Assembly: GCA_027083445.1 (NCBI GenBank)
Contig: JALWOP010000355.1
Location: forward strand, 1 to 46,261
Length of the DNA stretch: 46,261 nt
Direction: 5' to 3'
DNA from: Planctomycetota bacterium
GTDB lineage: Bacteria > Planctomycetota > UBA1135 > GCA-002686595
Each line of letters starts with the position of its first letter. Positions within the stretch are counted from its first letter, which is position 1. Made by a program: the position numbers and the translations under genes. The notes beneath the pieces were generated by a model. That model did not search any database. It was not told the origin of the DNA and was given only the letters and a program-made list of their open reading frames with translations. Positions 1 through 46,261 of the stretch are shown here, piece after piece.

Positions 1-273
1 GTGGTGGGGCGCGGCGGCGGCGGGGGGGCGAGGTTGGGCGCCGAGCGGGGCGGTCTGGGCCGGGGCGGGGGGCCGATCGAGTTCCACGCTGGGGGAGATC
101 CGCTGCGCGGGTCTGTCCAGGCGCACGGGAGGGGCTGCCCCCTCGGCCTGGGCAGGCGATGGCCGACACCCCAGGGAAAAGAGGGGGAGCGCCAGGGCCA
201 GGCCCCGGCGGGCCATTCTTCCCAGGACGAGCCGGCCAGGGACACCTCCGGCGATCCGCACGAGACCTTCCAT
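1..273 (-). CDS. Partial secreted lipoprotein, runs off left edge
   Basis: An open frame reads on the minus strand from an ATG at 273 (or, more likely, the ATG at 216) to the window edge with no stop. From 216 it starts MARRGLALALPLFSLGC, a basic N-terminus, hydrophobic core and a lipobox-like Cys, so the product is probably a lipoprotein. The rest is rich in Pro and Ala, typical of a linker after the lipid anchor. The purine-rich GGGAAGA just before the 216 start could be a ribosome binding site. The competing plus-strand frame here is glycine-rich low complexity with no recognisable feature. Function unknown; only the first 70-90 residues are visible. Confidence 0.5.
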   Translation of the reverse strand, partial: MEGLVRIAGGVPGRLVLGRMARRGLALALPLFSLGCRPSPAQAEGAAPPVRLDRPAQRISPSVELDRPPAPAQTAPLGAQPRPPAAAAPHH

Positions 274-425
274 GGGGATCATCTTCGGTGCGGGATGGGC
301 CCATGCAAGCTTCCGGGCAAAGACCCGAGTGGCTTCTAACCACTTTCAGGGCATACAGTTGAGGCGGTCTTGGACCGAATCCGGATCGTGGGTGCAGCCG
401 CAGGTCCCAGTCCCAGGTGTGGGAA

Positions 426-502
<77 letters not shown>

Positions 503-688
503 CTTCCCATCGCAATCGGCACATCACGGTCGGTAGTGCCGGGGCGAGCAGGGAGGATAGCGCCCCGGCTCGCTCCTATCTAGGGCCCCAGGCCCGGGCC
601 GAAGCGTGGCGGAAAAAACGTTCCCTTGACGGATTCACGGGTCTAGTCCACCGTGGAGACCTTGGGTTCGCGCTCTCCCACCACCAAT

Positions 689-1657
689 ATGAGACATCTT
701 TCCCCTAGCTCTGGTTCTCCCCGAACCGGTCGATGTCCGCTTGTCGCATCCCCTCTTGTTGGGGCCCTGGTTACCGCCGGGATCCTGGTGGGGGCGGGTT
801 GGTCCCTCTTCGGTGGTGGTCGAGCGATACGGATTGTCGAGGCTTCGACGCTCCACTTCCAGGACTCGGACGGGGATGGGTTACCGGATCGACAAGAAGC
901 TGTCCTGCGCACCGACCCACACCTCGCGGACAGCGACTTCGATGGGTATGACGACGGCCTGGAGTTCGCGTTGCAGAGCGATCCGACGCTCTACTCCGAG
1001 ATTCCACAGACGCAGCAGCTTTCGGTTGCGATGAGTGCCCGGGGCGAGGGGGGCAAGCTGCTCGTCTTTACCGCAGTCTATGCCGGAGATGGCGTCTTCG
1101 ACGACAAGATCGTGCGCTTTGGGGCCGTGGTCGGAGACCAGATCGTCAACTTGCCGCTCAAGCGCCTCTCCCCGTACATGAATACGGAGACCCATACGCT
1201 TGCGGGTGGCGCGGCCTTGATGACCATCGATCTCAACCTGCCGGAGTCCTTCATCTCCCAGACCGGCGCGGCGACCGTTTTCGCAGCCGTGGGAATCACC
1301 GGGGCCAAGCGGTACGCCTCGTGGGACAAGGTCGACCTTTCGACGGTGCAGGGGGTGATGATGCTGCGCATGCCCGCTCCCCGAGGACCCGGGGGCGCGA
1401 GCACCATTCCGGTTGGTGCGATGATCAACGTGCCGATCCCGACCGATGGGGATATCAGCATTCCGCTCGACTGGACCCCCAGCAAGGTGTGCTTCCAGAT
1501 CTCAGAAATCGTAGGGACTCAAGGATCCGTAGTGATTCACCAGATCATCTACGCCGAGTGTGAGGCGGGCTGGGAGACCTACTGCGAGTCGGACTGCAGT
1601 GCCACCCTGGGGAGCACCTTCACGACCATCGACCCTGGCAGCCTACTGGGAGGGTGA
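689..1657 (+). CDS. Membrane-anchored thrombospondin type 3-like calcium-repeat protein
   Basis: About 322 residues. The N-terminus carries one hydrophobic segment (LVGALVTAGILVGAGW), a signal or anchor. Just after it come two Asp-rich loops of the EF-hand-like / thrombospondin type 3 kind, DSDGDGLPD and DSDFDGYDD, expected to bind calcium. The remainder looks like a beta-rich extracellular domain, and the C-terminus holds four Cys (VCFQ, ECEAGW, YCESDC) that may form disulfides. A GTG at 653 in the same frame is an alternative start; 689 was preferred because it is an ATG closer to the hydrophobic segment. It lies just upstream of the sigma-factor operon in the same direction, but an ECF-type promoter lies between them. 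Function not known. Confidence 0.8.
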   Translation: MRHLSPSSGSPRTGRCPLVASPLVGALVTAGILVGAGWSLFGGGRAIRIVEASTLHFQDSDGDGLPDRQEAVLRTDPHLADSDFDGYDDGLEFALQSDPTLYSEIPQTQQLSVAMSARGEGGKLLVFTAVYAGDGVFDDKIVRFGAVVGDQIVNLPLKRLSPYMNTETHTLAGGAALMTIDLNLPESFISQTGAATVFAAVGITGAKRYASWDKVDLSTVQGVMMLRMPAPRGPGGASTIPVGAMINVPIPTDGDISIPLDWTPSKVCFQISEIVGTQGSVVIHQIIYAECEAGWETYCESDCSATLGSTFTTIDPGSLLGG

Positions 1658-1744
1658 GGTCTCCCAGGGGAGAACGAGAGGTGCCGGGCCCGCTTTCCAG
1701 GTGCTCTCTCAATGCCGGGAACGCTGGTTCCTTCCCGCTTTTGG

Positions 1745-1773
1745 GGAACTCCCCAGCCCAGCCCCCCGTCTAG
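1745..1773 (+). promoter_or_regulatory. Candidate ECF-sigma promoter (autoregulatory)
   Basis: GGAACT at 1745-1750 and GTCTAG at 1768-1773 are separated by 17 bases. This resembles the RpoE/ECF consensus (GGAAC at -35, TCTRA/GTC at -10). Transcription would start near 1780, just ahead of the sigma-factor ATG at 1797, so the sigma factor would activate its own operon. Seen by eye only. Confidence 0.6.
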
Positions 1774-1796
1774 TTTTCATACCTATTTGGACTCCC

Positions 1797-2405
1797 ATGC
1801 GTACTGACCCGGATCGAGAGCTCGTACTCGCCTGCCAACAGAGCCGCCTGAGCGGCTTCGAGGGCTCATTCCGTGAGCTGTACGACCTCTACAAGGACAG
1901 GGTCTACAACGTCTGCTACCGGATCAGCGGGAACGCCACCGATGCCCTAGATGCCAGTCAGGAGACCTTCGGCGTCATCTTCCGCAAGATCCGGGAGTTT
2001 CGATTCGAGTCACGCTTCTCAAGTTGGGTCTACCGCATCGCGGTCAACGCCAGCATCGATCTGAAGCGTCGTTCGAGTGCGAAGCGCTCCTCTTCCCTCG
2101 ATACCTTGCAGAGCGCGGGGCGAACCGAGGCCCACCCGCTCGAGATCAGGGACGAGGTCACCGAAACACCCCCCGCGGCCGCATCGCGGAGGGAACTGGA
2201 AGAGGAGATCCAGAGAGCCATCCTCCGGCTGAGTCCGAAGATGCGTGCGATTACCGTCCTGCGCTACCTCGAGAGCCTCAGCTACGAGGAGATCGCGGAG
2301 GCTCTGGGGATCTCAATCGGCACCGTCAAATCGCGCCTCTCGCGCGCTCACGATGCCCTCGATCGTGAACTCACTCCCCTTCTAGACCGCCACCTTCTCA
2401 CCTAA
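1797..2405 (+). CDS. ECF (sigma-70 family) RNA polymerase sigma factor
   Basis: A 202-residue ECF sigma factor, the usual size. Region 2 lies in the first half (FRELYDLYKDRVYNVCYRI, then DALDASQETFGVIFRKI and FRFESRFSSWVYRIAVN, which recognises and melts the -10 element). A Ser/Thr/Pro-rich linker follows, then region 4 (LSPKMRAITVLRYLESL and the helix-turn-helix SYEEIAEALGISIGTVKSRL) for the -35. The frame is open back to 1560, but homology begins at the ATG at 1797, just downstream of the candidate ECF promoter. It is followed by an anti-sigma-like membrane protein and an RseB-like lipoprotein, so it probably answers envelope stress. The exact ECF group cannot be set by eye. Confidence 0.95.
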   Translation: MRTDPDRELVLACQQSRLSGFEGSFRELYDLYKDRVYNVCYRISGNATDALDASQETFGVIFRKIREFRFESRFSSWVYRIAVNASIDLKRRSSAKRSSSLDTLQSAGRTEAHPLEIRDEVTETPPAAASRRELEEEIQRAILRLSPKMRAITVLRYLESLSYEEIAEALGISIGTVKSRLSRAHDALDRELTPLLDRHLLT

Positions 2406-2471
2406 CGGATCACCCGATTGGATCAAGCCGATCTGGAACATCTGTATTGAACAAGATTCCCTGCCACTCCG

Positions 2472-3320
2472 ATGAACACCTCCCCTCGCGACGAGCTTCT
2501 CGACTACCTGCCGGCGGCAGGTAGAGGAGATGCCGTGCTACCAAAGTCCCAACTCGAAGCGCTGGCTGCAGACCCGAAGCTGAAGGGTTGGTGGCTGTGT
2601 TCCTGTCGAGTGGTTCGGGTGCTGGGGCAGTTGAGTCGTCGCCCGGTTCCCCGGGATCTCGAGGGGCGTGTCGTCGCGGCGACCCAAAGCGGGCATCGTC
2701 AAGAGCGGGTCATCCAACGGTTGCTTGCGAGCGCTCAGCGCAGGGCACCGAAGGAACTCGACGTGGCCGTTCGCCGGGATCTGGAGCGGCCCTTCCAGCG
2801 GCATGCGGATGGCCCTCTTCCCGCACGGACCCTTCCCGCGCCCGAGGAGTTGGATCGCCGGGTAGCCCGGGAGATCGGGAAGGTTTCCTCGGCCGAAGGA
2901 CATTCTTCTTCCGAGCGGCGGCTTGCAGGGAATCGGGCGGTCGGCATGCGCCCGGTGGTCGGCGGCCGATCGGGACCTGGGAAGCGCGGCTCCCACCGTG
3001 GAAAGCTCTTCGCCGATCGTTTCGGTCGATCGGGATGGCAGGCGACCGGGAATTCGGCTTGGATCCTGGCCGCGTTCCTCTTCCTGTCGGGCATCTGGGC
3101 CATCCGCGTGTTTCACATCGGTAGCACTGGAGTCGAGACTCCCAGTGCCTCCGCAGCTTCCGGTATGACCGCGGTTGCGGCGTTGGATGGTACGGGTCGT
3201 CCCGCGGAGATCACGCGCTTCGAACTCTTGAAGGCGCGTCCGGGGTCTGCTGAAGAGGCGGTTTTGCGACAGATGTTGGACCCCTTTGTCGGGGGCCTGG
3301 TTCAGGGAGGTGTACGGTGA
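2472..3320 (+). CDS. Putative anti-sigma factor, single-pass membrane protein
   Basis: A 282-residue protein with a long, Arg-rich, probably helical cytoplasmic N-terminal part, one transmembrane segment around residues 197-213 (AWILAAFLFLSGIWAI) and a short periplasmic tail of about 65 residues. This is the architecture of RseA-type anti-sigma factors. I see no clear zinc anti-sigma motif (HxxxCxxC). The call rests on topology and position: it sits 66 bases after the ECF sigma gene, and its TGA overlaps the ATG of the RseB-like gene (TGATG at 3318-3322), implying translational coupling. By analogy it would hold the sigma factor at the inner membrane until a signal releases it. Confidence 0.7.
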   Translation: MNTSPRDELLDYLPAAGRGDAVLPKSQLEALAADPKLKGWWLCSCRVVRVLGQLSRRPVPRDLEGRVVAATQSGHRQERVIQRLLASAQRRAPKELDVAVRRDLERPFQRHADGPLPARTLPAPEELDRRVAREIGKVSSAEGHSSSERRLAGNRAVGMRPVVGGRSGPGKRGSHRGKLFADRFGRSGWQATGNSAWILAAFLFLSGIWAIRVFHIGSTGVETPSASAASGMTAVAALDGTGRPAEITRFELLKARPGSAEEAVLRQMLDPFVGGLVQGGVR

Positions 3321-4414
3321 TGCGCTTTGACCGAAACCAGCCCCTCACGAACCGTCCCATGTGGGATTCGCTCGGCCGAAGGCTGGAAGTGCATGGCGCT
3401 TTCGCCGCCCTGGCAGCTGCGCCCTTGCTGGCCCTGCTGTTGGCCATGACGGGATGCAACGGGTCCGTCTCGGCCTCGGTTCCCGGGGACGACCCGGAGG
3501 TCCAGGCTTCCACCGGCGGCCCGAGCTTCATGGAGAACTCCGTCAATGCTCCCTGGACGACCCTCTTCCGGGGAACGCGCCTGGTCCAGCTCTACGATGG
3601 CTCGACTGGAGGCTCTCCCGGGCTGCAACACCTGAGCGTCAAGTACCGCGAGGATGTCGCCGCGGATGGCCAGGGGAACTTCTCGGTGGTCACGCTGGAA
3701 GTCCTCTCGCCCAATCCGGATCCGCAGACCTTCTTGGCGATTCAGGATCTGCGTCAAACCTTCAGCTATCGCTACCGCGATTTCTCGATCAAGGACTGGA
3801 ATCTCTTCTCCCAGCAATACGTCTACGCCATCGTCGACCAGGGCCGCAGCATCGCTGGCCATCCGACCGTCCAGGTACGCATCGATCGCAACTCCGGCGG
3901 CCGTTCGTACTACCTGGTCGACTTTGACCCGGTCACCAGCCTGGTCCTGGCTTACCAGGAGTTCAGCGTGGCCACAGGTGGCTTGCTCGCGGATGTGAGT
4001 TTCGAGACCCTGACCTATCAACCGGATCTGACCGGGTTGACCTTGGTCTCGCACCTCTTTCCGACCGAGACCTACAGCATTTCGGGTGGCAACCTGCAGG
4101 GGATCTTCGGGTTCACCCCCCTGGTCCCGGTCTACGTTCCCCAGGGCTACCAGGTCAGCGACACGATCGAGAAGCAGACGGCCCCGGATGGCGTGCGTGC
4201 CAAGGTCTACCTGACCGACGGCCTGGAGACCATCATCCTCGCTTCCCAGCAGCCCATCACCGGGAACGGTGGACCGATCGCTTCCCGCGTGTGGTCGACG
4301 GACCTGGGAACTTGGACTGGCCTGATGGGTGACGTCGAGGGGTACCCGGTGGTCGTGGCCGGCAAGGTCGACGCCGTCGAGCAATCCCTCGTGCTGCAAT
4401 CGGCGCTGCACTAG
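3320..4414 (+). CDS. RseB/MucB-like lipoprotein (LolA-fold sensor)
   Basis: 364 residues from the ATG at 3320 (a GTG directly before it is also possible). The N-terminus has a hydrophobic stretch ending LLAMTGC, a lipobox. The first domain resembles the LolA/RseB N-terminal fold (IAGHPTVQVRIDR, then YYLVDFDPVTSLVLAYQEF, matching the RseB pattern of a lysable-lipid sensor where the substrate is 'loaded' along a beta sheet). A smaller C-terminal domain (VPVYVPQGYQVSD ... KVYLTDGLETIILASQQP) resembles the MucB/RseB C-terminal domain. In known systems RseB binds the periplasmic part of the anti-sigma factor and protects it from proteolysis. The preceding sigma and anti-sigma-like genes make that role likely. 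The homology is by pattern, not by search. Confidence 0.7.
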   Translation: MRFDRNQPLTNRPMWDSLGRRLEVHGAFAALAAAPLLALLLAMTGCNGSVSASVPGDDPEVQASTGGPSFMENSVNAPWTTLFRGTRLVQLYDGSTGGSPGLQHLSVKYREDVAADGQGNFSVVTLEVLSPNPDPQTFLAIQDLRQTFSYRYRDFSIKDWNLFSQQYVYAIVDQGRSIAGHPTVQVRIDRNSGGRSYYLVDFDPVTSLVLAYQEFSVATGGLLADVSFETLTYQPDLTGLTLVSHLFPTETYSISGGNLQGIFGFTPLVPVYVPQGYQVSDTIEKQTAPDGVRAKVYLTDGLETIILASQQPITGNGGPIASRVWSTDLGTWTGLMGDVEGYPVVVAGKVDAVEQSLVLQSALH

Positions 4415-4434
4415 CAGTGTCCGCGCGAACCACC

Positions 4435-4471
4435 GTAGACCCTGCTCTGGTCAGACCGGAGCAGGGTCTAC
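4435..4471 (+). terminator. 13-bp perfect inverted repeat, probable terminator
   Basis: GTAGACCCTGCTC (4435-4447) and its exact complement (4459-4471) enclose an 11-base loop, 20 bases after the RseB-like stop. No T-run follows, so it may be a terminator of the GC-stem kind or an RNA-stabilising hairpin. The rest of 4415-4718 shows no gene. Confidence 0.55.
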
Positions 4472-4718
4472 GTCGTATCTGCCTGGCGTGACGACTCTGG
4501 AGATGCGGCGCGTACCCGCCACTTGCGCTCGGCGGTTTGAGCGAACTTGAAGACCATTGCCACTTCGGTGCTGAGGGCGGGGCGGTTCGCTGAACCGTCG
4601 CTGGGAGCGGTCGCGGTGCCGGCGGCGAGATCAATCGCGAGAAATGCTCCGCCGGTGGCGACGTAGAGGAGGGACCTCTTCCATCCTCGCAGTACCCTCG
4701 CCGTGGAGGCTTCAGAGC

Positions 4719-5696
4719 ATGAAGGACGTAGTCGGATCCCGGGCCAGGAGGGCCCTCCTGGTGATCGCCGCCGGGGCGCTGGCCATCGGAGTCGCCCCGG
4801 GCAGGCAGGCGCAGGGGATCTCGCAGCGCCCCTGCGTCCCTACGCTGAAGCACCTGGAGCACTTTGGGTTCGCCCTCGTCGACTGCGGATTCGACGATCC
4901 CCTCGATGGGGTGGTCAAGACGAATTACGCCGACGAAGTGGCGCCCTTCTCCAACATCGCCCACCTGTGCGTTTTCCAGCCGACCGACTCGATCGGTGGG
5001 CGGCTGGCCACCTTCGCCGCTTTGCAGATGCGAGCGATCCTCTCGGTCGAGAGCCTCTTCTTCAACCGGGTGCCCGACTTCAGTTCCCCCAGCGGCTCCA
5101 GGCTGACCCTTCGCGGTGATTACCTCGCCAGGTGGCAGCAATTCCTCGCCGTAAACGGTTCGGTGATCGACGAAGACACCGTCGCCGCTCTCTACCTCGC
5201 CGACGAGCCCTTCTGGAACAACTGCGCGGCGGCCGACCTGCAGGCCGTCGCCGACCTGCTCGAGGCCTCTCGTCCGGGGATTCCCACCCTGATCGTCGAG
5301 GCGGCGCCGGCGCTGGCCAGCCTAGTCGTACCCGCTTCGGTCGACTGGATCGGATTCGATCACTACGGAGTGCTCGATCCTGGCAGCGATGCGACCTACC
5401 TGGGCGAACTGGACCTGTTGAAATCCAGGAGGAGCTCGGCACACCAGCGGGTGCTGCTGATCATGGAAGCGCAGTGGTTCCCCGCCTACGGCATCTTCGG
5501 AGTCACCGAGGACGACCTCGGCGCGGTGGCCCTCAACTACTACGCGCTGGGACAGAGCGATCCGGCAGTGATCGGAATGATCGGCTACCTCTGGCCGGGG
5601 GGCTTCGACGCACCCGACCAGAAGGGAGCGAGGGAGCTGCCGGCGAGCGTCCAGGCGGTGTATGCCTTTCTGGGACACGAGATCGCCGGGAAGTGA
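4719..5696 (+). CDS. Secreted glycoside hydrolase-like TIM-barrel protein
   Basis: 325 residues. The ATG at 4719 follows GGAGG (4705-4709) at good spacing and gives a signal peptide (RRALLVIAAGALAIGVAPG, cleavage near AQG); the frame opens further upstream, to 4644, without a better start. The mature part has the rhythm of a beta/alpha barrel: ALYLADEPFW, with a Glu where clan-A glycosidases place the acid/base, VDWIGFDHYG, VLLIMEAQWF with a second possible catalytic Glu, and IGYLWPGGFD. These suggest a GH5/GH42-like hydrolase acting outside the cytoplasm. Family and substrate cannot be named from sequence alone. It stands alone between the stress operon and the Fic segment. Confidence 0.6.
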   Translation: MKDVVGSRARRALLVIAAGALAIGVAPGRQAQGISQRPCVPTLKHLEHFGFALVDCGFDDPLDGVVKTNYADEVAPFSNIAHLCVFQPTDSIGGRLATFAALQMRAILSVESLFFNRVPDFSSPSGSRLTLRGDYLARWQQFLAVNGSVIDEDTVAALYLADEPFWNNCAAADLQAVADLLEASRPGIPTLIVEAAPALASLVVPASVDWIGFDHYGVLDPGSDATYLGELDLLKSRRSSAHQRVLLIMEAQWFPAYGIFGVTEDDLGAVALNYYALGQSDPAVIGMIGYLWPGGFDAPDQKGARELPASVQAVYAFLGHEIAGK

Positions 5697-5766
5697 GGGC
5701 AGGCAAGGGGTGTGACGCCAAGGCTCACTGGAGCCAGACCTCTTGTGCCGCGGCACCTTCAAAGGT

Positions 5767-5787
5767 GTCACATCAGCAGTCCCGATC
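5767..5787. repeat. 21-bp direct repeat, left copy
   Basis: A 21-base sequence (begins GTCACATCAGCA) identical to 7860-7880. Read on the minus strand it is the 3' end of an open frame finishing D-R-D-C-stop, directly followed by a hairpin (CACCT-TCAA-AGGTG on the plus strand, 5755-5767). The two copies bracket the Fic gene. Confidence 0.8.
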
Positions 5788-5985
5788 GACGTATCGGCTC
5801 GGAAGGGGGGCCGAGGTGGCGGAGAACGTCACCACGTGAACACCGGTCATCGGCCCTCCAGTCATGCCCAGGATGTCGCTGTCCGGCGATAGCGCCATCA
5901 CAAACTCGGGCGCATACGCCGCGCTGTTCGACAACCAGGCGTTCGGCGTGTCGCCGTTCACGATGGCGCTCGGACAGGCCTCCAT
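5773..5985 (-). CDS. Small ORF or gene remnant downstream of the Fic gene
   Basis: A 70-codon frame starting at the ATG at 5985, 49 bases after the Fic stop. The sequence (for example AYAPEFVMALSPDSDILGM and GVHVVTFSATSAPLPS) has a natural amino-acid mix rather than the Arg/Pro bias of shadow frames. It is too short to classify and has no signal peptide of its own, so it may be the surviving C-terminal end of a larger secreted protein. Its last codons (DRDC, stop) lie inside the 21-bp direct repeat. Whether it is expressed is open. Confidence 0.35.
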   Translation of the reverse strand: MEACPSAIVNGDTPNAWLSNSAAYAPEFVMALSPDSDILGMTGGPMTGVHVVTFSATSAPLPSRYVDRDC

Positions 5986-6034
5986 GGTGCCCCCACGCCC
6001 CGGATCTCGATTGGGCGACCCCAATGGCGCGGAA

Positions 6035-7534
6035 TCAGTCCACGAGTCTCGTCTCACCGATGGCCTGTTCCATCGCGGCGACCTCATCATCGTCCAACTC
6101 GGCGAAGAGCCCGCGCTTTCTGGCCGAGAGCCGGCCGTTATTCTCGAGGCAGATGCGTAAGAAGAGTTCGAGGCGCCGATCGGGCATGTCGACGATGTTT
6201 CGCAGCGCGCGCCAGGCCCGGTCGAATCGGTCGAGGAACTGGAGTTCGCCGATGATGTCGACCTCGATGGTCCGCTCGATGGCACTGTAGAGGTACTCAG
6301 CGACCCGAGTCCCGTCGAAGTACCGGTAGTGGCGCGCCGTATCCCCCTGAACGATGAGGTCGCCATCGTCGCGCAGTTCGTACTCAATACACTCCATCAG
6401 AGGAAGCGAAAACGATTCGAGCGCGGCGTCGTACGATGCCCGATCGGCCAGCATGACGGCGGACACGGGCAGGACGAGCCCCGGCAGGGTGAACCCCGTG
6501 CGCGTGAGAACGTGGTGGATCAGGTATCGATGCAACCGGCCATTGCCGTCGTCGAATGGGTGCACGAAGACGAACCCGAATCCGATGAGGGCAGCTTGAA
6601 CGACGGGATCGATCTCGGAACCTCGGAGCCGCTCACAAGAGGCGAGCCAGCCGTCCATGAGATCCTCGACATCCCCAGGCTTGGGCGGGACGAAGTGGAC
6701 GCGCTCACGATAGCCGACGAGTGTCTCCCCGACGTAGTTCTGGTCCGTTCGGTACCCGTCCCGCGCGTAACGCGGGTCCAAGATGGCGCGCTGGATCTCG
6801 ACGAGCCGCGCCTTGTCCAAGGGCTCCCCCATATCGGCGGCGCGCAGTGCTCGGACAAATCGACGCGTGCGATGTTCGTCCGGTCGTTCGCGTTCGATCT
6901 CGAAAGTCGACTTGGTCTCCTTGAGATAGAGGAACTGAGCCGCCCGCTGAACGAGGGCTGGATCCCAGTCCGTCACCGTCGCCCTCAATCGACTTGCGAG
7001 TTCACGGTCGCGAAAGGAATCGAGCGCGTCGGTCCGGTAGACCGTCGGGCAGAAGGATGGGGTGCCGAGAAGGTTGTTGCGGACACGGTGACGTGAACTC
7101 GGAGTTCCCTGCGCAGTGAACTGCTGTGCCCCATCGAGGGCGTCGACATAGGCAACCGTCGGCGCATCCTCGACATCGAGCGTTCGGCCAGTCAGCCACT
7201 CGTACAGGAACCAGGCGCGCCGTGCGTACTTGCCGGTCGGTTTCGAACGCACCCACGCCGCCAATCTCGCCGGCTCGATGACCTCAAAGGCTGCGGACAG
7301 GACTTCGAGGTTCACCCCGTCGTACTTCAGGGCGAATGCGAGTTGTGAGACCGGATCCGTGCCGGGCGCGTACGAGGGAGGCAGGTGTTGGATCGTTCCC
7401 GCCGGGGAGGTCTCGATGACCTTGGCTCCCCTCGAACGGATGCGCGTCCCCCGTCGGGGGGGGAGTGTCACCAGTCCCAGGTCCTCGATCAGGGCCAGGT
7501 AGCCTGCGGGCCGGGAGTCGGTCGGTTGATCCAT
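6035..7534 (-). CDS. Fic-domain protein (probable AMP transferase)
   Basis: 499 residues from the ATG at 7534. The Fic active-site motif HPFDDGNGRLHR is intact, with the catalytic His at about residue 325 and the phosphate-binding Gly-Asn-Gly-Arg. Fic enzymes usually move AMP from ATP onto a Ser/Thr/Tyr of a target protein; some transfer UMP or phosphocholine. The N-terminal domain (KYARRAWFLYEWLTG) is common in Fic proteins of this length, and the C-terminal 100 residues may hold a helix-turn-helix or target-binding region. I could not identify the autoinhibitory S/TxxxE[GN] helix with confidence. A GTG at 7588 is in frame, but it lies inside one copy of the duplicated operator-like element, which argues for 7534. 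No antitoxin-like partner is adjacent. Flanked by the 21-bp direct repeats. Confidence 0.92.
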   Translation of the reverse strand: MDQPTDSRPAGYLALIEDLGLVTLPPRRGTRIRSRGAKVIETSPAGTIQHLPPSYAPGTDPVSQLAFALKYDGVNLEVLSAAFEVIEPARLAAWVRSKPTGKYARRAWFLYEWLTGRTLDVEDAPTVAYVDALDGAQQFTAQGTPSSRHRVRNNLLGTPSFCPTVYRTDALDSFRDRELASRLRATVTDWDPALVQRAAQFLYLKETKSTFEIERERPDEHRTRRFVRALRAADMGEPLDKARLVEIQRAILDPRYARDGYRTDQNYVGETLVGYRERVHFVPPKPGDVEDLMDGWLASCERLRGSEIDPVVQAALIGFGFVFVHPFDDGNGRLHRYLIHHVLTRTGFTLPGLVLPVSAVMLADRASYDAALESFSLPLMECIEYELRDDGDLIVQGDTARHYRYFDGTRVAEYLYSAIERTIEVDIIGELQFLDRFDRAWRALRNIVDMPDRRLELFLRICLENNGRLSARKRGLFAELDDDEVAAMEQAIGETRLVD

Positions 7535-7577
7535 CGGAGATGCGTCTCGTTGCGGGACTGTCGGGCAGGCTCGACGG

Positions 7578-7596
7578 GCTTCGAACACGTTCAGCA
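7578..7596 (-). promoter_or_regulatory. Operator-like repeat A upstream of Fic gene
   Basis: Nineteen bases (GCTTCGAACACGTTCAGCA on the plus strand) match 17 of 19 with 7628-7646, 50 bases away. The core GAACACGTTC is a near-palindrome. It sits just ahead of the Fic start, where a repressor would act. Confidence 0.5.
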
Positions 7597-7627
7597 GGGG
7601 CCCGATTGCTTGAGAATCGCTACTAGA

Positions 7628-7646
7628 GCTTCGAATACCTTCAGCA
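7628..7646 (-). promoter_or_regulatory. Operator-like repeat B upstream of Fic gene
   Basis: Second copy (GCTTCGAATACCTTCAGCA), with inverted halves GAA-TACC-TTC. The 50-base spacing is close to five helical turns, so two bound dimers would face the same side of the DNA. Confidence 0.5.
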
Positions 7647-7859
7647 TAGCCCGCTGATCTTCAAAAACACTCCCCCGTCCACCATATCCCTATCCACCCC
7701 CCCCCGCGCCGACGACTCTTCCGCGTCCAGCGCTTCCTCCGGCGCCTTCTGCCGCGAGCGCGGCGTGGGGACATGGGCGCTCGGAAAGGCCGCGCGCAGC
7801 CACCGCCCCACGCAAGAGGCGCGTGCCAGTGACGCCCCGTCGAGGTGACCCACCTCGGA

Positions 7860-7880
7860 GTCACATCAGCAGTCCCGATC
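7860..7880. repeat. 21-bp direct repeat, right copy
   Basis: Identical to 5767-5787 and in the same orientation. On the minus strand it encodes D-R-D-C-stop and is followed by a hairpin of different sequence but similar position (CACCTC/GAGGTG). Confidence 0.8.
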
Positions 7881-8095
7881 CAGGCGAATCACGCTGAGAA
7901 TAGTAGCCCTGGCGGTGAACGCGGGGGTTTTCAGGGGGGCGCCGTCCAGACCTGCCGCTGGTGGGGAAGGCCTGCCACCGGCCCCGATCCCGATTTCCCC
8001 GCCGCTCCAGGGCTGAAGAGGTGCGGCGAGGGGGCTAGGAGGGGCCTGGAGGGCAGGTCTCTCTTTGGGACCGATCTCGATTCCCCGCCGAGCCA

Positions 8096-8134
8096 GGTTT
8101 TCTGCCCCGCCCAGGGATTGGGCAGCGGAAAACC
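8096..8134. repeat. Imperfect inverted repeat (hairpin)
   Basis: GGTTTTC-TGCCC (8096-8107) pairs with GGGCA-(GCG)-GAAAACC (8120-8134), 12 base pairs with a 3-base bulge and a 12-base loop. It lies about 120 bases ahead of the next gene; it could be a terminator or a remnant element end. Confidence 0.4.
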
Positions 8135-8253
8135 GTTCCCACCGGCCCACCAACCGAGGCCTCCCCGCCACGGCTAGCTGGAGCGGGGTAGGTTGAAGTG
8201 TCGGCGGCGCGCAGCGCCCCACTCCGCGAGTTCCTTCCACGCCAATCGATCCG

Positions 8254-8694
8254 ATGTCCGACCAGCCCGCCCCCGAACCGTTCAATCAGCAGAATCTCGA
8301 CGACCCCGAGTACCGGGATCGGCTCATGCGCAAGCTCAACTGCTTGATCGCCGTGCTCGAGGTCGCCAACGCCAAGGTCAAGCGTTCCCTAGCCGGTCCA
8401 TCTCCGGATGTCGACCGCCTGATGAAGATCAAGACCAATCTCTCCAGCACTCTCGAGGTGTGCCGGAGGGCCAAGCGTGCTCTGGAGCGCCGCGAGGCAC
8501 TACCGGAAGGACTCCCCGAGAACCTGGCGCAGGTCGTGCGTAAGCATCGGGCTTCGCGCATGCCGGCCCGCGCCAATGTGGAGATGACATCACCGGAAGA
8601 GCACAAGCGTTTCGAGGGCATGGGTCGGATCACCAGCGAGGAGCTCGCCGCCGTGGATCTGGACGACCTTGCCCGCCGACTCCAGGAAGGCTGA
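8254..8694 (+). CDS. Hypothetical helical cytoplasmic protein
   Basis: 146 residues, no signal peptide or membrane segment. The body is strongly helical and charged (YRDRLMRKLNCLIAVLEVA, TNLSSTLEVCRRAKRALERR), probably a helical bundle or coiled coil, with an acidic C-terminal tail (ITSEELAAVDLDDLARRLQ). Codon use and residue mix are those of a real gene. The ATG at 8254 has no strong ribosome binding site, and an overlapping frame from 8193 looks like a shadow. I do not recognise the family. Confidence 0.75.
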   Translation: MSDQPAPEPFNQQNLDDPEYRDRLMRKLNCLIAVLEVANAKVKRSLAGPSPDVDRLMKIKTNLSSTLEVCRRAKRALERREALPEGLPENLAQVVRKHRASRMPARANVEMTSPEEHKRFEGMGRITSEELAAVDLDDLARRLQEG

Positions 8695-8793
8695 ACTCCC
8701 GGGCTGGCTCGAAAACAGGAACCCCTCTCTGCGAGTGCATTCCTCCGGGGGTGCGCTCGCTCTCTCTTGGCACGACTCCGGCGTGCGGCTGGG

Positions 8794-9615
8794 CTAGTGG
8801 CGCCACGAGCGCAGGTAGCGGAAGTCCCAGCCTACGGTGCGTTCGCTGAGCTTGGCAACGATTGGAGGCAAGCGCTTGTACTGGTTCATGACGATGCGCT
8901 GCACGATGCGGGTCGTCAGTTCGGAACTGAAACCGGCTGCAACCAACTCCTCCTCGCGCCAGCGGCGGTCGACCAAGCGGACCAGGATCTGATCGGCTTC
9001 TTCGTAGCTGAAGCCGAGTTCCTGTTCATCACTCTGTCCCGCGAAAAGGTCCGCGGAAGGAGCTTTTTCGCGTACGGACGCGGGCAGGTCGAGGTGTTCG
9101 GCTAGCTGGTAGACCTGGTGCTTGTACAGATCACCTAGAGGATTGAGGGCGCTGGCCGAATCTCCCCACTGCGTGGAGTAGCCCAAGAGAAGCTCGGTCT
9201 TGTTGCTCGTACCGATGACGAGAGCGCGCTCCGCGGCGGATTGATCGTAGAGCACGATCATGCGCGAGCGGGCCATCACGTTCCCACGCCGTAGACGATC
9301 CTCGACCTGCGCGGGATCGAGGTACCCGTCGACCATGGAGCTGATATCAAAGCGCATACCCCGCACGCCGGTCATGTTGATGACCGCTTCAGCATCGGAG
9401 AGGGAATCAGCGCTGCTCGTGCGGTAGGGCATCATCACCGCAAGCACGTTTTCGGGGCCGAAAGCACGGGCCGAAAGGGCACAGGAAACCGCCGAATCGA
9501 TGCCACCCGACAGCCCCAGCACCGCCTTGGAGAAGCCGAATTTACCGGCCTCGGCTCGCAGGAAGCGGATCAGGATATCCGTGACCAGGGCGGGGTCGAT
9601 ATCCAGGTGGGTCAC
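8794..9615 (-). CDS. nadE: NAD+ synthetase (ammonia-ligase domain)
   Basis: 273 residues. It amidates nicotinic acid adenine dinucleotide to NAD+ using ATP, the last step of NAD synthesis. The PP-loop ATP-pyrophosphatase motif SGGIDS is at residues 36-41; IGTSNKTELLLGYSTQWGD and the acidic DEQELGFSYEEAD segment are typical of the family. The start is GTG at 9615, overlapping the stop of the amidohydrolase gene by four bases (GTGA), so the two are translationally coupled. Length and content match the stand-alone NH3-dependent form, but the coupled glutaminase-like gene suggests that the two subunits act together as a glutamine-dependent enzyme. Confidence 0.95.
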   Translation of the reverse strand: MTHLDIDPALVTDILIRFLRAEAGKFGFSKAVLGLSGGIDSAVSCALSARAFGPENVLAVMMPYRTSSADSLSDAEAVINMTGVRGMRFDISSMVDGYLDPAQVEDRLRRGNVMARSRMIVLYDQSAAERALVIGTSNKTELLLGYSTQWGDSASALNPLGDLYKHQVYQLAEHLDLPASVREKAPSADLFAGQSDEQELGFSYEEADQILVRLVDRRWREEELVAAGFSSELTTRIVQRIVMNQYKRLPPIVAKLSERTVGWDFRYLRSWRH

Positions 9616-10472
9616 GCTTCGCTCTCCGTAAGCCCGACTCGGCGTGCCAGGGCCCGCGCCAGGATCCAGGGGCGCTCATCCCGTCGGAGCGGTGTAGCAA
9701 CCCGTGCTCTCTCGAGACGTGCTCGGGACAGCTCACCATCGAGCAGGCCCGTATCCAGCCCGAGCTCCTCGTTCAAGGGGCAGCCATCTGGATCTACGAT
9801 CCTCGAATGGCCGGCGAACAGGACGCCGTCTTCCCAGCCCACACGGTTGCAATAGAGCACCCACGTTCGAAAGAAGAGTGAGAGCGCGTCCTGCAAGGTG
9901 CGCCAGGTTCGGTTGGAGGCGAGCTCGCCATTTCCAGCAGTTACACCGCGGCCCGGTCCAGCGGAGCAGATGATGAGCGCATCGACTCCGTCCAGGAAGT
10001 AGAGGTAGGCGCCATCGACATGCCAAGCATCCTCGCAGGTGAGCAGGCCGATGCGCCCATACTTCGACTCAGCCACGACGAACTCCTCTCCCGCAGCCAA
10101 ATCGCGACTCTCCTCGAACATTCCGTAGGTCACCAGGTGGACCTTGCGGTGGATGTGCCGGATCTCCCCATCCTCGAAGAGGGCCAGCGAGTTGTACATG
10201 CGATTGTCGGGCCCCCGCTCAACAAAGCCGGCTACGATCGAAATGTCCCTGGACTGCTCGCAGAGAGCGTTGAGGGGAGGGGCATCCAGATCGAGGGCGA
10301 CCTCGAAGGTCTGGTCCTTCAGGAAGTAGCCCGTCAGGGACAGTTCGGGGAAGACAAGCAGCTCGATACCGTCCGCCCGGGCGCGTTCGATGACCTCCAG
10401 GTGGCTCTTTAGGTTGGCGTTGACGTCACCGAGGGTGGGATCCACCTGGGCCAGGCGTACGCGGCAGTCCAT
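9612..10472 (-). CDS. Carbon-nitrogen hydrolase, probable glutaminase subunit of NAD synthetase
   Basis: 286 residues of the nitrilase superfamily. The catalytic triad is visible: Glu43 (FPELSLTGY), Lys110 (HRKVHLVTYG) and Cys146 (GLLTCEDAW). The sequence is closest in style to the N-terminal glutaminase domain of glutamine-dependent NAD+ synthetase (YFLKDQ, KVHLVTYGMFEE, CEDAWH). It would release ammonia from glutamine for the synthetase encoded by the overlapping next gene. In most bacteria these two domains are one chain of about 550-680 residues; here they are separate. Starts at ATG 10472. Confidence 0.9.
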   Translation of the reverse strand: MDCRVRLAQVDPTLGDVNANLKSHLEVIERARADGIELLVFPELSLTGYFLKDQTFEVALDLDAPPLNALCEQSRDISIVAGFVERGPDNRMYNSLALFEDGEIRHIHRKVHLVTYGMFEESRDLAAGEEFVVAESKYGRIGLLTCEDAWHVDGAYLYFLDGVDALIICSAGPGRGVTAGNGELASNRTWRTLQDALSLFFRTWVLYCNRVGWEDGVLFAGHSRIVDPDGCPLNEELGLDTGLLDGELSRARLERARVATPLRRDERPWILARALARRVGLTESEA

Positions 10473-10517
10473 GATGGCCGAAGGATAGCAGGCTCCAGGC
10501 GCTAGGATGGGCGTGGC

Positions 10518-10757
10518 ATGTCGACTCCGCGCCGGCAGGGATACCTGAGGACCCTCGGGTCCATGGGGCTCTTGGGGATGGTCCTGGGAGCCGGTCTCGG
10601 CTTCAGTGGCCGGGCACCCGGCTCCCTAGAGGGGGGGCTGGCTCTGGGCGGAGCCGCAGTGGCCCTGGGGGCGGGGCTTTGTGTGCACGGCCGAGCCTGG
10701 ACTCTGGCACTGGTCGTGCCCAGCCTGGCACTCTTGGTCCTCATGCTGTCGGCGTGA
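10518..10757 (+). CDS. Small membrane protein, hypothetical
   Basis: 79 residues with up to three hydrophobic helices rich in Gly, Ala and Leu (LGSMGLLGMVLGAGLGF, LALGGAAVALGAGLCV, ALVVPSLALLVLML). Starts at the ATG at 10518, divergent from the nitrilase gene. Its last 17 bases overlap the end of the convergent MoxR gene. No family recognised; moderate confidence because short hydrophobic frames also arise by chance in GC-rich DNA. Confidence 0.55.
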   Translation: MSTPRRQGYLRTLGSMGLLGMVLGAGLGFSGRAPGSLEGGLALGGAAVALGAGLCVHGRAWTLALVVPSLALLVLMLSA

Positions 10758-11748
10758 CCCGCACTGCAGCCGCGAAGGCGTCATCGACGAGCTGGTCCGC
10801 ACTCACTCCACTGGCCTCGCCCTCATAGCCCAAGATCAAGCGGTGGCGGAGTGCCGGGACGGCCTGACGGCGAAGATCCTCGACGCGAACATGGAGCTCG
10901 CCCTGGAGCAGTGCGTGGGCCTTGGCGGCAAGCAGCATGGCCTGCCCACCCCGCGGGCTCGCGCCGTAGCGTACCAGGGTACGCACGGAGTCCGGTGCCA
11001 GTTCGCTCTCGGGGTGGGTGGCGTGGATGACATGGGCTGCGAGGTTCACGATGTCCGAGGAGACGGCGACCTGCCGAACCAGTGCTCGCAGGCCGAGTAA
11101 CTCTTCCTGGGTGAGGATCGGCTCGAGATGCTCCGGTGGTGCTCCGGTCGTCGCCGCGAGAATGGCCTGCAAGCCCTCCGCGTCCGGTAGGCGCAACTCG
11201 AGCTTGAATAGGAAGCGGTCGAGTTGGGCTTCGGGGAGGGGGTAGGTCCCCTCCATCTCGATCGGGTTCTGGGTCGCGATGACCAAGAAGGGCTCTTGAA
11301 GGGGGCGCGTTTCACCGAAGACGGTCACCTGTCTCTCCTGCATGGCTTCGAGGAGAGCCGACTGCGTTCGCGGCGTGGCACGGTTGATCTCGTCGGCCAG
11401 CAGGACCTGCGTGAAGATGGGGCCCGGCTCAAAGCGGAAGCCGCGCGCGCCCCCATCCTCGAGCTCCAGAACCCGGGATCCAAGGATGTCCGCAGGCATC
11501 AGGTCTGGCGTGAACTGCACGCGACGGAAGTCGAGAGCGACGGCATCGGCGAGACAGCGCACGAGTGTCGTCTTGCCCAGGCCCGGCGCACCCTCGAGCA
11601 GTGCGTGACCTCCGGCGAGCAGGCAAATGAGCAGGCGTTCACTCACCGTGTCCTGCTGAAGGAAGCGCTCCTGCACGGCAGCCAGCAGGCGCCGGGCGGC
11701 ATCGCGGTGGATCTTGACCTGTTCGGCCGTCAACTCGGGGGCGGTCAT
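10741..11748 (-). CDS. MoxR-family AAA+ ATPase
   Basis: 335 residues. Walker A GAPGLGKTT (residues 53-61), Walker B VLLADE (about 115-120), sensor region VIATQNPIEMEGTYPLPEAQLDRF and the helical lid (DSVRTLVRYGASPRGGQAMLLAAKAHAL) are all present and canonical. MoxR ATPases act as chaperones that help mature or insert metal cofactors in partner proteins, usually with a VWA or DUF58 protein encoded next door. Here no DUF58/VWA gene follows. Its ATG overlaps the stop of the upstream HAD gene by four bases (ATGA). Confidence 0.95.
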   Translation of the reverse strand: MTAPELTAEQVKIHRDAARRLLAAVQERFLQQDTVSERLLICLLAGGHALLEGAPGLGKTTLVRCLADAVALDFRRVQFTPDLMPADILGSRVLELEDGGARGFRFEPGPIFTQVLLADEINRATPRTQSALLEAMQERQVTVFGETRPLQEPFLVIATQNPIEMEGTYPLPEAQLDRFLFKLELRLPDAEGLQAILAATTGAPPEHLEPILTQEELLGLRALVRQVAVSSDIVNLAAHVIHATHPESELAPDSVRTLVRYGASPRGGQAMLLAAKAHALLQGELHVRVEDLRRQAVPALRHRLILGYEGEASGVSADQLVDDAFAAAVRVTPTA

Positions 11749-12431
11749 GAGAGTTCTATCTCCCGAAGGCTGTGGACCCGCTGCACTCGGGGGGGTGGGG
11801 GTATTGTGCCAGAGCGGTCGACCCAGACGGCATCGATCCCGGCGGCCTCGGCTCCGCGGACGTCCGTATCGATCCGGTCGCCGATGTGAACGGTATGAGA
11901 GGCGGCTACGCCAAGACGGTGGAGCGCGCGGCTGAAGAGAGCCGGGTCAGGCTTCTCGAGTCGTTCGCAGGCGCTGGAGAGCACCACATCCACGTCCAGT
12001 CCCAGCCCCTCGAGGAGTGCAGTGAGGTGGGAGCCCCAGTTCGACACCACTCCCACGGGCCGATCTTGGGCACGCAGGAGCAAGTCCCGTGCATCGGGGA
12101 AGACGCAGTAGTTTTGCGCGTCTCCAAAGGCGTCGATGAGGTCCCGGGTGATTGCCGTCACATCCTCCCGGACCCCGAACCCCTCCCGGAGGACATGGGC
12201 AACGAAGCTTCCGAACCAGGCATCGCTGAAACGGTAGGCCCCGTCGATCTCACGGGGGAGTTCGGCCATGGCCTCCTCGAGCTGGTCTTGCATGCGCCCC
12301 GGGTCGGCATCGATCCCGTGATCACGGGCGACCTGGACGTAGATCGTGGCCCAGGGACGGCGCAGCCGTGCCAAGGTGCCTTGGAAGTCGAGGAGCAGGG
12401 CGCGGGGCGGCATGACTGGCACGTGGGGCAC
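11745..12431 (-). CDS. HAD-superfamily hydrolase (phosphatase-like)
   Basis: 228 residues from a GTG at 12431 preceded by AGGA; the ATG at 12413 (MPPRALLLDFQGTL) is an equally good start. Motif I is DFQGTL: the nucleophile Asp is kept, but the usual second Asp (DxD) is Gln, which often shifts such enzymes from phosphatase to other phosphotransfer or dehalogenase chemistry. Motif II is SNWGS, motif III the Lys of LEKPDP, motif IV GDRIDTDV. The cap is helical. The stop overlaps the MoxR start. The divergent TPR gene begins only 11 bases away. Substrate unknown. Confidence 0.85.
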   Translation of the reverse strand: MPHVPVMPPRALLLDFQGTLARLRRPWATIYVQVARDHGIDADPGRMQDQLEEAMAELPREIDGAYRFSDAWFGSFVAHVLREGFGVREDVTAITRDLIDAFGDAQNYCVFPDARDLLLRAQDRPVGVVSNWGSHLTALLEGLGLDVDVVLSSACERLEKPDPALFSRALHRLGVAASHTVHIGDRIDTDVRGAEAAGIDAVWVDRSGTIPPPPRVQRVHSLREIELS

Positions 12432-12442
12432 TTCATCCTACG

Positions 12443-13402
12443 ATGACCGCAATGAGACGTCTGGTTCCCGCTCTCTTCGTCTTGGCTGCCTGCGTGGGTT
12501 CAGGGGCGCGGGAAGCACGTCTCGCCTTGGCGGCTCAGGCTCGCAATGCGGAGGCCCGGGGGCAGTGGATCCGAGCGGCGGAGCTGTGGTTCGAGCTGAA
12601 TGACGGTCGTGATGAGGAGGCCTCCCGCGGCCTCGCCAGGGCCCTACTCCACGAGGGCGATCCGGCGGGGGCGCTGCGTGTTCTGGCAGCCTATCCCGAA
12701 CCCGGTCCCGGCCTGCTCCTCGACCGTGCACGCCTACGCCAAGACCTGGGCCGACGGGAACTCGCCGCCGAGGATCTGCGTCGCCTGCTGGCCTTGGACC
12801 CAGAGAGTGTGCCGGCCCGCAGGCGGCTGGCACAGCTTCTCCTGGCTGGGGGGCAGGCAGTAGAGGCCTTGGGCCTCTTGCGCGAGGCGGCAGACCGTGC
12901 TCCCGGGGATCGGGCTCTTCAGCGCGAGTTGGCTGTGGCAGCGCGAACGGCCGGTGAACTCGAACAGGAGCGCAATGCCTACCTCCTCCTCGCCAAGCAT
13001 GGCCGCCTGGAGACGCCGGAAGGTCTGCGCTTGGGAGAGCTCTGCCTCCAGTCCCAGGCAGATCTTCCCCAGGCGGAGCAGGCCCTGCGCAGGGTGGTCG
13101 AGCACGATCCCACCCAAGCCGGAGCTTGGCACCTCCTCGCGGATCTGCGTGGGATCCTGGGGGATGACGAGGGTCGGGTCGAGGCCCTGCACAGCGCCCT
13201 AGAAAACGACCCGGGGAACACGGAGGTGCTCTCGGAGCTGGGCCAGGCTCGCGCCCGGCGAGAGGAGTGGCGGGAGCTCGAAATCCTGGTGCGGCACGCA
13301 CAGCGCCTAGGGCGCGGAGATCTTGCCGAACAGCTAGAGGCCTATCGGAAGGCTGACGAGGAGGATGCGCCAGGGGGGAGTGCCCATGGCGGAGAACGCT
13401 AG
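12443..13402 (+). CDS. TPR-repeat lipoprotein
   Basis: 319 residues (an ATG at 12452 is also possible). The N-terminus RRLVPALFVLAAC is a lipoprotein signal with lipobox LAAC. The mature protein is almost wholly helical with several tetratricopeptide-like units (for instance GAWHLLADLRGILGDDEGR and the next one starting ALHSALENDPGNTEVLSEL). Such proteins are scaffolds for protein-protein contacts, here in the periplasm or at a membrane. It runs convergently into the small acidic protein gene, overlapping it by four bases. No specific role can be assigned. Confidence 0.85.
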   Translation: MTAMRRLVPALFVLAACVGSGAREARLALAAQARNAEARGQWIRAAELWFELNDGRDEEASRGLARALLHEGDPAGALRVLAAYPEPGPGLLLDRARLRQDLGRRELAAEDLRRLLALDPESVPARRRLAQLLLAGGQAVEALGLLREAADRAPGDRALQRELAVAARTAGELEQERNAYLLLAKHGRLETPEGLRLGELCLQSQADLPQAEQALRRVVEHDPTQAGAWHLLADLRGILGDDEGRVEALHSALENDPGNTEVLSELGQARARREEWRELEILVRHAQRLGRGDLAEQLEAYRKADEEDAPGGSAHGGER

Positions 13403-13641
13403 CCCTCTCCCAGGATGCGGGCCATCACCTCGTCGATCTTGTCGCTGAGCTCTTCCGCGAACTCATCGCCGAAGTCGGCTGCGAGCACGTCGATCTCCTC
13501 GAAGGTGTAGCGCCCGGTTGCACGGCTGAAGGGGATTCCATACTCCCACTTGTTGCCATCCGAGGCGTGGATCGTGACGGCAATCTGGTCGTCGCCCTCG
13601 ACGGGTTCGACCGTGTAGCTGGTGACATCGTATTCGCTCAT
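13399..13641 (-). CDS. Small acidic conserved protein (paralogue of 40919-41152)
   Basis: 80 residues, acidic, no signal peptide. Its second half is alignable with the 77-residue protein at 40919: both share TGR-aromatic-x-F-x-E-x-D-x-L-x-x-DFG-acidic-E-aromatic-x-x-EL-x-x-x-I. The N-terminal half is a predicted beta-meander (DDQIAVTIHASDGNKWEYGI). Its ATG overlaps the stop of the TrkA-C membrane gene (ATGA), so it is translated with it. Function unknown. Confidence 0.8.
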   Translation of the reverse strand: MSEYDVTSYTVEPVEGDDQIAVTIHASDGNKWEYGIPFSRATGRYTFEEIDVLAADFGDEFAEELSDKIDEVMARILGEG

Positions 13642-14471
13642 ATCGGCTCCTTGGAGTCCAGAGAGGTTACAGACTCCTCGCAGGTTCCGTCAGCCTGATG
13701 GCAAGCTTCGTCTTCCGTACGCTCCCCGGCCATCCGCAGCCGGTTTTCCGCGACCGCTTGGGCGTGGGCGGTCTTCCCTGCAATACCCACGGGGCGTTCA
13801 CGCAACCGGGCCAGGTTTGCATCCAGTCCATAGACGAGAATGCGATCTCCGGCCTCGAGCCTCGTGGTGGATGCTGGAGAGGCGATGACCACACCGGAGG
13901 CTCGCTGGATGTTCAGAACCAAGATGCCCTCCTCCGCCAGGCCCAGTTGGCGGAGGGTGTGACCTTCGAGCCAAGAGCCTTCCTCCACCGGGAGCGTCGC
14001 CACACGGTACCCCTTGTCGAGGTTGAGGAGCTCGTGGAGGTCGTCGATGTCCAGAGCTGGAAAGCGATCGAGGGCGGCGGCGATCATGCGATCGACCAAC
14101 CGCTCAAAGGCGCTGACATTGACCGCGATGACGCACAGGAGGACAAAACCAAGGAGCAGGAGCACCTTGGTCATCGGATCCAGCCCTCCCGGTCGGGTCT
14201 GCTGGGTGAAGGTCACGACCAAGGTGCCGAGGGTCGAAGTGATCGCACCGAAGCCGAGCATCATCAGTGTCCGGACGATGCGGCGGCGCACGGGGTGGCG
14301 CACCACGGCCTCGGACTCGGCGGTGGTGAACCCCACTCCCATGAATGCGGACTGTGCCTGGAAACCGGCTACTTCCCTCGCTAGGCCGGTCTTGTGCAGA
14401 GCCAGGGTGCCCACGCGCACAACGAGCAGAGAGAGGGCGATGATCGTGAAGAGGGCGACGAGTTCAGCCAT
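13638..14471 (-). CDS. Membrane protein with C-terminal TrkA_C (RCK) domain
   Basis: 277 residues. Three hydrophobic helices (LVALFTIIALSLLVVRVG; LMMLGFGAITSTLGTLVV; VLLLLGFVLLCVIAVNV) frame a conserved-looking loop (FQAQSAFMGVGFTTAESE) found in proteins annotated as TrkA-C potassium-related transporters. Residues from about 160 form a TrkA_C regulatory domain (VEEGSWLEGHTLRQLGL, then ILVLNIQR, and LEAGDRILVYG), which in relatives binds ligands such as nucleotides. Probably an inner-membrane cation-related protein; it is not a full channel with a selectivity filter. Co-translated with the small acidic protein gene. Confidence 0.85.
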   Translation of the reverse strand: MAELVALFTIIALSLLVVRVGTLALHKTGLAREVAGFQAQSAFMGVGFTTAESEAVVRHPVRRRIVRTLMMLGFGAITSTLGTLVVTFTQQTRPGGLDPMTKVLLLLGFVLLCVIAVNVSAFERLVDRMIAAALDRFPALDIDDLHELLNLDKGYRVATLPVEEGSWLEGHTLRQLGLAEEGILVLNIQRASGVVIASPASTTRLEAGDRILVYGLDANLARLRERPVGIAGKTAHAQAVAENRLRMAGERTEDEACHQADGTCEESVTSLDSKEPI

Positions 14472-14486
14472 GGGAGCCGCAGAGGC

Positions 14487-14512
14487 CTGTAGGGGAGCCG
14501 TAGGCCCTACAG
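14487..14512. terminator. 8-bp perfect inverted repeat, putative terminator
   Basis: CTGTAGGG (14487-14494) and CCCTACAG (14505-14512) with a 10-base loop, 48 bases past the end of the response-regulator gene and just upstream of the TrkA-C gene start. No T-run. Confidence 0.4.
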
Positions 14513-14560
14513 CCTAGCCTGCGATCCTCCTCCACCCGAGCGCTCTCTACCTGCGAGGCG

Positions 14561-15262
14561 TCAGGAGGCGCGGGTGGCGGGCTCGAACGAATCTGCTACG
14601 AGACGGTAGCCCCTGCCGACGACGGTGTCGATCGGGGAGCTTCTGCTCGAGCGGGTCAACTTGCGCCGCAGCCGCGCCACGAGAACGTCGACCAGGTTTG
14701 TGCCCGGATCGTGGGTCGTCTTCCAAACCTTCTCGAGAAGCTCGCTGCGGCTGAAGGTTTCCCCCGGGCGCTCCGCAAGGGTGCGGAGAAAATCAAACTC
14801 GAGGGGACTCACCTCCAGCGTGTGGTCGGCGAAGGTGATGGTTCGGCGGCTCAAGTCGAGGTGCAGGTCCCCCAGGTGCAGGGTGGGCAGGGTCCGCTGG
14901 CGGCGAAGGATGGCTGTACTACGGGCGTACAACTCGGCAAACTCGAAGGGAAGGCCGAGATAGTCGTCGGCGCCGGCCTCCAAAGCTCGGACGCACTCCT
15001 CGGTGGAAGGGTGGGCAGAAAGGATGATGACCGGAGTCGTGAGGTCCTGTTCCCGCACTTCTCGCAGCAGGGCGAGGTCGGGCGAACCCTCGAGTTCAGC
15101 GGCCAAGAAGAGCAGATCGAAGGGGGCTTGGGGCTTCTCGCTGAGGAAACCGCGCGCCTCCGCCGCAGTCGTGCTTACGCGGCACTCCGCTCCGACCGTC
15201 GCGAGATCGCGCTGGAGGCGGTTGCGGGTCTGGGGGTCACCGTCAACTAGAAGGACGCGCAT
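14561..15262 (-). CDS. OmpR-type atypical response regulator lacking the phospho-acceptor Asp
   Basis: 233 residues: receiver domain (1-120) plus winged-helix DNA-binding domain (about 130-225, with LEVSPLEFDFLRTLAERPG, FSRSELLEKVW, VDVLVARLRRKL and VVGRGYRLV, all canonical for OmpR/PhoB). In the receiver, the phospho-acceptor position reads LLFLAAEL, so Ala54 replaces Asp, and the conserved Lys near the end is Leu104 (DDYLGLPFE instead of the usual KPF). The acidic pair (VDGDP) and Ser82 remain. It therefore cannot be phosphorylated in the standard way and is expected to act constitutively or through another signal. No histidine kinase is adjacent. Divergent from the candidate selenoprotein gene. 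Confidence 0.95.
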   Translation of the reverse strand: MRVLLVDGDPQTRNRLQRDLATVGAECRVSTTAAEARGFLSEKPQAPFDLLFLAAELEGSPDLALLREVREQDLTTPVIILSAHPSTEECVRALEAGADDYLGLPFEFAELYARSTAILRRQRTLPTLHLGDLHLDLSRRTITFADHTLEVSPLEFDFLRTLAERPGETFSRSELLEKVWKTTHDPGTNLVDVLVARLRRKLTRSSRSSPIDTVVGRGYRLVADSFEPATRAS

Positions 15263-15378
15263 GGGACTTGGCCTCGTAGGGGTCGATTCGCCGCGAGAGC
15301 AGGGTGGCTCGGAGAGAGGCTCCGGGCGGAAGTGAAGTTTCCTCGTCCCGCCCTCGGGCTACTTGCGTAGGGTCATCT

Positions 15379-15400
15379 GCTACAGACCCATCTCTGTAGC
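15379..15400 (+). promoter_or_regulatory. 8-bp perfect hairpin directly before the selenoprotein-candidate start
   Basis: GCTACAGA (15379-15386) and TCTGTAGC (15393-15400) enclose six bases and end one base before the ATG at 15402. The ribosome binding region lies inside the hairpin, so it could control translation; a terminator role is less likely because no gene ends just upstream on this strand. Confidence 0.5.
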
Positions 15401-15401
15401 C

Positions 15402-15872
15402 ATGACCATGAAACGCCTCCTTCTCCCCCTGATCCTCCTGGCCGGCTGCGCCTCCACGCCGCCACCGCCCACCGTTTCTTTGCCGGAGAGCGCGGAGACC
15501 CTGGATGGTGGCCGGGTTCAGCTCGCCGGACGACCGGTCGCGCTGGTCTTCTGGCAGAGCTGGTGAAGAGGTTGCCTTCAAGAAGCGCCCCTGGTCCAGG
15601 AGGCGTACCGAACCTATGGAGAACGGCTGCCCATCCTGGGGGTCGTCGCCGGAGCCGACGGGAAGGTGGACGAGAGCGCGCTGCGTTTCACGATCGCCAA
15701 GTTGGGTCTCACCTACCCACAGATTCGAGACCGAGACGGACTCCTCACCGAGTTGCTCTCCGGCCGCAGCCTGCCGACCGTGGCGGTCCTGGACAGCGAA
15801 GGCCATGTGCGCTATTGGGGTCACGACCTGCCGGACTTCGAAGATCCGGCCTTCGAAGACCTGATGCGCTAA
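15402..15872 (+). CDS. Thioredoxin/TlpA-like lipoprotein, candidate selenoprotein (in-frame TGA)
   Basis: 156 residues if the TGA at 15564-15566 is read as selenocysteine. Start ATG 15402 or 15408 gives a lipoprotein signal ending LLAGC. The body is thioredoxin-like: VALVFWQSW, then TGA, then RGCLQEAPLVQ, matching the TlpA pattern F-W-x-x-W-C-x-x-C with the first Cys replaced by the TGA codon (U-R-G-C). The same frame then runs 102 codons without interruption to TAA at 15872, with YPQIRDRDG, the cis-Pro segment RSLPTVAVLD and GHVRYWG, all typical of TlpA/AhpC-TSA relatives. A stem-loop follows at 15586-15605. It would be a membrane-anchored periplasmic thiol/selenol redox protein. The alternative is a nonsense mutation at the catalytic Cys. 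No sel genes are in this window. Confidence 0.8.
15564..15605 (+). promoter_or_regulatory. Candidate bacterial SECIS (TGA plus downstream stem-loop)
   Basis: After the TGA (15564-15566) and 19 spacer bases comes an 8-bp stem: CGCC-CCTG (15586-15593), loop GTC, CAGG (15597-15600), a bulged A at 15601, then GGCG (15602-15605). The apex reads GGUC, as in the loop of the E. coli fdhF element, and lies about 27-30 bases after the TGA, within the range known for bacterial SECIS elements. Fold judged by eye. Confidence 0.6.
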
Positions 15873-15913
15873 CGTTCCACACCAGGTAGTCGTCTCTCGA
15901 GGCCCGGGCTGCA

Positions 15914-17107
15914 TCACTGGGTGACGTTCATGCGAATGGCTAGCCAGGGGGTCGCGCCGTAATTGCGGCAGGCACAGGCCACATCCATGTCCCCATCCCC
16001 GTCCCAGTCTCCGCCTAGAGCAGCCATGGGTTGCAGGTTGATCGGATACTGACCCGTCTCCTCGAAGACGGCCTGTCCGAGGTTGCGGTAGACATGCACC
16101 TGGCTTCCGTCGAGGGCGACGATGTCAGGAGAGCCATCTTGGTTCATGTCGCCGACCACGGTGGAACCATCGAACGCGGCCCCGTACTTGCCACCTGTGC
16201 TGAAGCTGCGGTTGCCGCTGTAGAGGGAGATCCAGAGCCCACCGGTGTAGTTGGGGAACTGGTCCGCGACAGCCGTGGCAAGGTCGAGGTCGCCGTCTCC
16301 GTCCAGGTCGGCCAGGGAGGCGAAGTCGCCTGGGGAGACCGATGTCGCTGAAGACGTGCTGAAAACCGCGGAGCCATCGCCCCACCAGACGCTGGTGGAG
16401 TTGCCCGCCCCCACGATCAGATCCACGTGTCCGTCCCCATCGACATCGGAGCAGGCGATTTCCCGCCCGGCCGTGATCGCGGAGGAGCCCCCTGCGGGGA
16501 TGGTTGCACCGAAGGTGCCGTCACCCTGGCCCAGGTGGGTCGAGACCCCGTAGTGGTTCGAGATGACCGCCAGGTCGAGGATTCCGTCCTCGTTCAGGTC
16601 GGCCGTGGAGACCGCGATGGGAAAGGGACCGTAGGCCTGGATCTCCTGGAGGAAGGTGAACCCGGCGGCGCCGTCGCCCAGGAAGATGTTGACCTTGTAG
16701 TTGGTGTTGCCGTAGAGATCCCATCCAGCTCCCAGCGTGACCGCGAGATCGAGGTTTCCGTCGCTGTTGAAATCTCCCGCAGCCAGGCCCCAGGGGCCTG
16801 GATCGCCGAAGCCCAGGGCGGCATTGAAATCATGGTCATCGTTGAAGCCTCCTAGTCCATCACCAAGGACAACGCAGACTTCGGGTCCAAGGATGCCGCT
16901 GGTGGCCAGGTCGAGGATGCCGTCGGCATTGAAGTCGGCGACTACCATGTCGCGCGGATCCTGGCCCGCGATCTGATAGTAGACGTCGCCTCCAAGCACG
17001 GGAGGAGGGCCGAGGCTCGGGACGCGAGAGGGTGCCGTTGGGAGCTGCGCTCCAGCGCCGGCGCATAGGAGGAGCAGACCTACCGAGGTGTGGGGTCCGT
17101 GTCTCAT
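15914..17107 (-). CDS. Secreted FG-GAP/VCBS repeat protein
   Basis: 397 residues from the ATG at 17107, which overlaps the stop of the upstream gene (ATGA) and gives a signal peptide (MRHGPHTSVGLLLLCAGAGAQ). The mature part is a run of FG-GAP/VCBS units with Asp-rich calcium loops such as DFNADGILDLA, DFNSDGNLDLA, DLNEDGILDLA, DVDGDGHVDLI, DLDGDGDLDLA and DWDGDGDMDVA, predicted to form a beta-propeller as in integrin alpha chains. Probably extracellular or surface bound. Last gene of the cluster that begins with the cytochrome conduit; it converges on the selenoprotein candidate. Confidence 0.9.
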   Translation of the reverse strand: MRHGPHTSVGLLLLCAGAGAQLPTAPSRVPSLGPPPVLGGDVYYQIAGQDPRDMVVADFNADGILDLATSGILGPEVCVVLGDGLGGFNDDHDFNAALGFGDPGPWGLAAGDFNSDGNLDLAVTLGAGWDLYGNTNYKVNIFLGDGAAGFTFLQEIQAYGPFPIAVSTADLNEDGILDLAVISNHYGVSTHLGQGDGTFGATIPAGGSSAITAGREIACSDVDGDGHVDLIVGAGNSTSVWWGDGSAVFSTSSATSVSPGDFASLADLDGDGDLDLATAVADQFPNYTGGLWISLYSGNRSFSTGGKYGAAFDGSTVVGDMNQDGSPDIVALDGSQVHVYRNLGQAVFEETGQYPINLQPMAALGGDWDGDGDMDVACACRNYGATPWLAIRMNVTQ

Positions 17108-18015
17108 TGGAACGTCACTTGAACCGCTGAGGTCATGTTGGAACCCGAGCCGCATGGGCTACCGTTGGGATCCCGGTACCAGGCCTGGAAGTAGCGCGTC
17201 TCACCGGCGGCCCAGCCACCCTTGGTGCGCAGTCCCGGCCCGAACACAGCCGTGCCCGAGGCATCGGGGACGTTGATCTCGAGCCGGATGATCGAGCCGC
17301 CGACACAGAGGAGTCCATCCCCCAGGGGGCTGCCCAGGCCGAAGTTGTTCGGCTGGGTGCCGACGAAGAGCAGGGCCGGCTGGCCGGGGAGCAGGTTCGT
17401 CGCGCTGAAGGTCAGGTCATCCGTGAGCACACTGGCGGACCCGGACGGGATCAACCAGGTACCTTGACCCGAGGAGTTGGCGCAGCCGAGTCCCGGGTCG
17501 GCATCGTTCCCGCAGGGGCAACCCGTTCCCGTCCCATCGCCCGCGCAGAAGGGCAAGAAGGGGGATGTGCGCGCGGCTTGTCCCCCCAGCATGTGTCCCT
17601 GGCGGTTGATACCTGCCGCCTCGATCTCGAACTTGCTCAGCACGACGTCCACTGGAGTCTGGCCGTCCGGGGAGAGGGGGGCGGTGAACTTGATCTGCAT
17701 GCTCACCCCCCAGTCGTGCCAGTTCCCGGGCAGATCGATGTCGATCTGAGTGGTATCGAAGGTCCAGGTGAGGCCCATCCCATCCCCATACCAGGGGAGG
17801 GTGAGGGAGGTGAAGGTACCGCTGCCGTTGGCGAAATCTCCGTTGGTGTAGGTCCACTCGAAGGTGCCCTGCATGAGCTGGGGGCTCTCCCAGGGGTGGG
17901 TGATGTCGGGGTCGAGCCAAACATCCTGGAGCTCGTAGGTAATGGTCATCGTCTGGCCCAGGGCGAGGGGGGCGGCGAGGAGGGCCAGGAGAGAGGCAAT
18001 CGCAGGAGTTCTCAT
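17104..18015 (-). CDS. Secreted protein with C-terminal Cys/Gly module
   Basis: 303 residues; the ATG at 18015 gives a clear signal peptide (RTPAIASLLALLAAPLALG). Residues to about 155 are a beta-rich domain (TITYELQDVWLDPD, FEWTYTNGDFANGSGTF) of unknown type. The rest is a modular domain: Cys-rich entry (FCAGDGTGTGCPCGNDADPG), a beta sandwich (LPGQPALLFVGTQP) and the ending FQAWYRDPNGSPCGSGSNM ... VQVTFQ. The same module begins the protein at 28565, and a relative appears at the right edge of the window. Likely a surface or secretion-related module of this lineage. Its stop overlaps the FG-GAP gene. Confidence 0.85.
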   Translation of the reverse strand: MRTPAIASLLALLAAPLALGQTMTITYELQDVWLDPDITHPWESPQLMQGTFEWTYTNGDFANGSGTFTSLTLPWYGDGMGLTWTFDTTQIDIDLPGNWHDWGVSMQIKFTAPLSPDGQTPVDVVLSKFEIEAAGINRQGHMLGGQAARTSPFLPFCAGDGTGTGCPCGNDADPGLGCANSSGQGTWLIPSGSASVLTDDLTFSATNLLPGQPALLFVGTQPNNFGLGSPLGDGLLCVGGSIIRLEINVPDASGTAVFGPGLRTKGGWAAGETRYFQAWYRDPNGSPCGSGSNMTSAVQVTFQ

Positions 18016-18149
18016 ACTTGGACGCGGGGTTGAGGGAGGCAGGACATGGCAGGAATGCAAGGTTCATGCCCAGCCACCGAAGGCTCGAGGGGGCCCGTTT
18101 CGCGAGGAGACTGTCCGATTGGTGGACACACGTCTACAACGTGGGCAGC

Positions 18150-19472
18150 CTACTCCTTGCCGTCAGGATGGCAGTTGTAGCAGGCCATGGTGTCATAAAC
18201 ATATCCGTTCACCTCGTCGTGCTTGTCGTCCATCTTGCTCTTGGTGTGGGCGTGGCAGTCGGTACAGGTGAAGACCGAGAAGTTGCCCGGCACCAGATGG
18301 CACTCGCTGCACGAGATGTCCTTGTGCTTGCCGGAGTCGATCGGGAAGTCGTGGTCGAAGGAGCCGCCGTACCAGGTGGTCGTCGAGTGGCAACCCTCGC
18401 ACTCGAAGGGGAACCCGAGAGCCTCGTGGTCGGGGTCGGTCGTCCCTTGGTATTCGGCAAGGTGACAGTCGACGCAGGGTTGGGAGATCCAACTGTGGTC
18501 GAAGCCGGCCCCCTGCCAGTGTTGCGTGCCATGGCATAGCTCGCAGGTGGTGGGAACGCCCAGGGCGACGTGGTCGGGATCGTTCGCGCTCTGGTAGTCG
18601 GAGAGATGGCAGTCGATGCAGGGTTGAGTGATCCAACCATGATCGAAGCGCGCTCCCTGCCAGGTCCAGGTTCCGTGACAGCGCTCACAGTCGGTCGGGT
18701 ATCCCTGGGCCTGGTGATTGGCCGCCGCCAGGTACTGGGCCTCGTGGCACCCGAAGCAGAGAGTTGGCAGCCCGGTGAACTGACCACCTACATGGCAGGC
18801 CTCGCAGTCGATGACGCCGTGCTTCCCGGTGAGGGGGAAGGTGGAGTGGTTGAACCCCGCGCCCCCCCAAGTCGTGGAGATGTGACAGCGGTCGCAGTTC
18901 GAGGTCCAGCCCTGAGCAAGGTGGTTGGGCTCCGTGGCTCGTGCCAGGTCCTCGCTATGGCAGGTGATGCAGTCGGGATCCAGGCCGGTGAAACGTCCAA
19001 CGGGTGCACCCTCATGGCATCGCCAGCAGGGAACGGCGGCATGGGCTCCAACCAAGGGGAAGCGCGTGCGTTCATGGTCCGCAATGGCCCCGCGTGGCCG
19101 CCAATCGTCCTGTCCATGGCAATCGGTGCAGTTCTGCCCGAGCTGCCCGAGGTGCACATCCTCGTGACACCCTGCGCAGCCCCGAGCTGCAAAGAGATCG
19201 ACCGGGCCGCGGTCGTTGTGGCAACGCAGGCACTCCGCCTGGGCGTGGGCTCCTTCGAGGGCCACGCCGGTCTCTGCCAAGTGGTCGAAGCTGAAGTCCT
19301 CGCGCAGTTGGTTCCAGCTCCCCTCCTTGTGGCAGAGGGTGCAGTCTGCCGGAAAGGTGTCATGGGGGACGACCGGGCCGCGTTCGGCATACCAGCCGTT
19401 GACGGGAACGTCTGCGGAGCGCGAGCAGCCGGCGGCCAGGAGGGAGAGGAATAGGAGTGTTCGCGGGCTCAT
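18150..19472 (-). CDS. 17-haem c-type cytochrome lipoprotein
   Basis: 440 residues with 17 CxxCH haem-binding motifs counted by eye, from CTLCH to CYNCH, and a lipoprotein signal (LLFLSLLAAGC). Many extra His residues (for example FDHSWISQ) can serve as second axial ligands. Two 48-residue units with two haems each (18414-18557 and 18558-18701) are near copies, followed by a partial third. As a lipoprotein encoded right after the outer-membrane barrel (TGATG overlap at 19472), it is a candidate for the outer face of an electron conduit, like OmcA/MtrC-type or OmbB/OmcB-type partners, though it is not obviously homologous to them. Confidence 0.95.
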   Translation of the reverse strand: MSPRTLLFLSLLAAGCSRSADVPVNGWYAERGPVVPHDTFPADCTLCHKEGSWNQLREDFSFDHLAETGVALEGAHAQAECLRCHNDRGPVDLFAARGCAGCHEDVHLGQLGQNCTDCHGQDDWRPRGAIADHERTRFPLVGAHAAVPCWRCHEGAPVGRFTGLDPDCITCHSEDLARATEPNHLAQGWTSNCDRCHISTTWGGAGFNHSTFPLTGKHGVIDCEACHVGGQFTGLPTLCFGCHEAQYLAAANHQAQGYPTDCERCHGTWTWQGARFDHGWITQPCIDCHLSDYQSANDPDHVALGVPTTCELCHGTQHWQGAGFDHSWISQPCVDCHLAEYQGTTDPDHEALGFPFECEGCHSTTTWYGGSFDHDFPIDSGKHKDISCSECHLVPGNFSVFTCTDCHAHTKSKMDDKHDEVNGYVYDTMACYNCHPDGKE

Positions 19473-21097
19473 CAGAAACCTCGCTGGAGATAGAAGCCAA
19501 TCACGGTCGTGTCCTGCTCGTCACCGAAGCGGCGTTCCGCATGGATGGAAAGGTCCCAGCCCCCCGCCGTACGCATGTCCCAGCGGACGCGCAAGCGGTC
19601 CTGGTTGAGAACCTCCTGATCACCGAAGAAATCGTGGTTCGTGTGCTGTCCGAGATCGAAATCGACCCGCCAGCTCCCGACAGATGCTGGGGCTCCAAAG
19701 GAGAACCGGCAACCGACCACATCGCTGAAGCGCCCCTCCTGGGTGAAAAGGGCCAGGCTCGACCGGCTGCGATCGAGGAATAGATCCCTTGCATCCGCAC
19801 GCAGCTCGACCCCTGTTCCCGAGGCGGTCTCATCATTCCAACGATCGAGACGCGCTGAGAGGCGCAGGTCACTGGTCACCTGCCGCCAACCGGATAGGGA
19901 GACGCGATCGCTGCGGTCGTTCGCAAGCTCCTGCTCGGTCACGTCTGAGAACTCGTTGCGCAGGAGCTGGGGAATGCGGAAGCGTGAGAGGCTGAGATTC
20001 AGACCCGCATCCGTTCCGATACGCCGGCCCAGGCCCGCGATGAACTGGGTCAACTCGGGCCCCGAGCCCTTGGCCGTATCTTCGCTGCCGTACAGATCGA
20101 TCCAAGCACCGGCCCAGGCGTTCCACTCCGAGCGCGGGTACCAGCGCACGTTGCCAAGCAAGAGGTCCCGGTCCGCGCGCCCCCCGTGCCAGGTCTTCTG
20201 ATACCCCCCGGTCATCGAGAGTTCCTCATGCTCCCCGCGGGTGTGGCGGTAGAAAGCCGATGTCTGGAAGTCGGAGCCGCTGCTGAAAGACTCGTTGGGC
20301 TCTGGCAAAAAGCCGACGCTGGCGCCGTAGCGATCCCCGTTTGGGAGGCGCTCGATCATCTGCACTCCGTCAAGGACGCCGAACTCGGGCACGTCTTTTT
20401 GTAAGAAACGGCCGACCTCAAAGCGGCGCGGGCGCTCCCGATCCCCGCCCCAGGCGTAGGAGAGACGATCGATGCGTAGGAAAGCGTCGGTCGAACCCTG
20501 GCCGTCGGGGGTATCGGAACGCTCGACTCCGTACTCGATATCGAGTTGAAACTCACCCCCGCGCCCCCAGGGGTTCCGTCCCCGCAGATCGAGCCCGCTG
20601 CGGGCGAAGAGGAAAGTGTCCCCGAAGCGTCCGTCGTCGGTCCATTCCGCGAAGTTCGACCAGCGCCCGGACCAGTGGGATTCCCGCTCCTCGGGGCTGG
20701 GTGGGGTGACCTTGGCGAGGAGGGGCACGTCGCTGTCCCAGGGGCCCTCCGGGTTGCTCCAAGCGGGGTGTTCCGGCTGGGCTGAGGGAGTGGGCTCACG
20801 ATCCACGGGAAGATCGATTTCAGCGGGGGTACCCGGGAGGATTCCCGAGGGATCGCCGTCGAGCTCGACCTGACACGAACGCTCGTCGACTGCGATCACC
20901 CGACCGCTGAGAGTCGTTCCTCCGAGGGGCAGAATGCGCACAGGATCCCCGGGCAGAATGGCACTCGCGGCACCCCGGTCGAGGTGAACCTCCGAGCCGA
21001 CGATGGCCGTCACCCGCGCTTCGAGGGTTTGCACCCCGCCCTCATTCTGTCCAAACAGCGGCGCGGTGAGCCACAGCAGCACCAACCAATACTTCAA
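19472..21097 (-). CDS. Outer-membrane beta-barrel, probable conduit porin
   Basis: 541 residues from a TTG at 21097 that overlaps the stop of the 26-haem gene (TTGA). Signal peptide KYWLVLLWLTAPLFGQ. Residues 25-95 form a small beta domain (EVHLDRGAASAILPGDPVRIL), then a Pro-rich linker, then from about 150 a barrel with alternating polar/aromatic strands (FQLDIEYGVERSD, YGASVGFLPEPN, ELSMTGGYQKTW, FYLQRGF) ending in Phe, the usual C-terminal signal for outer-membrane barrels. Lying between two multihaem cytochrome genes, it fits the porin of a porin-cytochrome conduit, as MtrB or PioB do. Direct homology to those cannot be judged by eye. Confidence 0.85.
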   Translation of the reverse strand: MKYWLVLLWLTAPLFGQNEGGVQTLEARVTAIVGSEVHLDRGAASAILPGDPVRILPLGGTTLSGRVIAVDERSCQVELDGDPSGILPGTPAEIDLPVDREPTPSAQPEHPAWSNPEGPWDSDVPLLAKVTPPSPEERESHWSGRWSNFAEWTDDGRFGDTFLFARSGLDLRGRNPWGRGGEFQLDIEYGVERSDTPDGQGSTDAFLRIDRLSYAWGGDRERPRRFEVGRFLQKDVPEFGVLDGVQMIERLPNGDRYGASVGFLPEPNESFSSGSDFQTSAFYRHTRGEHEELSMTGGYQKTWHGGRADRDLLLGNVRWYPRSEWNAWAGAWIDLYGSEDTAKGSGPELTQFIAGLGRRIGTDAGLNLSLSRFRIPQLLRNEFSDVTEQELANDRSDRVSLSGWRQVTSDLRLSARLDRWNDETASGTGVELRADARDLFLDRSRSSLALFTQEGRFSDVVGCRFSFGAPASVGSWRVDFDLGQHTNHDFFGDQEVLNQDRLRVRWDMRTAGGWDLSIHAERRFGDEQDTTVIGFYLQRGF

Positions 21098-23286
21098 CGG
21101 GATTCTCCATCACCAAAACCGTGGCAGTCCTTGCAGGACGTGCCCAGGGGTCGATAGCGGACCGCCCGGCCACCGCCAGGCAGGGGCCATTGCCGGTGGC
21201 AGGCGGCACAAGCGAGGTCTCGATGCTCACCGTCCAGATGGAAGCGCGAGCGGTCGTGGTCGAAGCGATCGGCGCTCCAGACTCGAGTCGTCCCGTGGCA
21301 CTCATCGCAGGAACGCTTCTGGAATTGCCCCGCGTGGGGGTCGGCATGACAGTCCGCGCAGCCGGTTCCCAGAGCCTGCTCATAGGTGCGTCCGCGTGCG
21401 TCGGGTACGAGGCGGGCGGCATGGCAGGCGCTGCACGAGGCCTGCGCATGCGCCCCTTCGAGAGCGAAAGACGTCTCGACTCCATGGTCGAAGCCGCGAG
21501 GCAATCTGCGGAAAGAGATCGTGTCGTGGCAGCGAGCACAGTCGCTGCCGAACTCGCCGCGGTGAGCGTCGGTGTGGCAGTCGGCACAGGCACTGCCTCC
21601 GAAGTGGTCGCGCGCGTGGGCGAAGCTGCGCCCGTCGGCCTGCGGCTCCTGGAGCGGCGGGTGGCAGCGCGCGCAGGCAGTCTGGGCATGAGCGCCATCG
21701 AGGCCAAACCCGGTTTCCGAGTGATCGAACGCCCCTACATCGGCGAAGGATTCGGTGTGGTGGCATTCGTCGCAGGTTGCCTCAGAGAAGACTCCCAGGT
21801 GGGGGTCGCTGTGGCACGAGGCGCAGGCACGGGGGTCTCCATCGACTTGGTCGGCGACAAACCCCAGGCTGCGACCGGTGCGAGGGTCCGCCGTCGCACT
21901 GCGTGGATGGCACGCCTCGCAGGCCGCGGTCAGGTGGGCACCATCCAGAGCAAAGCCGGCCCAGCGCTCGTGCAGAGAGGGATCGTCCTCGAATCGCGAG
22001 CAGGCGAAGCTCTGCGCATCGTGACACTGCGCGCAGCTGACGGTAGCGAAGGCTCCACGGTGTGCATCCGCATGGCAGGCGGAACATTCACTGGGGGTTC
22101 CGACGAAGATCGCTGGATCCCCCTTGTGGCACTCCTCGCAGGCCGTCTCTACGTGGGCTCCCACCAGGGCAAAGGCGGTTTCTGCGTGGCTTTCCAGGCC
22201 GAAGGTACAGGGCAGGAAACCATCCTGACTGTGGCAATCGATACAGCTAGAGCGCGGTCGACCAGCGAACTGGCCGGCGTGGGGGTCGTCGTGGCATGCC
22301 GCGCAGTCATCCGCGACACGACCGGGAAAGCGCAAGTCGAACGTGAGCGTGGAGTCGTGACACTCTTCGCACTCGAGGTCGTCGTGGGGGACTTCGAGGG
22401 GGAAACCGGTCCGGGCGTGCTGATCGGGGTCCAAGGAGGCGGGAACCCAGGCTTCGTTGGAGTGGCATTCGGCGCAGCCGTCTTCGGGTGATGCAGTACC
22501 GGCCGCGGCGAATGCGCTTTGGAAGGCAGAGCTGTGTGGCGAGTCGTGGCAGGCCTCACAGGTGCGTTCCGGCGGAGGGTCATGTCCGGCGACGGCCTCC
22601 ACGGAGTACTCGCCACTGTGGCAGTCGGCGCATTCCAGGCCCCCATGGGCTCCATCCAAGGCCAGGCCCCGGTCATGGCGGAAAGCAGTGAGCTCCTCGA
22701 AGGCGCCTTCCTGGCCGTGGCAGTCGGCGCACTCCCGGGCCATGGCGCCTTCATGGGGATCGTCGTGGCAGGTCGAGCAGTCGCGATCCAGGCCCATGAA
22801 GCGCGTGGCATCCTTGGGGAGGATCGGGATCTCCGCCCAGTTGTGGCAGTCGGTGCAGGCGAGTTCCTTGTGGGTTCCCTCGAGTTGATACCCGAGCAGG
22901 GTGTGGTCGAACTGGGTAGAGTCTTCGATACCGGCCAAGGCGAAGCTTCGCGCCGTGATCGGTGCGACGTCATCACCGTGATGTTCGAGGTGGCAAGTGC
23001 GGCAGGTTTCGGCCAGAGTCGAATCGATCAGGGAGCCGTGCAGGCCCTCGCCCGCTTCGATATCCCGGCCGATCTCCGCGTGACAGTCGAAACAGGCGTC
23101 GGCCATGGTCCCGCCGTCCTGTCCATGGCAGCGATCACAACCCTTCCCCCCGGCGAGATCGGTTTCCCGGGCGTGCACACTCGCCAGGGGTCCAGGACTG
23201 GTGCGCTCTAGGTCCTGATTGACCAGATAGAGCACCAGGACGAGGGAGGCGATCCCCACCAAGGTGCCTGCAGAGGCGCGGCGCAT
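21094..23286 (-). CDS. 26-haem c-type cytochrome, signal-anchored
   Basis: 730 residues with 26 CxxCH motifs counted by eye (CDRCH to CKDCH). The N-terminal hydrophobic helix (GTLVGIASLVLVLYLVNQ) lacks a clear cleavage site and may anchor it in the inner membrane. The motifs come in a repeating pattern: 'G-A-H' or 'D-G-A-H' segments (LDGAHGGLECADCH, LDGAHAQTACARCH, LEGAHAQASCSACH) alternate with DPHxGxF segments, pointing to growth by internal duplication. It probably carries electrons across the periplasm between the reductase encoded upstream and the barrel downstream. The start overlaps the reductase stop (TGATG at 23286). Confidence 0.95.
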   Translation of the reverse strand: MRRASAGTLVGIASLVLVLYLVNQDLERTSPGPLASVHARETDLAGGKGCDRCHGQDGGTMADACFDCHAEIGRDIEAGEGLHGSLIDSTLAETCRTCHLEHHGDDVAPITARSFALAGIEDSTQFDHTLLGYQLEGTHKELACTDCHNWAEIPILPKDATRFMGLDRDCSTCHDDPHEGAMARECADCHGQEGAFEELTAFRHDRGLALDGAHGGLECADCHSGEYSVEAVAGHDPPPERTCEACHDSPHSSAFQSAFAAAGTASPEDGCAECHSNEAWVPASLDPDQHARTGFPLEVPHDDLECEECHDSTLTFDLRFPGRVADDCAACHDDPHAGQFAGRPRSSCIDCHSQDGFLPCTFGLESHAETAFALVGAHVETACEECHKGDPAIFVGTPSECSACHADAHRGAFATVSCAQCHDAQSFACSRFEDDPSLHERWAGFALDGAHLTAACEACHPRSATADPRTGRSLGFVADQVDGDPRACASCHSDPHLGVFSEATCDECHHTESFADVGAFDHSETGFGLDGAHAQTACARCHPPLQEPQADGRSFAHARDHFGGSACADCHTDAHRGEFGSDCARCHDTISFRRLPRGFDHGVETSFALEGAHAQASCSACHAARLVPDARGRTYEQALGTGCADCHADPHAGQFQKRSCDECHGTTRVWSADRFDHDRSRFHLDGEHRDLACAACHRQWPLPGGGRAVRYRPLGTSCKDCHGFGDGESR

Positions 23287-25529
23287 CAGGAGCCTCCTCC
23301 GAAGAGTTCCGCGTAGCGAAAAGCGGTCACGACATGGGCGGCGACCAGGAGCACGACCGCCAGAGCGACCCAGCGGTGCAGGTAGCGCCAGCTAGCCATC
23401 AATCCACGCAGCTCTTCATAGTGCGCCGCGGCCAGGGCGGCCCGCGACGCGCGACGCGTGAGTTCGAGGGTGGCTAGCAGTTGATCTTCGGAGAGATCCG
23501 CGCGCCGAGCTTCTTGCTCCAGGCGCCTGCGGATCCGTCGCCTCTCCCGTAAGCCGGCAAGCGCCCCGAGGAGTCCTTTCCAACGCCCTCCCAGGGCCAG
23601 CCGGTCGAGTTCCTCGCGGGCCGCTTGGGCAAAGCCGCGGTGGACGCGGTCCCATTCGGCGCTGATCTCCCGCAGGCGGGCGCGGACCTCCTCCAGGGCC
23701 AGCTCACGTCCGTTGGCGGCGTGTGGGACGTAGGCGTAGAAATAGCGCCCGATGGCACCGGTGACGACGAGTAGGGCCAGGCCCCAGAGGGCATGCCCGC
23801 CGACGGTTTGCAGCGGAGTCAGCGCAGAGTGCAGAAGGGCGATCACGAGGCAGGCGATGCCGGTTGCCACATGCGCGCTCATCCAGCGTTGGAGTGAGCC
23901 CCACGCGAGTGGAATGCGAAGAGAGCGCCGGGCCAAATAGCTGAGGTTGATCACGAGCAGGAGTGCCGCGGCGATTCCGAACGCCAGGCCGACGCCTCGG
24001 CTGGGGCGCAAGAGCGCATGGTCCGGGAGGCTGGCGCGCAGGGCGGGGGCGGCCATGTAGTACTCGCGGAAGATCAGCACCCAGGCCAGCGCGCCCATGA
24101 CCAGGGCAAGGGCGCTACCGAGAGCCGCCAAGAGTCCCTTTCCTCGCCCTGCGAGTTCTGGAAGGGAGTGCGGGTCGACGTCGAAGGAGACCCCGCTACG
24201 TCGCAGGAGCTCCATCGGGGCCTCGCCCCCGGCAAAGATGAAGACCTCGTCGTTGGGCAGCGGTAATCGGGTTTGCTCCTCGCCCACGGTCAACTCGACA
24301 TGGTCGGCGTGGATGGAACGTACCTGGCTCGAGAAGAGAACGACCAAGCGACCGGCCTGAATCGCTTGGGTGATGCGCGCTTCGTTGCGGGCCTTCAGGC
24401 GAAAGAAGCACTCCTTGCGATAGGAGAGGGTGACCTCGTTGCCTTCCTGCTCCGCGAGGCCCAGGGCGGCCTCGATGGCGCTGTCTCCTCCGCCCACGAC
24501 GAGAATGCGCCTCCCGCGGTAGCTCTGTGCGTCGAGGAGGGAGTAGGCCACCTTGGGTAGATCCTCGCCGGGGACCCCGAGCTTGCGTGGCACGCCACGC
24601 CGACCCAGGGCAAGGCAGACCTGCCTGGCTCTCCACTGCACTCCATCGGTGTTGACGCAATAGCTATCGCCGTGGCGCTCGAGACCGAGAAAGCGCGTTC
24701 CGGTCTCGATCGGCAGCTCTTGCTCGGCGGCGACCCGTTCCCAGAGCTCCATCAGCTCCTCCTTGGAATAGGTCGGGCGGTCCAGCCTCCCGGCGAGAGG
24801 AAGGTCGACCGGATGGGTCATCACCAGCTTGCGCCGCGGGTAGCTGGCGACGGTGCCTCCCAGGGTGGCCTGGTCGAGGACGACGAAGCGCAGTCCCTGT
24901 CGCCGCGCCTCGAGCGCGCAGGCGAGGCCGGCTGGACCCGCTCCGACGATGACCAGGTCGAGCTCACTCTTGTCCTGTTCCGGAACCCTGGGGCGCCGTC
25001 CGACCGCGTCGGCCACCGAGCTGCCTTGAGCGATGGCGGTGCGGATCAGGGCGTAGCCGGTCACCTCACCCGCCAGGAAGAGTCCCGGGCTGCCGACCGC
25101 TTCGAGGTCGGGGGTAAGGGCGGGGATGTCGTCACGCTGGGAGAGATCGCCAAGGGTGACGGCCAGGGCCCCCACGGGGCAGGCCTCCGCGCATCGGGCA
25201 TGCCCCACGCAGCGGGCGCCGTGGACCACGAGGGCCTGCCCGTGAACCATTTCGAGCACCCCCTCTTCCGGGCAGGCCTCGACGCACAGTCCGCAGCCGA
25301 TGCAGTGGGCCAGATCGACGACGGGATGCTGCAATCGGGCACGCGCGCTGCCCTGATCGACGGCGCGATAGCGTTCGGCCAGTCCCTCGGCCTGCGCGGC
25401 GAGTCCGACGCGACGCACGATCAGCGCCCCCACCGCTACGGCGAGCAGAAGGGCGATTGCGATCAGAAGGCTTAGGCTCAACCTGAGATCCCCATAGCGG
25501 CCGGTTTGAGCATGGGAATCGCAGGGCAA
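23286..25529 (-). CDS. Membrane reductase: 2x[4Fe-4S]-like, FAD/NAD(P) domain and C-terminal membrane helices
   Basis: 747 residues (TTG at 25529; a TTG at 25481 is possible). Order: a membrane helix (LLIAIALLLAVAVGALIV); a ferredoxin segment with CIGCGLCVEACP and CVGHARCAEACP, the second having His in place of the second Cys; a thioredoxin-reductase-like flavoprotein with FAD motif GAGPAGLACA and NAD(P) motif GGGDSAIEAALG; then four or five membrane helices with paired His (MSAHVATGIACLVIALLHS, RYLHRWVALAVVLLVAAHVV), resembling cytochrome b561/ferric reductase-type haem b helices, with a charged helical loop between. It likely passes electrons between the NAD(P)H pool or ferredoxin and the periplasmic 26-haem cytochrome. 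First gene of the cluster. Confidence 0.9.
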   Translation of the reverse strand: MPCDSHAQTGRYGDLRLSLSLLIAIALLLAVAVGALIVRRVGLAAQAEGLAERYRAVDQGSARARLQHPVVDLAHCIGCGLCVEACPEEGVLEMVHGQALVVHGARCVGHARCAEACPVGALAVTLGDLSQRDDIPALTPDLEAVGSPGLFLAGEVTGYALIRTAIAQGSSVADAVGRRPRVPEQDKSELDLVIVGAGPAGLACALEARRQGLRFVVLDQATLGGTVASYPRRKLVMTHPVDLPLAGRLDRPTYSKEELMELWERVAAEQELPIETGTRFLGLERHGDSYCVNTDGVQWRARQVCLALGRRGVPRKLGVPGEDLPKVAYSLLDAQSYRGRRILVVGGGDSAIEAALGLAEQEGNEVTLSYRKECFFRLKARNEARITQAIQAGRLVVLFSSQVRSIHADHVELTVGEEQTRLPLPNDEVFIFAGGEAPMELLRRSGVSFDVDPHSLPELAGRGKGLLAALGSALALVMGALAWVLIFREYYMAAPALRASLPDHALLRPSRGVGLAFGIAAALLLVINLSYLARRSLRIPLAWGSLQRWMSAHVATGIACLVIALLHSALTPLQTVGGHALWGLALLVVTGAIGRYFYAYVPHAANGRELALEEVRARLREISAEWDRVHRGFAQAAREELDRLALGGRWKGLLGALAGLRERRRIRRRLEQEARRADLSEDQLLATLELTRRASRAALAAAHYEELRGLMASWRYLHRWVALAVVLLVAAHVVTAFRYAELFGGGS

Positions 25530-25611
25530 AGGCCGTGCCCTGGGGTCGTCTGTGCCGTGAAGGGCTGGAGACAGGTATTGGACAGGCGGACACGGCTCGG
25601 ATGTCCAAATG

Positions 25612-25627
25612 GTGGACCCTCGTCCAC
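25612..25627 (-). terminator. Short hairpin between MOSC and reductase genes
   Basis: GTGGAC-CCTC-GTCCAC, a 6-bp perfect stem with a tetraloop, 25 bases past the MOSC stop. It may end that transcript or lie in the reductase leader. Weak on its own. Confidence 0.3.
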
Positions 25628-25651
25628 GTCTCCGACAGTTGGATGGATCGG

Positions 25652-26095
25652 CTACTGCGGGTTAACCGACATGCCGACTTCGAGGAGTCCGGGGACGACC
25701 ACACTGGCGACCCACCCGCTGCGGCCGACCATCAGCTCCGGCAGGCGTGGGTCGATCGCGCGCAGGGTCTTGCAGGGCGAGCGCACGTCCTCGAGCTCGA
25801 TCACCGCTCGGGGACCGATGCACAGGCGCATTCGGGGACGCAAGCTCTCGGGAGGCAGGCCTTCGATCAAGAGGTTCTCACCGAAGGTTCCCGGCTCCCC
25901 ACAGGGAACCCGATCCGCTGCGAGCAGGCGCCGCTCCTCGACGGTCAACAGGCAGACGGCTCGCTTCGGTCCGCCGTGGAAGCTCTGGCGCTGGCGATCT
26001 CCCTCGAGGCCGCTCGCGGTGAGTTGAACCCGCGGAAGGGGATGTTTGGGGATCCCCCCCGTGCCGATACAGAGGGCGACGAGGCGTCCATCCAT
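25652..26095 (-). CDS. MOSC-domain protein
   Basis: 147 residues, almost exactly one MOSC domain. Visible features are GLEGDRQRQSFHGGPKRAVCLLTVEE, the FGENLLIEGL segment, and SPC with the conserved Cys thought to handle sulfur or bind molybdenum cofactor. MOSC proteins deliver sulfur or sense/bind MoCo (YiiM, MOCS C-terminal domain); the small stand-alone form often serves in detoxification of N-hydroxylated compounds or in cofactor handling. No molybdoenzyme is encoded in the window. Begins at ATG 26095, just after the MltA gene (9 bases). Confidence 0.9.
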   Translation of the reverse strand: MDGRLVALCIGTGGIPKHPLPRVQLTASGLEGDRQRQSFHGGPKRAVCLLTVEERRLLAADRVPCGEPGTFGENLLIEGLPPESLRPRMRLCIGPRAVIELEDVRSPCKTLRAIDPRLPELMVGRSGWVASVVVPGLLEVGMSVNPQ

Positions 26096-26104
26096 CGGGC
26101 GTGG

Positions 26105-27259
26105 TCAGGGGGCGAGGAACAGATAGTAGAGCTGTCCTTGGGAACGGGTGGCGCCCGCCCGACGCTCCGCCTCGGATCCCATTCCGAGATAGATGTCTGC
26201 GCGTCCGGCCGTGCGAATCGCGCCGCCGGTGTCCTGGTCGAACATCAGTTGGCGGAAGGGCACTCGGCCCCGCTCCAAGGGAAGGGTCGTGTCGACGTAG
26301 CAGATCGCCGCGGGGGGGAAGAGGCTCTTGTCGGTCGCGAGGGAGCGACCGGGGGTGACCTCTTCGTCGAGGGAGCCGTGGGGATTGCCCTCGATCGGTT
26401 GGAAGAAAACGTAGGCGTCGTTGCGAGCGAGGTAGTCCTCGATCCGGCCGGGATTGCGGGCAGCCCAGGCGCGGATGGCGGTCAGGGAAAGCTCTTCGGG
26501 AGCGATCTCTCCGGCCCGCACGAGCTCCTGTCCGAGGGAGGTGTAGACGCGTCCGTTTTTGCCGGCATAACCGAAGTGTGCTTCACGACCGTCGGGAAGG
26601 CGTACGACTGCCGAACCGTTCACGTGGGCGATGAAGGCGTCGAGGGGGTCGCGCAGGTAACAAAGCTCGAGTCCCTTGCCACGCAGGAAGCCCGCATCGA
26701 TCACCCTGCGCGCGGGGTAGGGCTCGAGGCCATCGTCCGTGCGGCGGCCGAGGATCGTTCCATCGGACGCCTTGACTAGATCTGGCGGCAGGGCGTAGAG
26801 GGGGTAACGATAGGTGTCGTCGGCGGTGAGGCTGCCTTCGAGGATCGGTGTGCAGTAGGCCGTGAAGAGGACGCCACCCCCCTGGCCATCCCAGCCGGCG
26901 CTCTTGTACCAGCGGAACTCGCTCTCGATGGCGCGCTCGAACTCATCGGGGCCCTGGGCCTCATCGAGTAGCTGGGAGAAGCGTTCCAGGCTGCGCAGCG
27001 CGCGTTCGTAGGAGATCCCAGCCATGGGGAAGCGATCGACAGAGCTGGGCTTGTGCATCCAGTGCAGGGATCGCTCGAGCGGGGGACGCAGGGAGGTTCG
27101 TTCGAGCCAGAAGTGGCCGATCGAGGGGTGTTCCTCGCCTGGACCCAAGGGCAAGAGAGCTGCCGTTCCGTAGGGTAGCGGGCGTCCCCACTCGGGTTCG
27201 GTGCGGGGTGCGGCGCAGCCGAGGGCTGCGAGGAGGGTGGCGCAGGCGAGGAGCTTCAT
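26105..27259 (-). CDS. MltA-like lytic murein transglycosylase lipoprotein
   Basis: 384 residues. The ATG at 27259 gives a lipoprotein signal (KLLACATLLAALGC); the frame extends to 27652 but overlaps the divergent aminotransferase gene. The body follows MltA: FTAYCTPILEGSLTADDTYRYPLYALP, ARRVIDAG (the usual 'R..I..G' segment), VRLPDGREAHFGYAGKNGRVYTSLG, YVFFQP, and the C-terminal 3D-type segment MFDQDTGGAIRTAGRADIYLG with the catalytic Asp. MltA cleaves peptidoglycan glycan strands to 1,6-anhydromuramyl products at the outer membrane. Implies that the organism has peptidoglycan. Confidence 0.93.
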   Translation of the reverse strand: MKLLACATLLAALGCAAPRTEPEWGRPLPYGTAALLPLGPGEEHPSIGHFWLERTSLRPPLERSLHWMHKPSSVDRFPMAGISYERALRSLERFSQLLDEAQGPDEFERAIESEFRWYKSAGWDGQGGGVLFTAYCTPILEGSLTADDTYRYPLYALPPDLVKASDGTILGRRTDDGLEPYPARRVIDAGFLRGKGLELCYLRDPLDAFIAHVNGSAVVRLPDGREAHFGYAGKNGRVYTSLGQELVRAGEIAPEELSLTAIRAWAARNPGRIEDYLARNDAYVFFQPIEGNPHGSLDEEVTPGRSLATDKSLFPPAAICYVDTTLPLERGRVPFRQLMFDQDTGGAIRTAGRADIYLGMGSEAERRAGATRSQGQLYYLFLAP

Positions 27260-27337
27260 CACGGTGGTGGGCAACGCGGGACAGGGCGAGCCTAGCGCGG
27301 GCAGGGGGGCGATCCAAGACGCAGTAGACTTGCGCCC

Positions 27338-28510
27338 ATGCCTTCTAGCCATGCGGTTCACTGGAGCCTCGATCCTCGCGTCCGATTCCTCAATCATGGC
27401 TCCTATGGGGCCTGCCCCAAGGCGGTTCTGAACGTTCAGCTCGAATTGCGGGCTGCCCTCGAGCGTGAGCCGGTGCTGTTCATGGGTCGCGAGCTGGGAG
27501 AGCGCATCGACCGTGCCCGTGAGGCCCTGGCAGCCTTCCTTGGATCCCGCCGGGAGAACCTGGTCTTCGTGCCCAACGCGACTACGGGGGTCAACGCGGT
27601 TCTGCGCTCGATCGCCCTGGGTCCAGGGGATGAGCTGCTCATCACCAACCACGGCTACAACGCTTGCAACAACGCCGCGCGCTTCGTCACCCAGCGTTGC
27701 GGGGCCCGACTCGTAGAGGTCGAGCTCCCCTTTCCCGTCGCCGACCCCACGGAGATCACCGGTCGCATTCTAGAGGCGCTGACCCCGGCCACGCGGTTGG
27801 TCTTGATCGACCACATCACCTCTCCCACCGCACTGGTCTTGCCCCTCGAAGAGCTTCTCCCCGCCCTGCGCGAGAGGGGGGTGGCCACGCTGGTCGACGG
27901 GGCTCACGCGCCGGGGATGTTGCACCTCGACCTAGAGTCCCTTGGAGCGGATTACTACACCGGCAACTGCCACAAGTGGATGTGCACGCCCAAGGGATCG
28001 GCGTTTCTGTGGGTGCGACCCGAACTCCAAGAGAGCGTTCGTCCGGTGGTCATCAGTCACGGGGCCAACACCCCCCGCCCAGATCACTCACGCTTCCAGA
28101 CCGAGTTCGACTGGTGCGGTACGAGTGACCCCACCGCCTATCTCGCGATCCCGGCTGCTATCGAGTTCTTCGAGCATCTCCTTCCCGGCGGCTGGGCGGA
28201 ACTGCGCCGGCACAACCACGAGCTCGCCCTCTCAGCCCGACGCCTGCTCCTCGAGGCGCTGGACATTCCCGTTCCGGTCCCTGCATCGATGATCGGCGCT
28301 ATCGCCAGCATCCCCCTACCGGGCGACGCCCAGGCGGATGCCTTCGGAGTCGATCCCTTGCAGATCGAACTCTTCGAGCGTGACCAAATCGAGATCCCCA
28401 TCCACAAGAATCCCTCCGGCCCCGGTCGTCTCATCCGCCTCTCCGCTCAACTCTACAACTCGATCGAGGACTACCAAGGGCTGGCTGACGCACTTGCGAA
28501 GAGGCTCTGA
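27338..28510 (+). CDS. PLP-dependent class V aminotransferase (isopenicillin-N-epimerase-like)
   Basis: 390 residues of the class V aminotransferase / cysteine desulfurase superfamily, closest in style to isopenicillin N epimerase (CefD)-annotated proteins. Start FLNHGSYGACPKAV; cofactor-binding ATTGVNAVL; Asp187 in VDGAHAPG contacts the pyridine nitrogen; Lys213 in GNCHKWMCTPKG forms the Schiff base; C-terminal IRLSAQLYNSIEDY. These proteins act on small amino-acid substrates (racemase, lyase or desulfurase activity); the substrate here is not predictable. ATG at 27338, divergent from mltA. Confidence 0.92.
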   Translation: MPSSHAVHWSLDPRVRFLNHGSYGACPKAVLNVQLELRAALEREPVLFMGRELGERIDRAREALAAFLGSRRENLVFVPNATTGVNAVLRSIALGPGDELLITNHGYNACNNAARFVTQRCGARLVEVELPFPVADPTEITGRILEALTPATRLVLIDHITSPTALVLPLEELLPALRERGVATLVDGAHAPGMLHLDLESLGADYYTGNCHKWMCTPKGSAFLWVRPELQESVRPVVISHGANTPRPDHSRFQTEFDWCGTSDPTAYLAIPAAIEFFEHLLPGGWAELRRHNHELALSARRLLLEALDIPVPVPASMIGAIASIPLPGDAQADAFGVDPLQIELFERDQIEIPIHKNPSGPGRLIRLSAQLYNSIEDYQGLADALAKRL

Positions 28511-28564
28511 CCCCCCAAACGGGAGACCTCATAGAATGGGCGCGAACCCCAGCCCTTGATCTCC

Positions 28565-31030
28565 ATGCGCGACTCCCTCTTGCTCGTGTGCCTCCTCTGC
28601 TTCTGCGCCCCATCCCTGGGACAGGTCGGCAGCCCCTACTGTTTTGGCAACGGCTGTCCTTGCGGTAACGATGACCCCAGCGCGGGTTGTGGGAACTTCG
28701 GAGTGGATGGGAACGGGGTTAGTGGGGCGCTCTTGAGCGCGAGTGGGTCGGCCGATGTCTGGTTCGATGATCTGCTGCTCACTGTGGAGGGCGTACGGCC
28801 GGGCGAGTTTGGGGTCGTGTTCATGGGCAGTGCGATCGGGGCCCTGCCCGCGGGGGACGGGTTGCGCTGCGTGGGGGCCGGGGCCAACGGACTCTGGCGC
28901 TTTCCCGTGGCCCAGGCCGACGGGAACGGAGCGTTCTCCGTGGGATCGATCATCTCCGGTTCCCATGAATTCGATCCCCCCGGATGGATCGACGCCGGCG
29001 AGAGTTGGAGCTTTCAAGCTTGGTATCGAGATGGCGGCGGACCCTGTGGGAGCGGGTCGAACTACACCAACGCCTTGAGCGTGACCTTCCAAGCACCCGG
29101 GACGCAGCGCCCGGTCGAGGCGGATTTCGCCGGTCGGCCCCTCGCTCGCTATCCCTTCTTCGAGCGCGTGCAGGCCCTGAATCAAGGTGAGGATCTCTTT
29201 GCGGCTCTCGACCCGACGCGCCTGCCCTGGCTCGTGGGGGCGACGGGCGATCTCTTCATCGTGGCGGACAAGAGCCGTGCTGAGTGGGACAGCGATCCGA
29301 GCCTCGTCGACGTCCGTGCTACCGGACCCCAAACCTGGACGATCCAAGCGGGTGGTATCCAGGCCGACACCCTGCGCATCGATACAGGGACTCTGAACGG
29401 CACCCAGGGTGAAGCGGTCGGCGTCGGGTATGACATCGTCTTCGATGTCAACCAGGACGGGCTCCTCGGCCCCGGTGACGTGATCGATGGGCGCGGGGAT
29501 GAGGCGGGGGTGAGTGTGGTACGGGACACGGCTGCTCCGGGTCCGCATGCCGTCACCGAGGTGCTCTACAACGGAGGCACCTGGCTGCGGCAGGACATCT
29601 ACTACCCCAGCGACATCGCCGGCCTGGGAGAGCTGCCCTTGATGGTCGTGAGTCACGGCAACGGCCACGATTACACCTGGTACGACCACATCGGCTACCA
29701 CATGGCCAGCTACGGCTGGGTGGTCATGAGCCACAGCAACAATACCGGGCCGGGGATCGAGACCGCATCGGAAACGACGCTCTCGAACACCGACCATTTG
29801 TTGGGCAACCTAGCGACCATTGCCGGCGGGGTCCTGGATGGTCATGTGGACGGCCACACGATCGTTTGGATCGGGCATAGCCGCGGGGCCGAGGGGGTGG
29901 TGCGAGCCTATGACCGCCTCTTCGATGGCAACTACGTCCCGGCGAACTACGGCCTGGATGATATCCAGTTGGTTTCGAGCATCGCTCCCACCACCTTCCT
30001 CTCTCCCCAGAAGACCAAGCCCCACAAGGTCAACTTTCACCTCTGGGTCGGTAGTGCGGACAACGATGTCTGGGGAGCGCCCAACAGCGGACCGGGGCAG
30101 TCGTTCCCCATTCTCGAGCGCGCCGGCGGTGAGAAGGCCTGCACGGTCATCCAAGGGGCGGGGCACGCGGTCTTCCACGACGGAGGCGGACCTTGGGTGG
30201 CGGAAGGGCCGTGCCTCGTCGGGCCCAAGCGGGTGCACAAGATCATGCGTGGCTACCTCCTGCCCCTGACGGCCTATTTCATACGGCACGAGGCGGATGC
30301 CAAGGACTTCCTGTGGCGACAGTACGAGACCTTCCAGCCGATCGGAGCTCCCAAGAACAACGATGGATGCATCGTGGTGAATCTCGAGTACCACGCGCGA
30401 GGGAAGGACCGCTACGTGATCGATGATTTCCAATCCGAACCAGCAACGACGTTGTCGAGCTCAGGCCAACCGGTGACCTACGACTTGACCGACCTCGAGG
30501 AGGGTCGTCTGCAGGACGCCAACACCTCTCTCGAATGGGAGACCAGCGACCCCTTCAACGGCATGACTCGGGCTCGTGCCACGGCTGACGATCCTCGAGG
30601 GATCGTCTTCACCTTTGATGGACCTTCCTATCTCGAGTTCTCCGTCGACCCGGAGCACAAGGACTGGACCGACGCAGAGGCTTTGAGCTTCCGAGCCTGT
30701 CAGTGTGCTCGACATCCGAGCACCCAGGCGGCGCTTGGGGACATCGACCTGCGCGTCGTGCTGGTGGATAGCCACGGGCGCATCGGCCAGGTGGAGATCG
30801 GCGCTTTTGGAGGCGGGATCGAGGAGCCCTACCAACGCATCTCGATCGGGACGAGCCCGGGCTGGGCCAACGAGTTCGAGACGATACGCATTCGTTTGAC
30901 GGACTTCCTTACCGACGGATCGGGGCTCGATCTGGCTTTGATCCAGGCCGTGCGCTTCGAGTTCGGCCTACCGGGATCGGAGGTCGGGCGTTTGGGCTTC
31001 GATGATCTCGAGCTTGTCACCCACGAGTAA
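28565..31030 (+). CDS. Large secreted alpha/beta hydrolase with Cys/Gly module and sandwich domain
   Basis: 821 residues from the ATG at 28565. Signal peptide LLLVCLLCFCAPSLG, then a Cys/Gly module (YCFGNGCPCGNDDPSAGCGN ... FQAWYRDGGG) of the same kind as the C-terminus of the 17104-18015 product, here placed at the N-terminus. Middle: an alpha/beta hydrolase with oxyanion loop MVVSHGNGHDY, nucleophile elbow GHSRGAEG (Ser439) and a candidate His in GAGHAVFHDG, resembling secreted PETase/dienelactone-hydrolase-like esterases. C-terminal 220 residues form a beta-sandwich resembling a carbohydrate-binding jelly roll (YVIDDFQSEP, RLGFDDLELV). It probably cleaves an ester outside the cell. Confidence 0.9.
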   Translation: MRDSLLLVCLLCFCAPSLGQVGSPYCFGNGCPCGNDDPSAGCGNFGVDGNGVSGALLSASGSADVWFDDLLLTVEGVRPGEFGVVFMGSAIGALPAGDGLRCVGAGANGLWRFPVAQADGNGAFSVGSIISGSHEFDPPGWIDAGESWSFQAWYRDGGGPCGSGSNYTNALSVTFQAPGTQRPVEADFAGRPLARYPFFERVQALNQGEDLFAALDPTRLPWLVGATGDLFIVADKSRAEWDSDPSLVDVRATGPQTWTIQAGGIQADTLRIDTGTLNGTQGEAVGVGYDIVFDVNQDGLLGPGDVIDGRGDEAGVSVVRDTAAPGPHAVTEVLYNGGTWLRQDIYYPSDIAGLGELPLMVVSHGNGHDYTWYDHIGYHMASYGWVVMSHSNNTGPGIETASETTLSNTDHLLGNLATIAGGVLDGHVDGHTIVWIGHSRGAEGVVRAYDRLFDGNYVPANYGLDDIQLVSSIAPTTFLSPQKTKPHKVNFHLWVGSADNDVWGAPNSGPGQSFPILERAGGEKACTVIQGAGHAVFHDGGGPWVAEGPCLVGPKRVHKIMRGYLLPLTAYFIRHEADAKDFLWRQYETFQPIGAPKNNDGCIVVNLEYHARGKDRYVIDDFQSEPATTLSSSGQPVTYDLTDLEEGRLQDANTSLEWETSDPFNGMTRARATADDPRGIVFTFDGPSYLEFSVDPEHKDWTDAEALSFRACQCARHPSTQAALGDIDLRVVLVDSHGRIGQVEIGAFGGGIEEPYQRISIGTSPGWANEFETIRIRLTDFLTDGSGLDLALIQAVRFEFGLPGSEVGRLGFDDLELVTHE

Positions 31031-31033
31031 CTC

Positions 31034-31684
31034 ATGAAGATTCTCTGGTCACTCTCGGCGCTGGCCTTTGCGAGTGTCGCTGTCTTGGGCATGGGGCGCG
31101 CCCCTGCCCCCGTGCCGCTTCTAGATCCCAGCCGTCCCGCACCGCTGCCCCCGGACGCGGTCTGGGATCTTCTCGCGGCACGACCCTTCCGCGTGGCCGA
31201 GCCCTTCACGGATTGGTGGCGTAAGGAACACGGCAACGTGCGTGCGGGCCATATCCTGGTCCTGGCGGTCGATCCCGAGGCCTTCGTGCCGCGCCAGACC
31301 CTGGAGCCGGTACTGCAAGTCGGCCTCCAGACCGCAGAACGGATGAACGACGCCCATCGCGACGGCATCCTGGTGGTCCTCGTGCCTTCTCCCGCGGGAC
31401 CGGACGGCTGGCCGACCCGGGATCTGGCATCGGATCCGATCTTTCTGGGGAGTCCCGCCCTGCCCGAGGAAGTGGATGCCGCGCACCTAGAAGCAGAGCT
31501 GGCACGCACCCGGGTCTTGCCCTTCGGGCGTGCCCGGGTGGAGGCCGCCCTCCGAAACGGGGGAGCAGCCCTGGACGCCCGCGATCGCGTCGACGTCGTC
31601 CAGGCCGCGGCGCGCTGGATCGCTGCCTATGCGCCTTCGGAAGCGGGACGGGCCGCGAGCCTCCTGGTGCCCTACAAACGCTGA
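31034..31684 (+). CDS. Secreted hypothetical protein
   Basis: 216 residues with a signal peptide (KILWSLSALAFASVAVLGMG). Starts three bases after the stop of the hydrolase gene, so it is co-translated with it. The mature part has a helical/beta mix (HILVLAVDPEAFVPRQTLEP, DGILVVLVPSPAG) with no Cys pairs and no recognised motif. The tight spacing suggests a partner or accessory of the hydrolase. Confidence 0.8.
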   Translation: MKILWSLSALAFASVAVLGMGRAPAPVPLLDPSRPAPLPPDAVWDLLAARPFRVAEPFTDWWRKEHGNVRAGHILVLAVDPEAFVPRQTLEPVLQVGLQTAERMNDAHRDGILVVLVPSPAGPDGWPTRDLASDPIFLGSPALPEEVDAAHLEAELARTRVLPFGRARVEAALRNGGAALDARDRVDVVQAAARWIAAYAPSEAGRAASLLVPYKR

Positions 31685-31824
31685 GGGGCCCCGGCACAGG
31701 GTGCGATCCCCTTCTCCGACCGATGCAGACCGACCAGAGGCATCGGACTGCCTCGAAGTGGGAAGGGTTCAGTGGGCTAGGGCGGGAGGTCGACGAGAGA
31801 TCGGCCCCATCTCCCTAGCCCACC

Positions 31825-34800
31825 ATGCCCACTCATCGTTTCGCACTCGGCGTTCTTCTCCTCCCTTTGCTCCTAGCCGCCTGCGGCGGCGGTGGTGGTG
31901 GGGGCTCCGCTCCCCGGATCTCCGCACCGGCAGCCGGCGCCTTTTGGAGCGGCCAAAGAGAGATTCGCTGGACTCCCCTCGATCAGGGCAAGAAGGTCGT
32001 CATAGAGGTCTCTAGCGGCGGTCCCTGGACGGCGATCAGCGGCCAGACCGAGGACGACGGGCGCTTTCGGTGGGACACACAGTCGGTGTCGGACGCGGGC
32101 AACTACCGCGTCCGGGTGCGCTCCGATGCCGGGGTCATCGTCAGCGGGGTCTTCACCGTCGACAACACGGCACCTGTGGTGACCCTCTCGAGTCCGACGG
32201 GTGGTGAGCTGTGGGGTGGCTACAGGGATGTCACCTGGAGCACGACCGAAGCCAACCCCGACTATGTCGACATCATGGCGTCGGAGGATGGCGGCGTGAC
32301 CTACAGCCAAGTGGTCAGCGTTGCGACACCCGATGACGGTCTCGAATCTTGGGATACCTCCACTCTGCCTGACGGAGCGGCCTACCGAGTACAACTCGTG
32401 GCTACGGACAAGGCCGGTAACACGAGTGTGCCGGCGACATCCACGGCAGACTTCACCCTGGACAACACCGCCCCCGTCGTGACCCTGACCGCACCGGTTG
32501 GTGGAGAAGCTTGGGACCTGGAGCGCTCGATTACCTGGACTACGACCGACCTGCACCCAGGGACCGTCGAGCTGCGCCTCTCGATCGATGGGGGTGGGAG
32601 CTTCGATCAGCTCATCACCCAGGACACCCCCGATACGGGAAGCTTTGCCTGGCAGACGGGCTATGCGCCCGATGGAACCCAGATGCGCGTTCAGGTGCAA
32701 GCCATGGATGGAGCGGGCAATGTCTCCGCTCCGGACAGCTCAGCCACCGATTTCACGATCACGAACCTGCGCCTCATCGCTCCCCTGCACTACCTGGACG
32801 TGAATGGCAATGCGACCATCGATGCAGGTGACGAGCTCTACCTCTTGTTCGACAAGGACATCGTGGTCAACGGCGCCGGCAGCAATGACCTCTCCTTGCC
32901 GGTCGTCGGAGATGGTTTTGGTAGTGGTGCGGTCCTGGCACAGGGGCCCGAGCTGCATTCCCTCGTCGTCACCTTGGGGACCAGTCCCACCCTGCGCACG
33001 CGCGGCCAGTTTGACCCGGCCGAATTGAGCAGCGGAAGACCCGGAGCCGTCGACATCGCCACGGCGATGACGCCCGATGCGATCGAGGATGCAGCCACGG
33101 GCCGGGATGCGGCACCTTCCGGACCCAAGGACATCATCGGCGGTTTCGTCGCTTTGCCCGCGCTCGTGGCTGGGAGCGACATGACCTCCAGAGGCGCACT
33201 GGGCGACCTGGATGGGGATGGCGATTTGGACCTGGTGGTCGGCTCGCGCTCGGGAGGTCTTGATCGTCGTTACAGCGGCGATGGGGCCGGTGGGTGGATC
33301 TTGAGCCAGTCCTTCGGTGGGGGGGACACCTTCGATGTCGCGCTCGGAGATCTGGATGGCGATGGGGATCTGGATCTGGTGGAGGCGGCCGCGGGAGCCA
33401 ACACCGTCTGGTTCAACGACGGCTCGGGAAACCTGGTCGATAGCGGAGAGAGCCTGGGCTCCTCCGAGAGCCATGCTGTCGTTCTCGGCGACTGGGATGG
33501 CGACGGAGACTTGGATGCAGCCTTCGGCAACAGCTCCGGGCAGGCAGGCCGGATCTGGTTCAACGATGGCCTTGGGAGTTTCGTCGACAGTGGGCAGGCC
33601 CTGGGCCAGGCCGACACGGAGGCCCTCGCGGCCGGGGACCTGGATGGTGATGGGGACCTGGATCTGGTCGCCGGCAACCGTGACGAACTCTCGCGCGCCT
33701 GGCTGAACGATGGGCAGGGAGGTTTCAGCGCCGGAGGCGGCGCGACCTTGACCGCTGTCCAGGACGTGGCGTTGGGAGACCTGGATGGAGATGGAAACCT
33801 GGATGCTTACTTCGCGGTCCTGGGACAGAACGAGGTCGTCCTTGGCGACGGCAGCGGAGGCTTCCTGCCGACCCACGATTACATGGGCAACAACGACCAC
33901 CGAGCCGTGGCCCTCCTCGACCTGGATCGGGACGGTGACCTGGATGCGGTGACCGCCAAGTACCTGGATGCGGAGCGCTACTGGATCAATGACGGTTCGG
34001 GAATCTTCAGCGAGGATCCACGCCGGGGAGAGCCGGATGATTCGACGGACGTGCTCGTAGGACATCTGGACTCCGATGCCGACCTCGACCTGCTCCTGGT
34101 CAACAACCTGCATGCCCATCGAACCTATCTCTCTTCGGTGGCTGGAGGACAGCCGCAGGCCGCCTACAGCGACAGCGGTGCCAGCCTGGGTTCGTGGCGC
34201 AGCGGCCGGGCCACCAGTGGCGATGTCAATGGCGACGGTGCGCTGGACATCGTCGTGCCGGACCGCGACGGGGCGGTGCAGGTACTGTTGGGTGACGGGC
34301 ACGGCGGTTTGGCCCCGGCAGCGGCATTCGGTGTCTCGGACGGAAGAAGCGGCGACCTGTTCGATGCGGATGGGGACGGCGACCTGGACTACCTACAGCG
34401 GATTGGAGATCCGGGCGCAGGCACCGACCAGCTCTGGTTCGGCGACGGAAGCGGGAGCTTCAGCGGACCCGCTCTGGCGCTGGGCCTGGACAGCCTCTAC
34501 GCGGGGGACCTAGACCGGGATGGGGACAGCGACCTGATCGTGGCCGGGACCTCATCGTTCCAGGTCTGGGCCGGCGACGGCAGCGGCGGGTTCGCTCCCA
34601 GTGGACCGGCCTTGAGCGCGAGCGGACTCGTCTATGGAGCCGTTTTCGATCTGGACGGCGACGGAGATCGGGATTTCGTGTATGGGCGCAGTGGTGATGC
34701 CCAGGTGTGGGCGGGGGATGGCAGCGGCGGTTTCACCCTGGCGGGCACCCTCACGCCTGGAGGAACGGTTGCGGACCTTTCCGTCACGGACTACGACCGA

Positions 34801-35169
34801 GACGGCGACCTCGACCTGATCTTCGCCACGGACCTCGGTCTCTCGGTCCTGCGTAACGACGGTGGGCTCTCCTTCACCAGTCGGGGGATCACCGGCCCCA
34901 GCGGAAGCCTGAGTCAGGTGTATGCCCTGGACCTCAACGAGGACGGCTACTCCGACTACCTGGTGGTCGATGAAACGCTCTCGAGCTTCTTCCTCTGCAT
35001 CGGGAACGGCACGGACACCATCCCTGCTCCCGTAGCTACGGTCGTCTCGAATCTGGCCGCCGTCTTGCCGGTGGACCTGGATGGTGATGGAGATCCCGAT
35101 CTGTATTGGAGTCGCGACGACGCCTTGACGCCCGCGGGCGTGGCGGATCGCGTAGACCTCTTCGACTGA
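31825..35169 (+). CDS. Giant FG-GAP/VCBS repeat lipoprotein with Ig-like domains
   Basis: 1,114 residues. Lipoprotein signal LLLPLLLAACGGGGGGGS, the poly-Gly being a flexible tether. Next come three Ig-like/beta-sandwich units with the shared linker DNTAPVVTL and GGE-x-W, then a segment with Ca-loop DVNGNATIDAGD, then about fifteen FG-GAP/VCBS units with loops such as DLDGDGDLDLV, DWDGDGDLDAA, DLDRDGDLDAV and DVNGDGALDIV, enough for two beta-propellers. Calcium dependent and probably exposed on the cell surface; roles of such proteins include adhesion and binding of polymers. No catalytic motif seen. The very regular repeats make it prone to recombination. Confidence 0.92.
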   Translation: MPTHRFALGVLLLPLLLAACGGGGGGGSAPRISAPAAGAFWSGQREIRWTPLDQGKKVVIEVSSGGPWTAISGQTEDDGRFRWDTQSVSDAGNYRVRVRSDAGVIVSGVFTVDNTAPVVTLSSPTGGELWGGYRDVTWSTTEANPDYVDIMASEDGGVTYSQVVSVATPDDGLESWDTSTLPDGAAYRVQLVATDKAGNTSVPATSTADFTLDNTAPVVTLTAPVGGEAWDLERSITWTTTDLHPGTVELRLSIDGGGSFDQLITQDTPDTGSFAWQTGYAPDGTQMRVQVQAMDGAGNVSAPDSSATDFTITNLRLIAPLHYLDVNGNATIDAGDELYLLFDKDIVVNGAGSNDLSLPVVGDGFGSGAVLAQGPELHSLVVTLGTSPTLRTRGQFDPAELSSGRPGAVDIATAMTPDAIEDAATGRDAAPSGPKDIIGGFVALPALVAGSDMTSRGALGDLDGDGDLDLVVGSRSGGLDRRYSGDGAGGWILSQSFGGGDTFDVALGDLDGDGDLDLVEAAAGANTVWFNDGSGNLVDSGESLGSSESHAVVLGDWDGDGDLDAAFGNSSGQAGRIWFNDGLGSFVDSGQALGQADTEALAAGDLDGDGDLDLVAGNRDELSRAWLNDGQGGFSAGGGATLTAVQDVALGDLDGDGNLDAYFAVLGQNEVVLGDGSGGFLPTHDYMGNNDHRAVALLDLDRDGDLDAVTAKYLDAERYWINDGSGIFSEDPRRGEPDDSTDVLVGHLDSDADLDLLLVNNLHAHRTYLSSVAGGQPQAAYSDSGASLGSWRSGRATSGDVNGDGALDIVVPDRDGAVQVLLGDGHGGLAPAAAFGVSDGRSGDLFDADGDGDLDYLQRIGDPGAGTDQLWFGDGSGSFSGPALALGLDSLYAGDLDRDGDSDLIVAGTSSFQVWAGDGSGGFAPSGPALSASGLVYGAVFDLDGDGDRDFVYGRSGDAQVWAGDGSGGFTLAGTLTPGGTVADLSVTDYDRDGDLDLIFATDLGLSVLRNDGGLSFTSRGITGPSGSLSQVYALDLNEDGYSDYLVVDETLSSFFLCIGNGTDTIPAPVATVVSNLAAVLPVDLDGDGDPDLYWSRDDALTPAGVADRVDLFD

Positions 35170-35209
35170 GGGCTGATGACACCGACCGGGCTCTCGACCC
35201 GACCGGTCG

Positions 35210-37555
35210 TTAGGCCAGGGGGAGCTGCAGGCTGCCGAGGCGCTCGTTGCGGTCCGCAGCGAAACGCCGGATCCCTTCGAGCAGACTCTCGGGATCGAGG
35301 TGGGCCTCTTCCTTGACCTCCTGGACCGAGCCACCGCTTCTCCAGCGGTTGTCCCAGTCACTGGTCATGGAATAGCGTTCGGCGACCTTGGACGAGATCC
35401 AGTGGTGCATGCCCAGGCGGCAGCCGTTGGAGATCACGGTGGAGTCGAGCCAATCCGACTTGTGGAGCACGCGATCCTGGTACTCCTTGGGCTGGCGCTG
35501 GAAGAGTTCATAGGAGATGGCGGCGACCAACTTGCAATTGGGCGCCTCACCGGAGTGGAAGCGGGGCAGGAGTTCGAAGATCGATTCGGTCGTGCTGGTG
35601 CCTTCCACGATCACCGTGCCCTCCTTGGGACGGGTAGGGTCGTAGTCGCGGATGATGTAGGCCCCCTTGGCCGCCTCGAGGTGGCTGGGCACCCCGAGTT
35701 GCCCACGATCGGGGACGGTGACGGGAGGCCGCGTCAGGTGCAGGGCGATGATGGGGACCTCGGTGCTGAGGGCGGCGGCCAGGGCCGGGGCGACTTCGTT
35801 GGGCTCCCAGGGGTGCAGGTTGATCACCTGCCCCTCGGGGAAGAGCTGGGTCACCGTGGGAGAGAAGATTCCGAAGTGCGTGCGACTGTCCTCGGCGGTT
35901 TCCGGCCCGGAGTGGCCTGCGATCCAGATCACCTTGCCTACCTTGAGGTCGCAGTCCTGGGCGAGCTGACTGAACAGGCGCATCAGCCCGTACTTCAGGT
36001 AGCTGAAGCTGCCGTAGGTCGAGCAGGCACCCCAATAACCCAGGAACTCCTGCTCCGGATCGGGATGCAGGTTGGTCGCAGCGGCTCCGCAGACAAGCCC
36101 CGCATTGGCGAACTCGGTGATCTGCTGGGGAAGCAGGCTACCGGTCGGGTTCTCGTTGCGGTCGTACCAGCCGAATCCGGGCTTGCCATCGAAGTCGTGG
36201 GCAAAGCCCGAGATGGCGGTGGAGTCCGCGAGGTCCGCGCTGCAGGCCAGGACCAGGGGGCGCCCCATGCGCTCCTTGGCGAGTGCATTGACCCACGCTC
36301 CGAACTGAGCCAGGCCGTGGCGGTTGGCCTTCTTCTCGCCCGGGGCAAAGAAGAGCGCTTCGGGGAGCTTGTCGAGAGCCAGCCAGTCACGGTCGGCATG
36401 CATGTTGCGCGCCGGGTCGACGCGCAGTCCCTCGGGAGCCTCCGTGAGGGAGTCGCCCAGTTCAACGAGGGTGTTGGCCAGGTATTCGCACAGGGCTTCG
36501 TCCTCGTGCAGGACCGAGAAGACGGTCTCGAACCACGCACGGGTCTGCTCGCGGCAGGCGTCCTCTCCCGGATCGGTCGTGTCGCCCTGCCCCTGGAAGG
36601 TGATGCCGTACTTCTCGGCGAAGTCCTGGCGGCAGCGCCAGAACAGCTCGGAGTTACGCTTGTGCGCAGCGCCGTGGCTGGGGGCGTCGAACTTGTGGTA
36701 GCCCCGTCCCTTGCGCGTCTTGAACCAGACACAGCCCGGCCGGCCTCCGGTGTCGTCGTCATGCACGACATCGAGCAGGGCACGGGTGATCGGGCCGTAC
36801 TCATGCCCGTTCTCTGTCCCGGAAACGCGCCAGCCGTAGCATTCGAACCACTCCTTGGGAGTCCCGAAGGAGACGCTGGAGTTGGCGAAGGGGTCGATCC
36901 CGTGATCGTTCCAATCGAAGAGGTAGATCAGGTTGTCGAGGCCGAGACCGTAGGCGGAGTTCTTGGTCTCGTGGTGGGCTCCGGCGGTGTGGCCTCCCTC
37001 GCCCTCGAGAGCGAAGACGCGCGCCGGCGAACCCGCGTGACGCAGGGCCATGGCTTCGCCCAGAGCAGCGGGTGCGCCGTGGCCCGAAGGACCGGTGTTG
37101 AACTTGAAGAAGAGCGTCTTGCCCTCCATCTCCGCATGCCCGGGCAGGTGTCCGTTGTGGCGAAGCCAAAGGAGGTCCTCCCACACGAGCTGCCGCTCCT
37201 CGGCCTTGGGCACGGCATAACGGGGGTCGCCGGTCTTGGCATGCATCACCCGCAGGGCTTCGTTGTAGACCGCCAGCAGGGCGTAGATCGCCGGGTTGCA
37301 GTGACCGGCGACCAGGATGAAGCGGTCACCTCCCGGGTGTTCGGGACGACGGATATCCCAGCGCATCCACCCGCCCAGGGTGGTCGCGACCAGCATCGGC
37401 ACCTTGGAGCGGGAGCCGCCCGGGTGCCCGCTCTGCCGCAGGTTGAGCATCAGGTCGATGCACTGATCGATCAAGTCACCGATCTTCTCCCAGTGGGCGA
37501 AGTGGGGCTCGAGGTTTTCGAACGAGGGGCGGTTGGCGGACTCGAGGGTGGGCAT
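35210..37555 (-). CDS. Transketolase-family thiamine-diphosphate enzyme, long form
   Basis: 781 residues from the ATG at 37555, against about 650-690 for usual transketolase. N-terminal TPP domain: MLNLRQSGHPGGSRSK, RFILVAGHCNPAIYALLAVY, the cofactor motif GEGGHTAGAHHE (185-196; Glu where GDG has Asp) and Asn216 in FDWNDHGID. Pyr domain: LACSADLADSTAISGF, then LLPQQITEFANAGLVCGAA with the likely catalytic Glu, and HSGPETAEDSRTHFGIFSPTV. The C-terminal transketolase domain follows (GTVIVEGTSTTESIFELL). It should transfer two-carbon ketol units or act as a related dehydrogenase-like E1; whether it serves the pentose phosphate pathway is unclear. No phosphoketolase signature is present. Confidence 0.85.
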   Translation of the reverse strand: MPTLESANRPSFENLEPHFAHWEKIGDLIDQCIDLMLNLRQSGHPGGSRSKVPMLVATTLGGWMRWDIRRPEHPGGDRFILVAGHCNPAIYALLAVYNEALRVMHAKTGDPRYAVPKAEERQLVWEDLLWLRHNGHLPGHAEMEGKTLFFKFNTGPSGHGAPAALGEAMALRHAGSPARVFALEGEGGHTAGAHHETKNSAYGLGLDNLIYLFDWNDHGIDPFANSSVSFGTPKEWFECYGWRVSGTENGHEYGPITRALLDVVHDDDTGGRPGCVWFKTRKGRGYHKFDAPSHGAAHKRNSELFWRCRQDFAEKYGITFQGQGDTTDPGEDACREQTRAWFETVFSVLHEDEALCEYLANTLVELGDSLTEAPEGLRVDPARNMHADRDWLALDKLPEALFFAPGEKKANRHGLAQFGAWVNALAKERMGRPLVLACSADLADSTAISGFAHDFDGKPGFGWYDRNENPTGSLLPQQITEFANAGLVCGAAATNLHPDPEQEFLGYWGACSTYGSFSYLKYGLMRLFSQLAQDCDLKVGKVIWIAGHSGPETAEDSRTHFGIFSPTVTQLFPEGQVINLHPWEPNEVAPALAAALSTEVPIIALHLTRPPVTVPDRGQLGVPSHLEAAKGAYIIRDYDPTRPKEGTVIVEGTSTTESIFELLPRFHSGEAPNCKLVAAISYELFQRQPKEYQDRVLHKSDWLDSTVISNGCRLGMHHWISSKVAERYSMTSDWDNRWRSGGSVQEVKEEAHLDPESLLEGIRRFAADRNERLGSLQLPLA

Positions 37556-37721
37556 CTTGGGCTGCCGAAAAGGGGGAGGGGGATGACGAGCGGCGCACAG
37601 GATAACGCTCCTCGATCGAGGGTGGGGGGCAGGGGAGCCGAGCCGCACGGGCCACGCTTCGGATCCAGGCGGGGCTGATGGCCCCATGTGCCCCGCGAAG
37701 AGCGCCTAGCCCGGCCCCCGC

Positions 37722-38825
37722 TCAGGAGGGGGCCTCTTGGAGGCAGAGCCGATAGACCTCCACGGTCTGTCGCGCGCAGCGTTCCCAGGTGAAGGTGAGC
37801 GCATGGGCGCGAGCTCGCTCCAGGGCCTCGGCGTCGGTCTCGAGGACCCGGTCGATTCCCTCCGCGATGGCCCCGACGTCCTTCGGGTCGACCAGAACGG
37901 CATGGCCCGCCGCGACCTCCGGTGCGGCTCCGACATTCGCTCCCAGGGCCGGGGTGCCGGAGGCCAAGGCCTCGAGCAGCGGGAGTCCGAAGCCTTCGTA
38001 CAGGGTGGGATAGAGCAGGGCTGCCGCAGCGGAGTAGAGCACGAGCAGGTCCGACTCGTCGACAAAGCCGAGCAGGCGTATGCGCTGCCGCGCCGGACAG
38101 CGGCGCAGCTCCTCGGCGATCTCCGCGAGCCCGTCCTCGATCGACCCCGCCAGGACAAGGTCGTGCTCGCGGGCGGCCCGGCAGGTCCCGAAGGCTTCGA
38201 TCAGGCGCCGCAGGTTCTTACGGGGTGTCACGTCTCCCACATAGAGCAAGAAGGGGCGCTCGATCCCATGTCGTGCGCGGACGTGCCGGACATCTTCAGG
38301 GAGCGCGGGACGGAAGCGGTCGTCGACTCCCAGGTGCGTAACGTGTACCCGCTGCGGATCGAACTCGTAGTGCTCCAGGAAATCCCTGCGCGTGCAGGCA
38401 CTGACGGTCACGATGCGGGTCGCGTGATCCGCGGCATCCTGGTAGCGCAGCCGGTTGCGTTCGCAGTGGTGCGGGTCGAGATACTCACTCCCGATCACGC
38501 CGAACAGGTCGTGCACGGTCACCAGGTGTGGTATGGAATGGCTGCGCACCCAGGTCGGCACGCGTAGCTCCAACCCATGTACGAGGTCGGGCGACAGACC
38601 GCGGGGACGACGACGATCGAGGGTATAGCGCAGCGGGATGCCCTCGATGCGCGGCGGTGAGTAGCCCCGTTTGAAACGCCGGGAGAGGCGCACATAGGCC
38701 TGGAGCGTGAAGTCGGATTCCACCCCGGACAACTGGGCCAGGGCGGCCATGAGCCGTCGGGCGTAGCGCGCGACGCCGGTATGGCGGGGACGGCAGGCGG
38801 GAGTGGCTTCGAGTCCGACAAGCAT
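37722..38825 (-). CDS. Glycosyltransferase family 4
   Basis: 367 residues with the GT-B fold. N-terminal half: TGVARYARRLMAAL and PHLVTVHDLFGVI, with IVTVSACTRRDFLEHY closing the domain. C-terminal half: PFLLYVGDVTPRKNLRRLIEAF and the nucleotide-sugar motif LLYPTLYEGFGLPLLEALASGTP with the conserved Glu pair. Retaining sugar transferase, most like mannosyl- or glucosyltransferases for polysaccharide or lipid glycans. No other glycan genes lie beside it. Confidence 0.93.
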   Translation of the reverse strand: MLVGLEATPACRPRHTGVARYARRLMAALAQLSGVESDFTLQAYVRLSRRFKRGYSPPRIEGIPLRYTLDRRRPRGLSPDLVHGLELRVPTWVRSHSIPHLVTVHDLFGVIGSEYLDPHHCERNRLRYQDAADHATRIVTVSACTRRDFLEHYEFDPQRVHVTHLGVDDRFRPALPEDVRHVRARHGIERPFLLYVGDVTPRKNLRRLIEAFGTCRAAREHDLVLAGSIEDGLAEIAEELRRCPARQRIRLLGFVDESDLLVLYSAAAALLYPTLYEGFGLPLLEALASGTPALGANVGAAPEVAAGHAVLVDPKDVGAIAEGIDRVLETDAEALERARAHALTFTWERCARQTVEVYRLCLQEAPS

Positions 38826-38868
38826 TGCGGAGCTAGGAGTCCGCTCGGGTGAAGTCGACGGCGGGCGC

Positions 38869-39636
38869 CTACAGGCGCCGGCAGTTGGGCTCGCCCATGC
38901 GCATGACCGGCATGGTGCCGCAGAGGGGGCAGTACGCCGCCCACTGGATGTCCTCGACGGCGTACGTCGGGTCCAGCTCCTTCAAGACGGACTCGATCTG
39001 GCTCAGGGTCGTCTTGCCATCCTCGAGGGGCACGATCCAGACACCCTCCGCATCCGCGGTCACGATCAGACGCTTGAAGAGGCCCAAATCGACCAGAGCT
39101 CCGCGAATGCGGCGGGTGTGCCGGGCATCGACGTGGGCGAGTTTGATGCGGGCCGAAGGCGGCACGAGGAAGCGGTCACGCAGGACGCGGCCACCGGCCT
39201 TCTCGACGATCGCAGTGATCTCGCGCAGGCTGGCCCAGTGGTGGGGCGTCACGGTGACGATCAACCGGCCGCGATCCGTGGAGAAGGCGATGCGGCTGTA
39301 GACCGGCTGCTCCTCTACCTCGTCGCCGGCCAGCGGTTCGACCTCGACCGCACCCTCACAATGGCTGCAGGTCCCCGGCCGGTAGGTGCGCACCGTGCAG
39401 CGTGGGCAGACGTAGATCGGGTGGGTCACCGCTTCCAGGGCCTGGGTGACGGCAGCCGCTGCCCGGGAGTTCAGACCGGTGACGGAGAGGTTGACCGGCA
39501 CCAGGCTGCGCCGTCCGGTCTTGCCCGTCACGATGTTGGAGCCTCCGGCCTCGCGTTTGGGGGCCGGTTTTTTCTGACCCCAGGTCGGCAGGGTCGTGAG
39601 CAGAAGCAGCAGCAGGTGGAGAAGCGGTCGATTCAT
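38869..39636 (-). CDS. Secreted zinc-ribbon / HMA-like protein
   Basis: 255 residues; the ATG at 39636 gives a signal peptide (NRPLLHLLLLLLTTLPTWGQ). A four-Cys zinc ribbon (CPRC and CSHC, 13 residues apart) lies around residues 90-110, then two small alpha/beta units resembling heavy-metal-associated (ferredoxin-like) folds (LIVTVTPHHWASLREITAIVE; GKTTLSQIESVLKEL), and a C-terminal CPLCG. The Cys pairs suggest metal or copper handling in the periplasm, or structural zinc. The HMA similarity is by secondary-structure rhythm only. Confidence 0.7.
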   Translation of the reverse strand: MNRPLLHLLLLLLTTLPTWGQKKPAPKREAGGSNIVTGKTGRRSLVPVNLSVTGLNSRAAAAVTQALEAVTHPIYVCPRCTVRTYRPGTCSHCEGAVEVEPLAGDEVEEQPVYSRIAFSTDRGRLIVTVTPHHWASLREITAIVEKAGGRVLRDRFLVPPSARIKLAHVDARHTRRIRGALVDLGLFKRLIVTADAEGVWIVPLEDGKTTLSQIESVLKELDPTYAVEDIQWAAYCPLCGTMPVMRMGEPNCRRL

Positions 39637-39695
39637 GGCCGAGGGGAGGGGGTCGAGCGCGTCCATGCTGCCATAGGGGGGCGGGTGAGGCGCCC

Positions 39696-40832
39696 CTACT
39701 CCTCCCAGAACCGAGCCAGACCCCGCAGGGCGGCCTCTCCAGTGGCGGGATCGGCACCCGACTCCTGTGCCTGTGCGAGCTCACGGGCGGCTTGCTCCTC
39801 GCGGGGATCCGCCAGGTGCGCGTCGAGCAGGACGGGCAGGGCCTGGCGCTGCACCCGGCTCCATGCGGCCCAGGTGAGGGATATCTCGCCCGCCGCAGCC
39901 AGCGCATTCACCGCCAGGGCGACGCGCACCTCTTGGTTCTCTTCGGTCGCGAGGCGCGCGAGCAGCGCATCCAAGACGGAGGCCTGGCGGAGCTTCCACA
40001 GACCCCGCGCCGTCGCCAGGCGTACCTCGGGCCTGGGATCGGCGAGGCGCTCCAGCCAGGAGGTGACCCCCTCTTCGCTCAAGGTCCGCTCCAGGTGGCG
40101 CAGGATCTCCTCGGGGGTGGCCTTGCCAAGGGATATGCGCCAACTGCGCCAGTCGATCTGTCCGCCGGATGAGCGCATCAGGTCGAAGACGACAGCCCAT
40201 CCGAGAAAGTGGACCAGTACGTTGTCGCGTACTCCGGTGTGATCTCCGGGGCGGATCGCCACGAGGCGTTCGACGTCGGCCAGGCTGAGCCTCTCCTCGC
40301 GCAGCTCTCTCAGGGGCCAGCAGGCGAGCCCGTCGACGACCCACTTTCCATCGACGAGCATGCCGTCGCCCAGGAAGCCGGCGATACCCTCCTCGAGCCA
40401 CAGGGGTAGGGAAGCATCCAGCTCCGCGAAGCGGGCGTGGACCAGTTCGTGTACGGCGGTTCCTGCGTCCGGACGGCCGATGAAGATGCCGTCATGGGCA
40501 AGGCCCTGCCCACCGCGGGCGTGAAAGGCTTGGATGCGGGCGGGTCCGATGCCGGGCACCTCGTGGGTGCCCGTGCGCACATGGACTCCGGGAGGGCGCG
40601 CATCCCCGCTGCCGTCCCAGACATGGACCGCCACGTGTTCCTCGAAGGGTCCCAGGGCCTGCTCCACCGCCGGGAAGGCGACCTCGAAGGCTTCTTCGTA
40701 GAGCTGCGGGGCCACCGCTTGCCCCTTGAACTGGAAGAGGGTCCAGCGAGGGTACTCACGCAGGGCCGTCCAGCGGCTGCAGGCGGTGGAGAGCCCAAGA
40801 AGGGGGAGCGCGAGGAGGAAGCTCGGGCGCAT
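39696..40832 (-). CDS. Gluzincin-like metallopeptidase lipoprotein with HEAT-like tail
   Basis: 378 residues from the ATG at 40832 (signal PSFLLALPLLGLSTAC, a lipoprotein). Zinc-peptidase site HELVH followed by EEGIAGFLGDG, the HExxH ... E order of gluzincins (peptidase MA-like). The C-terminal third has HEAT-like helical repeats (LADPRPEVRLATARGLWKL, LATEENQEVRVALAVNALA). The frame extends to 40910 but the signal peptide fixes the start. Probably an envelope peptidase; substrate unknown. Confidence 0.85.
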   Translation of the reverse strand: MRPSFLLALPLLGLSTACSRWTALREYPRWTLFQFKGQAVAPQLYEEAFEVAFPAVEQALGPFEEHVAVHVWDGSGDARPPGVHVRTGTHEVPGIGPARIQAFHARGGQGLAHDGIFIGRPDAGTAVHELVHARFAELDASLPLWLEEGIAGFLGDGMLVDGKWVVDGLACWPLRELREERLSLADVERLVAIRPGDHTGVRDNVLVHFLGWAVVFDLMRSSGGQIDWRSWRISLGKATPEEILRHLERTLSEEGVTSWLERLADPRPEVRLATARGLWKLRQASVLDALLARLATEENQEVRVALAVNALAAAGEISLTWAAWSRVQRQALPVLLDAHLADPREEQAARELAQAQESGADPATGEAALRGLARFWEE

Positions 40833-40918
40833 CAGGACTCCATCGTACCGCCGACCCGCAAGCTGGGTATCCTGTCGCTCCGACCTCCTTCCGAACGGAA
40901 ACCTACCCAACGAGAATC

Positions 40919-41152
40919 ATGGCTGAGTGGCACGCTGAACTCGACCGGAGCAGCAATATCGTCTTGGTCGTCGTGACCGAGGACGATGGCAGCGAGCACG
41001 ACTACCAGTTCGACTTCGATCCCCGCACCGGGCGCTGGGAATTCGCGGAGCGTGATCTGCTCGAGCGCGATTTCGGCGAGGAGTGGGTGGATGAGTTGGA
41101 GGAGCACATCGAGGAGTTGATCGAGGAGGCCAAGGGCTCCGCCGAGGACTGA
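40919..41152 (+). CDS. Small acidic conserved protein (paralogue of 13399-13641)
   Basis: 77 residues, strongly acidic. Beta-meander first half (SSNIVLVVVTEDDGSEHDY), then the shared motif TGRWEFAERDLLERDFGEE and a helical acidic end (VDELEEHIEELIEEAK). Matches the 80-residue protein at 13399-13641 across its length. It sits four bases ahead of deoB, so it is co-transcribed with the nucleoside salvage genes. Function unknown; perhaps a small regulator or protein-binding factor. Confidence 0.85.
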   Translation: MAEWHAELDRSSNIVLVVVTEDDGSEHDYQFDFDPRTGRWEFAERDLLERDFGEEWVDELEEHIEELIEEAKGSAED

Positions 41153-41156
41153 CCGG

Positions 41157-42326
41157 GTGCGACGTGTCTTCGTCCTCGTCATCGACTCCCTGGGGGTCGG
41201 TGCCCTGCCCGACGCGGAGCGCTTCGGCGACGCCGGGGCGCACACCCTCGACCACTTGATCGCCGCTGCGGGAGGACTGGAGGTGCCCCACCTGACCCAA
41301 GCGGGGCTTGGCCACGTCCCCGGAGTGCAGGGCCTCCCCCGCGAGGAACCCGCCCAGGGAGCCTTCGGGCGCATGGCCGAGACCTCTCCGGGCAAGGATA
41401 CGCCCACCGGTCACTGGGAGATGATGGGCTGTCCCCTCGAGGAGCCCTTTCCGGTTTTCCCGCAGGGCTTTGGCCGTGAGCTTCTCGATGACTGGTGTCG
41501 CCGCGCCGGCCTCCCCGGATGGCTCGGCAATCACCCCGCCTCGGGGACCGAGGTGATCGAGCGCTATGGGGCGGAGCACATCCGCACCGGCCGCCCGATC
41601 GTCTACACCAGCGCGGACAGTGTGATGCAGATCGCCGCCCACGAGGAGCATTTCGGTCTCGAGCGGCTCTACGATTCCTGCGCGATCGCCCGCGAAATGA
41701 CCCGCTCCATGGGACTGGGCCGCGTCATCGCGCGCCCCTTCGTCGGCGAACCGGGGGCCTTGCGGCGCACCTACAACCGCCGGGACTACTCACTACCTCC
41801 GCCCCGGCCGACGGTGCTCGACCGGCTCCTCGAAGGGGGTTCGAACGTAGTTGGCGTGGGCAAGATCGAGGACATCTTCGCCGGGCGGGGGCTTTCCCGC
41901 TCCGTCCACTCGGCGGGCAACGACGACGGCATGCGCCGCACCCTCTCCCTGGCGGATGAAGTCGAGCAGGGCCTGATCTTCGTCAATCTGGTCGACTTCG
42001 ACAGTCTCTATGGCCACCGCCGTGATCCCAAGGGCTATCGACGGGCCCTCGAGGCCTTCGATGCAGCCCTCGGGGAGCTCCAGGCGCGGCTTGGGGAGGA
42101 CGATCTCCTGCTCCTGACCGCCGACCACGGCACCGATCCCACCTGGGACGGTAGCGACCACACCCGTGAGTATGTGCCGCTGCTCGCCTTGGGCTCTTCG
42201 GTGGGGGCAGGGACGGAGCTCGGTACGCGCAGGAGCTTTGCGGACCTGGGTGCAACGGTCGAGGAGGCTCTGCTCGGAAGCTGCGCGGGTCCCGGGCTAT
42301 CCTTCCTGAGTGAGCTTGCGGGCTAG
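41157..42326 (+). CDS. deoB: Phosphopentomutase
   Basis: 389 residues of the alkaline-phosphatase superfamily. It interconverts (deoxy)ribose 1-phosphate and 5-phosphate, linking nucleoside breakdown to the pentose phosphate pathway. Metal and catalytic segments are present: VLVIDSLGVGALPDA, KDTPTGHWEMMG (catalytic Thr), the middle cap ending ARPFVGEPG, NLVDFDSLYGHRRDPKGY and LTADHGTDPTWDGSDHTRE. GTG start at 41157. Followed at five bases by the phosphorylase gene, giving a logical salvage pair. Confidence 0.97.
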   Translation: MRRVFVLVIDSLGVGALPDAERFGDAGAHTLDHLIAAAGGLEVPHLTQAGLGHVPGVQGLPREEPAQGAFGRMAETSPGKDTPTGHWEMMGCPLEEPFPVFPQGFGRELLDDWCRRAGLPGWLGNHPASGTEVIERYGAEHIRTGRPIVYTSADSVMQIAAHEEHFGLERLYDSCAIAREMTRSMGLGRVIARPFVGEPGALRRTYNRRDYSLPPPRPTVLDRLLEGGSNVVGVGKIEDIFAGRGLSRSVHSAGNDDGMRRTLSLADEVEQGLIFVNLVDFDSLYGHRRDPKGYRRALEAFDAALGELQARLGEDDLLLLTADHGTDPTWDGSDHTREYVPLLALGSSVGAGTELGTRRSFADLGATVEEALLGSCAGPGLSFLSELAG

Positions 42327-42331
42327 GGGGG

Positions 42332-43615
42332 GTGGGCGTGGAGTTCGACCCCCGTGAGATCCTGCGGAGCAAGCGCGATGGGGGAGAACTCAGTCGAGAG
42401 GAGATCGATGCCTTCCTGGAGGGCTACCTCTCCGGCGAGGTCAGCGATGCCCAGGCGACCGCGCTCTTGGCGGCGCTCTTCCATCGGGGGATGGGTGAGA
42501 GGGAACTAGCCGACTGGACCGAGGGCATGCTGGCCACCGGGGCGACCCTGCGCTGGGATTTGGAGCGGCCAGTAGTCGACAAGCACTCGACTGGAGGAGT
42601 GGGAGACAAGACCTCCCTCGTGCTCGCCCCTGCACTCGCCGCAGCCGGGATGGCCGTGCCCATGCTCTCGGGACGGGGGCTCGGTCATACCGGAGGGACG
42701 CTCGACAAGTTGGAGGCGCTGGATGGGCTGACGACCGAACTCTCCCCGGGACGCCTGCAGGCCATCGTGCGCGAGGTGGGCTGCGTGATCGCCGCCCAGA
42801 CATCGCAGTTGGTTCCCGCGGACCGCGCGCTCTACGCCCTACGGGATGCGACGGGGTTGGTCGAGTCCCTGCCGTTGATCGCCAGCTCGATCCTGTCCAA
42901 GAAGCGAGCCGAGGGACTGGATGCGCTCGTCCTGGACGTGAAGTTCGCTTCGGGGGCTTTCTTTCCGGACCCCGATCGGGGTCGGGAGCTGGCTCGGGTG
43001 ATGCTGCGCCTCGCGCGAGGGGGTGGGATCGCTGCGAGTGCGCTCTTGACCTCGATGGAGAGCCCGCTGGGAGAAGCGGTGGGCCATGCCCTCGAACTGG
43101 CAGAGTGCTTCGAGGTCATGCGTGCCGGTGGGCCCGCCGACCTGCGCCGGCTCATCGTCGAGCTGGGGGCTTCTCTGTGTTGCTCCTGCGGTCTCTCGCC
43201 TGATCTAGAGGCGGGGCGGGCCCGCATCGCCGGGACCCTCGACGACGGCCGCGCGCTGGAGGTCTTTGAGCGCATGGCCCGGGCGCAGGGGGCGCGCAGC
43301 CTGGAGCTTCCCCGCGCCCCCGAGCTCGAGCTTTGGCTCTCCCCCGCCAGCGGAGTCTTGGACATCGTCGATTGTCGGGCGATCGGGCTCGCCGCGAAAG
43401 CCCTCTCCGGCGGAGCGGAGGAAACTTCCATCGACTCCGCCGCCGGTCTGCGTTGGATGCGGCGCAGCGGCGAGCAGGTGCGTGCGGGGGATCTCATCGC
43501 GGAGATCCACCATTCGGGCAGGGGCCTCGACGAGGCACGGAGGCTGCTCGAAGGCTCCATCGCCTTCGACACCGGCCGCAGCCCCGCGCCCCTGGTACTC
43601 GAACGGCTGGAGTGA
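42332..43615 (+). CDS. deoA: Thymidine / pyrimidine-nucleoside phosphorylase
   Basis: 427 residues, the normal length. It splits thymidine or uridine with phosphate to base and (deoxy)ribose 1-phosphate, the substrate of the deoB product. Typical segments: the helical N-terminus (LSREEIDAFLEGYLSGEVSDAQ), the phosphate site DKHSTGGVGDKTSLVLAP, SGRGLGHTGGTLDKLE, and DVKFASGAFFPD. Starts with GTG at 42332 after a G-rich stretch. Whether it is DeoA-type or the broader Pdp type cannot be told by eye. Confidence 0.95.
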   Translation: MGVEFDPREILRSKRDGGELSREEIDAFLEGYLSGEVSDAQATALLAALFHRGMGERELADWTEGMLATGATLRWDLERPVVDKHSTGGVGDKTSLVLAPALAAAGMAVPMLSGRGLGHTGGTLDKLEALDGLTTELSPGRLQAIVREVGCVIAAQTSQLVPADRALYALRDATGLVESLPLIASSILSKKRAEGLDALVLDVKFASGAFFPDPDRGRELARVMLRLARGGGIAASALLTSMESPLGEAVGHALELAECFEVMRAGGPADLRRLIVELGASLCCSCGLSPDLEAGRARIAGTLDDGRALEVFERMARAQGARSLELPRAPELELWLSPASGVLDIVDCRAIGLAAKALSGGAEETSIDSAAGLRWMRRSGEQVRAGDLIAEIHHSGRGLDEARRLLEGSIAFDTGRSPAPLVLERLE

Positions 43616-43824
43616 TCCGGGTCCTGGAATCCTTCCCGCCCCGCAAGTCGGGGACGAGGAACAGGTGTTCCCAGGGGAGGGAAGCAGGCCGGATGGGGCC
43701 GCTCCGCTTTGCGCTTGCGGGATTCAGGGAACCGTGCTGCGATGATTTCCAGACCGCTGGTCACGGAATCGGCTTCCCGTCGAACCACCCGTGACGGCTC
43801 GACCGCGAGTGCTCGTATGAGAAC

Positions 43825-43848
43825 CTACCGACCTACCGACCTACCGAC
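43825..43848. repeat. Three tandem 8-bp repeats (CTACCGAC)
   Basis: CTACCGAC occurs three times head to tail at 43825-43848, about 40 bases before the ATG of the dehydrogenase-like gene. The other 200 bases of the 43616-43886 gap show no gene. Confidence 0.7.
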
Positions 43849-43886
43849 CTGAAGCCCTAGTCCGGCTTCTGCGTGTCGGCCTGGCC

Positions 43887-44966
43887 ATGGTGCTACTGAC
43901 CCTCCTTCCCCGAACGGCCGTTGCCCAGATCCATCTGACTCAGGTCATCAGTGGGCTGGATACACCCGTCTTCGTCACCTCCTGGCCCGACAATCCCAAT
44001 GCTTTGGTGGTCATCGAGCGGGGGTCGGAGAAGATCAGCACCTTCACTCTACCCCTTGGGGGCGGCATTCCGGTGCAGGCCGTGATGCTCGATCTTTCCG
44101 GGGTGGCTTATGACCCGCTCCCGAGCGATTTCATCGGAGTGACCGGCTTCGCCTTCCATCCTCAGTTCCTGGAGAATCGCCACAAGCGCTTCATCTATGT
44201 GCGCTACAACCTGAACACGCCGAACGCGCCGACGACGGTGATCGAGCGCTACCGCATTCCGCCGGGGACGGTGGCAGCGGATCCCACTTCGAAGACCTTG
44301 CTCTACTCCTATCCCACGATCGACACGGCCCACGGCGCGGGTCAGATCCACTTCGACACGGTGGGGGGCGATTCCAGCACGCACCTGCTCTACTTCGCCC
44401 TCGGTGATGACAAGGTCCCCTCATCCACCTGCGCCGAGCGGGAGGAGGCCCAGGACGACACCAAGGACGTGGGCAAGCTGTGGGTGATAAACGTGGACGA
44501 TCCCGTTCCCCCGGTACCGACCATGATGGCCAAGGGGCTGCGCAACCCCTTCGGATTCAGCGTGGATCGGGGAGACTCCAGCGGCAATGGGAAGGGAGAC
44601 ATCTGGATCGGCAACACGGGGCCGGACTGCACGGGGGACATTTTCGTCTATCCCTATGGGGCATCCGGTGTGCGGAACTAGGCGTGGCCTTGGCATGTGG
44701 GGGATTGTAGTCTATCGGATGGCGACCAAAACGTGGCCTGGAGGAATACCGATTGCCCAGAGCCGGCTAATCCGCCCACTTTCAGCTTGCCGGACCGTAT
44801 CGTCTCCAAGGACTTGACCGCCGATTGGTCTTCGCAGCTTGGGGTGAACAACTGGGGTTCCGGTGAATTACATGGTTTGGGGCAGGATTCTGATCGCGAG
44901 CTCTACCTCATACGAATCTCAGGGACGAGTACGACCAATGGAACGATTTACCGGATCGACGGATAG
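43887..44966 (+). pseudogene. Glucose/sorbosone dehydrogenase-like gene with in-frame TAG
   Basis: A 360-codon frame, the usual domain length, interrupted only by TAG at 44679-44681. The product is a secreted (LLTLLPRTAVAQ) six-bladed-propeller soluble aldose dehydrogenase-like protein: LDTPVFVTSWPD, GVTGFAFHPQF, MMAKGLRNPFGFSVD, IWIGNTGPDC. At the stop the frame reads VRN-stop-AWPWHVGDC, which matches the family motif NYGWP-x-x-x-G, so a Tyr codon (TAC/TAT) became TAG. The frame continues cleanly for 94 codons to ELYLIRISGTS and GTIYRIDG. Likely a recent nonsense mutation or sequencing error. The Kelch gene follows ten bases later. The short upstream frame from CTG 43869 would lengthen the signal peptide. 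Confidence 0.75.
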
Positions 44967-44976
44967 GGAGCACAGG

Positions 44977-46261
44977 ATGTCTAGGGTAGTAGGGCGGAGT
45001 TTGGTAGAGAATTCCCTTCGCATCTTGCCGTTCTGTTTATGTCTCGCGCTTGGCAGTGTGGCAAGGGCTCAATGGACCGAAACCCACCTCTTCGAGCCAC
45101 GTTCGGAGCTAGCGGCGGCCGGTTGGGGAGGCGTGGCGTACTTCGGCGGAGGAATAATGTCCTATGTCCTTACGGATACGGTCGACATCTACAATGCAGC
45201 TACGGATACCTGGTCCACGACGACACTTTCACCTCCTCGCTATCAACTGGCAGCCGGAGCGATTGATGGCAAGATCGTGTTTGCCGGTGGGGCGGGAAGC
45301 TCGGGTGGTGCTCCAAGTCAATGGGTGGATGTGTTCGACGTTGCCACAGGGGCTTGGTCGCAATCGATGCTTCCCTTCCCGGCGACTCGAATGGCTGTTA
45401 CGGCCGTTGACGGGAAGGTATTCTTCGGGGGTGGGGAGACATTACCGGCCGTCGGATGGCTCTCCGTAGTGCAGATCTATGATACTGCGACAGGGCAGTG
45501 GTCTGTGCACGACTTCGGCGCAGGGCCAAGGCTATGGATGGCGGCGGCCAGTGACGAACGATATGCCTTCTTTGCGGGTGGTAGCGGGAACTCGACTAAG
45601 CGGCGACTGGAAATCTATGATTCGCAGATGGGTACGTGGTCCGTCCGGCAGATGCCACATGAGCATGCGGGCGCAAGTGCGATTACTGTTGACGGGAGAT
45701 TATACATCGGAGGGGGGACACCAGGTTCTGAAGTTGTCGATGTTTTGGATCTCACAGATTGGACGTGGACTTCTCTCGCTCTGCCCCATTACCGCTCCAC
45801 GACTATGGCCGGAGCGGCGGGACCTTTTGTCATCTTTGCGGGTGGCGCGTACTATGACTATTCACGCAATATAACCGTCCACCACGACACAGCGGACGTC
45901 TTGAACATCCTCACCGGAGAGTGGATCACGATGAAGCTTTCCACTTCTGGTATTTGGCGTTCTATCGTGAGCCTGCCGGACCATGACAAGGTCCTAATCG
46001 CCGGCGGTGCCGACTGGCCGACTGTCGACCCCTTAGACAACGTCGACATCTTCCACCTGATCGACCCTCTGGGCACGACCTACTGTTCTCCCGCCAACCC
46101 CAACTCCACCGGCCAGCCCGGCTCTCTGCGGGCTCTGGGGGCGGAGATGGCCCGGGACAACTTCGTCACCTTGGAGGCGCGGGACCTGCCGGCTGATGAG
46201 TTCGGGTACTTCCTGGTCGGCAGCTCGATGGACTTCGTCGCCAATCCAGGTGGCAGCCAGG
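44977..46261 (+). CDS. Secreted Kelch-repeat protein, cut by right edge
   Basis: An open frame from ATG 44977 to the end of the window (428 codons visible). Signal peptide RILPFCLCLALGSVARAQ. Then five to six Kelch units with the pattern hydrophobic-GG, later tyrosine-D-x-x-T-x-x-W (FAGGAGSSGG ... VFDVATGAWS; FFAGGSGNST ... IYDSQMGTWS; LIAGGADWPT), forming a beta-propeller. It ends in a Cys/Gly module (TTYCSPANPNSTGQPGSLRA ... FGYFLVGSSMDFVANPGGSQ) that continues past the edge. Base composition is visibly lower in GC over the Kelch part than in the final module and the neighbours. Probably in one transcript with the dehydrogenase-like gene. Confidence 0.9.
   Translation, partial: MSRVVGRSLVENSLRILPFCLCLALGSVARAQWTETHLFEPRSELAAAGWGGVAYFGGGIMSYVLTDTVDIYNAATDTWSTTTLSPPRYQLAAGAIDGKIVFAGGAGSSGGAPSQWVDVFDVATGAWSQSMLPFPATRMAVTAVDGKVFFGGGETLPAVGWLSVVQIYDTATGQWSVHDFGAGPRLWMAAASDERYAFFAGGSGNSTKRRLEIYDSQMGTWSVRQMPHEHAGASAITVDGRLYIGGGTPGSEVVDVLDLTDWTWTSLALPHYRSTTMAGAAGPFVIFAGGAYYDYSRNITVHHDTADVLNILTGEWITMKLSTSGIWRSIVSLPDHDKVLIAGGADWPTVDPLDNVDIFHLIDPLGTTYCSPANPNSTGQPGSLRALGAEMARDNFVTLEARDLPADEFGYFLVGSSMDFVANPGGSQ

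Follow-up and report, generated by a model that had tools for sequence, protein, structure and literature searches.

A probable selenocysteine form of a TlpA-like lipoprotein encoded near a multihaem cytochrome conduit in Planctomycetota

A 46,261-nucleotide stretch of DNA (hereafter the window), which is contig 355 of a Planctomycetota metagenome-assembled genome (MAG) of 4.79 Mb and 87% completeness, carries on its plus strand a reading frame at 15402-15872 that is interrupted once, by a TGA, at the first position of a W-C-x-x-C redox motif. Does this TGA end or damage a gene, or is it read as selenocysteine (Sec), and what would the resulting protein do among its neighbours? From the sequence alone it had been proposed that the frame encodes a lipid-anchored, TlpA-like selenoprotein beside an electron conduit. 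On the sequence evidence assembled below, we put the probability that the frame is a selenoprotein gene, and not a pseudogene, at about 0.95.

The reading frame, its fold and its redox codon in relatives

Translated from the ATG through the lipobox to the TAA, the frame reads MTMKRLLLPLILLAGC-ASTPP...LVFWQSW-TGA-RGC-LQEAP...SLPTVAVLD...DLMR-TAA, with the TGA at 15564-15566 as its only interruption and zero other stops. The gene would thus specify a TlpA/ResA-type thioredoxin-fold lipoprotein of 156 residues with Sec at residue 55 (an alternative start is the ATG at 15408). The TGA is preceded by 54 codons, as the sequence-only reading had counted, and followed by 101 sense codons and the TAA, where that reading had given 102. 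The family features that it had described on both sides are present: upstream lies a lipobox, L-A-G-C (residues 13-16, 15438-15449), read from the sequence, whose lipidated Cys16 is invariant in a 20-row alignment, and downstream lie the resolving Cys58 of U-R-G-C (15573-15575) and the cis-Pro of the thioredoxin fold, Pro125 (15774-15776), the latter likewise invariant in the 20 rows. The lipidated Cys is followed by Ala, a residue that would permit sorting to the outer membrane.

A profile search with the joined protein bore out the claim of one continuous frame: the Pfam AhpC-TSA family matched residues 35-138, spanning the TGA site, at 4.4e-10, and Redoxin likewise spans the TGA. Since the AhpC-TSA match crosses the TGA, the frame is not a product of chance. 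Ten TGAs in the window are bordered on each side by 40 or more open codons of coding-like composition, and among these the one at 15564-15566 alone stands in a U-x-x-C setting. Family alignments of 15 and 20 members are invariant at W51, W54, the redox column 55, C58, E61, G84, D110, P125 and P144, where column 55 holds exclusively Cys or TGA. The AhpC-TSA/Redoxin-class thioredoxin fold, the C(U)xxC centre, the cis-Pro and the exported, anchored N-terminus place the predicted protein among the TlpA/ResA-type oxidoreductases. An AF2 model built from 20 natural sequences reached a pLDDT of 90.5, and the nearest solved structures to it are ResA (the best PDB match, and first by sequence profile as well), StoA and other extracytoplasmic thiol-disulfide oxidoreductases of this kind, Etrx1/Etrx2 among them.

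Relatives were drawn largely from Planctomycetota genomes, in which the lipoprotein orthologues stand clearly apart: they score 145 bits or more, with a gap below. The sequence-only reading had looked to relatives for the same TGA or a Cys at this codon, and both were found. TGA occupies the identical codon in nine genomes (the window genome, G001, G009, G014, G062, G090, G091, G092 and G194), all of them Planctomycetota; G001 belongs to the same genus as the window genome and G194 to another family of the phylum. In the Cys-type orthologues read at this position the codon is TGC or TGT, and unrelated stops or frameshifts were seen in none of the relatives' orthologues within this stretch. In a tree in which several forks are weakly supported, eight rows, that of the window among them, group together: seven Sec forms and G010, a Cys form nested with the Sec forms G090-G092 of one genus. 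In the same tree G009, a Sec form, is placed among Cys forms. G194, another Sec form, likewise has Cys forms around it, and its family mate G166 has Cys. As a Cys form lies within the Sec clade, Sec and Cys interchange; the placements of G010, G009 and G194/G166 indicate that the two have been exchanged several times at the redox codon of the lipoprotein.

The operon of relatives and the neighbourhood of the window gene

In relatives the TlpA-type gene is the third of an operon with the order DUF4266-DUF3570-TlpA-ApbE, confirmed with Pfam. In nearly all of the relatives' loci examined, wherever the contig reaches far enough, DUF3570 and ApbE stand on either side of the gene, and DUF4266 is there in most; an OmpR-type response regulator often adjoins the operon, in several cases together with a histidine kinase. 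A QSGASGD-like motif ([ST]GA[ST]) is present in all eight DUF3570s checked, and the five DUF4266s checked each have a C-terminal CGC plus one residue. Several relatives (L092 about 7640-7660, L095 about 15215, L104 about 2200, L147, L148, L149) have a TTAC-N6-GTAA motif, likely a response-regulator operator, ahead of the operon in the region between the regulator or conduit and DUF4266. This motif was not found in the window. A perfect 8-bp inverted repeat, GCTACAGA-N6-TCTGTAGC (15379-15400), lies in the divergent region shared with the response regulator, with its end one base short of the ATG, and is possibly an operator or an mRNA/start-site hairpin.

The window locus is arranged differently from that of the sister genome G001. 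The interval from a TrkA-C gene to the conduit is occupied in G001 by the four-gene operon; in the window it contains an OmpR-type response regulator (14561-15262, minus strand), the Sec-TlpA gene, and the genes of an FG-GAP protein and of an unknown protein. The regulator is divergent from the selenoprotein gene and homologous to the one beside the operon in relatives; the FG-GAP repeat protein and the unknown secreted protein (15914-18060) take the exact place of the operon ApbE in the sister genome. Of the DUF3570/ApbE cluster, the thioredoxin-like gene and the response regulator alone remain. No remnants of DUF3570, DUF4266 or ApbE were found around the window gene, and a same-genus query did not find DUF3570 in the genome itself (MAG 87% complete). 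The ApbE homologues of this genome show 33-39% identity, except for a fragment of about 50% at the edge of contig C352 (L166:1-370). This fragment, a C-terminal end of ApbE and a possible candidate for the lost partner, has about 50% identity to the operon ApbEs, compared with about 40% to the other copies of the genome and with the 63-76% that the operon ApbEs share among themselves; its unassembled 5' neighbours could hold the missing partners.

Further along, on the minus strand, lies the conduit. It comprises a multihaem c-type cytochrome with 17 CxxCH motifs and a lipoprotein-like signal (18150-19472), a second with 26 CxxCH motifs (21094-23286), and between them a conserved 541-aa protein (19472-21097) that has no Pfam or NCBIfam match and is, from its position, probably an outer-membrane barrel. 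The presumed electron input is the product of 23286-25529, which combines a ferredoxin, a YpdA-like flavin oxidoreductase and a weak ferric-reductase-like membrane domain. Such a fusion of 4Fe-4S ferredoxin, YpdA-like and ferric-reductase-like parts is an unusual conduit input module, common to G001 and G009. Elsewhere in the window, a 517-aa Fic/DOC-domain protein is encoded at 6035-7588 on the minus strand. Two relatives have a cluster homologous to window 18150-25529 (ferredoxin/YpdA-like oxidoreductase, 26-CxxCH cytochrome, probable barrel, 17-CxxCH cytochrome) beside the operon, which is oriented towards it in G001 and divergently from it in G009. Taken with the window, these two genomes make the association of the TlpA gene with an electron conduit conserved in three genomes. 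The adjacency claimed by the sequence-only reading is real but indirect, since it runs through a conserved operon that two relatives have beside the conduit and that the window locus lacks.

The protein would most likely work at the cell envelope as a thiol/selenol carrier of electrons. By analogy with thioredoxin chemistry, Sec55 would attack the disulfide of a partner and Cys58 would resolve the mixed selenenyl-sulfide. In the ancestral setting the protein would have been the thioredoxin-like member of the DUF4266-DUF3570-TlpA-ApbE operon, giving electrons to, or taking them from, DUF4266 through its CxC pair and DUF3570 through its FMN. In the window genome it probably serves the adjoining multihaem-cytochrome conduit, by reducing disulfides of the haem sites or of the conduit, or else is a remnant. 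The locus lacks the operon partners; what the protein has available there are the conduit cytochromes or the cysteines of their haem sites. We infer the membrane side, the redox partners and the direction of electron flow, and give the envelope electron-relay role roughly even odds. A bolder form of it, in which Sec tunes a DUF3570/ApbE-type envelope chain and the Sec-thioredoxin has here left the flavoprotein and been joined to the multihaem conduit instead, is improbable as it stands; if true, nature would have exchanged flavin for haem while keeping the selenium relay.

The fold and profile matches, headed by ResA and StoA, also suit a ResA/CcmG-like protein that would keep the CxxCH cysteines of the adjoining multihaem cytochromes reduced for haem attachment, with no part in flavin-linked transfer. 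The 17- and 26-CxxCH proteins of the adjoining cluster and the adjacency in three genomes agree with such a role, which we regard as a tentative alternative: most relatives have the DUF3570/ApbE setting, with the cytochrome cluster not found within the stretch examined, and resemblance to ResA is generic among TlpA proteins.

A slightly weaker case, on balance an unlikely one, can be made for a genuine selenoprotein gene that has lost its partners and persists as a functionally orphaned remnant under relaxed constraint. In the tree (several forks weakly supported), the branch of the window protein measures 0.70, about twice the 0.36 of its sister G001, and dN of the post-TGA part against G014 is 0.54 for the window and 0.33 for G001. 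Given this rate, about twice that of the sister, and a locus that lacks the operon partners, the window protein may be re-used or decaying. An orphan would nevertheless have kept its lipobox, redox centre, cis-Pro and frame intact, its divergent response regulator in place, and its post-TGA dN below dS (0.47 vs 0.95, window vs G001), and the ApbE fragment at the edge of C352 means that the partners may lie in unassembled DNA. Either the conduit alone is the partner of the window protein, or constraint is relaxed, or the partners are in the missing 13% of the genome. An envelope relay, a ResA-like cytochrome role and partial decay are not mutually exclusive.

Probable selenocysteine decoding in the genome

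The MAG contains the complete machinery for Sec insertion: tRNA-Sec (75.6 bits), selA (474.5), selB (320.9) and selD (341.0) are all present, as the sequence-only reading would have it. The genes for tRNA-Sec, SelA and SelD lie together on contig C365 and selB on C453. The selD gene is itself interrupted by TGA (L108 about 6700-7700, G000:C365), with its Sec codon in ACAGUAAKMP, a Gly-U-Ala-Ala-Lys loop. Across the genomes compared, tRNA-Sec scores above the family cut-off in 57 of 61.

Besides the window gene, half of the AhpC/TSA-family matches of the MAG (seven of 14) are interrupted in frame by a TGA where the catalytic Cys would stand (C137:4470, C329:48903, C405:8050, C55:10695, C329:31016, C72:8870 and C98:6141; loci L153, L154, L155, L157, L158, L160 and L161). 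Their motifs are peroxiredoxin-like TPTU and PGUT and TlpA-like WUGPC. These seven genes amount to a large selenoproteome in a planctomycete; Planctomycetota appear as heavy selenoprotein users, whose AhpC/TSA-type TGA genes are probably annotated as truncated fragments.

We infer that SelB and tRNA-Sec decode the UGA at 15564-15566 as selenocysteine, which would yield an exported, lipid-anchored TlpA/ResA-type protein with a U-R-G-C centre. That the locus encodes a full-length, Sec-containing thioredoxin-fold lipoprotein, the core of the explanation preferred here, is highly probable. The best local hairpin, GCGCC-CCUG-(GUC)-CAGG-A-GGCGU (15585-15606, plus strand), has its loop 27 nt past the UGA. 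It satisfies the published bSECIS rule of a hairpin 16-37 nt after the UGA with a G within the first two loop positions (PMC13188914), yet so do 109 of 150 random window positions, and the rule is not discriminating in GC-rich DNA. Measured against synonymous-codon shuffles, the energy of the G[GU]-loop hairpin gave p=0.058 for the window, 0.017 for G009, 0.042 for G001 and 0.083 for G014, a trend that is missing in G090-G092. A search for a column-conserved SECIS across the Sec forms gave an essentially empty RNAalifold consensus (-0.8 kcal/mol, p=0.20 vs synonymous shuffles), and an Rfam scan of the window returned tRNA-Arg only. Since bSECIS elements vary between genes, these results neither prove nor refute a selenoprotein; the hairpin is a suggestive SECIS candidate, not significant on its own.

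The absence of the operon partners around the gene and its long branch are also what would be expected of a recent pseudogene after loss of context, or of a sequencing error, in which a Cys codon was mutated or misread to TGA and the protein truncated. This reading is very improbable and, because the TGA is conserved, largely refuted: eight other genomes have the same TGA in an otherwise open frame, 101 codons stay open past it with the cis-Pro kept and dN (0.47) below dS (0.95) against G001, and the genome encodes complete Sec machinery. An altered genetic code, in which TGA would be an ordinary sense codon and the site Cys or Trp, was rejected as extremely improbable even though TGA occurs inside several genes of the genome, since in the cases inspected the TGAs sit at catalytic Cys positions (U-x-x-C, TP-T-U, PG-U-T) and in the Gly-U-x-x-K loop of SelD, other genes terminate in TGA, and standard Sec machinery is present.

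Significance and nearest known systems

A Sec-decoded member would add a selenium form of the thioredoxin-like part to a widespread, poorly understood flavin-based envelope electron-transfer system, and the relatives point to a single catalytic position that has switched between Cys and Sec repeatedly inside one phylum of bacteria. With a Cys form (G010) and Sec forms (G090-G092) in one genus, the benefit of Sec in extracytoplasmic electron transfer can be put to a clean test on natural orthologues. The type is less new than the sequence-only reading had supposed, given that UxxC AhpC-TSA/TlpA selenoproteins have long been catalogued (PMC13188914) and structures of the lipid-anchored Etrx1/Etrx2 are available. 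The literature searched yielded no mention of a Sec-containing DUF3570/ApbE operon member or of its repeated switching between Cys and Sec in Planctomycetota, and the link of Sec to the DUF3570/ApbE outer-surface electron-transfer set is new as far as found.

ResA, StoA and CcmG resemble the window protein in fold and in the position of CxxC (TM 0.66-0.68 to the query, 20-23% identity), but they have Cys and a membrane helix where the window protein has Sec and a lipobox; against the ResA NCBIfam model NF002854 it scores 44.4 bits, below the cut-off of 170. Etrx1 and Etrx2 of Streptococcus pneumoniae, known from solved structures, share with it a surface-exposed, lipid-anchored TlpA-type thioredoxin fold. 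They have Cys rather than Sec, a Gram-positive host and a different gene context. The UGC-containing TlpA proteins (NCBIfam WAxxUGC_long, NF041054) are likewise Sec-containing and TlpA-like, with the motif UGC in place of URGC (UxxC), and the window protein reaches 23.9 bits against their cut-off of 300. Closer are two selenoprotein families of PMC13188914 (Table 1), the Prx-like thiol:disulfide oxidoreductases (PF00578, UxxC/UxxU) and the thiol-disulfide isomerase-like proteins (cd02966, UxxC), which have a thioredoxin-fold AhpC-TSA/TlpA domain with Sec first in UxxC, as does the window protein; these families are broad and defined by domain and motif, whereas the window protein represents a lipid-anchored subfamily tied to the DUF3570/ApbE operon.

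That operon corresponds in turn to the flavinylation 'DsbD systems' of PMC8238504, which consist of ApbE, a flavinylated DUF3570, a thioredoxin-like protein and DUF4266; in the published model the thioredoxin-like protein would trade electrons with DUF4266 and the flavinylated DUF3570. The relatives' operon has the same four components, including the DUF3570 flavinylation motif and the DUF4266 CxC, while the window locus is without three of the four. For the thioredoxin-like member PMC8238504 gives PF13899, and its text leaves selenoproteins unmentioned; the member described here instead matches PF00578/PF08534 and takes a Sec form in nine genomes.

Follow-up and report, generated by a model that had tools for sequence, protein, structure and literature searches.

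The window, which is the whole 46,261-nucleotide stretch of DNA analyzed here, contains an open reading frame for a selenoprotein candidate with an in-frame TGA (Table 1). With this TGA read as selenocysteine (Sec), the motif is FWQSW-U-RGC, and the TGA occupies the position of the first cysteine of the thioredoxin CxxC. The neighboring genes on the minus strand encode a response regulator with a C-terminal DNA-binding domain (14561-15262) and an FG-GAP repeat protein (15914-17155). Since both are oriented opposite to the selenoprotein gene, it appears to stand alone.

Table 1. Coordinates of the selenoprotein candidate and its proposed recoding elements in the window
Feature	Position	Strand	Details
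Selenoprotein-candidate ORF	15402..15872	+	ATG at 15402, TAA stop at 15870-15872; 156 aa with TGA as Sec
In-frame TGA, proposed Sec codon, residue 55	15564..15566	+	Aligned with TGC/TGT of homologues
TGC, Cys58, second residue of UxxC	15573..15575	+	Invariant alignment column
Proposed bSECIS stem-loop	15585..15606	+	Folding; pattern-constrained hairpin search
5' arm of the stem-loop	15585..15593	+	
Loop GUC	15594..15596	+	
3' arm of the stem-loop	15597..15606	+	

The protein matches the Pfam families AhpC-TSA (4.4e-10) and Redoxin (1.6e-8), and a profile built from 30 relatives matches the ResA and StoA chains. An AlphaFold model with Cys substituted for Sec shows the thioredoxin fold with a mean pLDDT of 91.8, and its best solved-structure matches are ResA. 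Residue 55 immediately precedes the helix spanning residues 56 to 72 of the model. The protein therefore shows the features of the TlpA/ResA-like group, the thioredoxin fold and, at the helix start, UxxC in place of CxxC. The N-terminal region includes the sequence LLAGC, with the Cys codon at 15447-15449, which we take to be a lipoprotein signal. The predicted product is a TlpA/ResA-like, lipoprotein-type thiol-disulfide oxidoreductase with a presumed redox function.

The alignment of the family places cysteine codons opposite the TGA, as expected for a selenoprotein gene. Among 87 family loci, three gave no profile hit (L046, L055, and L056), and two had no readable motif (L103, in which the site reads FWQTTC, and L045, which is incomplete at the site); the remaining 82 loci were collapsed to 50 distinct homologues. 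The codon is TGA in 9 of these and TGC or TGT in 41. A flag of one TGA for the genomes G008 and G118 does not concern the active site, where the codons are TGT and TGC. On a tree of 45 homologues, with the distant L043, L054, L105, L106, and L107 left out, the TGA/Cys label needs four changes, of which at least three are forced by well-supported branches. One clade with a support of 99/98 contains seven TGA rows and a single TGC row, L020. In genus g10, L022, L023, and L082 have TGA, while in L020, from genome G010, the Sec codon is replaced by TGC. G010 retains tRNA-Sec and a TGA-containing selD despite this codon. The L020 peptide past the site is changed from LVQ or MVQ to EVE, with loss of the CUGGUGCAG core. 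By gene comparison with its g10 relatives, L020 is a natural Sec-to-Cys switch.

The genome of the window encodes the complete Sec machinery: selA (474.5 bits), selB (320.9 bits for the main segment and 357.9 bits with the neighboring segment), selC as a tRNA-Sec with a TCA anticodon (UCA; 75.6 bits), and selD (341 bits), which itself contains an in-frame TGA. SelB carries the C-terminal winged-helix domain SelB-wing_3, and selA, selD, and tRNA-Sec lie together on one contig, C365. Across the order, tRNA-Sec is found in 138 of 154 genomes, and selD is matched in 141 genomes and contains the TGA in 138 of them; the codon is missing from G076 and G062, and the G013 sequence ends before the site. 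Judged by gene content, Sec decoding is nearly universal in this planctomycete order. TGA homologues occur in eight of its genomes (G000, G001, G009, G014, G037, G045, G058, and G113). Six of these have a tRNA-Sec match, which is absent from G001 and G058, two genomes that are 72% and 64% complete, respectively.

The original prediction described a stem of 8 bp with one bulged A and an apical GGUC, beginning 19 bases after the TGA, and folding reproduces this structure. The 19 bases separate the TGA from C15586. The stem is built from CGCC (15586-15589) paired with GGCG (15602-15605) and CCUG (15590-15593) paired with CAGG (15597-15600), forming eight Watson-Crick pairs with A15601 bulged on the 3' side. 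A terminal G15585-U15606 contact adds a ninth pair. The fold energy of positions 15584 to 15605 is -10.9 kcal/mol, reaching -13.2 kcal/mol with flanks. The description of GGUC as the apex holds for the sequence of the tip but not fully for its structure, as the first G (15593) is paired with C15597 in the minimum-energy fold, leaving the triloop GUC. The spacing from the TGA is 26 nt to GGUC and 27 nt to the triloop, both inside the bacterial range of 16 to 37 nt, as had been claimed.

Compared with dinucleotide shuffles, the 22-mer at 15584-15605 is unusually stable, its stability being matched by 5 of 200 (z = -2.09), but this signal is lost in longer fragments. The excess fades with longer flanks (z = -1.27 for 15564-15605 and -1.57 for 15567-15610), and the z values are +0.16 for 15567-15640 and +0.54 for 15550-15625. 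With the search constrained to the bSECIS loop pattern and a spacing of 16 to 37 nt, a hairpin of the same or greater stability lies behind 23 of the 966 TGAs in the window and is present at 1.9% of 4018 grid positions. Synonymous recodings yield such a hairpin in 97 of 5000 cases (3 of 300 in a separate run), compared to 18 of 3000 uniform-codon recodings and 5 of 3000 codon-order shuffles. The rarity of the hairpin is roughly at the 2% level, not more, and only slightly beyond chance. When the G-G/U pattern is dropped in a looser bSECIS model, the hairpin is ordinary, being equaled or surpassed in 168 of 400 recodings. The encoded peptide EAPLVQEA biases the sequence toward the fold: 40% of the synonymous recodings of this stretch form the core of 3 bp with a loop of 5 nt at the same spacing, with all eight pairs arising in 3.9%. 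The hairpin had been put forward as independent support for Sec insertion. It is consistent with Sec, but its independent weight is small, because GC-rich coding DNA, which often yields bSECIS-like hairpins, and the EAPLVQEA peptide themselves favor such structures.

A pattern-constrained hairpin of -7.5 kcal/mol or lower is found in five of the nine TGA homologues, against an expectation of 1.9 derived from recodings (P = 0.023), and in 7 of the 41 Cys homologues, against an expectation of 8.8 (P = 0.85); the two groups differ under the pattern model (Fisher test, 0.027; rank test, 0.023), all of these P values being calculated as if the homologues shared no ancestry. All eight pairs are kept in the window and in L083 of the same genus, while Cys homologues have at most six. 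In L023 and L082, both with TGA, the search found no pattern-matching hairpin. The looser bSECIS model does not separate the groups, with 32 of 41 Cys and seven of nine TGA homologues passing. Compensatory changes had been named as a check, with refutation if TGA-carrying homologues showed no covariation. By this check the exact fold fails, since 58.3% of the cells are paired across the nine TGA homologues, compared to 56.4% in shuffled controls. The fold is likewise not conserved at a fixed register in these nine sequences. An Rfam search over positions 14400 to 17000 gave a single unrelated weak match.

The SECIS elements of selD provide a yardstick for the lineage. Seventy-one selD loci were read (70 with TGA and 1 with TGT), and the 70 TGA loci were kept for later analysis. 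A five-base tip, NG[GU]NN, with at least three flanking pairs and a spacing of 26 or 32 is present in all 71. The loci L090, L109 to L138, and L140 to L179 fall into two classes, with a spacing of 26 (29 loci) or 32 to 33 (41 loci). The spacing-32 class covaries strongly, with 98.5% of cells paired and 16 double-changed cells against 3.5 in shuffles; the spacing-26 class covaries less, with 91.5% paired and 9 double-changed cells against 4.2. Two genomes of the window's family, G021 (locus L148) and G033 (locus L166), have the other selD class together with a divergent SelD N terminus, a pattern that suggests an exchange of selD between lineages.

The window hairpin, CCU[GGUCC]AGG at a spacing of 26, fits the NG[GU]NN tip and the spacing-26 class. 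The selD gene of the same genome also contains GGUC, but at a spacing of 32 and with different stem sequences. Covariance models of the two selD classes, R1 (29 sequences) and R2 (41 sequences), do not list the window hairpin at E values up to 10. Over 20 family loci, R1 gives only a core match at the hairpin of L083 (10.7 bits; E = 2.5), which stands among matches at chance level, some of them in Cys loci. The likeness to the selD elements is therefore architectural and not sequence based. The tip at a spacing of 26 occurs in three of nine TGA and none of 41 Cys homologues in a test framed after selD had been seen; over the whole range of 16 to 37 nt, the counts are four of nine and 8 of 41 (P = 0.13), and the significance is lost.

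A second set of TlpA-like genes, L181 to L200, is spread through the order and shows mostly the motif W-U-G-P-C; the member in the window's own genome is L191 (G000 contig C72, 8579-9529). The TGA stands at the first position of UxxC in all 20 stretches, which were chosen because a TGA had been listed in them. From these sequences, thioredoxin-fold selenoproteins appear to be numerous in the lineage. With the loop pattern imposed, a hairpin of -7.5 kcal/mol or lower is present in only 4 of the 20, compared to 2.4% of recodings. Probable selenoproteins of this lineage hence often lack a textbook hairpin, and the one in the window is supportive but not required.

The reading preferred here, with a probability of about 0.8, is that the gene encodes a selenoprotein with the motif W-U-x-x-C and that the hairpin at 15585-15606 is its bSECIS. 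Insertion of Sec at the TGA is close to certain, and the hairpin itself very probably serves as the acting SECIS element. The proposal of a Sec-insertion hairpin is likely correct in view of the machinery, the TGA/Cys exchange, the spacing, and the GGUC tip, but covariation is lacking and the hairpin is weak when taken alone. The argument for Sec is carried by the codon exchange and the machinery, and the hairpin is consistent with it. When the ribosome arrives at the UGA, the G-G/U tip would be bound by SelB carrying Sec-tRNA-Sec, and Sec would be incorporated in place of termination. The selenocysteine would then be the first active-site residue of the putative thiol-disulfide oxidoreductase.

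An improbable explanation of the hairpin accepts Sec insertion but takes the stem as a by-product of the GC-rich EAPLVQEA codons, the true SECIS being another overlapping or looser fold. The frequent formation of the core in recodings, the loss of the exact fold in other TGA homologues, and the few second-family genes that reach -7.5 kcal/mol are in line with it. Against this stand the rarity of recodings that attain the stability of the hairpin with the loop pattern (only 97 of 5000), the excess of hairpins in TGA but not in Cys homologues, and a tip and spacing equal to those of the spacing-26 selD class. A far less probable view takes the TGA, a stop in the standard code, as a true stop, either in a pseudogene or at the end of a short product of 54 residues. 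The draft genome is fragmented into 477 contigs, and from the window alone a single-base error is conceivable. However, the same codon is TGA in eight more distinct homologues, several of them outside the genus, and in each case it stands opposite Cys in the remaining family members; the frame past the TGA is open and conserved, and the genome contains the full Sec machinery. It is very unlikely that the stem-loop belongs to another feature, for example a terminator or an opposite-strand gene: although the other strand has an open frame of 224 aa at 15243-15917, this frame is without a Pfam match, whereas the plus-strand frame belongs to a conserved thioredoxin family, and the stem lies within coding sequence with no T-run after it.

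Under the selenoprotein reading, the locus is one more instance of an established signal type and adds a group of TlpA/ResA-like selenoproteins to this planctomycete order. A speculative and rather doubtful extension is that the order uses its own SECIS style, a 5-nt N-G-[G/U]-N-N tip at a spacing of 26 or 32 common to unrelated selenoproteins. Keeping the tip might then shape the post-Sec peptide of the window's family (EAPLVQ in some members of the Sec clade), and a switch to Cys, as in L020, might free both fold and peptide. Annotation that treats every TGA as a stop would divide such genes or overlook them. A lone stem-loop says little in GC-rich coding DNA, as about four-fifths of the Cys homologues meet the looser criteria.

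In the fdhF mRNA of Escherichia coli, SelB makes contact with a bulged U and with the G and U at the apex. The bulge of the window hairpin is an A and lies on the opposite arm. The original prediction matched the two apices, and in the window as in fdhF (NC_000913.3) a short stem following the TGA is indeed capped by GGUC. The geometry differs: GGUC lies 18 nt past the TGA in a tetraloop in fdhF, compared to 26 nt in the window with the first G paired.

The bSECIS model specifies an apical loop of 3 to 9 nt on an upper stem of 4 to 16 bp, a G within the first two loop positions, mostly as N1-G[G/U]-N-N2, a UGA-to-loop distance of 16 to 37 nt, and a minimum free energy of -7.5 kcal/mol or lower; it allows very unlike elements and does not require covariation (PMC13188914). 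The window hairpin agrees with this consensus in loop size (3 nt), stem (nine pairs and one bulge), the G-U following a paired N1 (G15593-[GUC]-C15597, N1-GU-N-N2), spacing to the triloop, and energy, both for 15584-15605 and with flanks. It differs in the A bulged on the 3' side, and its exact fold is not conserved in most TGA homologues.

The NCBIfam family NF041054 (WAxxUGC_long) comprises ResA-like proteins with Sec, as in the window protein, but the Sec motif differs. The match of 2.2e-5 (23.9 bits) falls far below the curated cutoff of 300, which places the protein outside this family, and NF041054 is found at an E value of 1e-60 or better in 1 of 154 genomes of the order. The UxxC thioredoxin-fold selenoproteins listed in the same source as the bSECIS model include a Prx-like thiol:disulfide oxidoreductase (PF00578), a thiol-disulfide isomerase-like protein (cd02966), and a redoxin (PF08534) (PMC13188914). 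Compared by domain, the window protein is likewise an AhpC-TSA/Redoxin protein with UxxC, set apart from those listed by the FWQxW-U-x-x-C context of its family and by its planctomycete lipoprotein type.
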